Of a DNA stretch of 64,000 bases, positions 1 through 64,000 are shown piece by piece. The translations under genes and the position numbers were made by a program. The DNA is from Myxococcota bacterium (GTDB taxonomy: Bacteria > Myxococcota_A > UBA9042 > DTJE01): the NCBI GenBank assembly GCA_017994695.1, contig JAGOKF010000001.1, forward strand, positions 104,119-168,118. Reading direction: 5' to 3'. The notes under the pieces were generated by a model that saw only the letters and a list, made by a program, of their open reading frames with translations, was not told the DNA's origin and made no database searches. Numbering within the stretch: the stretch's first letter is position 1; every line of letters starts with the position of its first letter.

Positions 1-1446
1 GAGGACTCCTTCCCGAACGAGGAGGTCTGCCTCTACGTGCAGTTGCAGGACGAGTCGGGACTCCGGGACCCCCTCCGGCGGGAGGGGTCGTCGACCCAGG
101 TGGTGCTCGCCTGGGAGTACTTCAACGGCAAGCACTGGCAGAACCTGATGCCCCGGGACGAGACCCGGGGGTTCCAGAACTCGGGCTTCGTGCGGTTCGT
201 CGGCCCGGCGGACTTCCGGTCGTCCAAGCGGTTCGGGGAGTCCCTCTACTGGATCCGGGTGCGACTCGAGGCCGGGGGGTACGTCGAGTCCCCCCGCATC
301 GTCCGGGTGCTGCTGAACAGCGTCCATGCCAGCCACCTGACCACCTTCGGGGAGACCATCCTCGGGTCGTCCCAGGGAACGCCGAACCAGGTCTTCCCCC
401 TGCCTCCCGGACCGGTGCTTCCGGGACAGGAACTGGTCGTGATCGAGCGGGAGGCCCCGACCGAGGAGGAGCGGCTGGCCCTGGTGGACGAGGAGGGAGA
501 GGACGCGGTGCAGGCGGATCCCTCGGGGGGATTCCGGGTCCGCTGGCACGAGGTCGAGGACCTCTACGAGAGCCCGCCCCATGCCCGGCACTACCAGAAG
601 GACGAGATGACCGGCGAGATCCGCTTCGGGGACGGCGTCCACGGGCGGGTGCCGCCGAAAGGGGACCGGAACGTCCGCCTGGTCCGCTTCCAGGTGGGAG
701 GCGGACAGGAGGGGAACCTGGCCCCCGGGAGCCTGGTGATTCCCCGCCAGTCCCTGACCTTCATCGAGGGGGTCACGAACCTCATCCCCGCCGGGGGCGG
801 TGCGGACCGCGAGACGGTGGAGGAGGTCAAGGCCCGGGCGCCCCACCTCTTCCGGAGCCGCTTCCGGGCCGTCACCGCCGAGGACTTCGAGTGGATCGCC
901 CGGGAGGCCTCCACCTCCGTGGCCCGGGCCCACTGCCTGCCCTGCCGTGACCGGGAAGGGGAGGTCACGGTGGTGGTGGTCCCCAAGATGGCCGACACCC
1001 CCGGCGGCGAGTCGATCCGGCCGGTCCCGTCCACGGAACTGATGCGCCGGGTGAAGGCCGAACTGGACCGGCGGAAACTGCTGAACACCATCCTCCACGT
1101 GGTGAGGCCCCGCTACCGGAACCTCGAGGTGCGGGTGACGGTGCTCCGGTCCTCCACCGGGACGTCCGGGGCGGTCCGGGAGGAGATCGACCGCCGGGTC
1201 CGGGAGTTCCTGCATCCCCTGCGGGGAGGAAGGAACCGGAAGGGATGGCCCTTCGGACGCCCCGTGTCGAAGATCGACATCTACCATCTCTGCGAGGAGG
1301 TGGCGGGGGTGGAGTTCGTGGAGCGGGTCGTGATCCGGGACCTGGACCTCGGCAGCGAGCCCGACCTGGTCCGCCTGGACGAGGACGAACTGCCCTTCGT
1401 GGAGTCCGTGGGCATCGAAGAGCGGGGTCACGAGAGGATTCTGTGA
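1..1446 (+). CDS. Putative baseplate assembly protein (baseplate J-like), 5' truncated by window
   Basis: The reading frame is open from base 1, so the N-terminus lies outside the window and 481 C-terminal residues are visible. The motif GEIRFGDGVHGRVPP followed by an 'RFQVGGGQEGNLAPGSL' stretch is the conserved core of gpJ/TIGR02243-type baseplate proteins. It is followed by the usual 'SRFRAVTAEDFEWIAREAS' block. In contractile tails and extracellular contractile injection systems (eCIS), such proteins form the baseplate wedge around the spike. The gene ends in a TGATG overlap with the next tail gene, so the two are translationally coupled. Family membership is seen in sequence; assignment to an eCIS rather than a phage is inferred from the neighbour at 2422 and the lack of any lysis, capsid or integrase gene nearby. 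Confidence 0.85.
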   Translation, partial: EDSFPNEEVCLYVQLQDESGLRDPLRREGSSTQVVLAWEYFNGKHWQNLMPRDETRGFQNSGFVRFVGPADFRSSKRFGESLYWIRVRLEAGGYVESPRIVRVLLNSVHASHLTTFGETILGSSQGTPNQVFPLPPGPVLPGQELVVIEREAPTEEERLALVDEEGEDAVQADPSGGFRVRWHEVEDLYESPPHARHYQKDEMTGEIRFGDGVHGRVPPKGDRNVRLVRFQVGGGQEGNLAPGSLVIPRQSLTFIEGVTNLIPAGGGADRETVEEVKARAPHLFRSRFRAVTAEDFEWIAREASTSVARAHCLPCRDREGEVTVVVVPKMADTPGGESIRPVPSTELMRRVKAELDRRKLLNTILHVVRPRYRNLEVRVTVLRSSTGTSGAVREEIDRRVREFLHPLRGGRNRKGWPFGRPVSKIDIYHLCEEVAGVEFVERVVIRDLDLGSEPDLVRLDEDELPFVESVGIEERGHERIL

Positions 1447-2381
1447 TGGCGCGTTCCCCTGCCACGTCCTCCGGAGGCCCTCCCCAGCGGGGCCATCGCC
1501 TCCCGGTTCCGGACCTGGTCGGGCTGGACCGGCACGTGGCCGTGTCGGTGCTGGCCTCCGCCGGCTTCGCCGATCCCCGCATCCGCTTCGCCGAGTCCTA
1601 CGAGAAGGGCGAAACGGTGCTGGCCCAGCACCCCGAGGGCGGGTCCCTCTGGGACAGCCGGAGCCCCGTCACCCTGACGGTCTCGAAGACCTCGCTGATC
1701 CGGTTCCTGCCGGCGATCTACCGTCCCAGGCAGGGGGGGGACCCGTCCTTCCTCCGGGACTTCCTGTGGATCATCCAGCATCTGTACGAATCGGTGAACG
1801 GCCGGATCGACGAGGTCCACCGGATCTTCCGGCCCTCCCGGACCCCCCCGGAGTTCCTGCCCTGGCTCGCCTCGTGGTTCGGCATCTTCTTCGACGACTC
1901 CCTGGACGACGCCAGGCGACGGAGGCTGCTCCGGGAAGCGCCGGGGCTCTTCCGGATCCGGGGGACCCGCGAGGCCCTGATCCGCTGGGTCTTCCTGTTC
2001 ACGGACCTGGAGGTCGAGGTCCTCGAGAACCGGTGGCCCTACCAGGGATTCCGGATCGGGTGCGACGTCCCCATCGGGGTCCGTTCGATGATCCTGCCCG
2101 AGATCTCGATGGCCCACGCCTTCGTGGTCCGGGTGCCGATCCCCCGGGACGAGGTCCCCGAGGAACTGCTGTTGCGGCTGCACCGGGTGATCCAGGCCGA
2201 GAAGCCGGCATCGACGAACTACTTCCTGCAGTTCGCCGACGTGGAGGGAGTCACCGAGGTCGTGGGGATGCGGATCGGCGTGTCGTCGATGGTCGGAGTG
2301 GACGGGAGCGGGACGACGGATGTCCCGGGGCCCGGGGAGGCGGAGGGTTCCGGCGACTCCCTGGCCCGGGAACCGGTTTGA
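1446..2381 (+). CDS. Phage tail protein I-like (TIGR02242) with N-terminal PASTA domain
   Basis: This is a 311-residue protein whose ATG overlaps the stop of the baseplate J-like gene. Residues about 20-82 match a PASTA domain: they begin VPDLVGLDRHVAVSVLASAG and end with a 'GSPVTLTVS'-like strand (here RSPVTLTVSK). From about residue 85 the sequence LIRFLPAIYRP, then FLRDFLWIIQHLYESV and PEFLPWLASWFG are typical of the P2 gpI/TIGR02242 tail protein domain, which attaches at the tail tip or baseplate of contractile particles. The C-terminal 40 residues are Gly/Pro-rich and probably disordered. PASTA domains usually bind peptidoglycan or lipid II in kinases and penicillin-binding proteins; in this position the domain could contact the producer's own wall or a target surface, which is inference. 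Confidence 0.82.
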   Translation: MARSPATSSGGPPQRGHRLPVPDLVGLDRHVAVSVLASAGFADPRIRFAESYEKGETVLAQHPEGGSLWDSRSPVTLTVSKTSLIRFLPAIYRPRQGGDPSFLRDFLWIIQHLYESVNGRIDEVHRIFRPSRTPPEFLPWLASWFGIFFDDSLDDARRRRLLREAPGLFRIRGTREALIRWVFLFTDLEVEVLENRWPYQGFRIGCDVPIGVRSMILPEISMAHAFVVRVPIPRDEVPEELLLRLHRVIQAEKPASTNYFLQFADVEGVTEVVGMRIGVSSMVGVDGSGTTDVPGPGEAEGSGDSLAREPV

Positions 2382-2421
2382 GCGGGACACGGTGCCCCGA
2401 CACGGGGCGCGGGAGGCGGAG

Positions 2422-3939
2422 ATGGCGGATCCGAGAGCATTCAAGCGCCTGAACTTCTTCCGGGGGTTCCTGACCACCGAGGACGACTGGAACGAGGGCG
2501 AGCGGTACCACATCGAGAAGCGCAGCCTCCACGCCCGGGCCCTCCATGCGCCGGGCGTGGTGCCCCAGTTCCTGGAGGGACTGCGGGTGCGCCAGCGGGG
2601 TCGCGGGGAACTGAACATCGAGGTCTCGCCGGGCTATGCCATCGACGGCCAGGGACGGGACCTCTACCTCCCCGAGACGGTGATCCGGGCGGTCAACCCG
2701 GCGGACTTCCGCCTGCCCCAGACGGTCTACGTGGTCCTGTCCTACACCGAGGAACCCACCGACTTCGTGGCCTACAAGGAGAACCTCCAGTTCAAGGGCC
2801 ACAAGCGCATCACCGAGGGGGTCAAGGTCGAGGTGACGGCCCGGGAACCCGACATCCAGAGCGAGGTGGAACTGGCGCGCATCCAGCTGGAGAAGGGGGT
2901 CAAGGCGATCAAGGACGCCGTGGACCCGAACCACCCCCGCCCCAACGAGATCGACCTGCGCTACGTCCCCTGGGCGGGGGTCGCCGGGTCCTTCCTGAAG
3001 ACCCAGGACCGGGAGGACCTGGCCCAGCTGCTGGCCCACAAGATCGAGATCTACTCCCACCTGGCCCACGTGCTGAAGATCTCGCCAGCCCTGGACGTCC
3101 TCCACGGGGCCATCACGCTGGACATGCTGCTGTCGGCGGGGCTGGTGGACTACCGGAACGTCTTCTCGCTGCTGGAGACCCTGATCCAGTTGCAGCAGGC
3201 CCTGATCCGGGAGATGGAGAAGGGCCACCCGGAAATCTGCCAGTCCCGGGAGTTCGGGGTGTACAAGTGGAACGTCTCCAGCGTGAAGATGGATCGCCGC
3301 CACTCCCTGGAACTGCTGGTGGACATCCTGACGACCCAGCGGAACGCCCACGAGGCGATGAAGGCCCTCTTCGCCCAGGACCTGGTCCCCAGGACGCCCC
3401 GGGTCGCCGCCGAGGCGCCGTCGGAGAAGATCTGGGAGGACATCAAGGTCCGGAGCGAGGACTTCACCGAGATCCTCTCGATCGAGTCCCGGGACTTCCG
3501 CCGGGTGGACCTGCTGGACATCTACGACGAGGCCAGCGAGAAGGCCCACCACTTCCTGATCATGGATGAGAAGGACCGGTACCGGAGCCGCCAGAAACTG
3601 AAGTACCCCGACGGGAAGGTGGTGGAGGACGTCGGCGTGCACTTCGAGGGGGGGAAGTGCTCCTTCGAGATCCGGGGGATCGAGCCCAACCGGGACGTGA
3701 TCCTGATCCTGCGGATGGACTACGTCCGGGGGGACTCGGAGAGCGAGGTGTACGTGAACGGCCGGAAGGCCCCGAACCTGGTGATCGGCGGAAACGACAT
3801 CAAGTTCCGCTGGCGGAACTGGCCCTACCGGATCCCGGCCGAACTGGCCACCGAGCCGACCCTCCGGATCCAGATCGCCCCGATCAAGGCCGAGCGGGAC
3901 TTCAACCTCTTCAAGGTCTGGGCCTACCAGGCCAAGTGA
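2422..3939 (+). CDS. eCIS-associated structural protein (FF-x-G-x-L-T-x-EDx family)
   Basis: This 505-residue protein starts at the ATG at 2422, which has a GGAGGCGGAG site just upstream; an upstream ATG at 2320 in the same frame only adds shadow sequence from the tail gene. The N-terminus reads LNFFRGFLTTEDDWNEG, then YHIEKRSLHARALHAPGVV and an immunoglobulin-like strand 'LNIEVSPGYAIDGQGRDLYLP'. This order, in which a short aromatic motif precedes a two-helix segment and a 'GVV..GL.V..G.AID..GR' block, recurs in uncharacterised proteins of eCIS loci. The middle is helical; the C-terminal ~150 residues look like a beta-sandwich (from about FEIRGIEPNRDVILIL onward). It is the last gene of the tail locus and faces the next gene tail to tail. 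Confidence 0.6.
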   Translation: MADPRAFKRLNFFRGFLTTEDDWNEGERYHIEKRSLHARALHAPGVVPQFLEGLRVRQRGRGELNIEVSPGYAIDGQGRDLYLPETVIRAVNPADFRLPQTVYVVLSYTEEPTDFVAYKENLQFKGHKRITEGVKVEVTAREPDIQSEVELARIQLEKGVKAIKDAVDPNHPRPNEIDLRYVPWAGVAGSFLKTQDREDLAQLLAHKIEIYSHLAHVLKISPALDVLHGAITLDMLLSAGLVDYRNVFSLLETLIQLQQALIREMEKGHPEICQSREFGVYKWNVSSVKMDRRHSLELLVDILTTQRNAHEAMKALFAQDLVPRTPRVAAEAPSEKIWEDIKVRSEDFTEILSIESRDFRRVDLLDIYDEASEKAHHFLIMDEKDRYRSRQKLKYPDGKVVEDVGVHFEGGKCSFEIRGIEPNRDVILILRMDYVRGDSESEVYVNGRKAPNLVIGGNDIKFRWRNWPYRIPAELATEPTLRIQIAPIKAERDFNLFKVWAYQAK

Positions 3940-3954
3940 CCCCCCGGTTCCCGG

Positions 3955-5250
3955 TCAGGCCTTCTCCAGGGCGCTTTCCAGGTCCCGGATCAGGTCGTCG
4001 GCCGACTCGAGGCCGATGGAGAGGCGGACGCCGCCGGGGTGGATTCCCGCCGCCTCCTGGGTCGCGGGGTCCAGGGCACAGTGGGTCATCAGTCCCGGGG
4101 CCTCGATCAGGGTCTTCGTCATGCCCAGGCTGACCGCCAGGGTGATGCAGTAGGACTCGGCCGCCACGTGGTTCATCACGCGCTCCCGGGCCTCGAAGGC
4201 CTGCCGCGGATCGCCGGCCATCTCGAAGTAGATCATCGACCCGGGGCAGAAGGCACCCTCGGGAGTCCGCATCTGGCGCCGGGCCAGGTCCGCCTGGGGG
4301 AAGGACGGGAGGCCGGGCCAGGAGACCCTCGCCACCTTCGGGTGCCCCTCCAGGAAGGAGGCGACGCGGCCGGCCGTCTCCACCTGCCGGGCCAGGCGGA
4401 GCGGGAGGGTCGACAGGCCATAGACCAGGATGTCCCAGGCCGCCGAGGGCGACAGGACCCCCCCGAAGTCCTTCCGGTGGCCCCGCAGGGGTCCGTGGAG
4501 GCGCCGGGGCCCCACCACGATGCCCCCCATGTCCACCCCGAACCCGCCGACGTTCTTGGTCAGGCTCGCGACCACCAGGTCGGCGCCGAGTTCCAGGGGA
4601 CGCTGGCCCCAGAAGGTCTGGAAGGTGTTGTCCACCACGATCAGGACCTGGTCCTCGGGCCCCCGGCGGGCATTGACGGGCTGAAGGGCCTGCCGCAGGG
4701 CCTGGATGTCCACCAGGTGCAGCGTCGGATTCGCCGGGGTCTCGAGGTAGAGGACCCGGGTGGTGTCGTCGACGGCGTCCAGGACCTGGTCCAGGTCCCG
4801 GGCGTCCACCAGCCGGGTCCCGATGCCGTAGCGGGGCAACTGGGTGGTCAGCAGGCTGAAGGTGCACCCGTAGAGGGTCCGGTGGGCCACGATGGAACTC
4901 CCCGCCCGGCTGCAGGTCATCAGCGCCGCCGAGATGGCCCCCATGCCGCAGGCGAAGGCCACCGCCGATTCGCCCCCCTCGGCCTCCCGGAGGTGCTCCT
5001 CCAGCAGCGCCACGTTCGGCTCGTCCAGACGGTCGTAGATGTAGGTCGGCGGCCGGTCCTCCGAGGTCGCCGCGTCGGTGGCGAAGTCCAGGAACCCCCG
5101 CTGGCCCCGGGAGACGCTCTCCATCCGGAAGGTGGTGCTGGTCGTCAGGGGGGGCAGCACGTGGTGGCTGTAGTCCCAGAAGGGGGAATGGGGCTGCCCG
5201 TGAATCAGGCGGGTCCAGTCGGCATACCGGGGACGATCGGGTCGGTCCAT
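3955..5250 (-). CDS. Cys/Met metabolism PLP-dependent enzyme (gamma-synthase/gamma-lyase family)
   Basis: This is a 431-residue fold-type I PLP enzyme of the cystathionine gamma-synthase / O-acetylhomoserine sulfhydrylase / methionine gamma-lyase family, cytoplasmic, acting in trans-sulfuration or methionine metabolism. The Schiff-base lysine is Lys232 in SLTKN and the pyridine-N aspartate is Asp207 in VVDNTF. Other family blocks are YIYDRLDEPN (residues 70-79), the 'CGMGAISAAL' phosphate loop, LETPANPTL and the C-terminal SIGLESADDLIRDL. A strong Shine-Dalgarno sequence (GGAGGAG) lies nine bases before the ATG. The sequence does not settle which reaction is catalysed. The gene stands alone, with its own candidate promoter at 5284-5313. 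Confidence 0.88.
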   Translation of the reverse strand: MDRPDRPRYADWTRLIHGQPHSPFWDYSHHVLPPLTTSTTFRMESVSRGQRGFLDFATDAATSEDRPPTYIYDRLDEPNVALLEEHLREAEGGESAVAFACGMGAISAALMTCSRAGSSIVAHRTLYGCTFSLLTTQLPRYGIGTRLVDARDLDQVLDAVDDTTRVLYLETPANPTLHLVDIQALRQALQPVNARRGPEDQVLIVVDNTFQTFWGQRPLELGADLVVASLTKNVGGFGVDMGGIVVGPRRLHGPLRGHRKDFGGVLSPSAAWDILVYGLSTLPLRLARQVETAGRVASFLEGHPKVARVSWPGLPSFPQADLARRQMRTPEGAFCPGSMIYFEMAGDPRQAFEARERVMNHVAAESYCITLAVSLGMTKTLIEAPGLMTHCALDPATQEAAGIHPGGVRLSIGLESADDLIRDLESALEKA

Positions 5251-5283
5251 GGCCGTTCTCCTCCTCCATCCATCCTCGCAGGA

Positions 5284-5313
5284 AGCCTATGGCGGCTGCC
5301 AGCCGCCGGTCAA
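5284..5313 (-). promoter_or_regulatory. Candidate promoter of the PLP enzyme gene
   Basis: On the minus strand a TTGACC -35 box (5308-5313) and a TAGGCT -10 box (5284-5289) are separated by 18 bp, 34 bp ahead of the ATG at 5250. The -10 box matches the TAGnnT form seen before many genes in this window. Confidence 0.45.
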
Positions 5314-5346
5314 CCCGGGCCGCGCCGTCGGCGGGGTGAAACCGGG

Positions 5347-6435
5347 TCAGGAGTCGGGCGTTCCCCCCGACGGAATCCGGCGCCGGCGCCCGGGAGGTGC
5401 CGGGAGGGGCTTCGCGACGCCGCCCGGCGGGCGGGACGGGGACCCCGGCGGCCTCCCTCGACCCGGGGATCGACGACGGCCTCCCGTCTCTGCCAGCCGG
5501 GTCGCCGGACGGCCGGGAGCGGCACGGGCGGGTACCTCCGGAGCCTTCGCCCCGGCGGCCAGGAAGGCCCCGGCGGCCCGGACGCCCTCCGGGCTTCCGC
5601 CCAGGAGTCCCTGGAGCAGCACCCGGATCTCCTCCCGAAACGCCCGGACCGCCTCCAGGCGGGACCGGAGGCGGCCCTCCTCCCGGGCCAGGCGCAGGGT
5701 CCTCTCGGTCGGGGGATCCTCTGCGGCCTTCGCCGCGGCCGCCGAGGCCCGCGCCAGGTCCTCCTCCAGGGCCTGGACCAGGCGATCCTGCCGGGCCAGT
5801 CGCCCCTTCAGCGCCTCCCGCATCCCGGCGACATCCTGGAGGCGGTCCTCCCGTTCCTCCTCGGCCCCGTACCAGGCGGCGATGGCCTCCGACACGGCCC
5901 CCTGGAGGAAGCGCACCGCCTCGGGTCCCTCGTGTTCGTGGGGAAGGGGACGCCGATAGGGCCTGCCCGGCCGAAGGTCCCGGCGGATGGACCGGGACGG
6001 GACCAGGCTGGCCAGGATGACCCGGCGGTCGTCGGCCAGGAACAGGTTCGGGTGATGGCCGCTGCACTCGAAGATCAGGGACCGGTCGTGGGGCTTCCTC
6101 GAGAAGGACATCTCGACCACCCGGTCCTGGAAGACCCGCTGGACCGACACCAGCGTGCTTCCCCGGAGTTCCCGGGCCACGCGGGCCGCGAAGTCCCGGA
6201 CCTCCCGGGCCGCCCGATCCTCCTCCCGGCGATGGTCCGGGGAAGGGGCATCCAGGTGGATCCGGGCCATCCGGGGACGGGCCGATACCCGGACCAGGCG
6301 CAGCCCCTCGGGGGTGGCGAACCGAAGTCGAACGGCCGCATGGGGCATCGCGTCCACGCCCGTCAACCGGGCTCCCGGAAGGATCCCCGCCAGTTCGGCC
6401 ACCACGGCGTCCAGTTCGGTGATGCCCAGCGTCAC
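5347..6435 (-). CDS. NFACT N-terminal domain protein (RqcH/FbpA-like), lacking the NFACT-R domain
   Basis: I place the start at the GTG at 6435 (362 residues), because it is preceded by GGTGGGG and the N-terminus MTLGITELDAVVAELAGILP then matches NFACT proteins. The frame stays open to a TTG at 6474, but that start would overlap the divergent promoter at 6456-6484. Residues 1-180 resemble the NFACT-N domain (for example RVFQDRVVEMSF, LIFECSGHHPNLFLAD and ILASL). Residues about 190-290 form a charged coiled coil. The last 60-70 residues are Pro/Arg/Gly-rich. Complete RqcH-type proteins have about 550 residues and end in an NFACT-R domain; that domain is missing here and not found downstream in any frame. 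The role may be in ribosome-associated quality control or may have diverged. Confidence 0.68.
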   Translation of the reverse strand: MTLGITELDAVVAELAGILPGARLTGVDAMPHAAVRLRFATPEGLRLVRVSARPRMARIHLDAPSPDHRREEDRAAREVRDFAARVARELRGSTLVSVQRVFQDRVVEMSFSRKPHDRSLIFECSGHHPNLFLADDRRVILASLVPSRSIRRDLRPGRPYRRPLPHEHEGPEAVRFLQGAVSEAIAAWYGAEEEREDRLQDVAGMREALKGRLARQDRLVQALEEDLARASAAAAKAAEDPPTERTLRLAREEGRLRSRLEAVRAFREEIRVLLQGLLGGSPEGVRAAGAFLAAGAKAPEVPARAAPGRPATRLAETGGRRRSPGRGRPPGSPSRPPGGVAKPLPAPPGRRRRIPSGGTPDS

Positions 6436-6455
6436 GGCATGCCCCACCACGGCGG

Positions 6456-6484
6456 TTGACTCTACCACGGGCAATCGGTAGCGT
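6456..6484 (+). promoter_or_regulatory. Candidate promoter of the beta-propeller lipoprotein gene
   Basis: TTGACT (6456-6461) and TAGCGT (6479-6484) are 17 bp apart, and the ATG follows 27 bp downstream at 6512. The site overlaps the longer alternative start of the divergent NFACT gene. Confidence 0.5.
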
Positions 6485-6511
6485 GCGAGGGCCGGAGCCG
6501 GGGATGGGGGG

Positions 6512-7984
6512 ATGAGTCGTCGCCGGATGGGGATGATCGCCGGGGTGCTGGCGTGGTGGCTGGCCGGGTGTTCCTCGCCTCCGACCGGGAGCAGCGACCC
6601 GGACCCCGGGACGGACCTGCCCGAGGACCGGGTCGTGAACGACCCCGGAGGGGACGGCCGGGTGCCCCTGGCGGTCCCCGAGGGGACCCGGATCGCCTAC
6701 GGCTACCAGCGGTACGTGGACCCGGGACCCGCCTTGGACCTGCGGATCACGGGCCCGAACGGATCCGATCCGGTCTCCTTCCGGGATCGCCTGGAGCCCC
6801 TGGGCCTGGACTGCCAGGCGGGATGCCTGCTGGACCGGAGCGGGTCCTGGCTGGCGGTGCTCGTGGCGACGGCTTCGGGAGGAGGAGACGGGAACACCCT
6901 CCGCCTGTTCCGGGTGCAGGCCGACGGGACCCCGGTCGCCTCGGGGATCCCGGACGTCGCCGAGGCCTGGTACCCGGCCTTCGGGAGCACCCGGGACGGC
7001 CCGGCGATCTACTGGTCCCGGTCCCGCCCGGCCTGCGATGCCGACTCGGGACTCCCGAAGGGCTGCCGGGCCTTCTACCGGCGCCTGCTCCGGGCCGACG
7101 CCCCCGAGGAGTTCCTCTTCTCGTTCCCCCCGGCGTCGATCCTCGACCGGACCCTTCCCCACTCCGGGTTCTTCCGCCTGGGGGAGGACGGACGGACGGT
7201 CATCGTGCTGGCCCCGACGGTGGGCAGCCAGCGGATCTTCCTGTGGCGGGAAGCGGGCGAGCCGCTGCTCCAGGGAGGCCCCTTCTGCGGGACGCCCGAC
7301 CGGGCTCCCGACGGATCCTGCCTGGAATCGGGGGGCGCCTTCTCGGACCGGGACCCCGTGGCCGTCTCCCCCGACGGGAACCACCTGGTGGCGGCCCTGG
7401 TCCTGGAGGACCGGCGCCTGGTGGCGTGGCACCGGGATCTCCGGGGCGACGCCACCCGGGCCGCGATCCTGATGGAGGTTCCCCGGGGAAGCCGCTTCTC
7501 CACCGATGCCTGCTACAACCGGACGCCCCCGTCCCGGTGGGAACCCACCCGGGTGGTGCCCCCGCTGCGCTTCTCCCCCGATTCCTCGGAGGTGGTGCTG
7601 GTGGGGCATGCCCCCTGCGGCGACAACCGGGACAAGCCCTGGACCAAGGTACTGGGCCTTTCTCTGGAGAGACTGGACCGGGAGGGACGCCTCGACCCGG
7701 GCGACCTCCGGTGGATCACCGACTTCCCCCCGGGGGACATCGCCGCCTCGGTCTCGGTGCTCCCGGAGGCCCTGGACCTCTCCCCTTCCGGGGACCTGGT
7801 CTTCCTGGTCGGGACGCCGTGGCTCGATTCCCGGGGGGAACCGATCGCGGACTCCCAGTTGCAGCACCGCAACGACGCGGAGGTGCTGGTGACCCGGCGG
7901 GACGGGACCGCCGAGGTGGTCCAGTGGACCTTCGGCCAGGGATGGCGGGCCACGTCGGTCCAGGTCCTGTCCCCGGGTCCCTGA
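6512..7984 (+). CDS. Lipoprotein with a WD40/TolB-like propeller pattern, function unknown
   Basis: This 490-residue protein begins with a basic N-region, a hydrophobic stretch and the lipobox WLAGC, with the lipidated cysteine near residue 20, so it is predicted to be an outer- or inner-membrane lipoprotein. The body has repeated blocks that pair a rendered value with a phrase such as VSPDGNHLVAALVL, RFSPDSSEVVLVG and LSPSGDLVFLVG, typical of WD40-like/TolB-type propeller blades. Four cysteines in the middle (for example LDCQAGC and CDADSGLPKGC) suggest disulfides and hence a periplasmic or outer location. It has its own promoter and faces the HAD gene tail to tail. I do not recognise a specific family. 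Confidence 0.7.
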   Translation: MSRRRMGMIAGVLAWWLAGCSSPPTGSSDPDPGTDLPEDRVVNDPGGDGRVPLAVPEGTRIAYGYQRYVDPGPALDLRITGPNGSDPVSFRDRLEPLGLDCQAGCLLDRSGSWLAVLVATASGGGDGNTLRLFRVQADGTPVASGIPDVAEAWYPAFGSTRDGPAIYWSRSRPACDADSGLPKGCRAFYRRLLRADAPEEFLFSFPPASILDRTLPHSGFFRLGEDGRTVIVLAPTVGSQRIFLWREAGEPLLQGGPFCGTPDRAPDGSCLESGGAFSDRDPVAVSPDGNHLVAALVLEDRRLVAWHRDLRGDATRAAILMEVPRGSRFSTDACYNRTPPSRWEPTRVVPPLRFSPDSSEVVLVGHAPCGDNRDKPWTKVLGLSLERLDREGRLDPGDLRWITDFPPGDIAASVSVLPEALDLSPSGDLVFLVGTPWLDSRGEPIADSQLQHRNDAEVLVTRRDGTAEVVQWTFGQGWRATSVQVLSPGP

Positions 7985-8003
7985 ACCGCCACCGAAACCC
8001 GGC

Positions 8004-8699
8004 TCACCGGGATCCCGGACCGGCGATCCACGAATCCAGGATCCTCCGGAGGGCCCGGATCGACCGGGCCTCGGGGCGCCGGTAGTCCGGGTCCGGGTCG
8101 TCCCGGTGGAGGGTACCGGGAAGGCGCAGCCGGATCGTCCTCCAGCCCAGGGAGTCCGCCGCGGGAAAGTCCCGGGACGGACAGTCCCCGACCATCACCA
8201 TTCCCCTCCCTGCCGTTCCGAGGGACCGCTCGACCCGCCGGAAGGGGGCCGGATCGGGCTTCGCCTCCCCGGGCCCGGCCACCTCGATCCGGTCGAAGAG
8301 CGGCTCGATCCCCAGGGACTCGATCTTGCGCCACTGGATTTCGGGGAATCCCTGGGTCAGCAGCGCGGTCCGGACCCCGCGCCCCCGGAGGTCCCGGACC
8401 AGGTCCACGACTCCCCGGAAGGGGCGCAGGCGAGGGCGATGATCCCGGTAGGCTGCCACCAGCGCGTCGATCCGATCCCCGGTCCGGGGCAGGTGCAGCC
8501 GCTCCAGTCCCAGGTCGAAGATCCGGGAGAACCCGTCGGTGGCCAGCACCTGCCGGAAGACCTCCGCGGCCTCGGGAAACTCCGGCAGGACCCGGCGGGC
8601 CGCCTCGCCGACGGCCCCCCGGACGAACTGCCTCTCGGGGTACAGGGTGTCGTCCAGGTCGAAGACCGCCGCCTCCAGGGGGTCCTCCTGCCGCCTCAT
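8004..8699 (-). CDS. HAD-family hydrolase (phosphatase-like, subfamily IA)
   Basis: A 231-residue cytoplasmic HAD-superfamily hydrolase. Motif I is FDLDDTLYP with nucleophile Asp14 and general acid Asp16; motif II is Thr115 in LLTQGF; motif III is the lysine in GEAKPDPAPF near residue 146; motif IV is VMVGDCPSRD near residue 170. A helical cap lies between motifs I and II, as in subfamily IA enzymes such as phosphoglycolate phosphatases, pyrophosphatases or nucleotidases; the substrate cannot be told. Its ATG overlaps the stop of the upstream response regulator gene by four bases, so the two are co-translated. Confidence 0.85.
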   Translation of the reverse strand: MRRQEDPLEAAVFDLDDTLYPERQFVRGAVGEAARRVLPEFPEAAEVFRQVLATDGFSRIFDLGLERLHLPRTGDRIDALVAAYRDHRPRLRPFRGVVDLVRDLRGRGVRTALLTQGFPEIQWRKIESLGIEPLFDRIEVAGPGEAKPDPAPFRRVERSLGTAGRGMVMVGDCPSRDFPAADSLGWRTIRLRLPGTLHRDDPDPDYRRPEARSIRALRRILDSWIAGPGSR

Positions 8700-9394
8700 C
8701 TCCGGGCATCCTCCCGGAACCGGTAGCCGACGCCCCGCACCGTCTCCAGGAAAACCCCCGCCGGTCCCAGCTTGTCCCGCAGGCGCTTCATCACCGTGTC
8801 CACGGTCCGGATCTCCACCTCCGAGTCCTGTCCCCAGACCCGGTCGAGCAGGGTCTCCCGGGTCAGCACCCGGCCCAGGGGAGGAGTGACCAGCACCGCC
8901 AGCAGCCGGAACTCGGTGGGGGTCAGGGTGACCTCCCGGTCCTCCACGAAGACTCGGTGGGCGGGACCGTCCACCCGGAGGCCCTCGAAGACCGCCGTCG
9001 GCGTCTCGGGCTCCGGGTCGGAGGCACGGCGCCGGAGCACCGCCTGGACCCGCAGGACCAGTTCCCGCATGCTGACGGGCTTCACCAGGTAGTCGTCGGC
9101 CCCCAGTTCCAGGCCGACGACCCGGTCGATCTCCTCCCCCCGGGCGGTCACCATCAGGATCGGCAGGGAACGGGTGGCGGGGTCGGACCGGATCCGCCGG
9201 CAGACCTCGGTTCCCTGGAGATCCGGCAGCATCAGGTCCAGCAGCACCACGTCGGGACGCCGGTAGGCGGCCTCCGCCAGCGCCGCCTCGCCGGTCCGGG
9301 CGATCACGGTCTCCATGCCGCTCCGCCGCAGGTTCATCGCGACGATTTCCGCGAAATCCGCCTCGTCCTCGACGATCAGGACCTTCGGTGCCAT
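8696..9394 (-). CDS. OmpR/PhoB-family response regulator
   Basis: This 232-residue protein has a receiver domain (residues 3-118) with acidic pocket Glu9/Asp10, phospho-acceptor Asp53 in VVLLDLMLP and the conserved lysine in DDYLVKP near residue 104. A C-terminal winged-helix DNA-binding domain (about 130-228) contains the PTEFRLLAVL and VDTVMKRLRDKL blocks and ends RGVGYRF, as in OmpR/PhoB regulators. GGGAGG precedes the ATG. No histidine kinase lies in the neighbourhood, so it is an orphan regulator whose partner is elsewhere. It lies between engB and the HAD gene, all on the minus strand and closely spaced, so these three probably form one transcript. Confidence 0.93.
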   Translation of the reverse strand: MAPKVLIVEDEADFAEIVAMNLRRSGMETVIARTGEAALAEAAYRRPDVVLLDLMLPDLQGTEVCRRIRSDPATRSLPILMVTARGEEIDRVVGLELGADDYLVKPVSMRELVLRVQAVLRRRASDPEPETPTAVFEGLRVDGPAHRVFVEDREVTLTPTEFRLLAVLVTPPLGRVLTRETLLDRVWGQDSEVEIRTVDTVMKRLRDKLGPAGVFLETVRGVGYRFREDARR

Positions 9395-9408
9395 CGGAAC
9401 CTCCCGGT

Positions 9409-10020
9409 TCAGCGGACGGGAACGACGGCCTGCACCAGCGCCTCCCAGGACTCCCGGACCCCGAGTCCCGCCCGCACCGAGACGGGATCGACCGGGACCG
9501 GAAAGGCCTCCCGGAATCCCCGGATCACGGCCTCCCGGCGCGAGGACGGCACCCGATCGGCCTTCGTGGCGATCACCTTCCAGGGCCTCCCGGTGGCCTG
9601 GAGGAACCCCGCCATCCTCCGGTCCGACTCCTGGACGGGGACCGACAGGTCCACCAGCAGCAGGCAGAGGGCCAGGGAGGCCCGACCGGACAGGAAGGCC
9701 TCGATGAAGGCGGGCCATTCCCGGGTCACCTCCCTGGCGACCCGGGCGTACCCGTACCCCGGCAGGTCCACCAGGCGCAGGGCCACCGGTCCCTTTCCCG
9801 ACCCCAGGCGGACGTCGTAGAAATGGATCTCCCGGGTCCGGCCCGGGGTCCGGCTGACCCGGGCCACGCGGCTGCCCACCAGGGCGTTCAGCAGGCTGGA
9901 CTTGCCCACGTTGGATCGCCCCATCAGCGCCACCTCGGGAACCGACTCGGGGGGGAACCGGGACGGCGAGGTGGCTGCGGTCAGGAACGAGGCGAAGGGG
10001 CGGTCCACCGGACGGGACAT
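9409..10020 (-). CDS. engB: Ribosome biogenesis GTP-binding protein YsxC/EngB
   Basis: A 203-residue TrmE-Era-type GTPase that in other bacteria is needed for assembly of the 50S ribosomal subunit. The G1 loop GRSNVGKS is at residues 34-41, the G2 region SRTPGRTREI follows, G3 is DLPGYGYA, and G4 is TKAD. I chose the ATG at 10020 (MSRPVDRPF) because GGAGG lies eight bases upstream; an in-frame upstream start at 10047 would add only a Gly/Pro stretch. The response regulator gene begins 14 bp downstream, indicating a shared transcript. Confidence 0.92.
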   Translation of the reverse strand: MSRPVDRPFASFLTAATSPSRFPPESVPEVALMGRSNVGKSSLLNALVGSRVARVSRTPGRTREIHFYDVRLGSGKGPVALRLVDLPGYGYARVAREVTREWPAFIEAFLSGRASLALCLLLVDLSVPVQESDRRMAGFLQATGRPWKVIATKADRVPSSRREAVIRGFREAFPVPVDPVSVRAGLGVRESWEALVQAVVPVR

Positions 10021-10077
10021 CGACCGACCTCCAGGCCCGCCGGGCACGGGGGGCGCCGCGTCACGAACCCGTACCGG

Positions 10078-11334
10078 CTACGGAACCTGATCCAGCACCT
10101 CGAGAGGGGGCATCCGCCGCCCTTCCAGGTACTCCAGGCTCGCCCCGCCGCCGGTGCTGATGTGGGTCATGCGGTCCCCGAAGCCCATCTGCTCCACCGC
10201 CGCGGCCGAGTCCCCGCCGCCGATGATCGAGACGGTCCCCTTCCCGGTGGCCTCCGCCAGCGCCTCGGCGATCCCGCGGGTCCCCGCCGCATAGTCGGGC
10301 TTCTCGAAGACCCCGACGGGCCCGTTCCAGACCACCGTGCCCGCCCCGAGGATCCGGTCCCTCCAGGCGGCGATCGTCCGGGGCCCGACGTCCATCCCCA
10401 ACAGGTCCTCGGGAATCTCCACCACCGGAACCTCCCGGGGACGGCCGTTCTCGAAGTCGTCGGTGGCCACGTGGTCCGTCGGCAGCAGGATCTTGTCCCC
10501 GGCCTTCGCCAGCAGGCCCCGCATCGCCTCGACCTGGTCCTCCTCGACGCGGCTGCGCCCGGTGGGGATGCCCCGGGCCTTCAGAAGGGTATAGGCCATC
10601 GCCCCGCCGATCAGGATCCCGTCCACCTTTTCCAGCAGGCGCTCGATCAGCAGGATCTTGTCCGACACCTTGGCCCCGCCCAGGATCGCCAGGAAGGGGC
10701 GCTTCGGGTTCGCGACCGCCTCGTGGAGGTAGCGGACCTCCTTCTCCACCAGGAAGCCTGCCACGACGGGTCCGCCCTTGGCCCGGATCGCTTGGGCGAC
10801 GCCGTACATCGAGGCGTGCTTCCGGTGACAGGTCCCGAAGGCGTCGTTCACATAGACGTCGCCCAGGCGTGCCAGCCCCTCGACGAACCGGTCCAGCACC
10901 GCCTGCTGGTCCGGGGTCAGCTTCTTGTCGGGGTTCTTCTTCGCCTTGTCCGGGATGGTCTCGCCCGGATCGAAGCGGACGTTCTCCAGCAGCATCGCCT
11001 CCCCGGGCTGGAGGGAATCCGCCATCGCCTCGGCCGACGGGCCCGTCACCTCGGGGGGACCCAGACGGACCGGGCGTCCCAGCAGTTCCGTCAGCCGTTC
11101 GGCGGTGGGCCGGGTGCTGTACTCCGCCTCGAACCCCTTGCCCTCGGGTCGTCCCAGGTGGGTCGCCAGGACCAGCCGCGCCCCCTGGTCCAGGGCATGG
11201 CGGATCGTGGGCAGTGCCTGCACGATCCGCCGGTCGTTGGTGATCCGCCCGTCCTTCAGGGGGACGTTGAAGTCCACCCGCATGAAGACCCGCTTGCCGT
11301 TCAGATCCACGTCCGCAACGGTCCTGATGGGCAT
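10078..11334 (-). CDS. pgk: Phosphoglycerate kinase
   Basis: A 418-residue phosphoglycerate kinase that transfers the phosphate of 1,3-bisphosphoglycerate to ADP in glycolysis. The substrate-binding block [12 protein letters not shown], the 'THLGRPEGK' loop, LLENVRF, the hinge LGGAKVSDK and the nucleotide-binding [10 protein letters not shown] are all present. The start ATG at 11334 ([11 protein letters not shown]) is preceded by GAGGAGG. Length is normal for the family. A TTGCCA/TACCCT promoter lies at 11406-11434. GAPDH is not adjacent; engB follows 57 bp downstream on the same strand. Confidence 0.97.
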
Positions 11335-11405
11335 CGATTCCTCCTCTGGCCGAAAACCGGGCTTCCGGGCCACCACCGGGCGTCACCCCCGGGGGCCCGG
11401 CCAAG

Positions 11406-11434
11406 AGGGTAGTGCCTGCGACGCCCGGTGGCAA
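11406..11434 (-). promoter_or_regulatory. Candidate pgk promoter
   Basis: Minus-strand TTGCCA (11429-11434) and TACCCT (11406-11411) are spaced by 17 bp and sit 71 bp before the pgk start, back to back with the promoter of the divergent ketosynthase operon. Confidence 0.45.
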
Positions 11435-11453
11435 CCGGCATTCGCCCCCTTCC

Positions 11454-11482
11454 TTGACCCGGCCCCCCACTTCCGGTAGGTT
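11454..11482 (+). promoter_or_regulatory. Promoter of the BtrH/ketosynthase operon
   Basis: TTGACC (11454-11459), a 17-bp spacer and TAGGTT (11477-11482) lie 31 bp before the first gene of the operon at 11514. The following eight genes overlap or are spaced by at most 34 bp, so this could drive the whole set. Confidence 0.55.
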
Positions 11483-11513
11483 TCGGCCACGCCCGACGGC
11501 ATGGGAGCAGCGG

Positions 11514-11945
11514 ATGCCGGTCGATGAACGCGTCACCCGCCCGGGGGCCCCGGACCGGTGGCAAAGAATCGTCACCTACCGCCCCGACGATCAGGGGCGG
11601 GTGGTGGCCCGGCAGGACGACGGGTTCGAGGAGAGCCGCCTGGTCCACGAGCAGGCCTGGGAGGTGATCCACCGGGACTCCGCCCGGGCCTGGGAAGAGG
11701 TCCGGGCCGGCCGCCGGAGCCCTCTCTACTTCCACATGGTGGCCAACCTGATGCACCCGGACGACCTGGCGGAACACGCCGGGATGTGGCGATGGAGGGT
11801 CCGTCGCCACCTTCGGCCCGAGGTCTTTCGGAGGCTGCCTCGACGGGTGCTGGAACGCTACGCGGAGGTCCTCGGGGTCACCGTGGAGGAACTGCAGGCG
11901 ATCCCGGACCAGCCCCCACCCACCTCCTCTCCCGGGGAGCCATGA
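11514..11945 (+). CDS. Small HTH-like protein heading the ketosynthase operon
   Basis: This 143-residue protein is not one I recognise by name. The N-terminal half is acidic and hydrophilic. The C-terminal half (about residues 75-130) contains LMHPDDLAEHAGMWRWRVRR, an 'RLPRRVLERYAEVLGV' segment and VTVEEL, a spacing of helices reminiscent of Cro/C1-type helix-turn-helix domains ('LAe.aGl.......L....l..yA..LgV..eeL'). It could be a dedicated regulator or a structural partner of the next gene. The start ATG at 11514 has GGGAGCAGCGG upstream, and the stop overlaps the BtrH-like start (ATGATGA), so it is translationally coupled to it. Confidence 0.6.
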   Translation: MPVDERVTRPGAPDRWQRIVTYRPDDQGRVVARQDDGFEESRLVHEQAWEVIHRDSARAWEEVRAGRRSPLYFHMVANLMHPDDLAEHAGMWRWRVRRHLRPEVFRRLPRRVLERYAEVLGVTVEELQAIPDQPPPTSSPGEP

Positions 11946-12952
11946 TGCGGATTCCCTTCGACCACCTCCAGGGAGCCCACTGCGAGACCGCCACGCTGGC
12001 CAGCCTGCTCCGGCACCGGGGCCTGTCGCTGAGCGAGCCCATGGTGTTCGGGATCGGGTCGGGATTCTTCTTCGGCTACCTGCCCTTCCTGAAGGTGACG
12101 GACAAGAAGTTCCCCCTGGTGACCTTCCGGGCCCCCCCGGGGGCGATTCTCCGGAAGGTTTCCCGGAGGCTGGGACTGCGCTTCCACGATCGGACCTTCC
12201 GGGACCCCGAGGAGGCGATGGCCGAACTGGACCGCTGCCTGGACCAGGGGATCCCGACGGCGGTCCAGACGGGGGTCTTCTACCTGCCCTACCTGCCAGG
12301 GGCGTTCCGGTTCCACTTCAATGCCCACAACATCATCGTGTTCGGGCGGGAGGGGGACGACTACCTGGTCAGCGACCCGGTCCTGGCGGAGCCGGTGCGG
12401 TGCTCCCACCGGGACCTGAAACGGGCCCGCTTCTCCCGGGGGGAGATGGCCCCCAGGGGGAGGCTCTACTACCCGACCCGGGTCCCACAGGGCGTGGACC
12501 TCCGGAAACCCGTCCGGGACGGCCTGAAGGACACAGTCTTCCAGATGCTGCGAATCCCGATCCCCCTGATCGGGGTCCGGGGCATCCGGCGCCTCTCGAA
12601 GGTGGTCCGGGAGTGGCCCCGGCGCATGACGCCGGAGATGGCGGCCCTGAACGCGGGACACCTGGTGCTGCTGCTGGAGGAGATCGGGACCGGCGGCGCG
12701 GGCTTCCGGTTCATGTTCGGGGCCTTCCTGCAGGAGGCCGCGGACTGCCTGGGCCTGCCGGACCTCCGGGAGCCGGCCGGGCAGTTCGTCGAGGCGGGGG
12801 ACCTGTGGAGGGAGTTCGCCCTGCTGGCCTCCCGGACCTGCAAGGGACGCACGGACGTCCCGGACCCCTATGAACGCCTGGGGGAGATCCTGGTCCGGTG
12901 CGCGGACCGGGAAACGACGGCGCTCCGGCGCATCGGAGCCATCCTCCGCTGA
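11942..12952 (+). CDS. BtrH-like acyltransferase/peptidase-fold protein (BtrH_N + DUF4872)
   Basis: This 336-residue protein matches the BtrH family. Near the N-terminus HCETATLASLLRHRGLSLSE gives the conserved His-Cys pair (His13/Cys14) and is followed by VFGIGSGFFFGYLP; farther on comes FHFNAHNIIVFG, with a conserved-looking His-Asn pair, as in papain/C39-like folds. The C-terminal half (about 170-336) corresponds to DUF4872. In butirosin biosynthesis BtrH transfers an acyl side chain from the acyl carrier protein BtrI to the aminoglycoside acceptor. By analogy, with an ACP and ketosynthases encoded downstream, this protein may transfer or release the pathway product. Two ATG codons (11942, 11945) are possible starts. 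Confidence 0.75.
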   Translation: MMRIPFDHLQGAHCETATLASLLRHRGLSLSEPMVFGIGSGFFFGYLPFLKVTDKKFPLVTFRAPPGAILRKVSRRLGLRFHDRTFRDPEEAMAELDRCLDQGIPTAVQTGVFYLPYLPGAFRFHFNAHNIIVFGREGDDYLVSDPVLAEPVRCSHRDLKRARFSRGEMAPRGRLYYPTRVPQGVDLRKPVRDGLKDTVFQMLRIPIPLIGVRGIRRLSKVVREWPRRMTPEMAALNAGHLVLLLEEIGTGGAGFRFMFGAFLQEAADCLGLPDLREPAGQFVEAGDLWREFALLASRTCKGRTDVPDPYERLGEILVRCADRETTALRRIGAILR

Positions 12953-12973
12953 CCTTTTCGGAGAAGACCGCCC

Positions 12974-13717
12974 ATGCAGGTCCTTCAAGCCTCGGGACTC
13001 CGGTTCACCTACCGGGGAGCGCGGGAACCGGCGCTCCGAGGGCTGGACCTGGAGGTGGGCGAGGGGGAGATCGTCGGCCTGCTGGGTCCCAACGGGGCCG
13101 GCAAGACCACGGCCATCTCCCTCTGCACCGGCCTGCTTCCCTGCCGGGAGGGGGAGATCCGGCACTTCGGGCAGGACCTCCGCCGGGCCCCCGTGTCCCT
13201 GAGGCGCCGCCTGGGACTGGTGCCCCAGGAGGTGGCGCTCTACGGGACCCTGACGGTGGAGGAGAACCTGCGGTTCTTCGGCCGCCTGCTGGGCCTCCGG
13301 GGCGGGGACCTGGACCGGGGAGTGGCCCTGGCCCTGGAACGGACCTTCCTGGACGACGTGCGGGACCGGCCGGTGCGGACCCTGTCGGGAGGACTCCGGC
13401 GCCGGGCCAACCTGGCCGCGGGCCTGGTCCACGGCCCCGGCCTGCTGTTCCTGGACGAACCCACCGTGGGGGTGGACACCCAGAGCCGGGAGGCCATCCT
13501 CGAATCCCTGGCCCGGCTGGCCCGGGAGGGGCTGTCGATGCTGTACACCACCCACTACCTGGAGGAGGCCGAGCGCCTCTGCCACCGGGTGGTCATCATG
13601 GACCGGGGCCGGGTACTGGTCGCCGGGACTCCCGGGACGCTGCGGGAGAGGCATCCGGGATGCCCGGACCTCCGGGCGCTGTTCCTGGACCTGACCGGGA
13701 GGGACGTCCGTGACTGA
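12974..13717 (+). CDS. ABC-2 type exporter, ATP-binding subunit
   Basis: A 247-residue ABC ATPase. The Walker A motif is GPNGAGKTT (residues 38-46), the Q-loop lies in LVPQEVALYG, the signature is LSGGLRRRA, the Walker B is LLFLDEPTVGVD and the H-loop is TTHYLEE. This is the DrrA/NodI-like type, which pairs with separate ABC-2 permeases to export lipids, polyketides, polysaccharides or drugs. Its end overlaps the permease start by eight bases. Position in the operon suggests that it energises export of the ketosynthase product or of a lipid carrying it. Confidence 0.92.
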   Translation: MQVLQASGLRFTYRGAREPALRGLDLEVGEGEIVGLLGPNGAGKTTAISLCTGLLPCREGEIRHFGQDLRRAPVSLRRRLGLVPQEVALYGTLTVEENLRFFGRLLGLRGGDLDRGVALALERTFLDDVRDRPVRTLSGGLRRRANLAAGLVHGPGLLFLDEPTVGVDTQSREAILESLARLAREGLSMLYTTHYLEEAERLCHRVVIMDRGRVLVAGTPGTLRERHPGCPDLRALFLDLTGRDVRD

Positions 13718-15050
13718 TTTCCTGCGCCAGGTGCTGGCCGTGTGCGGGAAGGAGGCCCGGCTGCTGGCCCGGGATCGGGCGGGGATGCTGGTGCTCTTCG
13801 TGATGCCCCTGCTGCTGGCCCTGGTGGCCACCGTGGTCCAGGATCGGGCCATGCAGCTCCTGGCGGCGCCCCAACTGGACCTGCTGCTGCTGGACGAGGA
13901 TGGCGGCGAGGCCGGCCGGACCCTGGAGGAGGGTCTCCGGAGCGCCGGGATCTTCACGGTGAGCCGGACCCTGGACGGCGTGCCGGTGACCGAGGAAGCG
14001 GGGCGGCGCGCGGTGGCCCTCGGGAGGTACCAGGCGATGCTGCGCCTGCCGGCCGGGGTGACCGAGCGGACCCGGAGCCGGGCGGAGCGGCTGGCAGCCC
14101 GCCTGATGTCCCCGGCACTCCGGACCGCGCCGCCGAGCCTCGACGACCTGCCCCGGCCGCCCCGGCCGGTGCTCCGGGTGGACCCGGTGCTGCCCGATGC
14201 CTACCGGAAACTGCTGCGCAACGTGGTCGGGGGCGTGCTCCAGGGCTACGAGACCCGGCTGCTGGTCGAGGCCACGGCCCGGGAGATCGCCCGGCAGGCG
14301 GCGGCGGCCATCGGTCCGCCCCTGCCTGAACCCGTGCGCCAGGCCATGGAGACCATCCCGGCGGCGGCGCTGGCCATGTCGCCCCTGGCGGACCCCGAGG
14401 AGCGGGTGGCCACCGACCAGCCCTGGCTGACGATGCCCAGCGCGGCCCAGCAGAACATCCCGGCCTGGACCATCTTCGCGATGTACCTGATCGTCATTCC
14501 CCTGGCGGGATCGATGATCCGGGAACGGCGGGACCAGACCTCCCTGCGCATCCGGATGGCCCCCCGGGGCACCTCGGCCTCCCTGCTGGGCAAGGCCCTG
14601 ATCTACCTGGGGGTCTGCGGGACCCAGTTCGGGGTCATCTTCGCCGCCGGGGCGCTGGTGCTGCCCCTGGCGGGAATCGCCGGCTTCAGCCCCGGGGACC
14701 AGTGGCCGGAAGCCCTGGCGGTGGGGTTCGCGACGGCCCTGTCGGCCGTCGCCTTCGGGCTCCTGGTGGGGGCCCGGGCGGGAAGCCCCGAGCAGGCGGC
14801 CCTGTTCGGCGCGACCACCGTGGTGATCCTGGCGGCGATCGGCGGCGTGATGCTGCCCCTCTTCGTGATGCCCGAACCCCTGAAGGCCCTTGCCGCCTGG
14901 TCCCCCCTGGGATGGAGCCAGCGGGCCTTCCTGGACCTCTTCCTGCGGAGGGTGGAGTTCGGGGCGGTGATGCCCTGGATCGGGCGGTTGCTGGCCTTTT
15001 CGGCGGCCGGCACGGGCCTCGCGTTGACGTGGTCCCGCCGAAGGGCTTGA
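13710..15050 (+). CDS. ABC-2 type exporter, permease subunit
   Basis: This 446-residue membrane protein starts at a GTG that overlaps the ATPase gene. One transmembrane segment near residues 24-42 is followed by a large, mostly soluble extracytoplasmic region of about 210 residues and then five or so hydrophobic segments from about residue 255 to the end, which is the topology of ABC-2 permeases of the YhgE/Pip or DrrB kind. The region before the second membrane segment contains an amphipathic 'LTMPSAAQQNIPAWTIFAMY' start. Together with the ATPase it forms the operon's exporter. Confidence 0.88.
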   Translation: MTDFLRQVLAVCGKEARLLARDRAGMLVLFVMPLLLALVATVVQDRAMQLLAAPQLDLLLLDEDGGEAGRTLEEGLRSAGIFTVSRTLDGVPVTEEAGRRAVALGRYQAMLRLPAGVTERTRSRAERLAARLMSPALRTAPPSLDDLPRPPRPVLRVDPVLPDAYRKLLRNVVGGVLQGYETRLLVEATAREIARQAAAAIGPPLPEPVRQAMETIPAAALAMSPLADPEERVATDQPWLTMPSAAQQNIPAWTIFAMYLIVIPLAGSMIRERRDQTSLRIRMAPRGTSASLLGKALIYLGVCGTQFGVIFAAGALVLPLAGIAGFSPGDQWPEALAVGFATALSAVAFGLLVGARAGSPEQAALFGATTVVILAAIGGVMLPLFVMPEPLKALAAWSPLGWSQRAFLDLFLRRVEFGAVMPWIGRLLAFSAAGTGLALTWSRRRA

Positions 15051-15084
15051 ATCGGCGGAAACGGACCTGGATCGGAGGTGTCCG

Positions 15085-15351
15085 GTGGACGAGCGGATTG
15101 CGGAACTTCGGGAGTTGATCGCCCAGGCCTGCGACCTGGACCCGGCCCGGGTGGCCGCCCTCGGGGAGGAGGATCCCATCGTGGGACCCGAGTCGCCCCT
15201 GGGCCTGGACAGTCTGGACGCCCTGGAGATCGTCACCGCGATCCAGAGGCGCTACGGGGTGCGGATCGACAGCCAGAACACCAGCCTCCGGGTCCTGGCA
15301 AGCCTGCGGGCCCTGGCCCGGTTCATCGACGAACAGACGAGGGCGGGATGA
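15085..15351 (+). CDS. Acyl carrier protein
   Basis: An 88-residue carrier protein. The phosphopantetheine attachment site is Ser43 in GLDSLDALEIV, and the remaining sequence fits a four-helix ACP (helix II DALEIVTAIQRRYGV). The start is a GTG at 15085 with GGAGG six bases upstream. A standalone ACP of this size next to two ketosynthase-type genes defines a type II (dissociated) assembly line. The downstream ketosynthase start overlaps its stop (ATGA). This carrier is distinct from the fatty-acid ACP because no fab genes lie around it. Confidence 0.9.
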   Translation: MDERIAELRELIAQACDLDPARVAALGEEDPIVGPESPLGLDSLDALEIVTAIQRRYGVRIDSQNTSLRVLASLRALARFIDEQTRAG

Positions 15352-16523
15352 CCGGTCCCGCCGGGCGGATCCTCTCGACCGGTCTGGTCTCGGCCCTGGG
15401 CCTGGACGGTCCCCGAACGGTCCAGGCCCTCCGGGAAGGCCGCGACGGCGGGCGGCCCCTCCCGGCGACCCGGAGCCTGAAGGCCCCCCCGATCCCGGTG
15501 TCCGAGGTGCCGGAACTTCCCGAGGATTCCCTCATGCCCCGGGCCGATGCCCTGGCGATGCACGCCGTCGCCGAGGCCCTGGAACGGGCGGGACTCCGGG
15601 CGGAAGACCTGCGGGAGGCCGGGATCTTCCTCGGCACCGTGACCGGGGATGCCTTCGAAAGCGAGCGGCGCTACCGGGGCCAGATCCGGGAGGGATGGGT
15701 CCCCTGCGTCACCGTGGAACCGGGGCCGGGAGCGCTGGCCCTGCGCCTGGCCCGTTCCCTGGGAGTGGGCGGTCCGGTGGTCACGGTCGGGTCGGCGTGC
15801 ACCTCGTCGGCGGTCGCGCTGCTGATGGCGCTCCGGGCGGTCCAGCAGGGGGACGTGCCGATCGCCCTGGCGGTCGGGGTGGACCTGATCACCGCGACCC
15901 TGATCCACGGGTTCGAGGCCCTGATGCTGCTGGACCCCGAGGGATGCCGCCCCTTCGACCGGGACCGCAAGGGCATCCAACTGGGGGAGGGGGCGGCCGC
16001 CATCCTGATCGAAGCGGCGACCGGGTCCTCCCCCCGGGGTTCCCTGCTGATCGGAGGCGCCTCCCGGTGCCATCCCCACCACCTCACCGCCTCCGACCCC
16101 GACGGGGCCGGGGCCGAGGCGGTGATGCGGGCCGCCCTGGAGGATGCGGGACTGGCCCCGGAGGACCTCCGGGCGGTGAAGGGACACGGGACCGGCACCC
16201 CCGACAACGATCTGGCCGAGGGGCGAGCGACGGCGCGGGTCTTCCGGGGGAATCCTCCCCTCTGGACCGGCCTGAAGCGGTACCTGGGACACACGATGGG
16301 CGCATCCGGAGCCCTGGAGACGGCCGCGATGATCGGCTGCCTGGAGGAAGGGTTCGTTCCCGCCTGCCTGGGATTCCGGAACCAGGACGATGGGATCGGC
16401 CTGTCTCCCGCCGGGGAGGCCGCGCCCTTTCCCGGAGGGCCCGTGCTGCTGAACTGGTTCGGCTTCGGGGGCAACAGCGCCTCCCTGGTGGTGGACGTCC
16501 CGACCCGGGAGGGATCGCGGTGA
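15348..16523 (+). CDS. Beta-ketoacyl-ACP synthase (active KAS II-like)
   Basis: A 391-residue thiolase-fold ketosynthase. The catalytic triad is intact: Cys151 in GSACTSS, His280 in GHGTGTPDND and His315 in YLGHTMGAS. The C-terminal GFGGNSASL loop is also present. It should condense malonyl-ACP with an acyl thioester on the ACP encoded immediately upstream. Its start (ATG 15348) overlaps the ACP stop and its stop overlaps the next gene's start, so ACP, KS and KS-like partner are co-translated. Cys-His-His geometry and length match FabF and the KS of type II aryl polyene or polyketide systems. Confidence 0.92.
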   Translation: MTGPAGRILSTGLVSALGLDGPRTVQALREGRDGGRPLPATRSLKAPPIPVSEVPELPEDSLMPRADALAMHAVAEALERAGLRAEDLREAGIFLGTVTGDAFESERRYRGQIREGWVPCVTVEPGPGALALRLARSLGVGGPVVTVGSACTSSAVALLMALRAVQQGDVPIALAVGVDLITATLIHGFEALMLLDPEGCRPFDRDRKGIQLGEGAAAILIEAATGSSPRGSLLIGGASRCHPHHLTASDPDGAGAEAVMRAALEDAGLAPEDLRAVKGHGTGTPDNDLAEGRATARVFRGNPPLWTGLKRYLGHTMGASGALETAAMIGCLEEGFVPACLGFRNQDDGIGLSPAGEAAPFPGGPVLLNWFGFGGNSASLVVDVPTREGSR

Positions 16524-17470
16524 TGAAGGTCGTGGCAGCGGCGGCACTGCTTCCCGGGGAGGGACCCGGAGACCTCCGGGTCCCGGACCCGGCGATCCTG
16601 GAAGAGGCCCTGGGAATCCCGAGGCCCCGGCGGGTCAGCCGGCTGGCCCGCCTGGCGGCGGCGTCGGCCCTCGCGGCAGCCCGGCGGGCCGCACGGCCCC
16701 GTCCCTGGAACGATCTGGCGGTGTTGCTGGGATGCGGCCTGGGCAACGAGGGGGAAACCCGGCCGGTGGTGGAACGGACCGTGGCGATGGCGATGGGCCT
16801 GGCGGACGGCCCGGCCTCGCCGGTCCACTTCGCCAACTCGGTCAGCAACTCGGCGACCTTCCAGGTGGCCCAGGTGCTGGGGACCCGCGGACCCAACGCC
16901 GTCCTGTCCGCCGAGGGGCATTCCTTCGAAGCGGCCCTCTGGGCGGCCCGGTGGACGCTGCGATCGGGGGATGCGCCGGCGGTCCTGTGCGGGGGTCTGG
17001 ACGAGTGGACCGATCCCCGGGAGGGACCCCTGGCCCGGATGGGGCTTCCTCCCTCGGCCCGCCTGGGCGAGGGGGGCGGCTGGCTCTGGCTCGAGGCCGG
17101 ATCGCCCGGCGATCTCCCGGCAGACGACCTTCCCCTGCCGGGATCGATCCGTCCCCCGATGCGCCTGGCCGATCCCCGGAACCGGGAGGCCCTGGCCCGC
17201 ATGCTGGGGCGCCTTCGACCGGGATCGGAGGGAGTCCTGATGGTCGGCGCCGGAGTGGAACCACCGGATCTGGAACCCCTGGCCCGCTTCCCGCTCCGGC
17301 ACGATCCCTACCTCGATCGGACCGGGTGCTTCCCGACCGCCGCCGCCGCGGCCATCGCGGCGGCCTTCGAGAACCCGGAAGAACCCCCGGCGGTCCACGT
17401 CCACCTGGGCCGGGGGCCCCTGGGCCTCCTGGCCACCCTGTTCCATCCCGGAGGTGCCCCATGTGGATGA
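16523..17470 (+). CDS. Cys-less ketosynthase-like partner (chain-length-factor type)
   Basis: A short (315-residue) ketosynthase-like protein. Family features are VHFANSVSNSATFQVAQVLG (residues 101-120) and then GPNAVLSAEGHSFEAAL, which aligns with the nucleophile elbow of ketosynthases, but the catalytic Cys is replaced: residues 129-134 read SAEGHS, with Gly132 at the expected position. The downstream histidine blocks of an active KS are not visible. It therefore probably acts as an inactive heterodimer partner like a chain length factor or PF13723-type 'ketoacyl-synt_2' protein. The ATG at 16523 overlaps the KS stop; a GTG three bases upstream is an alternative. Confidence 0.75.
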   Translation: MKVVAAAALLPGEGPGDLRVPDPAILEEALGIPRPRRVSRLARLAAASALAAARRAARPRPWNDLAVLLGCGLGNEGETRPVVERTVAMAMGLADGPASPVHFANSVSNSATFQVAQVLGTRGPNAVLSAEGHSFEAALWAARWTLRSGDAPAVLCGGLDEWTDPREGPLARMGLPPSARLGEGGGWLWLEAGSPGDLPADDLPLPGSIRPPMRLADPRNREALARMLGRLRPGSEGVLMVGAGVEPPDLEPLARFPLRHDPYLDRTGCFPTAAAAAIAAAFENPEEPPAVHVHLGRGPLGLLATLFHPGGAPCG

Positions 17471-18756
17471 AACTGATCTACCCCCGCTGGCCGAAACTCC
17501 CGGAGCAGACCGAGTTCCACCTGCCGCCCCACGGCCCGATCGTCTTCGCGGCCAGCGTGCCTCCCGAGGTCCACCTGACCTTCCACGACGACAACCGGGG
17601 GGAGCCGGACCTGGAGGACCGGCCGGACCTGGTGGCCCTGTCGGTGATGCTGACCTGCCAGGTGCCCCGGGCCAAGGAGATCGCCGCCATCTACCGCCGC
17701 CGGGGCATCCCCGTGATCGCCGGGGGCATCGCCGTGGCGATCCACAGCGAGGAGATGGCCGCATGCTGCGACGCGGTCTTCCTCGGGGAGGTCGAGGGTC
17801 ATTTCCAGGAGGTCCTGGACGATTTCAAGGCCCGGCGCCTGAAGAGGGTCTATGACCGGATGCAGGCCCTGCCCCCCATCGAGTCGGTCCCCCCCGCACG
17901 GCGCGAGATCCTGGACTATTCCCTCTACACCTACCGGGGGGTCCGGATGGTGGACCTGGTCCACGCCTCCCGGGGCTGCCGGTTCCAGTGCCCGCCGTGC
18001 AGCGTGGCCTTCCTGGGAGGCCGCTGCTTCCGGCCCCGGCCCGTCGAGCGGGTGGTGGAGGAGGTCGCGGGGATCGACAACGGGCGCCTCTTCTTCGTGG
18101 ACAACAGCCTGGCCCAGAACAAGGCCTGGGAACTGGAACTCTTCCGGGCCCTGAAGCCCCTGAAGCGCAAGTGGATCAGCCACCCCATCGAGGCCGACGA
18201 CGAGGTGCTCCAGGCTGCCTACGAGGCGGGCGCCTGGTACGTGTACCAGGCCATCACGGCCCCCACCGAGGGGATCCGGCGCCGCATCCAGATGTACCGG
18301 GACCACGGCATCGCCATCGAAGGAACCATCATCCTGGGCACCGACGATCAGACCCGGGAGGACGTGATCCGGCTGGTGGAGTTCTGCGTGGAGATGGACC
18401 TGGACATGGCCGAGTTCACGGTGATGACCCCCTTCCTGCACACGCCCTACCGGGAGCAGGTGGAGGCCGAGGGGCGGGTCCTGCACAACGACTGGTCCCA
18501 GTACACGACCGGCAAGGTGGTCTTCCAGCCGAAACACATGACCCCCTCGGAACTGCAGGACCTCTACCACTGGGCCTGGGACCGCTTCTACGGCGCCGAC
18601 GGGCGCCAGACCCGGATGGCCCGGCTGTTCCGGAAGGTGGTGCTGCGGGAGAGGCAGGACGGAACCACGACGATGCCTGACGGCACGGTCCGGGGCTGGG
18701 TCCGGCCGGGGTCCGGGTCGCAGGCGGGCACCGGGGACTCCCCGGGCAATCCGTAG
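17461..18756 (+). CDS. B12-binding-type radical SAM enzyme of the ketosynthase operon
   Basis: A 431-residue protein. The radical SAM cluster ligands are Cys173, Cys177 and Cys180 in GCRFQCPPCSV (CxxxCxxC). Residues about 50-120 (LVALSVMLTCQVPRAKEIA, GIPVIAGGIAVAI, CDAVFLGEVEGHFQEVL) form the Rossmann-like region found before the barrel in B12-binding radical SAM enzymes, although the DxHxxG motif for histidine-on cobalamin is not obvious. The family includes methyltransferases acting on unactivated carbons, ring contraction enzymes and HpnP/HpnR-type lipid methylases. The start ATG overlaps the previous stop and has GGAGG upstream; the ATG two codons on is an alternative. Confidence 0.85.
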   Translation: MWMKLIYPRWPKLPEQTEFHLPPHGPIVFAASVPPEVHLTFHDDNRGEPDLEDRPDLVALSVMLTCQVPRAKEIAAIYRRRGIPVIAGGIAVAIHSEEMAACCDAVFLGEVEGHFQEVLDDFKARRLKRVYDRMQALPPIESVPPARREILDYSLYTYRGVRMVDLVHASRGCRFQCPPCSVAFLGGRCFRPRPVERVVEEVAGIDNGRLFFVDNSLAQNKAWELELFRALKPLKRKWISHPIEADDEVLQAAYEAGAWYVYQAITAPTEGIRRRIQMYRDHGIAIEGTIILGTDDQTREDVIRLVEFCVEMDLDMAEFTVMTPFLHTPYREQVEAEGRVLHNDWSQYTTGKVVFQPKHMTPSELQDLYHWAWDRFYGADGRQTRMARLFRKVVLRERQDGTTTMPDGTVRGWVRPGSGSQAGTGDSPGNP

Positions 18757-18775
18757 GCCCCAGAAGGAAGGCTTC

Positions 18776-19819
18776 ATGCGCATTGGACCCGTTCCCCAGA
18801 ACCCTTGGGAACGCCTGGGACTCTGGACCGACCGGGTCCCAACCCCGATCCTGGAAACGTTCCATGGCCTGCTGCTGGCCCGTTCCCTGATGGCGGCCTG
18901 CCGGTTCGGCCTGCTGGACGCCCTGGCCGACGGGCCCCGGACCCCGGAGGAGGTGGCCCGGGAGTGCGGGTGCCAGCCGGAGCCCGCCGACAGGCTCCTC
19001 CAGGTGCTGGCCTCGATGGGCTACATCCGGTGGGACGGCAACCGGGCGCACCTGACCCCCCTGGCCCGGCGGTGGCTGCTGGCCTCCTCTCCTGACTCCC
19101 TCCGGGACTACGTGCTGTTCCGGTACCGGGAATGGGAGTTCGTCGAGGGACTCGAGGAACACCTGCAGACCGGCCGTCCGATGGTGGAGTCCTCCCGGAT
19201 GGACCGGGAAGCCTGGGGGCTCTACCAGAGAGGGATGCGGGCGGTGTCGCGCCTGGGTTCGCCCGAGGTGGCCCGGCGGACGCCGGTCCCCCCGTCGCCC
19301 CGGACGCTGCTGGACATCGGCGGCGGCCACGGGGCGCTCGCCGCGGCCTTCTGCCGGCGCCATCCCACCCTGACCGCCCAGGTGCTGGACCTGCCCGATG
19401 CGGTGGAGCACGCAGCACCCCTGCTGGCCGAGGAGGGACTGGGGGAACGGATTCGCCACTGGCCCGGGGACGTCTTCCGGACGGACCTGGGAGAGGCGCG
19501 CTTCGACGTGATCCTGATGGCGAACTTCCTGCATCACTTCCCGGAGCCGACCTGCCGGGACCTGGTCGCACGGGCCGCCCGGGCCCTCCGGGCGGGCGGG
19601 GTCCTGGCCTGCGTGGATTTCTTCCGCCCCGACCAGCGCTGCACCTCCAACCAGATGACCACCCTGATGCACCTGTATTTCGCGATGACCAGCGGGTCGG
19701 CGATCTGGACCACGGGGGAGGTGGCGGGCTGGCAGCGGGATGCGGGCCTCAGCCCGCGGCCGCCGGTGCGGCTGCGCCGGGCCCCCGGGGCCTCGATCCA
19801 GTCCGCGATGCGGTCATGA
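18776..19819 (+). CDS. SAM-dependent O-methyltransferase (acetylserotonin-type)
   Basis: A 347-residue class I methyltransferase. Residues about 28-105 form the N-terminal winged-helix dimerisation domain typical of the O-methyltransferase_2 family (LLLARSLMAACRFGLLDAL, then EEVARECG). The SAM loop is LLDIGGGHGALAA around residue 178-190, followed by VLDLPDAVEHA and the NFLHHFPEP motif IV region. Such enzymes methylate hydroxyl groups of small aromatic or polyketide substrates. As the last gene of the operon, 19 bp after the radical SAM gene, it is the likely tailoring methyltransferase. It runs six bases into the convergent neighbour. Confidence 0.88.
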   Translation: MRIGPVPQNPWERLGLWTDRVPTPILETFHGLLLARSLMAACRFGLLDALADGPRTPEEVARECGCQPEPADRLLQVLASMGYIRWDGNRAHLTPLARRWLLASSPDSLRDYVLFRYREWEFVEGLEEHLQTGRPMVESSRMDREAWGLYQRGMRAVSRLGSPEVARRTPVPPSPRTLLDIGGGHGALAAAFCRRHPTLTAQVLDLPDAVEHAAPLLAEEGLGERIRHWPGDVFRTDLGEARFDVILMANFLHHFPEPTCRDLVARAARALRAGGVLACVDFFRPDQRCTSNQMTTLMHLYFAMTSGSAIWTTGEVAGWQRDAGLSPRPPVRLRRAPGASIQSAMRS

Positions 19820-20581
19820 ATCCCTCTGGGACATCCTTTCGGTGTAGAGCAGTCGGGTCCATTGCCTGAACGGGGCCGTCTCGGTCGAGGCCAGGGTCGC
19901 CATCGCCAGGGAATCCAGGATCACCAGGGCATTGGGCGTCGCGTCCCCCCGCTGGCCCGGGATGGTGCCCAGCCGTTCCGCGAAGGCCGCGTTCAGCAGG
20001 GAGACCTCCTCGAGGTAGGCCTGCAGCGCCCGGGGATTCCATTCGAAAGGAAGCCCCTGGCGTTCCCGGGCCCACTGCTCGAACAGGAACAGCGACAGGA
20101 AGCGCTGGGTGCTCTCGAACTGGGTCTGGAGCGGGAGATGGGTCTGCACCATCGGGCGCATCCGGTTCAGCACCGGGCAGCCCGAGGTCGGCATGTAGAT
20201 CCCCGCCAGGCTGGACACGGCCTTCTGCAGCGTGGTCTGGCGCTGGTAGTTGCGGTGCTCGGTCTCCACCCAGAGGTCCACCGGGGTCCATGAAACGGCG
20301 TTCTTGAAGGCGGACGCGAGTTCCGAGAGGGCCACCGCCGCCGGGCAGTGGGCGTGCTGCCCGGGGTCCAGGGAGCAGGGGCGGCAGCGGTGGTTTTCCA
20401 GCCGGGCCCAGTCGGGCGGCGGGTCTTCGGGCCAGGACAGCAGGTTCAGGGTGACCCGGTCCAGCACCACCCGGAAGGTCTGTTGCCGGCCGTCCTGGAA
20501 GGTCATCCGGTACAGGATCACCACGGGATGCGAAGCCGGCTGGTCCGGAAGCACCTCCCCGGTGTTCGGGTCCACGAACAT
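19814..20581 (-). CDS. DUF6901-like protein with conserved Cys/His cluster
   Basis: A 255-residue cytoplasmic-looking protein with no signal peptide. The central block ENHRCRPCSLDPGQHAHCP (about residues 62-80, with Cys66, Cys69 and Cys79 and two histidines) could bind a metal. It is followed by VETEHRNYQRQTTLQKA and GIYMPTSGCP, a pattern I associate with the uncharacterised DUF6901 family; I am moderately sure of that name. The N-terminus VVILYRMTFQDGRQQTFRVV looks like a beta sheet. GGGAGG precedes the ATG and a promoter candidate lies at 20611-20640. No function can be assigned; it overlaps the methyltransferase tail to tail. Confidence 0.7.
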   Translation of the reverse strand: MFVDPNTGEVLPDQPASHPVVILYRMTFQDGRQQTFRVVLDRVTLNLLSWPEDPPPDWARLENHRCRPCSLDPGQHAHCPAAVALSELASAFKNAVSWTPVDLWVETEHRNYQRQTTLQKAVSSLAGIYMPTSGCPVLNRMRPMVQTHLPLQTQFESTQRFLSLFLFEQWARERQGLPFEWNPRALQAYLEEVSLLNAAFAERLGTIPGQRGDATPNALVILDSLAMATLASTETAPFRQWTRLLYTERMSQRDS

Positions 20582-20610
20582 GCCTTCAGACCTCCCACGA
20601 ATACGGCGCT

Positions 20611-20640
20611 AGGATAGTCCAGGGTCCCGGGGAATGTCGA
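20611..20640 (-). promoter_or_regulatory. Candidate promoter of the DUF6901-like gene
   Basis: Minus-strand TCGACA (20635-20640) and TATCCT (20611-20616) are 18 bp apart, 29 bp before the start codon at 20581. Confidence 0.4.
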
Positions 20641-20695
20641 GAGCGTGGCACGAGGGCCTCCTCCCCGTCCTCGGAAATTCCAGGAAGACGAAACG

Positions 20696-23293
20696 CTACA
20701 TGGGGTCGAAAGGGGATTTCCCCCGGGGAACCGCCGGCATCTCCAGTCCCCATTCCGCCAGGGCGACCAGGAGCGTCCCGAGGGGGCGGGAGATCGGAAG
20801 AACCGGACCTGGGGCGGTCGTCGCGGGCTTCTCCCGGCAGAGGACGTGAAGCCACTCGACCCAGTCGTTCGCGATCCGGAGATGGCGGATCGCCATGTCC
20901 ACCAGGAAGGACAGGAACTCCATCGTCGGGGCATGGCCGCTGTCCAGCAGCATCTCGAATGCGTTCCGGTCCAGGTCCATCACCTCGCATGCCCCCATCG
21001 CCTGCACCGAGCAGAGCCGCGGCCCCTGGTCCATCAACCCCATCAGGCCGACGACGTTCCCCTCCTCGATCCGTCCCACCTGCCGGGGATTCCCCTCGTG
21101 CTGCAGGTGGAGGGCCAGGCTCCCCCGGAGGACCAGCGACGCCCCCCAGGCACCGTCTCCCTCCCTCCAGAACCACTGCCCGTTCTCCAGGACCCGCCGG
21201 GTCCCCAGGGTCCCGAAAACATCCCGGATCTCCTGGGGGATCCTCCTTTCGGAAGCCCGGGGAAGGGGCGGGACGACCACTCCGTCCCGCCGGGCCGACC
21301 GCTGGAGGGTGTCGAGGATCTCGACGCTCTGGCGAATCCGCTGGACCAGTTGGCTTCCCACCGTCCGTAGCACTCCCATCCACGACAGGCGGTCTTGCTG
21401 GCGCAGTTCGTTCAGCAGCACCCGGTCCAGGAGGCAGACCTCGGCGTCGTTGTATGCCTCCACGGTGGCGCTCCGGGGTGCCGGGTCGAGGCAGGCCATT
21501 TCCCCGATCACGTCGCCGGGCTGGAAGGTGGCCAGGGTCAGCCGGGATTCCGGGGAACGCCCCCCCTCCCGGTAGGCCCTCATCTGGCCCCGGATCATCA
21601 CCACCATCGTGTCCCCCATCTCCCCCTCCCGGAACAGCACCTCGCCGGCCCGGACCCGCTGGACCGGCAGCAGGCCCGCCAGCCGCATGTACAGGGAATG
21701 GAGGCCAGCCCCCCGGACCAGTCCCAGCAACCGCAGAGAGGCCTCGTCCAGGATCGAGATGCGCTCCCGGCAGCGCACCATGCGCCGCGAGAAGAATTCC
21801 GTGTCCGGGCCGCCGACGGACTTCAGGGCCCAGCGCTCCCAGTGCTCCCGGAGTTCCCGCTCGGCGGCCGAGGCCTCTTCCAGGAGACCCTGGAGGTCCC
21901 GGTCCGCCAGGATCTCCTCAGGGCTCCTCCGGGCCTCCACGTCGAACATTCCCGCCGGGTCCAGGGAGTCGGGTTCCTCCGGCCTCCGGGTCCACTGGGC
22001 GTCCCCCTGTTCCACGTCTGCCGCGATCCGCGCGATCCGCTGCCGTTCCCGCTGGACCATTTCCAGCAGGCCGTTCAGCAGGGCCCGGGCCCCGTCGCTG
22101 CGAACGCGGCCCATCGCGGACTGGTAGAGCCACCAGACCCTGCCCGTCAGCGGAATCGTCTCCTCCAGGGCCTCCTGCAGGATCCTGCGAATCGAACTGG
22201 TGATCAGGAACGGGACGTGGCGGGAGACCTGCCCCCGCTCCATCGGGTTCTCCAGTCCCACCGGGGAGGTCGTCGATGCGGCCGGGACCGGCACCGGACG
22301 TCCCGGGACGTCGGGAATCGGGACAGGCACGGGCGCGGCAGGTACGCCCCCCTTCGCGGCGCCCAAGGATCCCAGCAGTCTCCGGGCCTCCAGGGCCGTC
22401 TGGGGGCGCCGGTTGGGGTCCGTGGCCAGCAGGCTCGCCACCAGGGCATCCAGGGCCGGGGGGACCTCCGCCGGCGGAAGGATGTCCCGCAGCCGGGGGG
22501 CCGACCGGTGGAACTTCTTCAGCAGGATCGCCAGGGAGGAACTGGCCTGGAAGGGCAGCTGGCCCGTCAGCAGTTCGAAGAGGATGACTCCCAGCGCGTA
22601 GAGGTCCGACCGGTGATCCACCGCCTTCCCTTTCGCCTGCTCCGGGCTCATGTACGCCGGGGTGCCGAACAGCAGGTTCGGGTCCGACACCCGGGATTCG
22701 AGATCCACGATCCGGGCCAGGCCGAAGTCCAGCACCTTCACGAACCGCGGAGGGGATTCGAGGAGGAAGATGTTGTCCGGCTTCAGATCCCGGTGAACGA
22801 CCCCCTGGCAATGAGCATCCCCGATGGCCTCGAGCACCTGGTCGATGATCTCGACGGCCTCGGCGGCCGGAAGGCGCCCGCCGCGGCGGGTCCGGTAGTC
22901 CCCCAGGCTGCTCCCGACCAGCAGTTCCATCACCAGGAAGAACTGGCCATCGGTCGCCTGGCCGAAGTCGTGCAGCGTGATCACGTGGGGGTTCGCCAGC
23001 CGGCTGGCCGCCCGGGCCTCCTGGAAGAAGCGCCGGATCGCGTCGGGGTCGTTCATCCGCTCGGGCTTCAGCAGTTTCACGGCGACGTCACGTTCCATCG
23101 ACCGCTGCCGGGCCCGGTAGACGGTCCCCATGCCCCCCGATCCCAGGACCTCCACCAGGGTGTACCGCTGGGCGAGCGTGCGGCCCAGGTTCCGATCCCG
23201 GTTGTCGATGCGGAACGTCGCGGCACCGTCGAAGGGACACGTCTCCGGCTCCCCGTCGAAACGGGCGTCGCACAGACTGCAATACCGCGCCAC
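20696..23293 (-). CDS. Ser/Thr protein kinase with zinc ribbon and two cyclic-nucleotide-binding domains
   Basis: An 865-residue protein. I use the GTG at 23293 (GGAGG eight bases upstream) since it gives an N-terminal ribbon YCSLCDARFDGEPETCPFDG. The kinase domain spans about residues 44-312: glycine loop GSGGMGTVYRA, Lys73 in VAVKLL, catalytic HRDLKPDN with Asp169, DFG Asp189 and the activation segment GTPAYMSPEQ, all intact. A helical linker follows (about 350-530). Two cNMP-binding domains occupy about 535-655 and 695-810; the first has a canonical phosphate-binding cassette GEMACLDPAPRSATVEA with its arginine, while the second is degenerate. No membrane segment is visible, so this is a soluble kinase, possibly gated by a nucleotide. 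It has its own promoter. Confidence 0.9.
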   Translation of the reverse strand: MARYCSLCDARFDGEPETCPFDGAATFRIDNRDRNLGRTLAQRYTLVEVLGSGGMGTVYRARQRSMERDVAVKLLKPERMNDPDAIRRFFQEARAASRLANPHVITLHDFGQATDGQFFLVMELLVGSSLGDYRTRRGGRLPAAEAVEIIDQVLEAIGDAHCQGVVHRDLKPDNIFLLESPPRFVKVLDFGLARIVDLESRVSDPNLLFGTPAYMSPEQAKGKAVDHRSDLYALGVILFELLTGQLPFQASSSLAILLKKFHRSAPRLRDILPPAEVPPALDALVASLLATDPNRRPQTALEARRLLGSLGAAKGGVPAAPVPVPIPDVPGRPVPVPAASTTSPVGLENPMERGQVSRHVPFLITSSIRRILQEALEETIPLTGRVWWLYQSAMGRVRSDGARALLNGLLEMVQRERQRIARIAADVEQGDAQWTRRPEEPDSLDPAGMFDVEARRSPEEILADRDLQGLLEEASAAERELREHWERWALKSVGGPDTEFFSRRMVRCRERISILDEASLRLLGLVRGAGLHSLYMRLAGLLPVQRVRAGEVLFREGEMGDTMVVMIRGQMRAYREGGRSPESRLTLATFQPGDVIGEMACLDPAPRSATVEAYNDAEVCLLDRVLLNELRQQDRLSWMGVLRTVGSQLVQRIRQSVEILDTLQRSARRDGVVVPPLPRASERRIPQEIRDVFGTLGTRRVLENGQWFWREGDGAWGASLVLRGSLALHLQHEGNPRQVGRIEEGNVVGLMGLMDQGPRLCSVQAMGACEVMDLDRNAFEMLLDSGHAPTMEFLSFLVDMAIRHLRIANDWVEWLHVLCREKPATTAPGPVLPISRPLGTLLVALAEWGLEMPAVPRGKSPFDPM

Positions 23294-23316
23294 GACCGGA
23301 CCTCCACCGCAATGGA

Positions 23317-23344
23317 ATCCTATCCGTTTCCCGCGAGGTGACAA
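23317..23344 (-). promoter_or_regulatory. Candidate promoter of the kinase gene
   Basis: Minus-strand TTGTCA (23339-23344), a 16-bp spacer and TAGGAT (23317-23322), 24 bp before the GTG start. The short leader supports the GTG at 23293 as start. Confidence 0.5.
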
Positions 23345-23417
23345 GGGGAATCTCCCGCGATCCGCCCCCCCCGGACCCCCGGCGATCCCGTCACCGGGAC
23401 CGGCCTGGAAACCGGGG

Positions 23418-23446
23418 TTCACAAGCCCTTCGTCTTTCGCTAGCAT
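23418..23446 (+). promoter_or_regulatory. Candidate promoter of the MBL-fold hydrolase gene
   Basis: TTCACA (23418-23423), 17 bp, TAGCAT (23441-23446), divergent from the kinase promoter; the ATG is at 23499. Confidence 0.45.
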
Positions 23447-23498
23447 TCCTTCAAAGGCAGGCTTGCAGGCAGAGAGCGGCGTCTGGAAAGGGGGGGGC

Positions 23499-24458
23499 AT
23501 GCGCATCCGGTTCTATGGCACCCGCGGATCCATTCCCGTCTGCCGGGAAGGAACGCGGAGATACGGGGGCAACACCACCTGCCTGCGGGTCCTGTCCGAC
23601 TGCCTGCCTCCGGACACGGCGCTGCTGATCGACGCGGGAAGCGGCTTCTTCGAGGCCTCCCGGGACCTCCAGGCCGAGGGGATCCGGAAGGTCCTGCTGC
23701 TGATGACCCACTACCACCACGACCACACGCTGGGGTTCCCGATCGCCGGGACGATCCACGACCGGTCCGTGGAGGTCCGGGTCTTCGGTCCCCGGAGCGA
23801 AGGAGTCGGCCCCCGGGAGGTCTTCGAGGCCCTGATGCGCCCTCCTCACTTCCCGGTCCCGTTCTCCCGGGTCGAGGATCACGTCCACGTGGAGGGCATC
23901 GACGGGATGGAGTCCCGGGTGCTCCTGGTCCACCGGGAAGCCGGGCTGGCCTGGGAGGATGCCGCCCGGATCGGGGACGGATCGGCTCCCCGGTCGGTCC
24001 CGATCGGCGGGGTCCCGGTGCCGCTGGCCGAATGCCTGCGGATCCGGACGGCCCGGACGGTCCACCCGGAATACACGGTCAGTTTCCGCCTGGAGGAGGG
24101 ACCCACCGGGCGCGTCGCGGCGCTGCTGACGGACCACGAGGCCTCCGAGGAGGTCCCGAAACTCCTGCTGGCGCACCTCCGGGAAACGCACCTGCTGATC
24201 CTGGACGCCCAGTACTCCCGGCGCCAGTGGAAGGAGAGCCGTGCGGGATACGGGCACGGCACCGGGGCCTTCGCCGCCCTGGTGATGCAGGCCACCGGGT
24301 CCCTCCGGCTGGGCCTGACCCACCACGACCCCGAGGCCGACGACGACCAGGTGGACGCGATCCGGGAAGAGGCACGACGGACCCTGGAGGACCTCGGGTC
24401 GGCAGACCTGGCGGGCGGCCTGTTCAGCGCCCGGGACTACCAGGAGGAGGAGGTCTGA
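23499..24458 (+). CDS. Metallo-beta-lactamase-fold metal-dependent hydrolase
   Basis: A 319-residue MBL-fold protein. The N-terminus MRIRFYGTRGSIPV and YGGNTTCLRV are typical of the 'GTRGSIP' group of phosphodiesterase-like MBL proteins. The metal motif THYHHDH gives His71, His73, Asp75 and His76; additional metal ligands probably come from LLTDHEA and GLTHHDPEADD. The ATG at 23499 follows a seven-G run that can act as ribosome binding site; upstream in-frame sequence is shadow. Members include cyclic nucleotide phosphodiesterase-like and PhnP-like enzymes, which would be of interest beside a cNMP-binding kinase, but the substrate is not evident. The next gene, rph, starts three bases after its stop. 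Confidence 0.85.
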   Translation: MRIRFYGTRGSIPVCREGTRRYGGNTTCLRVLSDCLPPDTALLIDAGSGFFEASRDLQAEGIRKVLLLMTHYHHDHTLGFPIAGTIHDRSVEVRVFGPRSEGVGPREVFEALMRPPHFPVPFSRVEDHVHVEGIDGMESRVLLVHREAGLAWEDAARIGDGSAPRSVPIGGVPVPLAECLRIRTARTVHPEYTVSFRLEEGPTGRVAALLTDHEASEEVPKLLLAHLRETHLLILDAQYSRRQWKESRAGYGHGTGAFAALVMQATGSLRLGLTHHDPEADDDQVDAIREEARRTLEDLGSADLAGGLFSARDYQEEEV

Positions 24459-24460
24459 CG

Positions 24461-25174
24461 GTGGATCGCCTCGGCCGGGGCCCCTGGGAGGCTCGGGAGG
24501 TCCGGATCCGCACGGGAGTCCAGCGGGACCCGGCGGGATCGGTGGAGATCTCCTTCGGGCAGACCGTCGTGCTGGTGGCGGCCACCGTCGGGGCGTCGGT
24601 GCCCCCCTGGCTCCAGGGAACGGGACGGGGGTGGGTCACGGCCGAGTACGCGATGCTCCCTGGGGCCACCCCCGAGCGGCAGGGTCGCACCCAGAAGGGG
24701 CGGTCCGAGGAGATCCAGCGACTGGTGGGGCGATCCCTCCGGGCGGCGGTGGACCTGGCCGCCCTGGGAGAGCGGCTGATCACCGTGGACTGCGACGTCC
24801 TGCAGGCCGACGGGGGCACCCGGTGCGCCTCGATCACCGGAGGCTGGGTCGCTCTGGCGATGGCCTGCCGACACCTGGTGGAACAGGGCCTGCTGGCCAC
24901 GTCGCCCCTCCGCCGCCAGGTCTGCGCCCTCTCGGCGGCCATCGTGGACGGCGAGGTGCGGGTGGACCCGGACTACCCGGAGGACCGCCGGGCCGAAGCG
25001 GACCTGAACTTCGTGATGACCGCCGACGGTCGCCTGGTGGAGGTCCAGGGCACCGCCGAGGGTGAACCCTTTCCCGAGGACCTGCTCCGCGTGGCCCTGT
25101 CCCGGGTCCGGGAGGCCCTGCCGGGTCTCCTGCAGGCCCAGCAGAGGGCTCTTCAGGAGGGACGGTTTCCCTGA
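24461..25174 (+). CDS. rph: Ribonuclease PH
   Basis: A 237-residue phosphorolytic 3' exoribonuclease that trims tRNA precursors and rRNA 3' ends in the cytoplasm. The family blocks TVVLVAATVGASVPPW, GWVTAEYAMLPG, RTQKGRSEEIQRLVGRSLRA, TVDCDVLQADGGTR and SITGGWVAL are present and length is normal. The GTG at 24461 is preceded by a GGAGGAGGAGG run eight bases upstream that lies within the end of the MBL gene, so the two are coupled. Its last 22 bases overlap the convergent phosphatidyltransferase gene. Confidence 0.95.
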   Translation: MDRLGRGPWEAREVRIRTGVQRDPAGSVEISFGQTVVLVAATVGASVPPWLQGTGRGWVTAEYAMLPGATPERQGRTQKGRSEEIQRLVGRSLRAAVDLAALGERLITVDCDVLQADGGTRCASITGGWVALAMACRHLVEQGLLATSPLRRQVCALSAAIVDGEVRVDPDYPEDRRAEADLNFVMTADGRLVEVQGTAEGEPFPEDLLRVALSRVREALPGLLQAQQRALQEGRFP

Positions 25175-25833
25175 GGCGGAGACCCGGGGTCCCGGCCCCG
25201 GGGGGAACCCCCGCCCTGCTTCACCAGGCGGCTCACGGCGCGGTAGTAGTCCACCAGGGACACCAGGGACCCCAGGGACACCAGCACGCCGAGCCCGAAG
25301 GCGACGGGGCCGACGAAGACCCGCAGCCCCTCGACCCAGTGGGAGACCACGAGCCACCCCACGATCGTGTTGGCCGCGACCGCCAGCGTCAGGGACTTGA
25401 CCTTGCCCGAGGGGCGGGCCTGGACGACGTAGCCTTCCTTCGCCGCCAGGACCCGGAGGGTGCCCACCACGGCCTCCCGGTAGTACACGACGACCAGCAC
25501 CCAGAAGGGAATCAGGCCCACCCACATCAGGCAGAGCAGGGCCCCCACATGGGAGAGGGCATCGGCCAGGGGGTCCACCAGTTTTCCCAGGTCCGTGACG
25601 ATCCCCTGCCGCCGGGCGATCCAGCCGTCCACCAGGTCCGATGCCTCCTGGAGGAACATCAGGGCCCAGGCCGCCACCAGGTAGCCGACGTTCAGGTCCC
25701 GGACCAGTTCCTCGGGGGTGCTGCCGTAGCCGCTGCCCCGAAGCCCCATCCAGAACAGGAACACGAAGACGGGACTGGCGATCAGCCTCGCGAAGGAGAT
25801 CCCGTTGGGCAGATTCGTGGGAATCAGCAACAT
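25153..25833 (-). CDS. CDP-alcohol phosphatidyltransferase (PgsA-like)
   Basis: A 226-residue integral membrane enzyme with about five or six hydrophobic segments. The CDP-alcohol motif is complete: Asp66-x2-Asp69-Gly70-x2-Ala73-Arg74-x8-Gly83-x3-Asp87-x3-Asp91. The family makes phospholipids by joining a CDP-diacylglycerol to an alcohol; the N-terminal LLIPTNLPNGISFARLIASPVF resembles PgsA (phosphatidylglycerophosphate synthase), but phosphatidylinositol-type enzymes cannot be excluded. The C-terminus carries a Gly/Pro/Arg tail. No clear ribosome-binding site is seen; a promoter candidate lies at 25840-25868. Confidence 0.85.
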   Translation of the reverse strand: MLLIPTNLPNGISFARLIASPVFVFLFWMGLRGSGYGSTPEELVRDLNVGYLVAAWALMFLQEASDLVDGWIARRQGIVTDLGKLVDPLADALSHVGALLCLMWVGLIPFWVLVVVYYREAVVGTLRVLAAKEGYVVQARPSGKVKSLTLAVAANTIVGWLVVSHWVEGLRVFVGPVAFGLGVLVSLGSLVSLVDYYRAVSRLVKQGGGSPRGRDPGSPPQGNRPS

Positions 25834-25839
25834 GGCGCC

Positions 25840-25868
25840 ATCCTAGGCCAATCCCCCGCGCATTTCCA
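25840..25868 (-). promoter_or_regulatory. Candidate promoter of the phosphatidyltransferase gene
   Basis: Minus-strand TGGAAA (25863-25868), 17 bp, TAGGAT (25840-25845), only seven bases before the ATG, which would give a very short leader or leaderless transcript. Confidence 0.35.
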
Positions 25869-25872
25869 GGGC

Positions 25873-26730
25873 CTATCGTGCCTGGGGCGGCACCCGGACC
25901 GGGGGCCCTCCCGGCAGCGGCATGCCCAGGGGGGTCACGAAGGGCGGCAGGGGAATCCCCTCGGGCTCGTCCTCCTCAGGGTCCTCGGCCGAGGCATCCT
26001 CCCGATCCCCTCCCGGAACCTCCCCGGCCGCCTGCCGGGACTCCGCAGACCCATCGGCCGACGGCCCTTCGGGGCCCGGCCCCGGCGGCCTTTCCCCGGC
26101 GGAGGATCCCCCGGATTCCCCCCCGGAATCCCCCTCTTTCGACGACGGTTGCTCCGGAACCGGCGGGGTTCCCGACGGCCCGGCCTTCGCCCTCCCCTCC
26201 GGGGAGCGGAGAAGCGCGATCAGTTCCTGGACCTGCCGGGGATCCAGGCGACCCGACCCCGCCCAGATCACCCGCTGCCGCCCGTCGAGCAGCAGCACCA
26301 CCGCCGGTCCCGGCCCCGAGACCCCCAGGGCCCCGGCGACCAGTCCGCTCCAGTCCGCCCAGAGGGGCTTCCCCAGTTCCCGGGATCGGGCCCGCAACTG
26401 GGCCTGGGCGATGGGACGGGCCGGCCAGGCCCGGAACGCCCGGAGATCCACGATGGGCAGCACCAGGAGTCGCGGGGGCAGTTCCTTCCTCCGGGCCATC
26501 GCGACCAGCTGGTCCTTCAGGGCGCGGTTCCAGGCCGCCGTGGACCGGTCCTCGTAGAGGATCAGCACCGGGCGTCCCAGAAAGGACCGGATCCGGACCT
26601 CCCGGCCCTCCAGGTCCTCGAAGGGGACGTTGGGCAGCCGGCTGCCGACGGCCGGGATCCTCTGGCCCAGGGCCGTCGAGGCCCACAGGATCATGGGAAT
26701 CACGACTGCCAGCCCGGACCGGCGCGTCAT
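25873..26730 (-). CDS. Exported thioredoxin-like protein with acidic Pro/Gly-rich tail
   Basis: A 285-residue protein. I start at the ATG at 26730 (MTRRSGLAVVIPMILWAST), which gives a signal peptide with a probable cut after ALG. Residues about 25-165 read as a thioredoxin-like fold: GSRLPNVPFEDLEGREVRI, then FLGRPVLILYEDRSTAAWN where the CxxC would normally sit, and VVLLLDGRQRVIWAGSGRLD. The redox cysteines are absent, so it resembles YtfJ/peroxiredoxin-like proteins without a CxxC. The last 110 residues are low-complexity, rich in Gly, Pro, Ser and Glu. It overlaps the downstream end of the phosphodiesterase gene by four bases and shares a transcript with it. Confidence 0.7.
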   Translation of the reverse strand: MTRRSGLAVVIPMILWASTALGQRIPAVGSRLPNVPFEDLEGREVRIRSFLGRPVLILYEDRSTAAWNRALKDQLVAMARRKELPPRLLVLPIVDLRAFRAWPARPIAQAQLRARSRELGKPLWADWSGLVAGALGVSGPGPAVVLLLDGRQRVIWAGSGRLDPRQVQELIALLRSPEGRAKAGPSGTPPVPEQPSSKEGDSGGESGGSSAGERPPGPGPEGPSADGSAESRQAAGEVPGGDREDASAEDPEEDEPEGIPLPPFVTPLGMPLPGGPPVRVPPQAR

Positions 26731-27215
26731 CGCCCGTTCCCCAGTTCCACCTGCTCGGGGATCAGGGACTCCCCGACCCGCCAGACCCGGGCCAGTCCCG
26801 GGATCGTGCCGAACCTCCGGGGCCCGGCGCTGCCGGGATTCAACCACAGAATGCCGTCCCGCTGCCAGGCCTCGAAACGGTGGGTGTGCCCGAAGACCAC
26901 GACCCGGGTTCCCGAGACCCGGGGATCCCAGTCCAGGTCCTCCCGGCGGTGGACCAGGATCCATTCCCGGTCCATCAGCGTCGGGACCTGCCAGAGGGGA
27001 AGCCCCGAGAGGAGCGGCGAGCGATCGACGTTCCCCCGGACCGCCGTGACCGGCGCAATCTCCCCAAGGGCCGCCAGGACGGCCGGGGATCCGATGTCGC
27101 CCGCATGGAGGATGTGGCTGGCGCCCCGAAGCGCATCGAGCGCCTCGGGGCGCATCAGCCCGTGGGTATCGGAGAGGACCCCGACGAACTCAGTAGCGCC
27201 GGGAACCGCGGTCAT
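26727..27215 (-). CDS. YfcE/MJ0936-type metallophosphoesterase
   Basis: A 162-residue calcineurin-like phosphoesterase. The dinuclear metal motifs are all present: VLSDTHG, HAGDIG, RGNVD and GHTHR, plus the LNPGSAGPRR block near the C-terminus, as in YfcE/MJ0936-like phosphodiesterases. The start is either the ATG at 27215 or the GTG two codons upstream; both lie inside the end of the RRM gene, an overlap of 26 to 32 bases that implies translational coupling. Substrate unknown; 2',3'-cyclic or other nucleotide phosphodiesters are typical for the family. Confidence 0.85.
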   Translation of the reverse strand: MTAVPGATEFVGVLSDTHGLMRPEALDALRGASHILHAGDIGSPAVLAALGEIAPVTAVRGNVDRSPLLSGLPLWQVPTLMDREWILVHRREDLDWDPRVSGTRVVVFGHTHRFEAWQRDGILWLNPGSAGPRRFGTIPGLARVWRVGESLIPEQVELGNGR

Positions 27216-27513
27216 AGCCACCGCCGCCGAAGCCGCCGCGGCCGCCGCCGCCCGCCCCGCGCTCCTCGCGCTCCCGGGGCCAGTCCGCCTTCACCGCCCG
27301 GCCGTCGATGATCTGGCCGTCCAGCTGCTCCTTCGCCCGGGTCGCCTGCTCCTCGGTGGCGAACGTCACGAATCCGAAGCCCTTGGACCGACCGGTGTCC
27401 CGATCGACCACCACACGACACTCGGTCACCTCGCCGAACGGCTCGCACGCCGCACGGAGAGAGGCCTCGGTCGTCGCCCATGCCAGACCACCCAGGAACA
27501 GCTTGTTCTTCAT
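27190..27513 (-). CDS. RRM-domain RNA-binding protein (glycine-rich tail)
   Basis: A 107-residue cytoplasmic RNA-binding protein. RNP2 is KLFLGGL (residues 4-10) and RNP1 is KGFGFVTF (residues 44-51) with the aromatic residues that stack on RNA. A glycine/arginine-rich tail fills residues 86-107. This is the Rbp/cyanobacterial type found also in deltaproteobacteria, often cold-induced. The ATG is preceded by AAGGAGCG. The gene is served by a near-consensus promoter more than 200 bp upstream, leaving a long leader, which fits post-transcriptional control. Confidence 0.93.
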   Translation of the reverse strand: MKNKLFLGGLAWATTEASLRAACEPFGEVTECRVVVDRDTGRSKGFGFVTFATEEQATRAKEQLDGQIIDGRAVKADWPREREERGAGGGGRGGFGGGGYDRGSRRY

Positions 27514-27727
27514 CGATCACGCTCCTTGAACCAGGGGCTGATGCCCCGACCACGCCCGAATGCCTCGGGCCTTCCGGCGCCCGCCCCAGTGGCTGGCGGC
27601 CGGTCCCTCCTGGAAAGGTCTGCCTCGACTCACGGTGTCGATCTCATCCGGGGGTCATGAAGGCCGGTGGGACCACAGAACCCGGGAACGCGGATCGAGC
27701 GTGGACAGGGTAGCCACCTCCAGAAGC
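27514..27727 (-). promoter_or_regulatory. Long 5' leader of the RRM gene
   Basis: About 210 bases separate the predicted transcription start (near 27727) from the RRM start codon. No tRNA, riboswitch class or conserved ORF is apparent to me. The start-proximal end holds a small hairpin (27534-27547: GGGGC, TGAT loop, GCCCC) just ahead of the AAGGAGCG ribosome-binding site. A long leader is typical of cold-shock and RNA-binding protein genes that control their own translation, which is the inference here. Confidence 0.4.
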
Positions 27728-27733
27728 GTGGGA

Positions 27734-27761
27734 AGAATAGCACTTTCCCGCGGAATGTCAA
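27734..27761 (-). promoter_or_regulatory. Strong promoter of the RRM gene
   Basis: On the minus strand a perfect TTGACA (27756-27761) and TATTCT (27734-27739) are spaced by 16 bp, in a locally AT-richer patch. It points toward the RRM gene. Confidence 0.6.
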
Positions 27762-27952
27762 CAGGAAGGGCCGATGGCCCCGACCAGCGTGCCGAACATC
27801 CGGTCATTCCACAAGAATCCACCGGCGGATCCCCGGGCTTGCCCCGGCCCGGGGCGCCATCCGGGAGGGATCCGGAAGCGGACGGGAGGCCCCGACATGT
27901 CCCGCCGGCCTTCCCATCCCGGGAAAATCCGTCTTCGGAGCCGCTTTGCGCA

Positions 27953-27980
27953 TTGCGTTACCGCGCCGGGATGCTACATA
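27953..27980 (+). promoter_or_regulatory. Candidate promoter of the ptb-buk fusion gene
   Basis: TTGCGT (27953-27958), 16 bp, TACATA (27975-27980), 75 bp before the ATG at 28056. The remaining 190 bases between this and the divergent RRM promoter hold nothing I can identify; together the intergenic region 27514-28055 is the longest in the window. Confidence 0.38.
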
Positions 27981-28055
27981 GGGGAGGGTCGAGACCCCCG
28001 GTACCACCCGGACCGCCAGGGCCGCGGTGCCCGGAACGACAAGGAGAGGACGACC

Positions 28056-30284
28056 ATGTTCGACATCGAGAGGTCCCTGGAGGATCGGCTGCTGGACATG
28101 GGCCGGGACCGGCCGACGGTGGTCTTCGTCGAGGCGCTGGACCCCCGGGTGCTGGAGGCCGTCTGCCACCTGACCCGCTTCTGCCGACCCGTGCTGCTGG
28201 CCTCCCGGGAGGAGGTCCAGGACCGGGTCCGGCAGCACCTGGGACACGTGGATCCCGCCCGGGTCGAGTACGCGCTTTCCGAGTGCGCCTTCGTGGCCGT
28301 CCCGGACCGGGAGGACCTGATCCGGGAGTTCGAGGAGGCCATCCGGGAACGACCCGACTGCCGCTGGATCGCCCAGGGAGAGCGGGAGAGGCGCGAGCGG
28401 GTGCTGGACCCGGGGATCTTCGGGCTCTTCGCCGTCCGGATGGGCCATGCCGACATGGTGGTCGGCGGGGCGGCCCATGCCCCGAAGGACTGGTTCCGGC
28501 CCATGCTCCGGCTCTTCGCCACGAGGCGGGACGTCTGCGAGGCCGGGATCTTCGTGCTGCCCGACGATCACCCGGCGGAGATGTTCCCGAACAACATCGC
28601 CGTGTTCGGCGACGTGGCCGTGAACGCCACGATGACCCCCGAGGTGCTGGCCGAGGTGGCCGTCGGGACCTGCGCCGTGGCCCGGGACATCATCCCAGAG
28701 GAGATCCTGCCGACGATCCACGGGGCCATCGTCTCCTATTCCAACCGGGGGTCCGACGAGGGCCCTTCGCCGATGCTGGTCCGGGCGGCGATGGAGAGGG
28801 TCCCCGAGGTCCTCGCCCGACGCATCACTCGGGGGGACCGCTACCGGAGCATCCGGATCACGGGCGAGGTGAAGATCAGCGCAGCCCTTTCCCAGCGGTC
28901 GGCAGCCTACTACCTCCAGGGCGGCGAGAACCGGCCCCTGGACCCCGTCAACGTGGTGATCTGCCCCAACGTGGACATGGGGAACCTGCTCTACAACCTC
29001 TACGCGGTCCGGTTCCCCCAGGCCCGGAAGTTCCCGCTGCTGACCGGCGTCGGAAGCCAGGCCGTGGACCTGGCGATGGATACCCAGGCCGAGGACGTCC
29101 GGCTGGCCGTGAAGGCCACGCTGCTGCGCCTGCACCTCCACGGGGGATGGAGCCGCACCCCGAAGGACACCTTCTTCCGGCGGTACCGGGTGCTCGCCAT
29201 CAATCCGGGGAGCACCTCGACGAAGATCGCGGTGTACGAGAACGACCGGGAGGTCTTCACCGAGGAGGTCCAGCATTCGGCCGGGGAGATGGCTCCCTAC
29301 GAGGGGAAGCGGATCGTCGAGCAGTACCCCATGCGGCGGGACGCCGTGCTGGCCGCCCTGGCCCGCCACGGGCTGTCCATGGCGGACATCGACGCGGTGT
29401 CGGCCCGGGGGGGCCTGGTGCGGCCCATCCCCCACGGGACCTACCGGGTGGACGAGACGCTGATCCGGGACCTCCAGGCCGGGATCCAGGGGGAGCACGC
29501 CTCCAACCTCGGCGGGATCATCGCCGACCAGCTGACCGCGGGGACCGGGAAGCCCGCCTTCATCGTGGACCCGGTGGTGGTGGACGAGGTCCCTTCCCGG
29601 GTCAAGATCACGGGGCTCCGGGAGATCCGGAGGCGGGTCATCAGCCATGCTCTGAACCAGGTGGCGACCGCCCGTCGCTTCGCCGAAGAGCACGAGACCT
29701 TCTACGAGCGGGTCAACGTCGTGGTGGCCCACCTGGGCGGGGGGATCACGGTGGGGGCCCACCACCGGGGCCGCTACGTGGACGTCAACAACGGTCTGGA
29801 CGGGGAAGGCCCTTTCACCCCCGAGCGATCCGGGTCCCTGCCCGTGGGCCAGTTGATCGACCTCTGCTTCAGCGGACGGTACACCCGGGATCAGTTGAAG
29901 GTCCTGAACAAGGGCCGGGGAGGCCTCATGGACCTGCTGGGGACCAAGGACCTCCGGGAGGTCGAGCGGCGGATCGCCGCGGGGGACGCCTGGGCCGCCG
30001 AGGTCTTCGAGGCGCTGGCCTACCAGGTCTCCAAGTGGATCTGCTCCCTGCTGCCGGCCTTCGAAGGGGAGCCTCTGGACGCGGTGATCCTGACGGGAGG
30101 CATGGCCCGGAGCGCGGCCCTGACCGGGCGGATCCGGGAATTCCTGGCCGCGCTGCCCTGCCCGGTGCGAATCTACCCCGGGGAGAACGAGATGATGGCC
30201 CTGGCGAAGGGCGCCCTCCGGGTGCTCCACGACCGGGAGCCGGCACTGCTCTACCGCCCCGAACCCCAAGTCGAACCCCGCTGA
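28056..30284 (+). CDS. Fused phosphate butyryltransferase / butyrate kinase
   Basis: A 742-residue protein that joins two normally separate enzymes. Residues 1 to about 360 match the phosphate acetyl/butyryltransferase fold, with VFVEALDPRVLEAV at the start and MFPNNIAVFGDVAVNATMTP, GAIVSYSNRGSDEGPSPM and VVICPNVDMGNLLYN later. Residues about 375-742 are a butyrate kinase of the acetokinase/ASKHA superfamily: VLAINPGSTSTKIAVYEN, VVVAHLGGGITVGAH, YVDVNNGLDGEGPFTPERSG and ILTGGMARSAALT. Together they interconvert an acyl-CoA and the free acid with ATP formation, via acyl phosphate. The gene starts at 28056 with AAGGAGAGG upstream and stands alone, so the fusion keeps both activities stoichiometric. 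Acyl specificity (butyrate, isobutyrate, branched chains) is not settled by sequence. Confidence 0.88.
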   Translation: MFDIERSLEDRLLDMGRDRPTVVFVEALDPRVLEAVCHLTRFCRPVLLASREEVQDRVRQHLGHVDPARVEYALSECAFVAVPDREDLIREFEEAIRERPDCRWIAQGERERRERVLDPGIFGLFAVRMGHADMVVGGAAHAPKDWFRPMLRLFATRRDVCEAGIFVLPDDHPAEMFPNNIAVFGDVAVNATMTPEVLAEVAVGTCAVARDIIPEEILPTIHGAIVSYSNRGSDEGPSPMLVRAAMERVPEVLARRITRGDRYRSIRITGEVKISAALSQRSAAYYLQGGENRPLDPVNVVICPNVDMGNLLYNLYAVRFPQARKFPLLTGVGSQAVDLAMDTQAEDVRLAVKATLLRLHLHGGWSRTPKDTFFRRYRVLAINPGSTSTKIAVYENDREVFTEEVQHSAGEMAPYEGKRIVEQYPMRRDAVLAALARHGLSMADIDAVSARGGLVRPIPHGTYRVDETLIRDLQAGIQGEHASNLGGIIADQLTAGTGKPAFIVDPVVVDEVPSRVKITGLREIRRRVISHALNQVATARRFAEEHETFYERVNVVVAHLGGGITVGAHHRGRYVDVNNGLDGEGPFTPERSGSLPVGQLIDLCFSGRYTRDQLKVLNKGRGGLMDLLGTKDLREVERRIAAGDAWAAEVFEALAYQVSKWICSLLPAFEGEPLDAVILTGGMARSAALTGRIREFLAALPCPVRIYPGENEMMALAKGALRVLHDREPALLYRPEPQVEPR

Positions 30285-30308
30285 ACCCGCCGGGCCGTCC
30301 CCGGGACG

Positions 30309-30337
30309 TTGGAAACCCGCGGGCTTTTCCCGATAAT
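30309..30337 (+). promoter_or_regulatory. Candidate promoter of the cysteine-repeat lipoprotein gene
   Basis: TTGGAA (30309-30314), 17 bp, GATAAT (30332-30337), 33 bp before the ATG at 30371. This is a good -10 box in a GC-rich background. Confidence 0.55.
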
Positions 30338-30370
30338 GAAGACCGCCTGTTGATCTGGAGAGGGAACGAG

Positions 30371-32416
30371 ATGGAATCCCGTCGATGTCCGGGAAACGCC
30401 TTGGGGCTGATCGTGCTGCTTTCGGCATGGGCCCTCGCCTGCGGCGGGGGATCGGGGACCGGGGGGATCGACCTGCAGACCGGCGACCTCCCTGAGGTGA
30501 CGGACGGCCTGTTGTCGGATCAGGGGCCGGGGGACGAGGGAACCCCTGATGCCGAACTGGCCGCGCCGGATCTTCCGCCCGATTCCGCGGCGGACCCGGG
30601 TGCCTCCGAGGACGTCGGGGGCGGGGTCGACGTGCCGGCATCCTGCCAGGCCGATCGGGAGTGCGACGACGAGAACGCCTGCACGACGGATCGCTGCGTG
30701 TCCGGCCGGTGCGTGCTGTCGCGCCTGGTCTGCAACGATCTGGACCCCTGCACGATCGACTTCTGCGACCCGGCGAAGGGCTGCGGGACCCTGCCGGTGG
30801 AGGGCTGCGTGAACCCGGTCTGCGAGACCGCCACGGACTGCAACGACTCCGACCCCTGCTCCCAGGACCTCTGCGACGCGACCACCGGGACCTGCTTCTA
30901 CCGGGCGGTGGTCTGCGACGACGGCGACCCCTGCACGGTGGACTCCTGCACCCCGGGGGTGGGATGCGTGTCCTGGCGGGACGGGTCCTGCTCGCGGTGC
31001 CTGCTGGATTCCGAGTGCGACGACCGGGACGTCTGCACCACCGACCGATGCGTGGATGGCGCCTGCACGCACCTCCTGACCGTCTGCGACGACAAGAACC
31101 CCTGCACCCAGGACCGCTGCGACCCCAGGAAGGGCTGCCTGGCCGTGCCGCTCGAGGGCTGCGGTCCCTGCCAGACCGACCCGGAGTGCGACGACGGGGA
31201 CGTCTGCACGAGGGACGCATGCCAGGATGGCCAGTGCCTGCACCAGGACGTCCCCTGCGACGACGGGAACGCCTGCACGGCCGACCGGTGCGTCCGGGGG
31301 CCGGGCTATCCCTACTGCGCCTACGACGCCCTGGCGGAGGGGACCCCCTGCGACGACGGCAACCCCTGCACCGGGCCCGATGCGTGCTCCGAAAAGACCT
31401 GCACCGGGACGCCGCTGACCTGCGACGACGGCGACCTCTGCACCACGGACCGGTGCCTGGACGGCGTCTGCCGGAACACCGCGGTGGTCTGCGACGACGG
31501 GAACGCCTGCACGGCCGATTCCTGCGACCGGGGGACCGGCAAGTGCGTCTTCGAGACCATTCCCGGATGCGGCACGAAGTGCCAGGCCGACGCCGACTGC
31601 AACGACAACGACGTCTGCACCCGGGACAGGTGCGTCAACGGCGCCTGCCAGTTCACGGCGATCGTCTGCAACGACAACAACCCCTGCACCGTCAACGACC
31701 GGTGCGTCCGGGGGCCCGGGTATCCCTACTGCGCCTACGACGAGGCTCCCGAGGGAACCGCCTGCGACGACGGAAACGCCTGCACCCGGGGGGACGTGTG
31801 CGTATCGAAGACCTGCACCGGCACCGCCATCTCCTGCGACGACAATGACCCCTGCACCACCGACGCCTGCGACCCCGCCACCGGCTGCACCCACACGGCG
31901 GTGCCGAACTGCAACGTGAAGTGCCAGGCCGACGCCGACTGCAACGACAACGACGTCTGCACCCGGGACAAGTGCGTCAACGGCGTCTGCCAGTTCACGG
32001 TGATCATCTGCAACGACAACAACCCCTGCACCGTCAACGACCGGTGCGTCCGGGGGCCCGGGTATCCCTACTGCGCCTACGACGCGGCTCCCGAGGGAAC
32101 CGCCTGCGACGACGGCAACCCCTGCACCCGGGGAGACGTCTGCGTGTCGAAGACCTGCACCGGCACCGCCGTCTCCTGCGACGACGGCAATCCGTGCACG
32201 ACCGACGCCTGCGATGCGGACACCGGCGGATGTACGCACACCGCGATCCCGGGATGCGTGACGCCCTGCCGGACCTCGAAGCAGTGCGACGACGGCAATC
32301 CCTCGACCTGCGACTGCTGCTGCGCGCTGTCCGGGTCGGCCTACCAGTGCTACAACGTCGCCTCCCCGGTCGGGGTCTGCCCGCCCTGCACGCAGGTCCC
32401 GGGCTGCGTCCAGTAG
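30371..32416 (+). CDS. Lipoprotein of tandem cysteine-rich repeats (myxobacterial type)
   Basis: A 681-residue exported lipoprotein: signal peptide, lipobox ALAC near residue 24, then an acidic, disordered linker to about residue 95. The rest consists of about sixteen Cys-rich units of the form CDDGNPCTTDxCD..TG.C, two of them arranged with a 'VRGPGYPYCAYD' insert. The Asp/Asn-rich loops suggest calcium binding and the regular cysteines suggest many disulfides, so the protein should fold outside the cytoplasm as a rigid rod. Such repeat proteins are abundant in Myxococcota. A tandem DNA duplication is recorded separately. Cargo or function is unknown; adhesion or surface binding is plausible. 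Confidence 0.85.
   Translation: MESRRCPGNALGLIVLLSAWALACGGGSGTGGIDLQTGDLPEVTDGLLSDQGPGDEGTPDAELAAPDLPPDSAADPGASEDVGGGVDVPASCQADRECDDENACTTDRCVSGRCVLSRLVCNDLDPCTIDFCDPAKGCGTLPVEGCVNPVCETATDCNDSDPCSQDLCDATTGTCFYRAVVCDDGDPCTVDSCTPGVGCVSWRDGSCSRCLLDSECDDRDVCTTDRCVDGACTHLLTVCDDKNPCTQDRCDPRKGCLAVPLEGCGPCQTDPECDDGDVCTRDACQDGQCLHQDVPCDDGNACTADRCVRGPGYPYCAYDALAEGTPCDDGNPCTGPDACSEKTCTGTPLTCDDGDLCTTDRCLDGVCRNTAVVCDDGNACTADSCDRGTGKCVFETIPGCGTKCQADADCNDNDVCTRDRCVNGACQFTAIVCNDNNPCTVNDRCVRGPGYPYCAYDEAPEGTACDDGNACTRGDVCVSKTCTGTAISCDDNDPCTTDACDPATGCTHTAVPNCNVKCQADADCNDNDVCTRDKCVNGVCQFTVIICNDNNPCTVNDRCVRGPGYPYCAYDAAPEGTACDDGNPCTRGDVCVSKTCTGTAVSCDDGNPCTTDACDADTGGCTHTAIPGCVTPCRTSKQCDDGNPSTCDCCCALSGSAYQCYNVASPVGVCPPCTQVPGCVQ
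31579..31873 (+). repeat. First copy of a tandem near-identical 295-bp repeat in the lipoprotein gene
   Basis: The DNA from 31579 is repeated at 31921, an offset of 342 bases (114 codons). Differences are few and scattered (for example AGGTGCG versus AAGTGCG), so the duplication looks recent; the intervening 47 bases differ more. Confidence 0.85.
31921..32215 (+). repeat. Second copy of the 295-bp repeat in the lipoprotein gene
   Basis: This is the downstream copy of the unit at 31579. Both keep the reading frame and encode about 98 residues, including the VRGPGYPYCAYD insert; a more diverged third relative is visible upstream around 31285-31420. Confidence 0.85.
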
Positions 32417-32582
32417 CCGGGTCGAGGCACCGGAACCGGGAATCCGGCTGGGGCGCACCCGGTCCCGAGCCGTTCTGCCACACATCCCCGGTGGCGAGCC
32501 CCGCCGTTCCAGGCCCGGTGTCCAAGGGTTGCCGAGGATCCCCCGCCCAGGATGGCCAGAACGGCGGGGAACGCCGGCAGGG

Positions 32583-32611
32583 TTGTGTTGCCGTGGGGGC
32601 TCGGCTAGTCT
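32583..32611 (+). promoter_or_regulatory. Candidate promoter of the KamA-family gene
   Basis: TTGTGT (32583-32588), 17 bp, TAGTCT (32606-32611), 39 bp before the ATG at 32651. Confidence 0.45.
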
Positions 32612-32650
32612 CGGGAGAGGCGCGACGCCCCTTGAAAACCGGGAGAGCCC

Positions 32651-34447
32651 ATGCAAGATGCCACGGCCCCACGATACGGTCCCGAATCGCTGCTCCAGGC
32701 CGCGGAGCCCTTCCTGGCAATGATCCGCCGGTGCCCCTCGGCGAAGGCGGCACGCCACCGCCTCTACGAGGAGGTCTCCCGGGAACAGTACTACCAGCAC
32801 GACGACACGATGGCCGCGGGCACCACGGCCCTTCGCAACGTCCGGGACGCCGCCCGGGCCTTGCGAAGCATGCTGAACCCCGCCGCGGAACAGCAGGCGG
32901 GCTTCTCGATGGCCGGAACGCTCTGGGACCTGGCATCCGGGCGGATCGACCCTTCCTTGAGTCCGGCCTTCTTCGCCGAGACGACGCACCTCTTCCTGGC
33001 ACTGACCGGGAAGGCACGGCTCCGATCCCTGGTGCCGGGAAGCCCCACCGCGGGGCTGGAGGGACGGGAAGCGGCCCGGGAACGGTCCGACCGCCTGGAC
33101 ATCCTGTGGCAGCACGTCCAGGACCGGATGGCCAGGTATTCGTCCGGCCTGTCGCCGGAAAGCCTCGACCGCAGGGCCCGCCGGGAGGAGGCCGTCGCCG
33201 GTGCCCTGGGCGGCAGCCGCGAGGACTTCGAGGACTGGCGGTGGCAGGTTCGGCACGTCCTCGCCGATGCGACCACCCTGTCCCGGGCGATGCGACTGCT
33301 GCCGGAGGAGCGGGAAGCCATCGAGCCGCTGGCCGATTACCGGATCCCCTTCGGCGTGACCCCCTATTATGCCTCCCTGATGGACGACGACCCCGAGGCG
33401 GGGCGGGATCGCGCGCTCCGGGCCCAGGTGCTGCCGCCGAAGGACTACGTCGACGAGATGATCGCCCGCCGGGGCCAGCGGCACTGCGCATTCGACTTCA
33501 TGCTGGAGCGCAACACCTCGCCGACGGACCTGGTCACGCGGCGCTACCCGGCCATCGCGATCCTGAAGCCGTTCAACACCTGCCCCCAGATCTGCGTGTA
33601 CTGCCAGCGGAACTGGGAAATCGACCAGCCGATGGCTCCCGGGGCCCTGGCATCGCCGCAGGTGCTGGACGAGGCCATCGGGTGGATCCGGGAACACCCC
33701 TCCATCCGGGAGGTCCTGGTGACCGGAGGCGATCCCCTGGGGCTGCCGGATGGACCCCTGATGGAGATCCTGGGGAAGGTCGCCGCGATCCCCCACGTGG
33801 ACCTGATCCGCATCGGGACCCGGACCCCCGTGACGCTCCCGATGCGCATCACGGAGGCCCTGGCCGCCGGCCTCGGAAGCCTGCGGGAACCCGGACGCCG
33901 GGAGGTCTGCGTCGTCACCCACGTGCAGCACCCCTACGAGGTCACGCCCCGGACGGTCCGGGCGGTGGATCGCCTGCGACGCCAGGGAATCCCGGTCTTC
34001 AACCAGATGGTCTTCACGCTGTTCGTGTCGCGCCGGTTCGAGGCGTCGGCCCTGCGGATGCTGTTGCGGCGCATCGGGATCGAGCCCTACTACACCTTCC
34101 TGCCCAAGGGGAAGGAGGAACTGGCCGACTACCGGGTCCCCATTGCCCGGCTGATGCAGGAACAGGCCGAGGAGGCCCGGCTGCTCCCCGGGTCCCGGCG
34201 GACCGACGAGGCGGTGTACAACGTCCCGAGCCTCGGGAAGAACTACCTGCGGGCGATGCAGCACCGGGACCTCCTCGCAATCCTTCCCGACGGCTCCCGG
34301 GTCTACTCGTTCCATCCCTGGGAGATGGGCATCGCCCCCTCCGAGCCCTACATCGGGCGCGACGTTCCCCTGCTGGAATACCTGGAACGGCTCCGCGGGA
34401 TCGGCGAGGACCCCCAGGACTACGAGAGCCTCTGGTACTACTATTGA
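32651..34447 (+). CDS. KamA-family radical SAM protein with long N-terminal extension
   Basis: A 598-residue protein. The radical SAM cysteines are Cys311, Cys315 and Cys318 in NTCPQICVYCQRNW, followed by EVLVTGGDPLGLPD and RIGTRTPVTLP as in lysine 2,3-aminomutase. Canonical KamA is about 420 residues with PLP on a lysine in a DAPGGGGK loop; here that segment reads NVPSLGKNYLR, so Lys530 may serve instead or PLP may be absent. The first 230 residues have no counterpart in KamA and are helical. It may be an aminomutase, an EpmB-like enzyme or a new reaction. GGGAGAGCCC precedes the ATG. Confidence 0.85.
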   Translation: MQDATAPRYGPESLLQAAEPFLAMIRRCPSAKAARHRLYEEVSREQYYQHDDTMAAGTTALRNVRDAARALRSMLNPAAEQQAGFSMAGTLWDLASGRIDPSLSPAFFAETTHLFLALTGKARLRSLVPGSPTAGLEGREAARERSDRLDILWQHVQDRMARYSSGLSPESLDRRARREEAVAGALGGSREDFEDWRWQVRHVLADATTLSRAMRLLPEEREAIEPLADYRIPFGVTPYYASLMDDDPEAGRDRALRAQVLPPKDYVDEMIARRGQRHCAFDFMLERNTSPTDLVTRRYPAIAILKPFNTCPQICVYCQRNWEIDQPMAPGALASPQVLDEAIGWIREHPSIREVLVTGGDPLGLPDGPLMEILGKVAAIPHVDLIRIGTRTPVTLPMRITEALAAGLGSLREPGRREVCVVTHVQHPYEVTPRTVRAVDRLRRQGIPVFNQMVFTLFVSRRFEASALRMLLRRIGIEPYYTFLPKGKEELADYRVPIARLMQEQAEEARLLPGSRRTDEAVYNVPSLGKNYLRAMQHRDLLAILPDGSRVYSFHPWEMGIAPSEPYIGRDVPLLEYLERLRGIGEDPQDYESLWYYY

Positions 34448-34632
34448 CGCCCCCCAGGCCCCGGGGTCCCAGATCCCCGGATGGGGCGGTGTCCCCTCCG
34501 GCCCTCGATCCCCTGGAACGACGCGAAGACACCCCCGTTCGGGAATCCGGCCCTGGATCCCGCGATGACGGCCGCACGGAAACACCCGCCAATCTCGGGG
34601 CCGGCAGCAGGAAGGCCATCGCGGGCGGCGGC

Positions 34633-34661
34633 TTGACGGGGAGGGGCCCCGCGCCCACAAT
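34633..34661 (+). promoter_or_regulatory. Candidate promoter of the MoxR/Bat operon
   Basis: TTGACG (34633-34638), 17 bp, CACAAT (34656-34661), 73 bp before the moxR start at 34734. Confidence 0.42.
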
Positions 34662-34733
34662 GCCCCGGCCGGGAATAGGAATCGCGGTCGAAGGGTTCCC
34701 TGCCCGGTGAACCGGCTGGGAGGTGGGGTCGCC

Positions 34734-35723
34734 ATGGAACAGGACGTCCGGGTGCTGACGGAGATGGTCCGCAAGGAAAGCGCCTTCGTGGACCGGGTGG
34801 TCGGCGAGATCGGCAAGGTGGTGGTGGGACAGCGGGACCTGGTGGACCGGATCCTGATCGCCCTCCTCTGCCGGGGACACGTGCTGCTGGAGGGGGTCCC
34901 GGGGCTGGCCAAGACCCTGACCGTGAAGACGGTGGCCCAGGTCCTCGACGCGTCCTTCGCCCGGATCCAGTTCACTCCGGACCTGCTCCCGGCGGACCTG
35001 ACGGGCACCCAGGTCTTCAACCCTCAGACGGGGGACTTCCGCGTGAAGAAGGGGCCGATCTTCGCCGGGATCGTGCTGGCCGACGAGGTGAACCGCGCCC
35101 CCGCGAAGGTCCAGTCGGCGCTGCTGGAGGCCATGCAGGAACGCCAGGTCACCATCGGGGACCAGACCTACAGGCTCCCGGAACCCTTCCTGGTCCTGGC
35201 CACCCAGAACCCCATCGAGCAGGAGGGCACCTACCCCCTGCCCGAGGCCCAGATCGACCGGTTCATGCTGATGGTGCGGGTCACCTATCCCTCCCGGGAC
35301 GAGGAACTCCAGGTGATGGAGCGCATGGCGCTGTCGGAACCCGCCCGGGTGGACCGGGTGCTGACCCTCGCGGAACTCGACCGGGCCCGGTCGGTCCTCG
35401 GGGAGATCTACATGGACCCGAAGGTGAAGGAATACATCGTGGACCTGGTGCTGGCCACCCGGCGACCCGAGGACTACGGGGCGAACTCCCTGAAGCCCTA
35501 CATCCGGTACGGGGCCTCCCCCAGGGCCACGATCTACTGGAACGAGGCCGCCCGGGCCCACGCCTTCCTCCGGCACCGGGGCTACGTGATCCCCGAGGAC
35601 GTGAAGGCCGTGGGGCTGGACGTGCTGCGGCACCGCGTGATCCTCTCCTACGAGGCGGAGGCGGACAACCTGACGGCCGAGGACGTCTTGAAACGGGTCT
35701 TCGAATCGGTGCCGGTCCCGTGA
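34734..35723 (+). CDS. MoxR-family AAA+ ATPase
   Basis: A 329-residue MoxR/RavA-type chaperone-like ATPase. The Walker A region is GVPGLAKT, Walker B is GIVLADEVNRAP, and QNPIEQEGTYPLPEAQIDRF carries the sensor residues. It is thought to remodel metal-dependent VWA partners encoded beside it. I start at the ATG at 34734, which has GGGAGGTGGGG upstream, rather than the GTG at 34707. It heads a seven-gene set that runs without large gaps to 44035, so its promoter candidate at 34633-34661 may serve all of them. Confidence 0.95.
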   Translation: MEQDVRVLTEMVRKESAFVDRVVGEIGKVVVGQRDLVDRILIALLCRGHVLLEGVPGLAKTLTVKTVAQVLDASFARIQFTPDLLPADLTGTQVFNPQTGDFRVKKGPIFAGIVLADEVNRAPAKVQSALLEAMQERQVTIGDQTYRLPEPFLVLATQNPIEQEGTYPLPEAQIDRFMLMVRVTYPSRDEELQVMERMALSEPARVDRVLTLAELDRARSVLGEIYMDPKVKEYIVDLVLATRRPEDYGANSLKPYIRYGASPRATIYWNEAARAHAFLRHRGYVIPEDVKAVGLDVLRHRVILSYEAEADNLTAEDVLKRVFESVPVP

Positions 35724-35760
35724 GGGGAACGGGCGCCCGGTCCCGGGGACAGGGAATCCC

Positions 35761-36738
35761 ATGAAGGGCTGGTTCGGACAGGACCGCAAACCCGCAGGGG
35801 ACGAGGGCCACCCCGCCGACGAGGAGGCCCTCCGGGGCGTGCTGGCCCGGGTGCGGCGCATCGAGGTGGTCGCCCAGCGGCTGGTCAACGAGCAGCTGGG
35901 GGGGCGCTACCACAGCATCTTCAAGGGCCGGGGCATGTCCTTCGACGAGGTGCGCCCCTATGCCCCGGGGGACGAGGTGCGGCTGATCGACTGGAACGTG
36001 TCGGCCCGGACCGGGCAGCTGCACGTGAAGCGCTTCGTCGAGGAGCGGGAACTGACGGTGATGCTCGTCGCCGACGCGAGCCTCTCGATGGACTTCGGCC
36101 TCTCGGCGGCCCGGTGGTCTGGTCGCGAGGGGGTCCAGGTCGCCGAGGATCGGAAGCGGGAGGTGGCGGCCCAGATCGCGGCCGCCGTGGCCCTGTCGGC
36201 CCAGATCAACGGGGATCGGGTCGGGCTGCTGGTCTTCGGGGACAGGGTCGTGCGGTTCATCCCCCCGAAGAAGGGCCGCCGGCACGCCCTCCGGGTGATC
36301 CGGGAGGTCCTGACGATGCGCCACGGGGGATCTCCCACGGACCTGGCCGGGGCCCTGTCCTACCTGGGCCGGGTGCTGAAACGCCGGGCCGCCCTGTTCC
36401 TGATCTCGGACTTCCACGTCGGGGACTTCGAGCGGGAACTGCGCGTGGCGGTACGCCGCCACGACGTCCACGCGTTCCTGGTCCGGGACCCGGTGGAGCG
36501 GGACCTGCCCGAGGCGGGCCTGGTGACGCTCCGGGACCTCGAGACGGGGAAACTGGCCGTGGTCCCCACGGACCGCAAGACCCGGGAACGCTTCCGCCGG
36601 GAGGTCCAGGCCGAGGAGGAGCGCTGCCGGCAGATCTGGGACCGGTACCGCGTCCCCTGGACCCGGTTCTCGACCGCCGAGTCCTACGAACGGGCGCTGA
36701 CGGGGCATTTCGCCCGGCTGAAGGGGAAGACGCTGTGA
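35761..36738 (+). CDS. DUF58 protein of the Bat operon
   Basis: A 325-residue soluble protein with the DUF58 signature, FDEVRPYAPGDEVRLIDWNV at about residues 60-80, followed by a VWA-like fold with a degenerate metal site (LVADASLSMDF) and LISDFHVGDF. DUF58 proteins are the standard partner of MoxR ATPases. The ATG at 35761 comes 37 bp after moxR and its stop overlaps the next GTG by two bases. Confidence 0.93.
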   Translation: MKGWFGQDRKPAGDEGHPADEEALRGVLARVRRIEVVAQRLVNEQLGGRYHSIFKGRGMSFDEVRPYAPGDEVRLIDWNVSARTGQLHVKRFVEERELTVMLVADASLSMDFGLSAARWSGREGVQVAEDRKREVAAQIAAAVALSAQINGDRVGLLVFGDRVVRFIPPKKGRRHALRVIREVLTMRHGGSPTDLAGALSYLGRVLKRRAALFLISDFHVGDFERELRVAVRRHDVHAFLVRDPVERDLPEAGLVTLRDLETGKLAVVPTDRKTRERFRREVQAEEERCRQIWDRYRVPWTRFSTAESYERALTGHFARLKGKTL

Positions 36739-37793
36739 GGAGGAGCCCCCAGGATCCGTCCCCGCGGCGGCGCCCGCCGCATCCGGTCGGGGGACTTGGT
36801 GGCGGCGCCCGGTGGGCCGTCGCCGCGGCCATGCTGCTGCTGGGCGTGCTGGGATCCCCGGCGACCCGGGCCCAGTCCGGAACCCCCGGGGGCACGCCGG
36901 ATGCCGCCGAACCCGGAGAGGTCCGGGTGACCGTCGAGGGACCTTCCGGCCCCGTCCCCCTGGGGACCCCCTTCGAGGTGCGCTTCCACCTGGAGTACCC
37001 CGTCGGGACCCGGATCTTCTTCCCCGAGAAACCCGAGGTGGCCCCGCTGGTGCTGGTCGATGCCCGGCACCAGGTGCCGCCGGTCCTGGGCATCGCCAGT
37101 TCCGAGGACCACGTCCTCCGGCTGCTCCCGGTCCGCCGCGGCACCTCCCGGGTCCCCCCCTTCGAGATTCCCTGGGTCGCCGCCTCCGGGGAGGCCCGGT
37201 CGGTCCGCTCCCCCGAGGTGACCGTGGAAGTGGCGTCGGTGCTGGACGACACGGAGGCCCCCGAACTGGCGCCGGCCGGGAAGCCCGTGCCGGTGCGGGT
37301 GCCGAACCTCCCGCTGCTGATCGCCGCCGGCGCCCTGGTCGTCGCGATCCTGGCCGCCGCCGCGGGGATCTGGGGATGGCGGCGATACCAGGCCTGGAAG
37401 GAGGCCCACCGTCCCCCGCCGCCCCCCCGTCCGGCCCACGAGGTGGCCCTGGAGAAACTTCGGGACCTGGAGGCCCGGGGGCTGGCCGAGGCCGGGGAAT
37501 ACCAGGCGCTGGCCCTGGGGGTGTCGGAGGTCCTCCGGGAGTTCCTGGGGGCCCTCCACGGCTTCCAGGGGGTGGACCTGACGACCTGGGAGGTGATCCG
37601 GGCGATCCAGGGACGGGACCTGGGGCGGATCTCGGCGCTGGACCTGGAGGAGTTCCTGTCCTTCTGCGACCTGGTGAAGTTCGCGAAGTACCAGCCCGCC
37701 CCCTCCGAGGGGGAGGGAATCGTTCCCCGGGCCCGGGACATCGTGATGCGGGTGATGGAGGGCCGGCTGCCGGGACCGGCGTCCGGGGTCTGA
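36735..37793 (+). CDS. DUF4381-like membrane protein of the Bat operon
   Basis: A 352-residue protein starting at the GTG at 36735 inside the DUF58 stop region. It has a hydrophobic, signal-like N-terminus after a basic Arg/Pro stretch, a periplasmic beta-rich domain (about 55-180), one transmembrane helix (LPLLIAAGALVVAILAAAAG, about residues 190-210) and a cytoplasmic helical C-terminus with EKLRDLEARGLAEAGEYQA and the GVDLTTWEVIRAI block. This arrangement matches the DUF4381-like protein usually located between DUF58 and the VWA genes. Confidence 0.8.
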   Translation: MRRSPQDPSPRRRPPHPVGGLGGGARWAVAAAMLLLGVLGSPATRAQSGTPGGTPDAAEPGEVRVTVEGPSGPVPLGTPFEVRFHLEYPVGTRIFFPEKPEVAPLVLVDARHQVPPVLGIASSEDHVLRLLPVRRGTSRVPPFEIPWVAASGEARSVRSPEVTVEVASVLDDTEAPELAPAGKPVPVRVPNLPLLIAAGALVVAILAAAAGIWGWRRYQAWKEAHRPPPPPRPAHEVALEKLRDLEARGLAEAGEYQALALGVSEVLREFLGALHGFQGVDLTTWEVIRAIQGRDLGRISALDLEEFLSFCDLVKFAKYQPAPSEGEGIVPRARDIVMRVMEGRLPGPASGV

Positions 37794-37805
37794 AGGAGGG
37801 GCGCC

Positions 37806-38918
37806 TTGCGATTCGAAAGCCCCTGGTTCCTGCTGCTGCTGGTCCCCGTGGGCGTGATCGTCGCCCTGGGCCTGCGCCGACAGCGACGGGTGCCCCCGGC
37901 CTTGCTGTTCCCGTCGATCCGGGAGGCGAAGGCCCTGGGACGGTCCTTCCGGGCCGCCTGGGTCGACCTTCCCCGCATGATCCAGGGCGTGGCGGCGCTG
38001 CTGGCCGTGGTGGCCCTGGCCCGGCCCCAGTTGCCCGAGGCGGACGTGATGGCCGGCGAAGGGGCCGACTACGCCATCGCCCTGGACATGTCCGGATCGA
38101 TGAACGCGGTGGACCGGCAGGCGGACGAGATCCTCGAGTGGCACCGGAAGGGACAGGAGCCCCCGAACCGCTTCGAGACGGCCCGCATGGTCCTCCGGGA
38201 GTTCATCCGGGACCGGGTCGGGGACCGGGTGGCGATGGTGATCTTCAGCAGCAAGGCCTGGGTGAAGTTCCCGCTGACGATGGACCGGGACGCGATGCTG
38301 CGCATCCTGGATTCCCTGGTCCTGGACGACCGGACCCGGGGAGGGGCGGCCCAGGAGACCTGCACGAACGGGTGCACGATCACCGGCGAGGCCACCGCGA
38401 TCGGCGACGCCCTGGCCCGGGCCTACCGGCGCCTCGAGGAATCGCCCGCGAAGTCCCGCAACATCATCCTGATCACCGACGGCGACAACAATGCGGGCAA
38501 GGCGGACCCCCTGGAGGTGGCCCGGTTCATCGCCCAGCAGTCCCCCGATCGGCCGGTGCGGGTCTGGACCTTCCTGGTGGGAACCGGCCGGGAGACCTGG
38601 CTGCCGGCCATCCACGAGTTCACGGGGAGGCCCCTGAGGACCCCCGAGGGCCTCCGGGTCTACGAGCGGCCGGACCAGCCCTTCCCGGTGAACCCGGACC
38701 TCCTGCGGTCCATCGCCGAGGCGACGAGGGGAAAGGCCTTCGAGTCGGCCAGCGCCGAGGAGTTCCGGAAGGCCTTCGAGGACCTGGAACGGACCGAGTT
38801 CACCTCGGTCCCCCTCCGGCAGTGGCGGGACGTCTTCCTGTGGCCCCTGGCCCTGGCCATGGCCCTTCTTGGACTGGGGGAGGCCCTGGGCCTGACGGTG
38901 TGGCGCCGCTGGCCCTGA
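37806..38918 (+). CDS. BatA-like VWA-domain membrane protein
   Basis: A 370-residue protein with N-terminal membrane segments (PWFLLLLVPVGVIVALGL, and a second around 60-75), then a VWA domain from about residue 86. The MIDAS motif is DMSGSMN with Asp94, Ser96 and Ser98, and the later VITDGDNNAG supplies further ligands. A C-terminal membrane segment closes the protein. The start is TTG at 37806, with GAAGGAGGGG upstream. An unusual insert holds a close cysteine pair (ETCTNGCT), perhaps a disulfide on the outer side. Confidence 0.88.
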   Translation: MRFESPWFLLLLVPVGVIVALGLRRQRRVPPALLFPSIREAKALGRSFRAAWVDLPRMIQGVAALLAVVALARPQLPEADVMAGEGADYAIALDMSGSMNAVDRQADEILEWHRKGQEPPNRFETARMVLREFIRDRVGDRVAMVIFSSKAWVKFPLTMDRDAMLRILDSLVLDDRTRGGAAQETCTNGCTITGEATAIGDALARAYRRLEESPAKSRNIILITDGDNNAGKADPLEVARFIAQQSPDRPVRVWTFLVGTGRETWLPAIHEFTGRPLRTPEGLRVYERPDQPFPVNPDLLRSIAEATRGKAFESASAEEFRKAFEDLERTEFTSVPLRQWRDVFLWPLALAMALLGLGEALGLTVWRRWP

Positions 38919-38943
38919 GGGGCCCCGGCGCGGAGAGTAGGGG

Positions 38944-41415
38944 ATGTGGCGCATCGAGGACATCCGCTGGGGCAACGGGGACTGGTGGCCGCTGCTGCTG
39001 GTCCCCCTGCTGCTGATCCCGCTGTACGTCGCCCTGGGAGTCTTCCGGCGCCGGGTGGAACGGGGCTTCAGCGGCCGATCGCTGTTGCCGGCGATGATCC
39101 AGGGGATGGCGCCCTGGCGGCGGTTCCTGTCGGGACTGGCGGTGATCCTGGCCCTTCTGGCCCTGGCCGTCGCCTGCCTGAGGCCCCGGTGGGGACTGAA
39201 GGAGGTGACGATCCAGGGGACCGGCCTGGACGTCTGCATCGTGCTCGATGCCAGCCGATCGATGAAGACCCCCGACGTCTCGCCGGATCGCCTGACCGCC
39301 GCGACGGTGGAGATCTCCCGGCTGATGGAGGCGGCGCCGGGCCACCGCTGGGCCCTGGTGCCCTTCGCCGGACTGGCCTTCGTCCAGAGCCCCCTGACGG
39401 TGGACACCGCGGTGATCCGCCAGTACCTGGCCGATCTCCAGGTGACCGACATCCCGGTCCCGGGGACGGCGGTGGGGAGAGCCCTGGCCGTGGCCGCCTC
39501 GGCCCTGGGAGTGGACCGGGAGGACCCGACCGGCGCGGCCAAGGTGATCGTGATCTTCACCGACGGGGAGAACCACGAGGGGGATCCCCAGAAAGTGGCC
39601 GACGCCTTGAAGGAAAAGGGAGTCCGGATCTACACGGTAGGGGTCGGGACCCCGGCCGGGCAGCCGCTCCCCCTGCTGGACGACAAGGGGGCCGTGGTCG
39701 GGACCGCCCGGGAGGCCGACGGCACGACCCCGATCCTGTCGAAACTGAACGAGGACCTCCTCCGGGACCTGGCCACCCGGACCGGCGGGACCTACCTGCC
39801 CCTCACCCAGGGGTCCGACGTGGCCGGAGCCCTGGCCCAGGCGTTCCTGGGGCTCCAGAAGGCCGACTACCAGGCCCGGGTCTCCCGGCTGCTGGAGGAA
39901 CGCTACGCCTGGCCCCTGGGGGTGGCCCTGTTGCTGATGATGGTGCCGTTCCTGCTGGCCGGCGGAGCGAGGATCCGGAAGGGGGCGATGATGCTGGCGG
40001 CGGCCCTGGCCCTGGAAGGGGCCCACTCGCCGGCCTCTGCCCGCCCGCTCGAATGGCCCGGCTTCCTGCTCCGGGAGCATCCCTCGGTCCGGAAAGCGCG
40101 GAAAGATCTGGAGGAGGGGCGCACGGCCGACGCGGTGCAGGCCCTGAAGGCCCTGACCGAGGAGATGCCGGGCCGACCCGACCTGTGGTACGACCTGGCC
40201 CTGGCTCAGGAGGCCGCCGGGGAATTGGACCCGGCCATCGACAGCGCCCGCAAGGCCCTCTCTGCCCTCCAGGCCGCCCGTCAGGTCCCGCCCCACTGGC
40301 CCCCGGAGGCCCGCCTGCAGCACCTGCTGGGAACGCTGCTGGGCCGCAAGGCCATGGCCCGGTCCGAGGCCAAGGATCCCCCCCGGAAGGTCCGAGAGAC
40401 GTGGCGGGAGGCGGTGGCGGCCCTGACCCGGGCGGTGCTGCTGGACCCCGAGGCCGAGGACTCCCGGCGGAACATGGAACTGGCCTCGGACGCCGCCTGG
40501 ACTCCCTGCGCCAGGCTGGACGATTCCTACGAGCCGAACCCCGATGCCGCCCATGCCCAGTTCCTGCCGGTCGATCCGAACACCCAGCAGGCCCGGGAAG
40601 ACCTGTGGCTGTGCCCCGGGGACGAGGACTGGTTCCGCTTCCCGCTGCGGACCGGGGAGACGCTGTTCCTGTCGGCGACGGAGGCACCCGAGGATGCCGG
40701 CGGCGACGAGGGCCACGGGGGCGAGGCTCCCCCCGCCCGGGTGGACCTGACCCTCCGGGGGGCCGACGGGCGGGTCCTGTCCCCGCCGGGGAAGCAGGCC
40801 CGCTTCCGCGCCCAGTCGCCGGACCCGGTGCTGGTCCAGGTGACCGGTCCCCGGGAGGAGGACGGCATCCCCTACCGCCTGGAGGCCCGGCTGGTGCCCC
40901 CCTGTCCCGCAGGAGACGACGGGATGGAACCCAACGACACGGAGGACCAGGCCCGCCCCGTGGAGGACGGGGACCACGGACTGCGGGCCTGCCCGGGCAA
41001 CGAGGACTGGTTCCGGTACACCGAGAAGCAGGGGACCCGGAAGGACGTCTCGGTCTCGTGGGAGGCCGGGGAAGGGCCCCTGGAGGTGGAGGTCTTCAGC
41101 GCCGACGGCGCCCGGCTGGACGTGTCCTCCGGGTCTCGGGAAGGCCGGGAGGTCCGCACCGCCAGCCTCCCGAAGGCGGAACAGGAGGCCCCGTTCCTGA
41201 TCCACGTCCGCTCCGGCCGGGGGGAGGCCTTCTACCAGTTGTCCATCCGGGACGGCAAGGGCGGCGGCAGCGACTCGTCCCCGAAGCCCCAGGCCGGATC
41301 CCAGGCCCTCCGGGACCTCCTTGAGTCCGTGGACCGGAACGAGCAGAATCTGGAGGCCCAGGAGGCGACCCGGAAATCCCCCTGGAAGGACCGGGTCCCG
41401 GACAAGGACTGGTAG
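38944..41415 (+). CDS. BatB/BatC fusion with two PPC-like domains
   Basis: An 823-residue protein. N-terminal membrane segments and a VWA domain (about 92-310) with MIDAS DASRSMK (Asp102, Ser104, Ser106) correspond to BatB. A further membrane segment follows, then a TPR-like part (about 375-520, RKDLEEGRTADAVQALKAL) corresponding to BatC. Two beta-rich segments resemble bacterial pre-peptidase C-terminal (PPC) domains, each starting with an 'EPN' block: DDSYEPNPD...CPGDEDWFRF and DDGMEPNDT...CPGNEDWFRY. The last ~36 residues (DRNEQNLEAQEAT) look like the BatC C-terminus. In typical operons these are separate genes, so this is a fusion with added domains. ATG at 38944. Confidence 0.85.
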   Translation: MWRIEDIRWGNGDWWPLLLVPLLLIPLYVALGVFRRRVERGFSGRSLLPAMIQGMAPWRRFLSGLAVILALLALAVACLRPRWGLKEVTIQGTGLDVCIVLDASRSMKTPDVSPDRLTAATVEISRLMEAAPGHRWALVPFAGLAFVQSPLTVDTAVIRQYLADLQVTDIPVPGTAVGRALAVAASALGVDREDPTGAAKVIVIFTDGENHEGDPQKVADALKEKGVRIYTVGVGTPAGQPLPLLDDKGAVVGTAREADGTTPILSKLNEDLLRDLATRTGGTYLPLTQGSDVAGALAQAFLGLQKADYQARVSRLLEERYAWPLGVALLLMMVPFLLAGGARIRKGAMMLAAALALEGAHSPASARPLEWPGFLLREHPSVRKARKDLEEGRTADAVQALKALTEEMPGRPDLWYDLALAQEAAGELDPAIDSARKALSALQAARQVPPHWPPEARLQHLLGTLLGRKAMARSEAKDPPRKVRETWREAVAALTRAVLLDPEAEDSRRNMELASDAAWTPCARLDDSYEPNPDAAHAQFLPVDPNTQQAREDLWLCPGDEDWFRFPLRTGETLFLSATEAPEDAGGDEGHGGEAPPARVDLTLRGADGRVLSPPGKQARFRAQSPDPVLVQVTGPREEDGIPYRLEARLVPPCPAGDDGMEPNDTEDQARPVEDGDHGLRACPGNEDWFRYTEKQGTRKDVSVSWEAGEGPLEVEVFSADGARLDVSSGSREGREVRTASLPKAEQEAPFLIHVRSGRGEAFYQLSIRDGKGGGSDSSPKPQAGSQALRDLLESVDRNEQNLEAQEATRKSPWKDRVPDKDW

Positions 41416-41429
41416 CGGCGAGGACGGGG

Positions 41430-43262
41430 ATGCGACGGACCTGGTGTCTCTGGGCCCTCCTGGCCTTCCCGGTGCTGGCCCGGGCCCAGTCCGTCGAGGT
41501 GACCCTGGACCCGCCCTCGATCACCCTGGACGACACCGCGACCCTGACCGTGACCCTCTCGGGGGCCTTCGACGACGTCCGGGGGCCCGAGATGCCGGAT
41601 CTCCAGGTGGTTGGCCGGTCCTCGGGGACCTCCGTGACGGTGATCAACGGCCGGATGAGCCAGCAGCAGCGCATCGTGCTGCGGATCGCCCCCCAGCGCC
41701 TCGGACAACTGTCCATCGGACCGGTGCAACTGCTTCAGCGGGGCCGGGTGGTCGCCGAGTCCCGGCGGCTGACGCTCCGGGTGCTGCCCAGGGGGTCGCC
41801 CCTGCCCCCCCCGCCGTCCGGCCCGGCGCCCTCCTCGCCTTCCCCCGGCGGCACGACGGCCGAAGAGCCCCCGGCGGATCCGGGGACCGAGGCCCCCGGG
41901 GAGGCCGGAGGCCGAGTGCCGGAAGGGGAGGCGGGGAAACCGGCCTTCCTGTGGGTCCGGACCCTGGAACGCCCCGTGTACCTGGGCGAGCCGATCCCGG
42001 TGGAGTATCTCCTCTACGTCCGATCCGACTGGCCTCTCTCGGCCCTCTCGATGGACCAGAACCCCTCCCTCCGTGGCTTCGTGGTGGAGCAGGCCCAGGC
42101 GGACCCCCAGCAGGTGCGCCGGGAGCGTCCGGGCCGGGGCCCCTCCTACGACGTCCGGACCCTCTGGAGGGGCGCGGTGACCCCGCTCCAGGCGGGCCCG
42201 GCGGTGCTGGACCCCATGCGGGTGACGCTGACGGTCGGGGACCTCTTCAGCCGCCGCCGCGTCACCATCGCCTCGGACCCGGTGCACCTGAAGGTGCTCC
42301 CGGTCCCGAAGGACGGCCGGCCCGCGGACTGGGTCGAGGGCCTGGTGGGAACCTTCGGCCTCCGGGCCCGGGTCGATCGGCAGGTCCTCCAGGTCGGCGA
42401 GTCGGCCCTGCTGGTGCTGGAGGTCACCGGCAGCGGCAACCTCGCGGCCCTGAAAGCCCCCGACATCCCGCTGCCGGAATCGGTGCGGGTGAGCCGGGTG
42501 CCTTCCCAGGACCTGGACGAGCGGGTCGTGGACCTGGCCGGGGTGTCGGGCCGCCGGACCTTCCAGTTCCTGCTGGCGCCCCGGGAGCCCGGGGAGGTGG
42601 AAATCCCCCGGATCGACCTCGTCTTCTTCAACCCCCTGACGGGGAAGTTCGAGCGGTCCCGGACGGACCCGATCCGGCTCCGGGTGACCGGTGGCGGGGA
42701 CCGGCCGGACGCGGTGGCCCGGAGCGGCGATCCCCGGCTGATCTTCGTGGACCGGTTCCCCGACCACCCCGCCCGGGAGGCTCCGGCGGCCCCGGGCCCG
42801 GCGGTGCCCTGGGGCCTGCTGGGACTGCCGGTGGCGCTGTGGGCCGGGGTCGAGGGGTGGGCCTGGCGGAGGCGGTCCCTCGCCCGAGACCCCCGGGCGG
42901 CCGTCCGCCGCGCGGCCCTCCGGAAGGCCCTGCGCGGACTGGCCTCGCTCCGGGGATCGGATCTCCCCTCGGCGGACTTCTGGGCCGCCCTGGAAAACGT
43001 CCTGCGGGACTTCCTGGGAGCCCGCATGGACCTGCCTCCGGGGTTGTCGCCCTCGGAGGTTGCCCGGGCCCTTGCCGATCGCGGAGTCCCCTCGGCCCTG
43101 TGCACGACCGTGCAGCAGGAACTGGAGGCCTGCGCCTTCGGCCGGTTCGCCCCATCGGCGGTGCAGGACGGGGATCGCCGGGCCGCCCTGGGCCGGGTGG
43201 AACAGGCGTTGAAGGCCCTGGATGCCGGCCGGTCCGACCGGGCGGGAGGGCGACCCGGATGA
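41430..43262 (+). CDS. BatD-like oxygen-tolerance protein
   Basis: A 610-residue exported membrane-anchored protein: signal peptide (MRRTWCLWALLAFPVLARA), repeated beta-sandwich domains typical of BatD (VEVTLDPPSITLDDTATLTV, ESALLVLEVTGSGN), a proline-rich linker with a stretch of acidic and Pro residues, a C-terminal transmembrane helix (WGLLGLPVALWAGVEGW) and a cytoplasmic helical tail. It is normally the periplasmic partner of the VWA proteins. Its stop overlaps the next start (ATGA). Confidence 0.9.
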   Translation: MRRTWCLWALLAFPVLARAQSVEVTLDPPSITLDDTATLTVTLSGAFDDVRGPEMPDLQVVGRSSGTSVTVINGRMSQQQRIVLRIAPQRLGQLSIGPVQLLQRGRVVAESRRLTLRVLPRGSPLPPPPSGPAPSSPSPGGTTAEEPPADPGTEAPGEAGGRVPEGEAGKPAFLWVRTLERPVYLGEPIPVEYLLYVRSDWPLSALSMDQNPSLRGFVVEQAQADPQQVRRERPGRGPSYDVRTLWRGAVTPLQAGPAVLDPMRVTLTVGDLFSRRRVTIASDPVHLKVLPVPKDGRPADWVEGLVGTFGLRARVDRQVLQVGESALLVLEVTGSGNLAALKAPDIPLPESVRVSRVPSQDLDERVVDLAGVSGRRTFQFLLAPREPGEVEIPRIDLVFFNPLTGKFERSRTDPIRLRVTGGGDRPDAVARSGDPRLIFVDRFPDHPAREAPAAPGPAVPWGLLGLPVALWAGVEGWAWRRRSLARDPRAAVRRAALRKALRGLASLRGSDLPSADFWAALENVLRDFLGARMDLPPGLSPSEVARALADRGVPSALCTTVQQELEACAFGRFAPSAVQDGDRRAALGRVEQALKALDAGRSDRAGGRPG

Positions 43263-44035
43263 GGACCGCAGCCACCTGCCTGCTCATGGGGATCCTGGCC
43301 TCGACGGCGGCCCGGGCCGGGACCCTGGAGAACCGCTTCCAGGAGGGGGTCGAGGCCCTCCGGGGAGGGCGACCCGGGGACGCAGCGGAGGCGTTCCGGG
43401 AACTGGCGGAACGGTACCGGCTGGAGGCCCCCGAAGTGCTTCTGAACCTCGCGGTGGCCGAGTTCGAGGCAGGGCATCCAGGACCGGCCATCGCCGCATT
43501 GCACCGGGTGATCCGCCTGGACCCCGAGGGACCCCTGGCCGAGACGGCGCGGATCAACCTGGCCCGGGCCCGGGCCATCCTCTCGGAGGAGGCCGGCAAG
43601 GGACCCAATGCCTTCGTCTTCAGTGCCTATGCCGATGCGTGGACGCTGCTGGCGGGGTGGATTCCTCCGGCGCTGGCCCTCGGGGTCTTCGCGGTCCTGT
43701 GGTGGCTCTTCCTGGCGGGACTGGCGCTGTACCGCTGGCCCGGGTCCGGTTCCTTCCGGCGCTTCCTGGCGGGTCCCGTGGTGGCCCTGGGCATCGGGTG
43801 TCTCGTGGCCGGAGGTCTCGCCCTTGCGTCGGACCGGGTCTCCCGGTACACGGTGGGCGTCGTGGTCGAACCCCGGACCGGGCTGTTGCCCGACCCGACG
43901 GCCCTCGAACCGTCCCTGCGGCTGCCCGAGGGCCTGGAGGTCCGGGTCCTGGAGGTCCGGGGGGGGATGGCCCGGGTCCGGCTCTCCTCGGGGAGCGAGG
44001 GCTACCTGCCCGAACGGTCCCTGGCGATTCCCTGA
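43259..44035 (+). CDS. BatE-like TPR/SH3 membrane protein
   Basis: A 258-residue protein with a signal peptide (about residues 1-20), a short TPR-like repeat region (RFQEGVEALRGGRPGDAAEAF), two transmembrane helices (WIPPALALGVFAVLWWLFLA and AGPVVALGIGCLVAGGLAL) and a C-terminal SH3-like beta segment (LEVRVLEVRGGMARVRL, then GSEGYLPERS). This is the BatE arrangement that closes Bat operons. It overlaps batD by four bases. The following glycosyltransferase starts ten bases on and may be cotranscribed. Confidence 0.83.
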   Translation: MRTAATCLLMGILASTAARAGTLENRFQEGVEALRGGRPGDAAEAFRELAERYRLEAPEVLLNLAVAEFEAGHPGPAIAALHRVIRLDPEGPLAETARINLARARAILSEEAGKGPNAFVFSAYADAWTLLAGWIPPALALGVFAVLWWLFLAGLALYRWPGSGSFRRFLAGPVVALGIGCLVAGGLALASDRVSRYTVGVVVEPRTGLLPDPTALEPSLRLPEGLEVRVLEVRGGMARVRLSSGSEGYLPERSLAIP

Positions 44036-44045
44036 GGAGCGGACC

Positions 44046-45140
44046 ATGCGGGTGATCGCGCTGGGGAACTTCCACACCGGTCGGCGGGAGGTCCGTCCCC
44101 AGATCGAGGCCCTCTCCCGGCACTTCGAATCGGAGGGAATCGAGGTCGTCCGGGCTTCCTTCGCCCCCTCGAAGGCGGGAAAGGCCCTGGACGTGGCCCG
44201 GGTGCTGGCCCTGCCTCCCGGGGGGGCCGCCGGGATCGACGCGGTGGTGGCCCAGGTGCTGACGGACCTGAACCTGGCCGTGGCGGCGATGGCGGTGCCC
44301 TGGGGACGGGTCCGCGGAGTGCCGGTGATCCTGCTCTACCACGGAGGATGGTCCCGGTTCGGGTCCGCCGAGGCCCTGTTCCGCAACCTGGGCTGGGCGC
44401 TGGCACCCCTGTTCCGGGGCGCCTTCGAGGTGCAGGTCGCATCGCCGTTCCTGGGGGACGTGCTGGCCCGGCACCGGGTCCCCTGCTCCATCGTCCCCCA
44501 CGTGCTTTCGGGGGAATGGACTCGGTGGCGGATCCGGGAGCGGATGCAGCCGCGCATCCTGTGGCTTCGGGCCTTCCACCCCGTCTACGACCCCCACCTG
44601 GCGCTGGACGTCTTCCGGGAGGTCCGCAGGACCCTGCCCCGGGCCGCGATGACGATGGTGGCCGAGGGGGCGATGGAGGAGGAGATCCGGCAGCGGGTGG
44701 CCCGGGAGGCCATTCCCGACGTGACGTTCCGGAAGGGGCTTTCCCTGCCCGAACTGATGGACACGGTGATCGATCACGACCTGTTCCTCCACACGAACCT
44801 CGCGGACAACCAGCCCCTGTCGCTGATCGAGGCCTTCTCGACGGGGATGCCGGCCGTGACGACCTCGGCCGGAGGGATGCCCTACCTGTTCCGGGACGGG
44901 GAGGCCGGATTCCAGAGGCCCCACGGCGATGTCCGGGGGCTGGCCGAGGCGGTGGTCCGGGTGGCGACCGAGGAGGGCCTGTCCAGGCGGCTCAGCGAGG
45001 GGGCCCTGGAAGTGGCACGGCGCCACCGGTGGGAAACGCTCCGGGGCCCCTGGATGGACCTGCTGGAACGCGCCCGGGAGGCCCGTCGCCACAGACCGGG
45101 CCCGTCAGGACGATCATCGACGCCAGCACCGAAGCCGTGA
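44046..45140 (+). CDS. Glycosyltransferase family 4-like
   Basis: A 364-residue GT-B-fold enzyme. The N-terminus MRVIALGNFHTGRREVRPQ begins the first Rossmann domain; the second includes PRILWLRAFHPVYDPHLAL, MTMVAEGAMEEE and the donor-binding block LSLIEAFSTGMPAVTTSAGG with the family's conserved glutamates. It probably adds a sugar to an envelope glycan, acting at the inner face of the membrane. GAGGAGCGG precedes the ATG. The last ~50 codons (44992-45140) overlap the convergent ligase gene, so one of the two tails may be atypically long. Confidence 0.85.
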   Translation: MRVIALGNFHTGRREVRPQIEALSRHFESEGIEVVRASFAPSKAGKALDVARVLALPPGGAAGIDAVVAQVLTDLNLAVAAMAVPWGRVRGVPVILLYHGGWSRFGSAEALFRNLGWALAPLFRGAFEVQVASPFLGDVLARHRVPCSIVPHVLSGEWTRWRIRERMQPRILWLRAFHPVYDPHLALDVFREVRRTLPRAAMTMVAEGAMEEEIRQRVAREAIPDVTFRKGLSLPELMDTVIDHDLFLHTNLADNQPLSLIEAFSTGMPAVTTSAGGMPYLFRDGEAGFQRPHGDVRGLAEAVVRVATEEGLSRRLSEGALEVARRHRWETLRGPWMDLLERAREARRHRPGPSGRSSTPAPKP

Positions 45141-46416
45141 GTCCGCTGATCAGGAACTCGCTGGTGATCATGCCCCCCAGCACCGTCCCCCACATCACGA
45201 ACACCTCGGGACGGCGGGCCGCCTCGGGGCCCCGGACCGAGGCGAGGACCGCCAGCAGCAGGAACAGGTGGAGGACCGCGGCCGCGGGGATCCCGTAGTA
45301 CAGGAACGGGGCGATGTACCCGTTGTGGCCGGTGGCCTCGAAGGCAACGGCCATCCCCTCGATGCCCCCCATCCCGAAGAGCAGTTCGTCCCAGCGCAGC
45401 AGGCCGTCCTGGAAATAGCGGAGCTGGTCCTGCCACAGGCGCACCCGGATGGCCGCCGACCCCTTCAGGGCCCCCTCCTCGTAGGCCTTCTCGACTCCCT
45501 CCTCGATCAGGCCGGGGATGGTCACGGGGGCATCCCCCTGGGGCACCCGGACCTGGAACAGCGCCAGGGCCAGGGCGGCGGTCAGCAGCAGTCCCGCCAC
45601 GCTGATCTTGGACCCCTGGCGGGCGAAGAGCAGCACTCCCGCGAGCCCGATGGCGCTGGCGACGAAGCCCGCCCGGGACAGGGCGAAGGCCACCGATACC
45701 GCCGAGAGGGTCAGCAGCAGCAGCCCCGGCAGCCGTCCCAGGGCCCGGCGGTTCACCACCGCCGTGGTGGCCCAGACGATGCCCAGGGCCCCGATGCCCC
45801 CGACCTCCCAGGGACCCGAGTAGCCCCCGACGGCCCGGACCTGGTGCATCTCCCAGGTGGACTCGTAGGCGGTGTGGTTGAACAGGTCGAAGACCGCGGG
45901 CGTGAAGCGGTCCAGGGCCACCAGCAGCGAGGCCAGGAAGAGGCTCAGGGAGAGGGACCGGATGGCCAGGACCTGGTCGCGCCGGGAGCGGACCCAGGCC
46001 AGCAGGACCACCGGCGGGGCCAGGTACCGGAGGTCCGAGAAGACCTGCTCCGCGACCTTCGCCCAGCCCAGACCCGGCAGCCACGGGTGCCGGTACCACA
46101 GCACCAGCAGACCGTAGAGGTGCAGGGCCGCCATCAGGACCAGCAGGCGGAGGGTCCAGCGGATCGCCGGGGTGGCCCCCCGGATCCCCTCCCGGAGCGG
46201 GCGCCAGGCCCAGGCGGCCCGGACCAGGCACAGCAGCAGGTACCAGTTCTGGAGGCCCATGCGCTGCCACGGCAGCAGGTCCCGGACCAGGGGATGGGGG
46301 TGGAGCAGGACCAGGGGCCACATCACCGCCAGGGCCACCCGGGGCCGCAGCAGCGTCCAGATGCAGGCCACGGCCCAGCATCCGATGTAGGCGGCCAGGT
46401 AGATGGTCGGGATCAT
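44992..46416 (-). CDS. O-antigen ligase/polymerase-like membrane protein
   Basis: A 474-residue protein with about ten transmembrane segments. A WaaL/Wzy_C-like region includes a long periplasmic stretch between membrane helices (LFQVRVPQGDAPVTIPGLIEEG, WQDQLRYFQDGLLRWDEL and GMGGIEGMAVAFEATGHNGYIAP), where the catalytic arginine and histidine of ligases usually lie; the ATGHNGYI block fits the conserved H-N motif. It should polymerise or ligate a glycan in the outer leaflet of the inner membrane. A TAGGAT -10-like box lies 22 bases before the ATG, without a convincing -35. The C-terminal 35 residues, Gly/Pro-rich and probably non-membrane, overlap the convergent glycosyltransferase. Confidence 0.82.
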   Translation of the reverse strand: MIPTIYLAAYIGCWAVACIWTLLRPRVALAVMWPLVLLHPHPLVRDLLPWQRMGLQNWYLLLCLVRAAWAWRPLREGIRGATPAIRWTLRLLVLMAALHLYGLLVLWYRHPWLPGLGWAKVAEQVFSDLRYLAPPVVLLAWVRSRRDQVLAIRSLSLSLFLASLLVALDRFTPAVFDLFNHTAYESTWEMHQVRAVGGYSGPWEVGGIGALGIVWATTAVVNRRALGRLPGLLLLTLSAVSVAFALSRAGFVASAIGLAGVLLFARQGSKISVAGLLLTAALALALFQVRVPQGDAPVTIPGLIEEGVEKAYEEGALKGSAAIRVRLWQDQLRYFQDGLLRWDELLFGMGGIEGMAVAFEATGHNGYIAPFLYYGIPAAAVLHLFLLLAVLASVRGPEAARRPEVFVMWGTVLGGMITSEFLISGLTASVLASMIVLTGPVCGDGPPGRVPAGPSRGPGAFPTGGAVPLPGPPR

Positions 46417-46561
46417 CGGCCTCTTCCCCGAGGCCAGATCCTACCACCCCTTCGGGGCACCCTGCCCCGGCGCCGGGAGCCCGGCTGCCGCCGCGCTGCG
46501 GGTGGTGGACGGGAACGGTCCCTTTGTAGGATGATCCTGCCGCCCGACCGGAGAGGGATTC

Positions 46562-49500
46562 ATGTCGTACCTGGACCTGCAGCGAGACCTGCCCGTGTTC
46601 GTGGCCCAGCCCTTCCGACAGGCCGCCGACGCCTCCGAGGGCTGGGAGGAGGGGGCGTCGCTCCTCTACGGGGCCTGGCGCCTGCTGCGCCTGCTGGGGA
46701 TGGCCGTGCGCGAGGACGAGGCCCGGGACCTCCCGGAGGACCTGCCTCGCCTGGCCCACGAACTGGACCTGCGGTCCGGCGAGGACGACCTGGCCCGGGA
46801 GATGGCGAGCCGCCTGGGGGAGGAACCGGTGCGGGAGGCCCGGGAGGAACTGGCCCTGGTGGCGGCGAAGTTCCTGGACATGCAGGTGCTGCCTTCCCGG
46901 GAGGACCGGGAGAGTCGGGCGCTCGCGTCGCGGATCGCCGGGATCCTGGCGCCCCTGGTCCGGGCTTGCGCGGGGCTGGAGGTCCGGACCTCGGCGGGAG
47001 GGAGGACCTTCGCCTGGGTGGGCCCCGAGGGGAGCCTGGTCGCCCCCGAGCCGGGCCCCGAGGGCACGGTCCTGGTCTGGCGGGAGACCGGAGCGGTGCG
47101 GCGCCTGGCGCCGTCCCTCCGGGAGGAGCGGCGACCCCGGCCGATGGTCCCCTTTCCCGGACCCGGGAAGGGGGGGACCCTGGAACGGGACGACGGGCAC
47201 CTGGTCGAAGCCGACGGTCACGCGGGAGTCCTGGGAAGGCTGACGGCGGGCCGGGCCCTGGGCCGCCTGGTGGCCTGGCACCTTCCCCCGGACGACGACC
47301 CCCTGGCGGCGGCCCGGACCCTGGCCGACGCGGGGCTGCCCGAGGCCGCCGGGGAACTGCTGGTGCTGCAGTTGATCCACCGGATGGGAGAGCGGTCCCA
47401 GGGGATCCTGAAGGCCGTCCTGGAGTTCCTCCACGGCCACGAGCAGGCCGAGACCGCCGCGGGGGTGGAGATCGCCCTGCGCCGGGAACTGGAGTCCGAG
47501 GAGGCGCGACACCGGGGCGCCGGGGACACGGCAGAGCTGGCCCGGACGCTGCTGGCCCGGCAGGAACTGGAGAAGGGTCCCGCCCGGGTCCGCGTCCTCT
47601 GGGAACTGGCGGACCTGATGCGCGACGGCCAGGGGGACCCGTCTGGGGAGGCGGACTGCCTGCTGTCGGCCCTCCGGGAGCAGCCCGACGCCGAGAACCT
47701 GGGGGATCGCCTCTGCGAGGCCGCGGTCCGGGCCGGGAAGGCCGGGGAGATCGCCGGGGAGGTCCGCCGGATCGCCCGTCGTCCCGCCGGGTCGTCCACC
47801 CGGGGGTCCCTGCTGCGCCTGGCCGCCCGCCTGTTCCGGGCGGACGGACGGCTGCCCGACGCGCTGGACACCCTGTCGGAAGCCCTGGAATCCGCGCCGG
47901 ATCACCTCGACTGGATGGAGGAGGCGGTGGCCTGGGCCTCGGAGGCCCGGGACCCCGACCGGGTGATCGAGGCCATCCGGAGGCGCGTCGGGGCAGCCCG
48001 GGGGGGGGAGGACCAGGCCCGGTGGATCGAGCGGCTGGCCCGGGCCCTGGAGGACGCGGGCCGGGTCGAGGAGGCCCTCGGGGAACACGAGCGGGTGTTC
48101 CTGTGGGACCCTTCCTCCGGGGACCGGTTCGCCCTGCTGGCCAATCGCTACCGGAAAGCCGGAGACCTGGAGGGATTGCGGAAGTTCTGCGATGACACGC
48201 TGGTCCGGGCGGTGGAGCCGGCGGTCCAGGCCCTCGCGCTCCGGACCCGCGGGGAACTGCTGGCCCAGGCCGGACGGGACCGGGAGGCCCTCCGGGACCT
48301 GAACCGGGCCGTGGCCCTGGGCCTGGAGGACGAGGCCTGCCGGGACCTCCTGGAGCACCTGGCCGAACGCCTGGAGGACTGGGACCGGCTGCTGACGCTG
48401 CTGCACCGGAAGACCGGCGGACCGGATGCCGGGAAGGCCTGGCTGCGGATGGCCGAAATCGCCTGGATCCGGAAGCGGGATCCGGAGACGGCCCTGGGCC
48501 TCCTCCAGGAGGCCCGGTCCCGCCTTCCGGGCGACCCGGCCATCGAGAAGTCCCTGCAGGAACTCCACGAGGCCCTGGGAATGTGGGGCGAGGTGGCCCG
48601 GGACCTGGCCCGCCAGGCCGAGGCCGCCGGTCCGGCCGAGGTGGACCTGTGGGTCCGGCTGGCGGACGTGCAGGCCCAGCGGCTCGGACGCATGGACCTG
48701 GCCCGGGAGAGTCTCCAGCGGGCGGCACGGGCCGCCTCCGGAGACCGGGCCCGGTCCATCGCCCTCCGACTCGCCGAGATCGCCCGGGACGGGCGGGAGC
48801 GGGTGGCCGAGTGGGAGGCCCTGGAACAGGCGGCCCGCTTCGCCCCGACTCCCGAGGAGCAGGCGGACCACTGGGTGGACCTGGCCCGAAGGGCCCTCGA
48901 GCCCCCGTCCCCGGACCTCGGGCTGGCCCGCCGGGCCCTCCAGGAGGCCGTCACGGCGAATCCCCTGCACCGGGAGGCCGTCGAGCGCTTGGCGAGGCTG
49001 CACCTGGAGGAGGGGAAGCCCGAGTCGGCCCTGGCCCTGGCCGACCCCCTGATCCGGAAGGCGGTGGAGAGCCGGGACGGAGACCTGGAGCGCCGTCTGT
49101 CCCGGCTGGCCGGCGAGGCGGCCCGGAAGATGGGGGCCACCGGGGTGGCCGAGGAACGCCTGCGACGGGTGCTGGAACTGGACCCCGAGGACCAGGGGAC
49201 CCGCCTGGCCCTGGCCCGGGTCCTGGCGGGCAGCGGCAAGGACGCCGAGGCCATCCCGCTGCTGGAGGAAGTCCTCCGGATGCCGGCGCCGCCTGCCGGC
49301 GAGCGGGTGGAGGACCTGCACCTGCTGCTGGCCCGGTGCTCGGCCCGCGCAGGGGATGCCGCCCGGGCCGTGGCGGAGTTCGAGGCCAACTGGAAGGTCC
49401 GGGGAGCCCCGCCGGACCTGCTCCGGGAGATGATCGCGGCGGCCGAGAAGGCGGGCGACTGGCGCCGGATGGCCGAGTGGCTGGTGCCCTTCATCGAATC

Positions 49501-51127
49501 CGAACCGCCGGGCGTCAAGCGGTTCAACGCCCAGATCCGCCTGGGGGACCTCTACCGGGATGCCCTCCAGGCGCCCCTCGAGGCCCTGCGGTGGTACCGG
49601 GCGGCAGCCGCCGAGGGGGTCTCCACCAAGGCGGCCCTGCACAAGGCCCTGGAGGCCGCGGTGGCGGCCGGGGAGTTCCAGGAGGCCAAGGGCATCCTGC
49701 TGGAACTGGTCGGCGAGGAGCAGGACGTCCTGAAGAAGGCCCAGTTCCACTACGCCGCGGCGCTGCTGGCCCGGGACAACCTGGGGGATCCCGACCTGAC
49801 CCGGGAGCACCTCTGGAAGGCCGTGGATCTGAATCCCGACATGACCGAGGCCGTCGAGGCCCTGGAGCACCTGCTCCTGGGGGCCTCGGACTTCGAGGGG
49901 CTCTCCCGGCTGCACCAGGCCCTGGTGCGCCACACCCGCCTGACCGGCCAGGAGGACCGGCTGCTCCAGTCCCTGCGGCGGCTGGCATCGATCCAGATCG
50001 AGCAGTTGCACAACCTGCCGCTGGCGGCCGAAACCCTCCGACAGGTGCTGGAGGCCGCGCCCCGGGACGCCGAGAGCGCCGTGCGGCTCGCGGATGTCCT
50101 GACCCGGATCCCCGGGCGGGAGGTCGAGGCCATCGAGGCCCACCGCCGGGTGCTGCAACTGGACCCGACCCGCCAGGACTCCTACCGGGCCCTCCGGGAC
50201 CTCCACCTGGCCCTGCACCAGGAGGACGGCGCATGGCTGGCCAGCGCGGCCCTGATCGTGCTGGGGTGCGAGACCGAGGCCGACCGGACCCGCTTCGAGA
50301 GCCGGCGCCAGCCCGCCCTGAAGCTCCGCCGGGACACGCTGCCCCCCGACGGCTTCTCCCAGTGGTTCGTGGACGAGGCGGTGGACCCGAACCTGGTCCG
50401 GGTGCTGCACCTGCTCCACAGGCCCCTGATCGCCGTGGTGCCCTTCAAGACCCCCGGCGACCTCGGGCTCTCGGAAGGGGACCGGGTGGACATGACCCAG
50501 CGGGGCACCTTCCAGAACATGGCCCAGGCGTGCAGCAGGGTCTTCGGGATCCCCCTGCCCCCGGTCTTCCATGCCCGGGGCAGGCTGGGGATCGCCAAGG
50601 TCCCCCTGCGGCCGGTGGCCCTGGCGGTCGGCGACGACGTGCTGACCTCCTGGCGGGGCAAGGAACTGCGCTTCGGCCTTGGCAGGGCCCTGACGACCTT
50701 CCTGCCGGGCCTGGACCTGGCCGGCCTGGTGGACGCCCGCACCCTGAGGCTCTTCCTGCTGGCGGCCCTCCGGCTGGCCTTCCCCGAGTGGCCCCTGAAG
50801 GGGGAGGACGAGGTGGCGGCCCACCTGGCCGAGGACCTGGCCGGAGGCATGGACCCCGGGAACCTGGAGAAGGTGCGGGAGGTCCTGACGGGGTTCCGCC
50901 AGAGCCGGAGGGCCCTGGACCCCTCGGCCTTCCTCCAGGGGATCGACCTGACCGCCAGCCGGGTGGGGCTCTTCATGGCCAACGACCTGGAGGTGGCCGG
51001 GCGCCAGTTGAAGCAGGACTCCCTCTTCGTGTCGGACCTGGAGTTCGGCGATCGGCTGGTGGACCTCTGCGCCTGGTCGATCTCGGCCCGCTACGCCGAC
51101 GCCCGCCGCGTGATGATCCAGGAGTGA
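46562..51127 (+). CDS. 1521-residue TPR scaffold protein
   Basis: A very large, cytoplasmic-looking protein with no signal peptide. The first ~220 residues form a globular domain with a poorly conserved fold. Residues about 240-1190 hold tetratricopeptide-like repeats (for example GLPEAAGELLVLQLIHR, ALDTLSEALESAPDHLDWME, AKGILLELVGEEQDVLKKA and LWKAVDLNPDMTEAVEALEH). The C-terminal ~250 residues form a distinct domain (DVLTSWRGKELRFGLGRALT, then RVGLFMANDLEVAGRQL) shared, in my recollection, with long TPR proteins of myxobacteria. A scaffold or regulatory role for a cell-surface or signalling machine is plausible. GGAGAGGG precedes the ATG, and a TAGGAT box lies 35 bases upstream. Confidence 0.85.
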   Translation: MSYLDLQRDLPVFVAQPFRQAADASEGWEEGASLLYGAWRLLRLLGMAVREDEARDLPEDLPRLAHELDLRSGEDDLAREMASRLGEEPVREAREELALVAAKFLDMQVLPSREDRESRALASRIAGILAPLVRACAGLEVRTSAGGRTFAWVGPEGSLVAPEPGPEGTVLVWRETGAVRRLAPSLREERRPRPMVPFPGPGKGGTLERDDGHLVEADGHAGVLGRLTAGRALGRLVAWHLPPDDDPLAAARTLADAGLPEAAGELLVLQLIHRMGERSQGILKAVLEFLHGHEQAETAAGVEIALRRELESEEARHRGAGDTAELARTLLARQELEKGPARVRVLWELADLMRDGQGDPSGEADCLLSALREQPDAENLGDRLCEAAVRAGKAGEIAGEVRRIARRPAGSSTRGSLLRLAARLFRADGRLPDALDTLSEALESAPDHLDWMEEAVAWASEARDPDRVIEAIRRRVGAARGGEDQARWIERLARALEDAGRVEEALGEHERVFLWDPSSGDRFALLANRYRKAGDLEGLRKFCDDTLVRAVEPAVQALALRTRGELLAQAGRDREALRDLNRAVALGLEDEACRDLLEHLAERLEDWDRLLTLLHRKTGGPDAGKAWLRMAEIAWIRKRDPETALGLLQEARSRLPGDPAIEKSLQELHEALGMWGEVARDLARQAEAAGPAEVDLWVRLADVQAQRLGRMDLARESLQRAARAASGDRARSIALRLAEIARDGRERVAEWEALEQAARFAPTPEEQADHWVDLARRALEPPSPDLGLARRALQEAVTANPLHREAVERLARLHLEEGKPESALALADPLIRKAVESRDGDLERRLSRLAGEAARKMGATGVAEERLRRVLELDPEDQGTRLALARVLAGSGKDAEAIPLLEEVLRMPAPPAGERVEDLHLLLARCSARAGDAARAVAEFEANWKVRGAPPDLLREMIAAAEKAGDWRRMAEWLVPFIESEPPGVKRFNAQIRLGDLYRDALQAPLEALRWYRAAAAEGVSTKAALHKALEAAVAAGEFQEAKGILLELVGEEQDVLKKAQFHYAAALLARDNLGDPDLTREHLWKAVDLNPDMTEAVEALEHLLLGASDFEGLSRLHQALVRHTRLTGQEDRLLQSLRRLASIQIEQLHNLPLAAETLRQVLEAAPRDAESAVRLADVLTRIPGREVEAIEAHRRVLQLDPTRQDSYRALRDLHLALHQEDGAWLASAALIVLGCETEADRTRFESRRQPALKLRRDTLPPDGFSQWFVDEAVDPNLVRVLHLLHRPLIAVVPFKTPGDLGLSEGDRVDMTQRGTFQNMAQACSRVFGIPLPPVFHARGRLGIAKVPLRPVALAVGDDVLTSWRGKELRFGLGRALTTFLPGLDLAGLVDARTLRLFLLAALRLAFPEWPLKGEDEVAAHLAEDLAGGMDPGNLEKVREVLTGFRQSRRALDPSAFLQGIDLTASRVGLFMANDLEVAGRQLKQDSLFVSDLEFGDRLVDLCAWSISARYADARRVMIQE

Positions 51128-51145
51128 TCCGCCGCCCCCGGGGCC

Positions 51146-53368
51146 CTAGAAATCCACGTCGGTCCCGATGCGGTAGTCCACCTCCCGGGGGAACAGGGCC
51201 GCGTAGAGGGGGACCCGCTCCTCGGGCGACAGGTAGAGGAAGGCGTAGCGGACCAGGTGCTCGGCGACCTTCCGGGCGTAGTTGCGCCCCTCGTTGTAGG
51301 GGATGGACTCCACCATCTCGTCGAAGGGAAGCCCCTGCTTCTCCCGCAGGAAGCGCCGGATCGCCGGGGCCCCGCTGTTGTAGGCCGCCGAGGCGAACAG
51401 GACCTGGTTGCGGAACTCCGGGAGCAGCATCGCCAGGTAGCGGGTGCAGAACAGCAGGTTGCGGCCCGAGTCGAAGAACCCCTGCACGTCGAAGGGGACC
51501 CCCAGCAATGCCGAGATCCGCCGGGCCGTGGACGGGATCATCTGCATGATGCCCAGGGCGGCCGTGTGGGAGACCTGGCGGTCGTCGTAGCGGGACTCCT
51601 GGCGCATGATGGCGTAGGCCCAGACCTCCGGGAACGAGAATCGGCGGGAGAGGCTGGCCACCAGGGGGCGCCGGGCCCGGGGGTACAGGGCCTTCCAGGC
51701 CGCCGCGCTGCCCCGGGAGGGGACCGATCCCAAGAGGCCGCCGGCCTCCCGCCGGGCCGTCCGGTAGAGTTCATGGTCCTGCTCCAGGGCCCCGAGGACC
51801 GTGGACAGCAGCCGCAGGCGTTCGGTCCCCTGGTAGTGCCGGGTCACCGCACGGGCCAGGGGTGCCCAGGCCCGCCGGGCCCGGGCGATCTCCCCGAGTT
51901 CCGCCAGGTCCCGGACCTCCTCCATCCCCGCGGCCAGGGCCCGCGGCAGGCGGCCGTCGCCCCAGAAGGGGCCCGGGTCCGGCAGGCCGGGGGAGGGTCC
52001 CGTGATCCAGTCGGGCAGCGGTTCCCCCCACCACTCCTGCCGCCGCTGGGCCGCCAGCACCGCGTAGTAGGACAGGGGATACCGGTCCTCCAGGCGCCCG
52101 AAGGCCTCCCGGGCCTCCCGGTCCCGCCCCTGGAGATGGTGGATGCGGCCCATCCAGTAGAGGGCCTTGCCGGCCACCAGGTTGTTGCCCATGGGGATCA
52201 TCGCCTGGAGGGCCTGGAGGGCCTCGGGATAGCGCTCCAGCCGGTAGAGGGACCAGGCCTTGAACCAGGCCACGTAGGACCGGTCCGGGGACCGCCGGGC
52301 CTCCCGGAGGAACCGGTCGAACTGCGGCAATGCCTCCTCGTAGCGTCCGTGGTCGTAGGGCAGCCAGCCCAGGTAGTAGAGGGCCCGGTCCCGTTCCTTC
52401 CGCCCGCCCTCCTTCAGGTAGGCCCGGTAGCGGCCGGCGGCCTCGTCGTACCGCTCCAGGCGGGCCAGGGCCCGGGCGAACCAGAGGTGGCGGTCCGGGC
52501 CCCGGAGGGCGCCCCCCGCCTCGGCGACCTGCAGCAGTTCCAGGGCCCTCGCCGGGTCGTCCCGGACCAGGGAGAGGTGGGATCGGGCCAGCACCATCGC
52601 CAGCCCCGGGGAACGCCGCCCCTGCTTCCACAGGTCCTCCCGGATCCGCTGGGCCTCCCGGTATTCCAGCGCCGCGTCGAACCCCCGGGCGCGGCGCTCC
52701 CGCTCCCCCGGGGTCAGGTCCTCCTCCCGAAGTCCCGCCGCCGCGGCCGCGGGAGTCTCCGGGAGGTCCAGGAACAGGGCCCGGAGGGCCGCCGCCCGCT
52801 CCCGGCCCTGGAGCGTCATCGCCCGGATGCGCTGCGCCTCCCCCCGGAGGGGCCGGTGGGCCCGGGACCGGATCACCTCCTCGGCCTCGGCCCGGGCCCC
52901 GGCCAGGTCCCCCCGATCCAGCAGGCCCCGGGCCAGCGCCAGCCGCAGTTCGACGGCCACGGGGGAACGGGGGTGGGCGCGAAGGAAGGCCCGGATCCGC
53001 TCGGGCCCCTCCCGATCCCCCTCGGCGGCCCGGGCCCGCTGCTCCTCCAGCACCTCGATCAGGTGTCCCGGAAGTCCCTGGGGAAGCACCCGGAGCAGGG
53101 CCCTGGCCTCCTCCCTCCGGCCCAGGTCGTTCAGGGCCCGGGACCGGATCCAGAGGGACGCGGCCTGCTCCCGGATGTCCGACGGCGCCGCGGCGGCCTC
53201 CACCAGGGCCAGGGCTCCGGCGGGATCGGCGGTCCGGAGCCTGGCGACGGCCTCTTCCCGCACCTCCGAGAACCTGGCCGGGCCCTGAGCCAGGGCGGGA
53301 ACGGCTCCCGACACCAGCCCCCCACCCGCCAGGAACCAGGCCACCGGGAACCAGGCAATCCGGGTCAT
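51146..53368 (-). CDS. Soluble lytic murein transglycosylase (Slt70-like)
   Basis: A 740-residue periplasmic enzyme that cleaves peptidoglycan glycan strands to 1,6-anhydro products. I take the ATG at 53368, which has AGGAGTCC upstream and gives a signal peptide ending near ALAQ. A long superhelical TPR-like region (about 40-560, for example ALYYLGWLPYDHGRYEEAL) is followed by the goose-lysozyme-like SLT domain at about residues 580-735. The catalytic glutamate is in AIMRQESRYD, followed by ALGIMQMIPSTA and AAYNSGAPAI. It is a normal length for Slt70-type enzymes, slightly extended. It faces the TPR gene tail to tail. Confidence 0.93.
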   Translation of the reverse strand: MTRIAWFPVAWFLAGGGLVSGAVPALAQGPARFSEVREEAVARLRTADPAGALALVEAAAAPSDIREQAASLWIRSRALNDLGRREEARALLRVLPQGLPGHLIEVLEEQRARAAEGDREGPERIRAFLRAHPRSPVAVELRLALARGLLDRGDLAGARAEAEEVIRSRAHRPLRGEAQRIRAMTLQGRERAAALRALFLDLPETPAAAAAGLREEDLTPGERERRARGFDAALEYREAQRIREDLWKQGRRSPGLAMVLARSHLSLVRDDPARALELLQVAEAGGALRGPDRHLWFARALARLERYDEAAGRYRAYLKEGGRKERDRALYYLGWLPYDHGRYEEALPQFDRFLREARRSPDRSYVAWFKAWSLYRLERYPEALQALQAMIPMGNNLVAGKALYWMGRIHHLQGRDREAREAFGRLEDRYPLSYYAVLAAQRRQEWWGEPLPDWITGPSPGLPDPGPFWGDGRLPRALAAGMEEVRDLAELGEIARARRAWAPLARAVTRHYQGTERLRLLSTVLGALEQDHELYRTARREAGGLLGSVPSRGSAAAWKALYPRARRPLVASLSRRFSFPEVWAYAIMRQESRYDDRQVSHTAALGIMQMIPSTARRISALLGVPFDVQGFFDSGRNLLFCTRYLAMLLPEFRNQVLFASAAYNSGAPAIRRFLREKQGLPFDEMVESIPYNEGRNYARKVAEHLVRYAFLYLSPEERVPLYAALFPREVDYRIGTDVDF

Positions 53369-53519
53369 GGACTCCTGCCTTGCCGCACCCTCCAGACCCG
53401 TGACCATACCCCGATCCGGGCGGTCCATCCCAGGAAACCGCACCACGCGCCCCCGGGGATGTCGCGAAAGCCCCCCATCGCTGCCCCGGGTCGCGGACGG
53501 GAGCCGGACTTCCGGGCGG

Positions 53520-54233
53520 TCAGGGGCGGCCGGTCTCCACCGGGATCTCCCGGGGATCGCCCACCCCTTCCGGGGTCACCCGGAAGGCATAGGCCTGGGC
53601 ATGCAGCCCGGCCGAACACGCCCGGCGCAGCGTGGCGGCGAAGCGGGGATCGATGGCCTCCGCCGGGCGGAAGACCCGGGCCGATCCCCGCTGGCAGACG
53701 AACAGCGCCCAGGGCTCGAAGCCCTCCCGGGCGAGTTCCACCAGGCGGTCCAGGTGGCGGCTGGCCCGGTCGCTGACGGCGTCGGGAAACAGGGCGACGC
53801 CGTCCAGCACGAGGCTGGCCGACTTCACCTCCACCAGGGCCCGGCGGTCTCCCTCGAGGGACTCCCAGGAAAGGTCGAACCGCTCGCGTCCCAGGGCGAC
53901 CTCTTCCCGGATCCGCCCCGGCCCGAACCCCGGGATCCACCCTTCCTGAAGCAGCCGCCGGGCCAGCCGGTTCGCGTCGATCGGGCGAAGGCTGACCCAC
54001 TCGTCCCCGATGCGGGCCGCCACGGCCCGAAAGGGAACCCGGGGCGCCGGCCAGGGACCCTGGACCAGCAGGTGCCAGCCCCCCCGGCCCAGTTCCGACA
54101 GGCGGCCCGGGTCGCCCAGGTGCGCCCGGGTACGGGTGCCGTCCTCCATCCGGATCTCCAGCACGAACCGGTTGGGCCGGTCCAGCACCTCGGCCATCCG
54201 GAGGCCCGGCGGATAGGACAGCCAGGGGGTCAC
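53520..54233 (-). CDS. sfsA: Sugar fermentation stimulation protein A
   Basis: A 237-residue SfsA family protein, a nuclease-like fold that binds DNA. The N-terminal LRMAEVLDRPNRFVLEI and TRAHLGDPGRL match the family, and ALVEVKSASLVLDGVALFPD contains the predicted PD-(D/E)xK active site, with acidic and lysine residues. The GTG at 54233 has GGAGG upstream and overlaps the stop of the radical SAM gene (GTGA), so they are coupled. The C-terminus (RRACSAGLHAQAYAFRV) is typical. Confidence 0.92.
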   Translation of the reverse strand: MTPWLSYPPGLRMAEVLDRPNRFVLEIRMEDGTRTRAHLGDPGRLSELGRGGWHLLVQGPWPAPRVPFRAVAARIGDEWVSLRPIDANRLARRLLQEGWIPGFGPGRIREEVALGRERFDLSWESLEGDRRALVEVKSASLVLDGVALFPDAVSDRASRHLDRLVELAREGFEPWALFVCQRGSARVFRPAEAIDPRFAATLRRACSAGLHAQAYAFRVTPEGVGDPREIPVETGRP

Positions 54234-56800
54234 GGGGGATCCTCCGGCAGGGGGACGGGATCCCCGGGCCAGGGGTCGTCGTAGAGCCGGGCCACCTCCC
54301 CCGGCAGCCACTCCCGGCCCAGGCGCTCCGTCAGGATCTCGTGGAGCCGTCCCGGCGGGCGATCGGGGACCCAGCGGACCACGCAGGGCGTCCCCAGGCC
54401 CCGGAGGACCGGGGGAGCCAGGCCGGACTCCCGGATCTCCCGCCGCTCGGCGTCGCCGATTTCCTCCACGGGCAGCGGGGCCAGGCGTGCCCGGGTCTCC
54501 TCCAGGGAGAAGGGACTCTCGAAGGCCAGGCGGGCAGGGCCCGGGGCCGCCCGGCGCCCGTGGACCGGCCGGGCCGACAGGAACCGCATGCCGTCCACCG
54601 AGGCCCCCTGGAGCCGATCCAGGTCCGGGACCTCCCCCGGTCCCAGGGCGATCTCCGCGTCGAACCATTCCCCGACGCTCTGGTAGCCGACCGGCAGGGG
54701 GTCCCGGTAGGTCAGGCGCGGCAACGGATGGAACCCCTGGGACATCCTCGGCACCAGTCCGCCGCGGCGCAGGATGCGGGGAAGGTGGCGCAGCCACTCC
54801 GACTGGGCGATGAAGGCCGCCCGGCCGCTCCGGACGTACCGGAAGTGCCATCGCTGGAAACCGGTGTCGGCCGGGACGACGACTTCCGGGACCGGCAGGG
54901 CCAGGGCCTCGGCGGCCACCTGGGCCCGGTGCGCCCGGAGGGCCTCCAGGTCGCAGCCGCTTCCGCAGCCGAGGCACACCAGCGCCCGGGCCTCGGGATA
55001 GTCCTCGGGGACCGGCCTGGGACGGTCCGGAGGCTTCTCGCAGGGAGGCGTCGTCCGGCCCTGGATCGCCCGTTCCCGTTCCCGGACCAGGAAGTCCCGA
55101 TCGACGCCCACGTCGATCACCTCCCAGGGCAGGACCCCCTCGGTGGACAGCGGCCGCAGGTAGGACTCGGGGTCCACCCCGCAGGCCGCGAAGGCCTCGT
55201 CCCAGGCCTCGGGCCTCGCGTGCTCCCCCCACTGGTCGAACCGGGCCCCCCTCCGCCAGGCCTCCTCGATCACCTCGGCGAGGGCCCGGTCCCCCCGGGC
55301 AAAGACCCCTTCCAGGCGACTGGAACGGCCGTCGGAAATGCGCAGGGTGACTCCCGTGCCCCGGGCCGCCTGGCGAAGGGCGTCCAGGCGTTCCGCCAGG
55401 ATGTCGGGGGCGACCATCCCCTCCCACTGGAAGGGCGTGTGGGGCCTCGGAACGAAGACCCCCACCGAGGCCGTGACCTCGGCCCGCCCCCTGCCCCGTC
55501 CCAGGCGCAGCACCTTCCGGGACGTCTCGACGATGCCGAGCACGTCGTCCATCGTCTCGGTGGGCAGACCCACCATGAAGTACAGTTTCAGCCGCTGCCA
55601 GCGGTTCTGGAAGGCCTTCCCGGCCGCCTCCAGCAGGTCCTCCTCCCGGACGTTCTTGTTGATGACGTCCCGCAGGCGCTGGCTCCCGGCCTCGGGAGCG
55701 AGCGTCAGGCCCGTGGCCCGAAGCGCCCGCAGATCCTGGAGCACCGACTCGGGCAGTCCGTAGGCCCGCAGCGACGACACCGACAGGGAGACGCCCCGGG
55801 GGGTCAAGACCCGGGACAGGGCCGACACCAGGCCCGGCAGCGCCGGGGAGTCCGCCGGGGACAGCCCCCCCAGGGAGACCTCGTCGTGGCCGCAGAGATC
55901 CACGGCCTCGATGGCCTGCCGGACCAGCGCCCCGGGCGATCGGTCCCGGAGGGGCCGGTAGGTGTACCCTGCCTCGCAGAACCGGCACCCCTCGGTGCAT
56001 CCCCGGGCGATCTCCAGGGAGACCCGGTCGAAGATCGCCCGGCTCCAGGGGATCGGGGTCCTCGCCGGCAGGGGATGGGCGTCCAGGTCCCCCACGACCA
56101 CCCGCCGCACCCGGTCGGGCGCCTCCGGGAACCGGGGGACCGGCACCAGCAGCCCCGTGGCCGGGTCCCTCCGGGCTTCGTAGAGGGGGGGCACATAGAC
56201 TCCGGGCAGCCTGGCCAGCGCCTTCCAGACATCGATCCGCCGCGCCCCCTGGCGCCGCATCCGTCCCGCCAGGCGCAGGATCTCGGGCAGGGCCTCCTCG
56301 GCCTCCCCGGCGAAGGCCGCGTCCAGGAAGGGGCTGACCGGCTCCGGGTGCAGGGTCCCCGGCCCGCCCGCCAGCACCAGGGGATCCCCGTCCGAACGCC
56401 GGTCGGCCCGGAGGGGGATGCCGCCCAGGTGAAGCATCTGCAGCACGTTGGTGAAGCAGAGCTCGTGCTGCAGCGAGAATCCCACCACGTCGAAGTCCCG
56501 GAGGGGCCGGAACGTCTCCAGGGACACCAGGGGGAGCCCCCGCCGGCGCAGTTCCTCCTCCAGGTCCAGGAACGGCGCGAAGCAGCGCTCCACCACCAGG
56601 TCCGGTTCCCGGGCCACCCGGTCGTAGAGGATCTGGCTTCCCAGGTGGGACATCCCCACCTCGTACACGTCCGGGAACGCCAGGCAGAGGGTCCCCGCGG
56701 CCCCTTCGAAGGGCCGGACCACCTGCCCGAACTCCCCGCCGATGTACCGGGAGGGGGTCTTCACCCGGTGCAGGAATGCCAGCCAGGGATGCCAGGTCAT
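54230..56800 (-). CDS. B12-binding radical SAM protein fused to DUF2344 (TIGR03960/TIGR03936)
   Basis: An 856-residue protein. The N-terminal region about 35-180 is the Rossmann B12-binding-like part (FPDVYEVGMSHLGSQILYD), followed by the radical SAM domain with cysteines in GCTEGCRFCEAGY (CxxxCxxC) and the block TLAPEAGSQRLRDVINK. From about residue 630 the sequence (VCLGCGSGCDLEALR, then LPRILRRGGLVPRMSQGFHPLPRL) is the DUF2344/TIGR03936 domain, usually encoded as a separate gene next to the radical SAM gene. The radical SAM part is thought to work in RNA or metabolite modification, with unknown substrate. The ATG is at 56800; the next gene upstream (RNase) ends 16 bp away. Confidence 0.9.
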   Translation of the reverse strand: MTWHPWLAFLHRVKTPSRYIGGEFGQVVRPFEGAAGTLCLAFPDVYEVGMSHLGSQILYDRVAREPDLVVERCFAPFLDLEEELRRRGLPLVSLETFRPLRDFDVVGFSLQHELCFTNVLQMLHLGGIPLRADRRSDGDPLVLAGGPGTLHPEPVSPFLDAAFAGEAEEALPEILRLAGRMRRQGARRIDVWKALARLPGVYVPPLYEARRDPATGLLVPVPRFPEAPDRVRRVVVGDLDAHPLPARTPIPWSRAIFDRVSLEIARGCTEGCRFCEAGYTYRPLRDRSPGALVRQAIEAVDLCGHDEVSLGGLSPADSPALPGLVSALSRVLTPRGVSLSVSSLRAYGLPESVLQDLRALRATGLTLAPEAGSQRLRDVINKNVREEDLLEAAGKAFQNRWQRLKLYFMVGLPTETMDDVLGIVETSRKVLRLGRGRGRAEVTASVGVFVPRPHTPFQWEGMVAPDILAERLDALRQAARGTGVTLRISDGRSSRLEGVFARGDRALAEVIEEAWRRGARFDQWGEHARPEAWDEAFAACGVDPESYLRPLSTEGVLPWEVIDVGVDRDFLVRERERAIQGRTTPPCEKPPDRPRPVPEDYPEARALVCLGCGSGCDLEALRAHRAQVAAEALALPVPEVVVPADTGFQRWHFRYVRSGRAAFIAQSEWLRHLPRILRRGGLVPRMSQGFHPLPRLTYRDPLPVGYQSVGEWFDAEIALGPGEVPDLDRLQGASVDGMRFLSARPVHGRRAAPGPARLAFESPFSLEETRARLAPLPVEEIGDAERREIRESGLAPPVLRGLGTPCVVRWVPDRPPGRLHEILTERLGREWLPGEVARLYDDPWPGDPVPLPEDPP

Positions 56801-56816
56801 CGTCCGGGCCTCCTGT

Positions 56817-58838
56817 TCAGGCGGGGGCCAGCACCAGGCGGTCCCCCCGGGGATCCACCTCCCGCACCCGCACCTGCACCGGGGACCCCAGGGCCAGGTG
56901 CCCCAGGCCCGGCACCGGGGCCACCAGCATCGTCTCGGCGAGTTCCACCAGCGCCCGGGATCCCTGCCGCCCCACCACCTCGCCCTCCACCACCTGCCCG
57001 GCGAAGGGCTCCAGGTAGCGCAGCAGCCAGTAGCGCCGCCCTTCCCGCTCCACCAGGGTCAGGGCCTCCCCCTGGGCCTCCAGGTCGCCGAAGCGCCGGA
57101 GCAGGTCCTCGGTGCTCAGGGGCGCCCGACCCTCCAGCAGCCAGCCCCGCAGTTGCCCGTGGGTCAGGAAGTCCTGGAAGCGCCGCAGCGGCGAGGTCAC
57201 CTGGGCATAGCCCACCACCCCGAGCCCGTAGTGGAACTCGGGCCGGCTGGTCCACTCGGCCCGCCGGAGCGTCCGGAGGCGCTGCCAGAGCCAGGCCCGG
57301 GTGCCCGGGGGCGCCGCCTCGTCCCGGTTCGCCCGCTCCTCGGGAGGGTCCTGACGCCGGTACACCACCGGGATGCCCTCCTCCCGGGCCAGCCGTCCCG
57401 CCAGCGTGCAGGCCAGCACCATGAACTCCTGGACCAGTCGCCGGGCCGCCGAGGAGGACGACTGGCGCTTCAGCACGATCCGCCCCTCGATCACCCGGAC
57501 CGTCACGTCGTCCCGGTCCAGCGGCATCGCCCCCTGGTCCAGGCGCCGCTGCCTCATCGCGTCGGCCAGCCGGGACAGCACCCGGAGATCGTGGCCCGGA
57601 GGCGTCCCGGGGTCCTGGATCACCCGGTCCACCTCGTCGTAGGTCCATCGGTCGGTCCGGGGAATCCGCACCGGCCGGACCTCGAAGCGTTCCACCGACC
57701 CGTCCTCCAGGAGGTCCACCTGGAAATCCAGGGCCGGGCGATCGGGGCCGCCATCCAGCGACAGGATCCCCTCCGACAGGACCTCCGGCAGCATCGGGAC
57801 CTTCCGGTTCGGCAGGTAGAGGGACCCGGCGCGGATCGAGGCCTCCCGGGCCAGTTCGCCGTCCAGCGGAATCGCCGACGTCGGGTCGGCGATCAGCACG
57901 TGGACCCGGAACCGCCCCTCCCCCGCCGCTTCCACGGCCAGGGCGTCGTCCACGTCCCGGGTCCAGGGGTCGTCGATGGCCAGCACGGGATGGCCGTCGG
58001 GCACGGCCGGGGGCCGCCGGTCCACTCCCGGCAGTCCGCGCTCCACCAGCCGCCGGGCCTCCTCCAGGACCTCCTCGGGGAAGGCCACCCGGATCCGCTG
58101 GCGGTGCAGGCCCAGCACCTCGTCCTCGGCGAACACCCCCAGCCGGACCAGCAGGTCGAAGGCCCGCCGGGGCGCGTCCCCGGAGGATCCGCCGGTCAGT
58201 TCGGCCAGCAGCGCCGATCCCCGCTGTCCCTCCCGTCCCTCCTCGCCGAAGACCGCCAGGGCCTTCAGCGATTCGATCCCCTGGCGCAGCGGAGCCGCCG
58301 GGGCATCCCCCCCCTCCAGGGCCGCCCGCACCGCCCGGCAGGCCTCGTCCAGGCGCTGCCGGTCCTGGGACTGGCGGAACCGCCGGACCCGGGCCTCCTC
58401 CACCGCCACGGCGCTGTGGGGGCGGACCCGTCCCGGCACGGTGGCCTTGAAGAAGACGTCGTCCAGGGCCAGCGCCCAGGCCACGGCCGCCCGATCCTCC
58501 GGGAGGCCCTCCGGGAACGCCAGTCCGGCCAGGTCCTCGACGGCCAGATCCTCCTCGTCCCGGCACAGTTCCCAGAGCACCGGGAGGTCCACCTGGGTCA
58601 GCCGGGCCTCGACCTGCTTCCGAAACTCCCCCAGGGCGGCCTGGGCGGCCCGGGCATCCCCCGCCGGGACCTGCCGGCCGGAGACGTGCACCACCCGGGC
58701 GTCGGTCCAGGTCTCCCGGGTTCCCGACTCGGTGAAGACGATGAAGCGGTCCCCCTGCCGGGCCACGGCAGCCCCCAGGACGATCCGCCCGCCGGACAGC
58801 GCCAGCAGCACCGGTCCCGTCTCTCGATCCTGGGGCAT
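56817..58838 (-). CDS. RNase II/R-family 3' exoribonuclease
   Basis: A 673-residue RNB-domain ribonuclease. The catalytic aspartate cluster is in AIDDPWTRDVDDALAV, followed by LIADPTSAIP (an unusual Thr-Ser at this site) and, later, the ribonuclease block YGLGVVGYAQVTSPLRRFQD. An OB-fold/S1-like stretch (VVEGEVVGRQGSRALVELAE) is at the C-terminus. The N-terminal 200 residues lack a clear cold-shock domain. I use the ATG at 58838 with GAGGAA upstream. It likely degrades structured or unstructured RNA from the 3' end. The gene is 16 bp from the radical SAM gene and 11 bp from murD. Confidence 0.85.
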   Translation of the reverse strand: MPQDRETGPVLLALSGGRIVLGAAVARQGDRFIVFTESGTRETWTDARVVHVSGRQVPAGDARAAQAALGEFRKQVEARLTQVDLPVLWELCRDEEDLAVEDLAGLAFPEGLPEDRAAVAWALALDDVFFKATVPGRVRPHSAVAVEEARVRRFRQSQDRQRLDEACRAVRAALEGGDAPAAPLRQGIESLKALAVFGEEGREGQRGSALLAELTGGSSGDAPRRAFDLLVRLGVFAEDEVLGLHRQRIRVAFPEEVLEEARRLVERGLPGVDRRPPAVPDGHPVLAIDDPWTRDVDDALAVEAAGEGRFRVHVLIADPTSAIPLDGELAREASIRAGSLYLPNRKVPMLPEVLSEGILSLDGGPDRPALDFQVDLLEDGSVERFEVRPVRIPRTDRWTYDEVDRVIQDPGTPPGHDLRVLSRLADAMRQRRLDQGAMPLDRDDVTVRVIEGRIVLKRQSSSSAARRLVQEFMVLACTLAGRLAREEGIPVVYRRQDPPEERANRDEAAPPGTRAWLWQRLRTLRRAEWTSRPEFHYGLGVVGYAQVTSPLRRFQDFLTHGQLRGWLLEGRAPLSTEDLLRRFGDLEAQGEALTLVEREGRRYWLLRYLEPFAGQVVEGEVVGRQGSRALVELAETMLVAPVPGLGHLALGSPVQVRVREVDPRGDRLVLAPA

Positions 58839-58849
58839 CGCCTGATTCC

Positions 58850-60208
58850 TCAGAGGGCCTCGACCAGGGACCGGAACGCGTCGCCCCGCTCCTCGAAGGA
58901 GGAATAGCGGTCGAAGGAGGAGGCCGCCGGGGAGAACAGCACGATCCCGTCGGGCTGGGCCTTCTCGAAGGCCAGGATCACGGCGTCTTCCAGGGTCGGG
59001 ACCACCTCGGTGGGCACGGTGTGGGGGAACTCCTGCCGCATGCGCTCGGCGCTGTCCCCCGTCAGCACGACGGCCCGGCAGCGCCACTCGACCTCCAGGG
59101 CCAGTTCCGTCAGCGGCAGCCCCTTCTCGAACCCCCCGGCGATCAGCACGACCTTCCGGTCGAAGGCCCGGAGGGCGGTGATGGCCGCGTGGGGGTTCGT
59201 GGCCTTGCTGTCGTTGAAGAACGAGACCCCCTCCACCCGCCGGACGAATTCCAGCCGGTGGGGCAGCCCCCGGTAGGTGGACAGGCCCTCCCGGAGCCCC
59301 TCGGGATCCAGGCGCAGCGAGGAGGCGGCGGCGATGGCCAGCAGCAGGTCCTCGGTGTTGTGCTCCCCCGGGAGCGGAAACTCGCCCCGGTCGGCGATGC
59401 GCACCTCGTTCCCCTGCTCCGCCACGTGCACGGCGTGGTCCAGCAGGAACGCCCCGTCCTTCACCGGCCCGGTCCGGGAGACGTCCCGGACCCGCTGCCC
59501 GTTGTCCCGGGTCCACCGGTTGCCCGGGCGGACCCACTCGGCGAGCAGCCGGTCGTCCAGGTTGCGCACGAAGACGTCCCCGTGGGCCTGCTCCTTCAGA
59601 ATCCGGGCCTTCGCCGCGACGTAGGCCTCGAAGGACCCGTGGTGGTCCAGGTGGTCCTCCGCCAGGTTCGTGATCACCGCCACCTCCGGGCGGAAGCGGA
59701 TCGTGGACAGCAGCTGGTAGCACGACACCTCGGCCACCACCACGTCCCCGTCCGACAGGTTCGGCACCAGATCGCAGAGGGGGTTGCCCAGGTTCCCCGC
59801 GGCATGGGCCCGGACCCCGCAGGCGTTCAGCAGGTGGGCGATCAGCGTCGTGGTGGTGCTCTTGCCGTCGGTCCCGGTCACCGCGACGATGCGCCCGGGG
59901 AACAGGCGGTAGAACAGTTCCACGTCCCCCATCACCTCGGACCCCAGGCGATGGGCCAGCCGGTAGGCCGGGGCCGCCGGGGGAATCCCCGGGGACAGGA
60001 TCACCACGTCGCCGGGGCGCACCTCCTCCCGGCCCAGGACCAGGCGGACCCGGTAGTCCAGGCGGTCCTCGGCCCGCTGGCGCAGTTCCTCGGTGTCCCG
60101 CCCATCGGACAGCAGCACGTCCGCCCCCATGGAGGCCAGCAGGTTGGCCGTCGCGAGGCCGCTCTTGCCCATGCCCAGCACGCTGAAGGAGGTTCCTTCG
60201 ATCCTCAT
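58850..60208 (-). CDS. murD: UDP-N-acetylmuramoyl-L-alanine--D-glutamate ligase-like
   Basis: A 452-residue Mur ligase. The N-terminal Rossmann part is FSVLGMGKSGLATANLLASM, the P-loop is GTDGKSTTT at about residues 112-120, and then EVSCYQLLST (residues of the carbamylated-lysine region), ITNLAEDHLDHHGSFEAYV, EFVRRVEGVSFFNDSKATNP and VLFSPAASSFDRYSSFEERG follow in MurD order. It adds D-glutamate to UDP-MurNAc-L-Ala in peptidoglycan precursor synthesis. The ATG is at 60208, with GGAG upstream, and its start overlaps the MurC-like stop by four bases. It is not in a dcw cluster. Confidence 0.9.
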   Translation of the reverse strand: MRIEGTSFSVLGMGKSGLATANLLASMGADVLLSDGRDTEELRQRAEDRLDYRVRLVLGREEVRPGDVVILSPGIPPAAPAYRLAHRLGSEVMGDVELFYRLFPGRIVAVTGTDGKSTTTTLIAHLLNACGVRAHAAGNLGNPLCDLVPNLSDGDVVVAEVSCYQLLSTIRFRPEVAVITNLAEDHLDHHGSFEAYVAAKARILKEQAHGDVFVRNLDDRLLAEWVRPGNRWTRDNGQRVRDVSRTGPVKDGAFLLDHAVHVAEQGNEVRIADRGEFPLPGEHNTEDLLLAIAAASSLRLDPEGLREGLSTYRGLPHRLEFVRRVEGVSFFNDSKATNPHAAITALRAFDRKVVLIAGGFEKGLPLTELALEVEWRCRAVVLTGDSAERMRQEFPHTVPTEVVPTLEDAVILAFEKAQPDGIVLFSPAASSFDRYSSFEERGDAFRSLVEAL

Positions 60209-61605
60209 GGCACTCCTTTCAGGCGGATCGTCGGGGGCCCCAGTTCGGCCGCCAGGACGTCGGCCCGACCAAAGAGGTCGTCCCCGCCGAAGAAGATCAC
60301 CGTGTCGTCGGGGCGGATCACCTGCCGCAGGCGCGGCAGCAACTGCTCCTCGTCGGGGACGAAGGCCACCTCCCGCCCCGTCTCCCCGATCTTCGCCACC
60401 AGCCAGGGGGCGTCCACTCCCGGGATGGGCACCTCCCCGGCCGTGTACAGTTCCGTCACCAGGATCAGGTCCGCCTCCCGGAAGGCCTCCCGGTACTCGT
60501 CGCCCAGGTAGTGGATCATCGTGAAGCGGTAGGGCTTGAAGACGGCCACGATCCTGCCCGGCGCGAAGACCCGGGCCCCCTGGAGCACGCTCCGGATGCC
60601 CGAGGGATGGCTGATGTAGTCCTTCACGATCAGGCAGGGGCCCGCCGGGACCAGCGTGAAGCGGTTCTCTAAACCCCGGAACGCCGGCAGGGCCTCCCGG
60701 ATCGCCTCGAAGGCGACCCCCTCCTCGATCGCCACCGAGATCGCCGCCAGGGCGTTGCGGGCGTTGTGGGCCCCGGGCAGGGACACCCGGAACTCCCCCA
60801 GGTCGCCACCGGGGCCTGCCAGCCGGAACCGGGAGCCGAGCCCCTCGAGGCGCAGGTCCGCCATCCGGTAGTCGCACGACGGCGAGATGCCGAAGGTCAC
60901 GGCGCTGCGCCCGCTCCGGCGGATCACCTCCCGGCAGTTGGCGTCGTCGCCGGCGACATGGAGGATGGGCGGCGAGTCCGGGCGGGCGAGCCAGCCGGAG
61001 AAGTGATCCAGGAGGCCCTGGAGGTCCCGGTAGTGGTTCAGATGGTCCGCCTCCAGGTTGTTCACCACCAAGCGCCGGGGCCGGGTGTTGGCGCAGGACC
61101 CGTCGGACTCGTCCAGTTCGCAGACCAGGTGGGGGGCCCCGGTCTCCCGGGCATTGGTCCCGTAGTCCAGCAGCATCGCCCCGATGGCGAAGGCCGGCCG
61201 GAGTCCTCCCCGGTCCAGCAGGAAGGTCGTCATCGCCGACACGGACCCCTTCCCGTTGGTCCCGGTGACCCCGATGGCCTGCCGCCCCTCCATCAGCGCG
61301 CCCAGGACCACGGACCGGTGGACCACCGGAAGGCCCATCCGCCGGGCGGCCTGAAGTTCCGGGTTGGACTCGGGGATGGCCGTCGAGACCACCACCAGGT
61401 CGGCCCCCTCCAGGTTCCCTTCCCGGTGCCCGATGTGGACCGTCGCTCCCTGCTGCCGCAGGGCCCTCGTGATCGACGATTCCCGGACGTCGGATCCCGA
61501 CACCTGCAGGCCCCGTCCCAGGAGCAGCCGGGCGACCGCGCTGACGCCGACGCCCCCGATGCCCAGCAGGTGGACCCTTCGATGGACGGACAGTTCCAGG
61601 TGCAT
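60205..61605 (-). CDS. MurC-like UDP-N-acetylmuramate ligase with FolC-type P-loop
   Basis: A 466-residue Mur ligase of the MurC/Mpl type: HLLGIGGVGVSAVARLLLGR at the start, VSTAIPESNPELQAARRMG, LVCELDESDGSCANTRP, VVNNLEADHLNHYRDLQGL and a C-terminal VFKPYRFTMIHYLGDEYRE. The P-loop is GTNGKGS (residues 115-121), as in folylpolyglutamate synthases, instead of the GTHGKTT normally seen in MurC, and the 'DDYxHHPxE' block reads KDYISHPSGI. The gene is coupled to murD and has no other mur genes nearby. It could be the MurC of this organism or a paralog such as a recycling ligase. ATG at 61605; the ribosome-binding site is weak. Confidence 0.75.
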   Translation of the reverse strand: MHLELSVHRRVHLLGIGGVGVSAVARLLLGRGLQVSGSDVRESSITRALRQQGATVHIGHREGNLEGADLVVVSTAIPESNPELQAARRMGLPVVHRSVVLGALMEGRQAIGVTGTNGKGSVSAMTTFLLDRGGLRPAFAIGAMLLDYGTNARETGAPHLVCELDESDGSCANTRPRRLVVNNLEADHLNHYRDLQGLLDHFSGWLARPDSPPILHVAGDDANCREVIRRSGRSAVTFGISPSCDYRMADLRLEGLGSRFRLAGPGGDLGEFRVSLPGAHNARNALAAISVAIEEGVAFEAIREALPAFRGLENRFTLVPAGPCLIVKDYISHPSGIRSVLQGARVFAPGRIVAVFKPYRFTMIHYLGDEYREAFREADLILVTELYTAGEVPIPGVDAPWLVAKIGETGREVAFVPDEEQLLPRLRQVIRPDDTVIFFGGDDLFGRADVLAAELGPPTIRLKGVP

Positions 61606-61634
61606 CGTCTTCGTCCCGGGCCGGACCCCGGGGG

Positions 61635-61663
61635 AGAATGGCGCGGTTTTCCGCCCGGATCAA
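61635..61663 (-). promoter_or_regulatory. Candidate promoter of the Mur ligase pair
   Basis: Minus-strand TTGATC (61658-61663), 17 bp, CATTCT (61635-61640), 30 bp before the MurC-like start. Confidence 0.4.
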
Positions 61664-61843
61664 GTTCCCGAGGTCTGTGCCTTCCCGGGACCGCCCGGAT
61701 CCCCCGACCCGGCCCGGACCGACAGCGCGGACCAACGTCGCGGATCCAGACCGCGGACCGGGACCCGAACCGGATTGCGGCTTCGCGCCGGGCGCCCCCG
61801 AGGGCCATCGCGCTGCCTGCCGGGGGCGCTGCTGGCGGCGGCC

Positions 61844-62665
61844 TCAGTCCCCCTCCCGATCGGGGCCCCGGCCCAGGTACCAGAGGGCCCGCAGCCGGAC
61901 CACCTCCCGGGCGCTCTGGCCGGCGACCAGTTCCAGGGCCCGTTCCCCGTCCTCCAGGGGGAGTTCCCCCAGGGCGATCACCGCGGCCAGGGCCACCTCG
62001 GCGCCCCCTTCCACCGCCACCCGCCCCAGGGCGGCCGCCCCCTCCCGGCCCCCGATCCGGCTCAGGGCCCCCACCGCCCGGAAGGCGACCTCCTCGTCGG
62101 GCCCCGTCGCCAGCCGGACCAGCGCCTTCAGCGACGACCGGTCCGCCCGATCCAGCAGCGCCAGCAGCACCGCTCGGGGCGGCGCCTCGGATCGGTCCAG
62201 CCACTCGGACACCTCCCGGCCCGACAGCCGCAGCACCTCGTACTGGGCCAGGGCGTTGTCCAGGGCCGCCGCGATCACCCGGGCCAGGGCCAGGGCCCGG
62301 TCCCACTCCGGGGCATTCCCCGGCAGGACCGGTCCCTGGGCGCTCCCTTCCACCCGCACGTCGGGCTCGTTGGGGATCGAAATCGTCCAGCGGGCCTGGA
62401 CCTCGGGACCGGGGCCGTCCTCCCCCTCGCACCAGGCCTGCACCTCGAGCGTCGCGGCCCCCTCCCGGCCCGGCAGCACCGGAGTCGCCAGCAGGGCCAT
62501 CGCCAGGGCCGGCACCATCGGGCAGTCCTCCGGGACCGGGTCCTCCGGCGGCAGGACCCGGAGGTCGATGGACCCTCCGGCCCCCGCTCCGGGCCCCGGA
62601 GTGGACGGACCGCAGGCCCCCAGAGCCAGGAGCAGGGCCAGGGCGATCGTTCCCGTGCGCCTCAT
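61844..62665 (-). CDS. HEAT-repeat lipoprotein, function unknown
   Basis: A 273-residue lipoprotein with a short signal sequence and lipobox LGAC near residue 18. Residues about 30-125 form a beta-rich domain with conserved cysteines (PEDCPMV, VQAWCEGEDG), possibly disulfide-bonded. Residues about 150-270 are HEAT-like helical repeats (for example RAVLLALLDRADRSSLKALV, EVAFRAVGALSRIGGREGA and EVALAAVIALGELPLEDG). No specific family name is recognised. Its promoter candidate lies at 62672-62700. The gap of 238 bases to the MurC-like gene includes that gene's own promoter. Confidence 0.75.
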   Translation of the reverse strand: MRRTGTIALALLLALGACGPSTPGPGAGAGGSIDLRVLPPEDPVPEDCPMVPALAMALLATPVLPGREGAATLEVQAWCEGEDGPGPEVQARWTISIPNEPDVRVEGSAQGPVLPGNAPEWDRALALARVIAAALDNALAQYEVLRLSGREVSEWLDRSEAPPRAVLLALLDRADRSSLKALVRLATGPDEEVAFRAVGALSRIGGREGAAALGRVAVEGGAEVALAAVIALGELPLEDGERALELVAGQSAREVVRLRALWYLGRGPDREGD

Positions 62666-62671
62666 GGGGTC

Positions 62672-62700
62672 TTTCTAGCGCGCTCCCGGCGATCCTTCAA
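62672..62700 (-). promoter_or_regulatory. Candidate promoter of the HEAT-repeat lipoprotein gene
   Basis: Minus-strand TTGAAG (62695-62700), 17 bp, TAGAAA (62672-62677), seven bases before the ATG. Confidence 0.4.
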
Positions 62701-62833
62701 GAAGGTTCCCCGTCGCCCGGTGCGGGATGGGCACCCCGAGGCCCGCACGGGGCGGGAGGGTCCCGGACGGGCGAGTGGGCTCCCTCCGGGTCGCCCCGGA
62801 GTAGACTGTCCCCGGATGGTCCAGGGGGGACCG

Positions 62834-63802
62834 ATGGACACGGGCGAGGATCGCGTTCCGGTGGGCATCAGCGCCTGCCTGATCGGGGAGCCGGTGCGCT
62901 TCGACGGCGGCCACCGGAGGGACTCCTACATCGTCGGGACCCTGGGGCGCTTCTTCCGGCTCGTGCCCTGTTGCCCCGAGGTCCAGGCGGGGCTCGGGGT
63001 GCCCCGGCCGACCCTCCGGGTGGTCCGGGCGGACGGGGGACTGCGCGTGGTGGGCACCCGGGATCCCCACCCCGACGTCACCGGCGCCCTCCGGGCGGTG
63101 GCCGACGGCGTGATCCGCGATCATCCGGACCTCTGCGGCTTCCTGCTGAAGGCCCGGTCCCCCAGTTGCGGCATGGAACGGGTGCCCGTGTACCGGTCCT
63201 GGGACGACGCCGGGCGGCCCGAGAAGCGGGGCGAGGGGGCCTTCGCGCGACGCCTGAAGGAACTGCGATCCGAGATTCCCCTGGAGGAGGAGGGGCGGCT
63301 GGGCGACCCGGTCCTCCGGGACCATTTCGTGACACGGGTCTTCACCCTCTGGCGCTTCCGCCGGATGATCGCCGAGGGCCTCACGGCCGCCCGCCTGCTG
63401 GAGTTCCACGCCAGGCACAAGATGCTGCTGCTGGCCCACCACCGTCCCGGATACGTCGCCCTGGGTCGCCTGCTGGCCGCCCGGGCCGGCGATCGCGATC
63501 TCGATGCGGTGGCCCAGGACTACCTGGCCGGGCTCACCGACACGATGCGCCACCCGGCGACCCGCGGCCGGAACACCGACGTCCTCCAGCACCTGGCCGG
63601 CTACCTGAAGCGGGCGATCGATGCCGACGACCGGGCCGAGATCGCCGAGGTGATCGGTGCCTACCGCCGGGGCGAGGTCCCCCTGATCGTCCCGGTCACC
63701 CTTCTCCGGCACCACTTCCGGCGCCACCCCCATCCCTACGTCGCCGGCCAGGTCTTCCTGGAGCCCCACCCCCCGGAACTGGCCCTTCGCAACGGCGTCT
63801 GA
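62834..63802 (+). CDS. DUF523 and DUF1722 (YbgA-like) protein
   Basis: A 322-residue cytoplasmic protein with two domains. The first (about 1-150) is DUF523: VPVGISACLIGEPVRFDGGH, LVPCCPEVQAGLGVPRP and FLLKARSPSCG, with conserved cysteines that could bind a metal. The second (about 175-310) is DUF1722/YbgA: RRMIAEGLTAARLLEFHARHKMLLLAHH and YLAGLTDTMRHPATRGRNTDVLQHL. I choose the ATG at 62834 because AGGGGGGA lies just upstream, over the ATG at 62816. A TAGACT box at 62802-62807 could be the -10, without a clear -35. Related proteins occur beside photolyase genes; the role is unknown. Confidence 0.88.
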   Translation: MDTGEDRVPVGISACLIGEPVRFDGGHRRDSYIVGTLGRFFRLVPCCPEVQAGLGVPRPTLRVVRADGGLRVVGTRDPHPDVTGALRAVADGVIRDHPDLCGFLLKARSPSCGMERVPVYRSWDDAGRPEKRGEGAFARRLKELRSEIPLEEEGRLGDPVLRDHFVTRVFTLWRFRRMIAEGLTAARLLEFHARHKMLLLAHHRPGYVALGRLLAARAGDRDLDAVAQDYLAGLTDTMRHPATRGRNTDVLQHLAGYLKRAIDADDRAEIAEVIGAYRRGEVPLIVPVTLLRHHFRRHPHPYVAGQVFLEPHPPELALRNGV

Positions 63803-63815
63803 CGGCTCCCCTCGC

Positions 63816-63843
63816 CCCGGGCGGTGCCTGGAGACCGCCCGGG
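63816..63843 (+). terminator. Perfect 10-bp hairpin after the DUF523 gene (candidate terminator)
   Basis: CCCGGGCGGT (63816-63825), an 8-base loop and ACCGCCCGGG (63834-63843) form a perfect stem 13 bases after the stop codon. There is no U-tract, so it may be a Rho-assisted or pausing hairpin rather than a canonical intrinsic terminator. Confidence 0.5.
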
Positions 63844-63947
63844 ACCGGACGCCGGCGATCCGGTCCCCGGGATCCCTGACCCATCCCCTCATTTTGGAAG
63901 GGTGGTGTAGTGGGAGGGGGTGCGGTTTTCTGTGGGATGTAACATGT

Positions 63948-63966
63948 GGATTTTGCGACAAAATCC
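63948..63966 (+). promoter_or_regulatory. Perfect palindrome abutting the terminal promoter (candidate operator)
   Basis: GGATTTTG (63948-63955), three bases, CAAAATCC (63959-63966) is an exact 8-bp inverted repeat ending one base before the -35 box at 63967. Its placement fits a regulator-binding site; it could also be a short terminator-like hairpin. It lies in the AT-richest stretch of the window. Confidence 0.45.
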
Positions 63967-63995
63967 TTGACAAGGAGGGGCCGACAGCGGATAAT
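63967..63995 (+). promoter_or_regulatory. Near-consensus sigma-70 promoter leading out of the window
   Basis: TTGACA (63967-63972), an exact 17-bp spacer and GATAAT (63990-63995): 11 of 12 consensus bases. No start codon or gene is visible before the window ends, so the transcript begins near position 64000 or beyond. Promoters of this quality are typical of rRNA, tRNA or other highly expressed transcripts; what it drives is outside the window. Confidence 0.75.
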
Positions 63996-64000
63996 CTCTG

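Follow-up and report, generated by a model that had tools for sequence, protein, structure and literature searches.

Here we describe a nine-gene operon of a Myxococcota bacterium, found in a genomic stretch of 64,000 nucleotides (the window). Its layout is that of a dialkylresorcinol (dar)-type operon minus the ring-forming ketosynthase DarB, with two further genes at the 3' end, for a radical SAM enzyme and an O-methyltransferase. Probably the operon belongs to a split pathway for a polyene lipid, in which it would see to finishing, transfer and export. The novel part is the missing DarB together with the 3' radical SAM enzyme, whose family is seen in aryl-polyene-type clusters of Verrucomicrobiota.

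Gene content and order of the operon

The nine genes lie at 11514-19819, all in one direction (+), and a codon-usage gene finder, partly trained on five of them, called the same nine open reading frames that a sequence-only reading of this DNA had reported (Table 1). The packing described there, mostly by 4-bp overlaps, was borne out in part: neighbouring genes overlap at five of the eight junctions, by 4 bp at only three, and gaps of 21, 34 and 19 bp separate the others. The single promoter proposed, TTGACC-17-TAGGTT, is present at 11454-11482, yet its -10 box has three of six matches and it was not confirmed; a consensus scan returned no promoters (0.3 expected by chance) and no terminators.

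Table 1. Genes of the operon, with positions in the window
Product	Position	Strand	Remarks
DarG-family protein	11514..11945	+	143 aa, C-terminal HTH-like fold (AF2 model, Foldseek); = darD of Azoarcus; NF053536 DarG_fam
DarH, BtrH-related acyltransferase	11942..12952	+	335-336 aa, alternative start 11945; NF053550
ABC-2 exporter ATPase	12974..13717	+	PF00005 above cut-off; best NCBIfam drrA, below cut-off
ABC-2 exporter permease	13710..15050	+	PF12698 77.7 bits, cut-off 31.6
Acyl carrier protein (= darC)	15085..15351	+	serine in GLDSLD; PF00550 34.5 bits, cut-off 20.8
Ketosynthase (= darJ)	15348..16523	+	Cys-His-His; PF00109/PF02801 above cut-off
Cys-less KS-like chain-length-factor protein (= darK)	16520..17470	+	ATG start alternative 16523
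Radical SAM enzyme, B12-binding-type domain	17461..18756	+	family without a name
O-methyltransferase, COMT/CrtF type, distantly FlxJ-like	18776..19819	+	PF00891, PF08100 above cut-off

The first two products were assigned through their NCBI families, DarG with 117.9 bits (cut-off 70) and DarH with 410 bits (cut-off 300). The helix-turn-helix likeness claimed for DarG survives as a set of XRE-type fold matches, none of which reaches E<=0.001 (best, 2.3e-3), and Pfam HTH_26 stays below its cut-off. DarH also matches BtrH_N (PF14399, 152.9 bits, cut-off 29.7) and, above cut-off, DUF4872. Its intact His-Cys pair, noted from the letters, is His12-Cys13 and is unchanged in 12/12 aligned relatives, as are His124, His128 and Asp144. 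Against solved structures the DarH profile found AziU3/Azi29 weakly (E about 0.001); it also aligned with three apCC-4-type chains, at its C-terminal end only and probably by chance (E 3e-5 to 0.001). The BtrH_N domain with its conserved Cys and His is shared with butirosin BtrH; unlike BtrH, the window protein is a member of the DarH equivalog, has a DUF4872 C-terminal half and belongs to an operon that lacks aminoglycoside genes. By homology, acyl transfer from an ACP is its putative activity.

The assignments of the ABC-2 ATPase and permease hold by Pfam profile, and the standalone ACP does carry the predicted serine motif. The ketosynthase is of the active type, its triad being read in SACTSS, GHGTGT and GHTMG, and its partner is Cys-less as proposed: in 9/9 aligned relatives (alignment read by eye) the nucleophile position lacks a Cys; this partner scores barely above cut-off with PF13723 (30.7 bits) and PF00109 (28.9 bits). 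In a ketosynthase tree, the window enzyme shares a 100/99 clade with those of dar loci L056-L058, of which L057 and L058 have a StlD/DarB-family protein alongside; the ketosynthases of three other loci of the same genome (C27, C129 and C157) fall elsewhere. Azoarcus DarJ is absent from this tree, for which the program warned that some long branches meet, one such place being the node that links the dar-type group with the ketosynthases of C27 and L018.

The sequence-only reading was thus right to see a type II KS/CLF/ACP core beside an ABC exporter and a transferase of the BtrH type. The core is not undescribed, since DarG and DarH score above their NCBIfam cut-offs and the first seven genes have the dar gene order of dialkylresorcinol/arcuflavin pathways. 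In Table 1 of PMC3949708, DarG-DarH-ABC-permease-ACP-KS-CLF of the window corresponds to darD-E-F-I-C-J-K of Azoarcus sp. BH72, where darE is BtrH-like and darF, darI, darC and darJ encode an ABC ATPase, a permease, an ACP and a ketosynthase. The product there is arcuflavin, described as a xanthomonadin-dialkylresorcinol hybrid, and in both genomes the polyene genes lie in separate loci (PMC3949708). The Azoarcus operon differs in that darA and darB adjoin darD and two toxin-antitoxin-like genes lie inside it, and no radical SAM gene appears in the arc/dar loci of that Table 1 (PMC3949708). The window, in contrast, has no darB, an empty darA place, and the radical SAM and O-methyltransferase genes at its end. 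The sequence-only reading had proposed a search for a recurrent, syntenic set, and the same gene order was indeed found in other Myxococcota genomes.

DarB and the ketosynthase III of locus C157

In the flexirubin systems of Chitinophaga pinensis and Flavobacterium johnsoniae, which were compared through their flx and dar clusters, the C. pinensis polyene and dialkylresorcinol clusters are separate, and a ligase-like protein, FlxW, is proposed to join the two halves (PMC3992019). The alcohol half is described as coming from DarA/DarB (PMC3992019); the window genome is without DarB. Relatives of the FlxJ-type methyltransferase and the FlxB-type reductase occur in the window genome, both below cut-off; the operon enzyme, soundly assigned as an O-methyltransferase, reaches 48 bits with the FlxJ model (cut-off 560).

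No DarB is encoded in the operon, and a profile search of the genome gave a best match of 92 bits, against a cut-off of 450. An earlier statement that the genome has no ketosynthase III, made from zero matches to PF08541, was dropped when hmmscan of a gene at C157 and a search with NF005293 revealed one; only the absence of DarB is maintained. For DarA, no relative of the protein at the DarA position of L058, which matches no family, was seen among the labelled genes of the loci shown (L052-L055 lie outside that set). The label DarA at L058, like the labels ApeG and AMP-ligase-like, follows common naming or gene position and is backed by no family match.

The C157 enzyme raises the alternative that the pathway is of the ordinary dialkylresorcinol/flexirubin type, its ring-forming ketosynthase having been relocated to C157, where it diverged. 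Its best match is the StlD/DarB subfamily (92-96 bits; 95.7 by hmmscan), StlD is among its best solved relatives, a Cys stands in the active-site-like stretch HANCTSA, and it co-occurs perfectly with the operon DarH, in the same 7/13 genomes of the family. It could supply the ring-forming function. We nevertheless consider such a relocation unlikely. The score is far from the cut-off of 450 and from the 473-478 bits of the StlD/DarB proteins in the dar loci of genomes G129 and G121, and the gene sits in a conserved locus of its own, with an ACP, AcpS-like, thioesterase, FabF, acyltransferase-like, dehydrogenase-like, two hydratase and radical SAM genes. Furthermore, among 377 Myxococcota genomes StlD/DarB occurs at E<=1e-60 in seven (three above cut-off), two of them with DarH, and in 0/12 carriers of the radical SAM enzyme. 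Among DarH carriers, the evidence that DarB and this enzyme exclude each other is only suggestive (Fisher 0.066).

The radical SAM enzyme and the companion loci

The radical SAM assignment stands, with a CX3CX2C motif in the sequence. The B12 use proposed for it is putative and based on a Pfam B12-binding match (35.5 bits, cut-off 32.1). The closest fold is that of AprD4, an enzyme not known to need cobalamin. The protein is the best-conserved one in the operon, the best 120 relatives listed all being at least 58% identical, and its family, without an NCBIfam name, took in 5,900/7,999 scored candidates at E<=1e-5. It lies at the 3' end of the operons and is followed by the O-methyltransferase in three of six. 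Among the titles and abstract openings searched, a literature set mostly without subscription papers, none described a radical SAM enzyme in a dar operon.

Among 288 Verrucomicrobiota genomes, 18 carry the enzyme, in most cases together with aryl-polyene-type genes. By BLAST labels, a ketosynthase is nearby in all 18 stretches, a GT2/acyltransferase in 17, a thioesterase and a dehydratase in 16 each, RND/MMPL in 13 and LolA in 12. A TIGR04072-like 'ladderane' radical SAM gene stands at most two genes away in 16/18, and 6/6 of those tested scored 443-580 bits (cut-off 360). No DarG or DarH was seen across these 18 stretches, so the radical SAM enzyme does not need a dar-type operon. It forms a family separate from TIGR04072, with which the window protein scores 52.5 bits.

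The window genome has a locus, C27, in which the order ApeI-type DH-GT/AT-thioesterase-LolA-MMPL-DUF3261, each Pfam above cut-off, equals apeI-N of the E. coli aryl polyene cluster in Table 1 of PMC8253772. C27 also holds a TIGR04072 enzyme (369.6 bits). A further locus, C129, encodes a ketosynthase, a KS-like protein, a dehydratase and a FabG-type reductase, a set that resembles the apeO-P-Q end (PMC8253772); Table 1 of that paper shows no radical SAM enzyme, DarG/DarH or ABC exporter for apeA-R. As a single aryl polyene cluster the operon falls short, with only KS/CLF/ACP, and the ketoreductase, dehydratases and LolA/RND export genes are on C27 and C129; 'aryl' is a putative, unproven label for the polyene. 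The proposal that reductive steps would be borrowed from fatty-acid synthesis is not needed, because the ApeI-like dehydratase of C27 and the reductase and second dehydratase of C129 are encoded in the same genome, beside further ketosynthases.

In the survey of 377 Myxococcota genomes (DarH, >200 bits; radical SAM enzyme, E<=1e-80), DarH was found in 14, the radical SAM enzyme in 12 and both in 10, a joint occurrence with a hypergeometric probability of 5e-15 when kinship is ignored. Seven of these ten double carriers belong to one family, that of the window genome; the three outside it still give 4e-5, kinship again ignored. Two genomes (G013 and G046) have the radical SAM enzyme without DarH, and two of the 14 DarH carriers (G212 and G330) lack both DarB and the radical SAM enzyme. 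Around the radical SAM gene of G004, and of three genomes from family f45, neither KS nor export genes were seen, on contigs that are partly short. Within the window family, DarH, the radical SAM enzyme (at least 53% identity), TIGR04072 and the DarB-like ketosynthase III occur in the same 7/13 genomes, where the TIGR04072 gene, counted above cut-off (in G001 only just, at 360), sits in an aryl-polyene-type locus.

That four markers on different contigs track together argues against a self-contained type II pathway, in which the operon's own KS-CLF-ACP and fatty-acid-synthase reductases would make a short acyl group moved by DarH, with no need of the other loci. The operon is tight and has its own ACP, ketosynthase and exporter, and at L059, L060, L062 and L064 the set ACP-DarG-DarH-ABC-permease occurs with no KS genes next to it, so that this module for transfer and export can draw on other sources. 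Given also the polyene-type clusters around the Verrucomicrobiota homologues, we regard self-sufficiency as very improbable.

The TIGR04072 partner calls up another chemistry, since NCBI names it 'rSAM_ladder_B12': a ladderane- or polyunsaturated-hydrocarbon-type pathway, not an aryl polyene one, with two radical SAM enzymes desaturating or cyclising a fatty chain. 'Ladderane' clusters are reported from several non-anammox phyla, including Myxococcota and Verrucomicrobiota, and may serve as yet undescribed functions there (PMC9902471), and D. psychrophila, whose clusters are syntenic to the anammox ones, makes polyunsaturated hydrocarbons (PMC2649909). A TIGR04072 enzyme with divergent FabF-like ketosynthases is common to these clusters and the window genome (PMC2649909, PMC9902471). 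The radical SAM family of the window adjoins TIGR04072 in Verrucomicrobiota, but in the window it belongs to a dar-type operon, a set tied in Azoarcus to polyene esters, and the window enzyme itself is far below the TIGR04072 cut-off. With apeI-N in order at C27, and an ApeI-like dehydratase above the Pfam cut-off, a ladderane- or hydrocarbon-type product appears quite unlikely. The loci that combine TIGR04072 with apeI-N are likely the same clusters as those reported as 'ladderane'.

A proposed split pathway for a polyene lipid

From gene content, gene order, protein families, residues and co-occurrence we infer that a split, flexirubin-like pathway is the best reading. In such a pathway, the polyene chain would be assembled on ACPs by C27 (apeI-J-K-L-M-N-like, with TIGR04072) and C129, while modification of the chain or of its head group would fall to the O-methyltransferase and both radical SAM enzymes. 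The last acyl unit would be made, or carried, by the KS-CLF and ACP of the operon. Through thiol chemistry of the Cys/His/Asp kind, DarH would move the acyl chain off the ACP onto an acceptor other than a dialkylresorcinol, and passage of the conjugate across the inner membrane would be the task of the ABC pair. The presence of the DarG-DarH-exporter module without DarB suggests that the DarH acceptor need not be a resorcinol.

A bolder proposal, which we offer tentatively and rate as doubtful, is that in both Myxococcota and Verrucomicrobiota the TIGR04072 ('ladderane'-type) clusters produce polyene lipids for the outer membrane, using two radical SAM enzymes that cooperate. One of the pair might then have been captured by a dar operon of the window family that lost its resorcinol enzymes, and DarH might esterify the polyene, once modified by radical chemistry, to a different, new head group, as a radical-SAM counterpart of flexirubin.

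Together with the two other loci, the operon would likely produce a polyene lipid of a new kind and export it. This places a radical SAM family of strong conservation in a putative pathway, and its linkage to TIGR04072 and to the DarH-exporter module suggests a testable polyene-lipid role for 'ladderane' clusters.

Layout and identity of the operon

The nine genes of the operon run in one direction, and the same nine were returned by a codon-usage gene finder whose training set included five of them. The sequence-only reading had most junctions as 4-bp overlaps; five of the eight do overlap, only three of these by 4 bp. The promoter that it had placed before the operon was not confirmed: the promoter/terminator scan gave neither a promoter nor a terminator above chance. 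Its protein assignments (BtrH-type protein, ABC-2 ATPase, permease, ACP, ketosynthase (KS), KS-like protein, radical SAM enzyme, O-methyltransferase) were upheld by NCBIfam and Pfam, which also identified the first gene product as DarG (117.9 bits; NCBI cut-off 70) and the BtrH-type protein, with domains BtrH_N and DUF4872, as DarH (410 bits; cut-off 300). The radical SAM protein carries a B12-binding-type domain (Pfam). Its active-site calls were borne out: the KS retains Cys-His-His, the nucleophile column of its Cys-less partner is without Cys in 9/9 aligned relatives, and the DarH His-Cys pair, H12 and C13, is kept in 12/12, as are H124, H128 and D144.

The Azoarcus dar (dialkylresorcinol) cluster comprises darA, darB, darD (hypothetical), darE (BtrH-like) and darF (ABC ATPase), then two toxin-antitoxin-like genes, darI (permease), darC (ACP), darJ (KS) and darK (hypothetical) (Table 1, PMC3949708); its gene order from darD to darK is that of our operon. 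With this order, and DarG and DarH above cut-offs, the operon core is of a known kind and not the undescribed pathway first proposed. In a maximum-likelihood tree, for which the program warned of long branches elsewhere, the operon KS clusters with those of dar loci L056-L058 from other Myxococcota (support 100/99), separate from the KSs of three other contigs of its own genome, C27, C129 and C157. A protein of the StlD/DarB family, to which the ring-forming KS DarB belongs, adjoins DarG in L057 and L058 (472.6 and 477.8 bits; cut-off 450), the L058 protein reaching 415.9 bits against the narrower DarB model (cut-off 550); none lies within the stretch of L056 covered.

Features of the operon, its partner loci and neighbouring or related regions
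Feature	Position	Content
Operon	window 11514-19819	nine genes
Operon radical SAM enzyme	window 17461-18756	
DUF6901 protein	window 19814-20581	convergent, immediately 3' of operon (PF21842, 199 bits)
Gene with several near-identical open frames on its reverse strand	window 30401-32416	suggests tandem coding repeats
C27 (own genome)		KS, KS-like, TIGR04072, double KS, ApeI-like dehydratase, glycosyltransferase/acyltransferase, thioesterase, LolA, MMPL exporter, DUF3261
C129 (own genome)		KS, KS-like, dehydratase, FabG-type reductase
C157 locus (own genome)	L120:9423-19342	ACP, AcpS-like, thioesterase, FabF, DarB/StlD-like KSIII, acyltransferase-like, dehydrogenase-like, two enoyl-CoA hydratases, radical SAM
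L059, L060, L062, L064 (G249, G364, G330, G176)		ACP-DarG-DarH, 600-aa protein, then permease
FAD-dependent halogenase/reductase-like gene	L057:12982-14664; L058:305-1951	between ACP and KS in DarB-bearing dar loci, Myxococcota (weak NCBIfam matches)
BadF/BcrA-type ATPase (PF01869) and HGD-D (PF06050) genes	L116:15972-17983 (G011 C201)	adjoin polyene-type locus; look-alikes in L117 and L123 by eye; possibly anaerobic supply of aryl or acyl starter

Missing DarB and partner loci

The genome itself has no DarB: its best StlD/DarB match reaches 92 bits (cut-off 450) and is a KSIII within the separate C157 locus, a third conserved type II locus of this genome. The radical SAM protein there has a B12-binding domain, and the locus also holds a divergent enzyme (323 bits) resembling TIGR04072, the NCBI model of 'ladderane'-type radical SAM proteins. 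The C27 enzyme scores 369.6 bits with this model. Six C27 genes, from the ApeI-like dehydratase through DUF3261, score above Pfam cut-offs and stand in the order of apeI-J-K-L-M-N in the E. coli aryl polyene cluster (Table 1, PMC8253772). The C129 dehydratase scored 23.8 with the ApeP-like model, under its cut-off of 27.

Distribution in Myxococcota and Verrucomicrobiota

Among the 13 genomes of the family, DarH is present in seven (G000, G001, G004, G005, G008, G011, G012), and these same seven, with none of the other six, encode the radical SAM protein (≥53% identity), TIGR04072 above cut-off (barely at it in G001) and the DarB-like KSIII; two further family genomes gave radical SAM matches of only about 30%. 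Two identical sets of seven would arise by chance once in 1716, kinship uncorrected. Six of the seven carry the operon together with the radical SAM gene, divided among contigs in G008 and G011; in G004 the DarH match is weaker (222 bits) and the 53% radical SAM enzyme is encoded on a separate contig. G011 and G012 have another copy of the radical SAM gene (54%), some 12 kb away from their TIGR04072 gene.

Across 377 Myxococcota genomes, DarH (>200 bits) was found in 14 and the radical SAM enzyme in 12, together in 10 (hypergeometric 5e-15, kinship uncorrected). Three of these lie beyond the family (G176, G249, G364; 4e-5) and have DarG-DarH beside a large ABC protein and the radical SAM gene at another site, near which no KS or export genes were found. 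The enzyme occurs without DarH in G013 and G046, and DarH without either the enzyme or DarB in G212 and G330. StlD/DarB matches at E≤1e-60 came from seven genomes, three over cut-off; none has the radical SAM enzyme and two have DarH (G121, G129). Mutual exclusion of DarB and the radical SAM enzyme among DarH carriers is suggestive only (Fisher 0.066). No KS gene adjoins the ACP-DarG-DarH set in L059, L060, L062 or L064, where the C-terminal half of the 600-aa protein is an ABC ATPase and the N-terminal half looks like a fused methyltransferase. In the plasmids collection, 45 of 60 records had a DarH match, from Acinetobacter plasmids; the seven listed share 34% identity with the first half of DarH and are labelled 'BtrH N-terminal domain-containing protein'.

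The radical SAM family also occurs in 18 of 288 Verrucomicrobiota genomes. All 18 loci, L018 among them, were covered, and by BLAST labels their neighbourhoods contain KS (18), GT2/acyltransferase (17), thioesterase (16), dehydratase (16), RND/MMPL (13), LolA (12) and ACP (12) genes, and DarG/DarH in none. At 16 loci a TIGR04072-like gene lies at most two genes away on the same strand, and all six tested scored 443-580 bits (cut-off 360). Pfam upheld the thioesterase, GT2, LolA and KS of one locus, L168, its exporter-like protein falling slightly under the MMPL cut-off (17.8 vs 20.5). As to the two exceptions, the contig ends right after the radical SAM enzyme in L169, and the L018 cluster contains a BchE/HpnJ-like radical SAM gene, with a FlxJ-type methyltransferase (461.7 bits; cut-off 560) adjoining the enzyme and no BtrH_N protein in the genome. 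The radical SAM copy of the myxococcotal G046 has close by a gene with 34% identity to a putatively ApeG-like gene, without a Pfam match, from the TIGR04072 region of G011.

A proposed split pathway

The usual neighbour of TIGR04072 in Verrucomicrobiota is the radical SAM enzyme found in this operon, and in 7/7 family genomes TIGR04072 accompanies DarH. From this we infer a single pathway spread over at least three loci. The chain would be made by the C27 and C129 enzymes, tailored by the two radical SAM enzymes and the O-methyltransferase, and handed by DarH from the ACP to an acceptor, with the product exported by the ABC pair. Since DarB is absent, this acceptor is probably not a dialkylresorcinol; the C157 KSIII locus might supply the starter unit or the acceptor. 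A dar-type operon that lacks DarB and includes a radical SAM enzyme of this family did not turn up among the open-access titles and abstracts searched, and we regard it as a variant on a known core. Its widest interest lies in the link of TIGR04072 'ladderane'-type genes outside anammox bacteria to aryl-polyene/dar-type genes.
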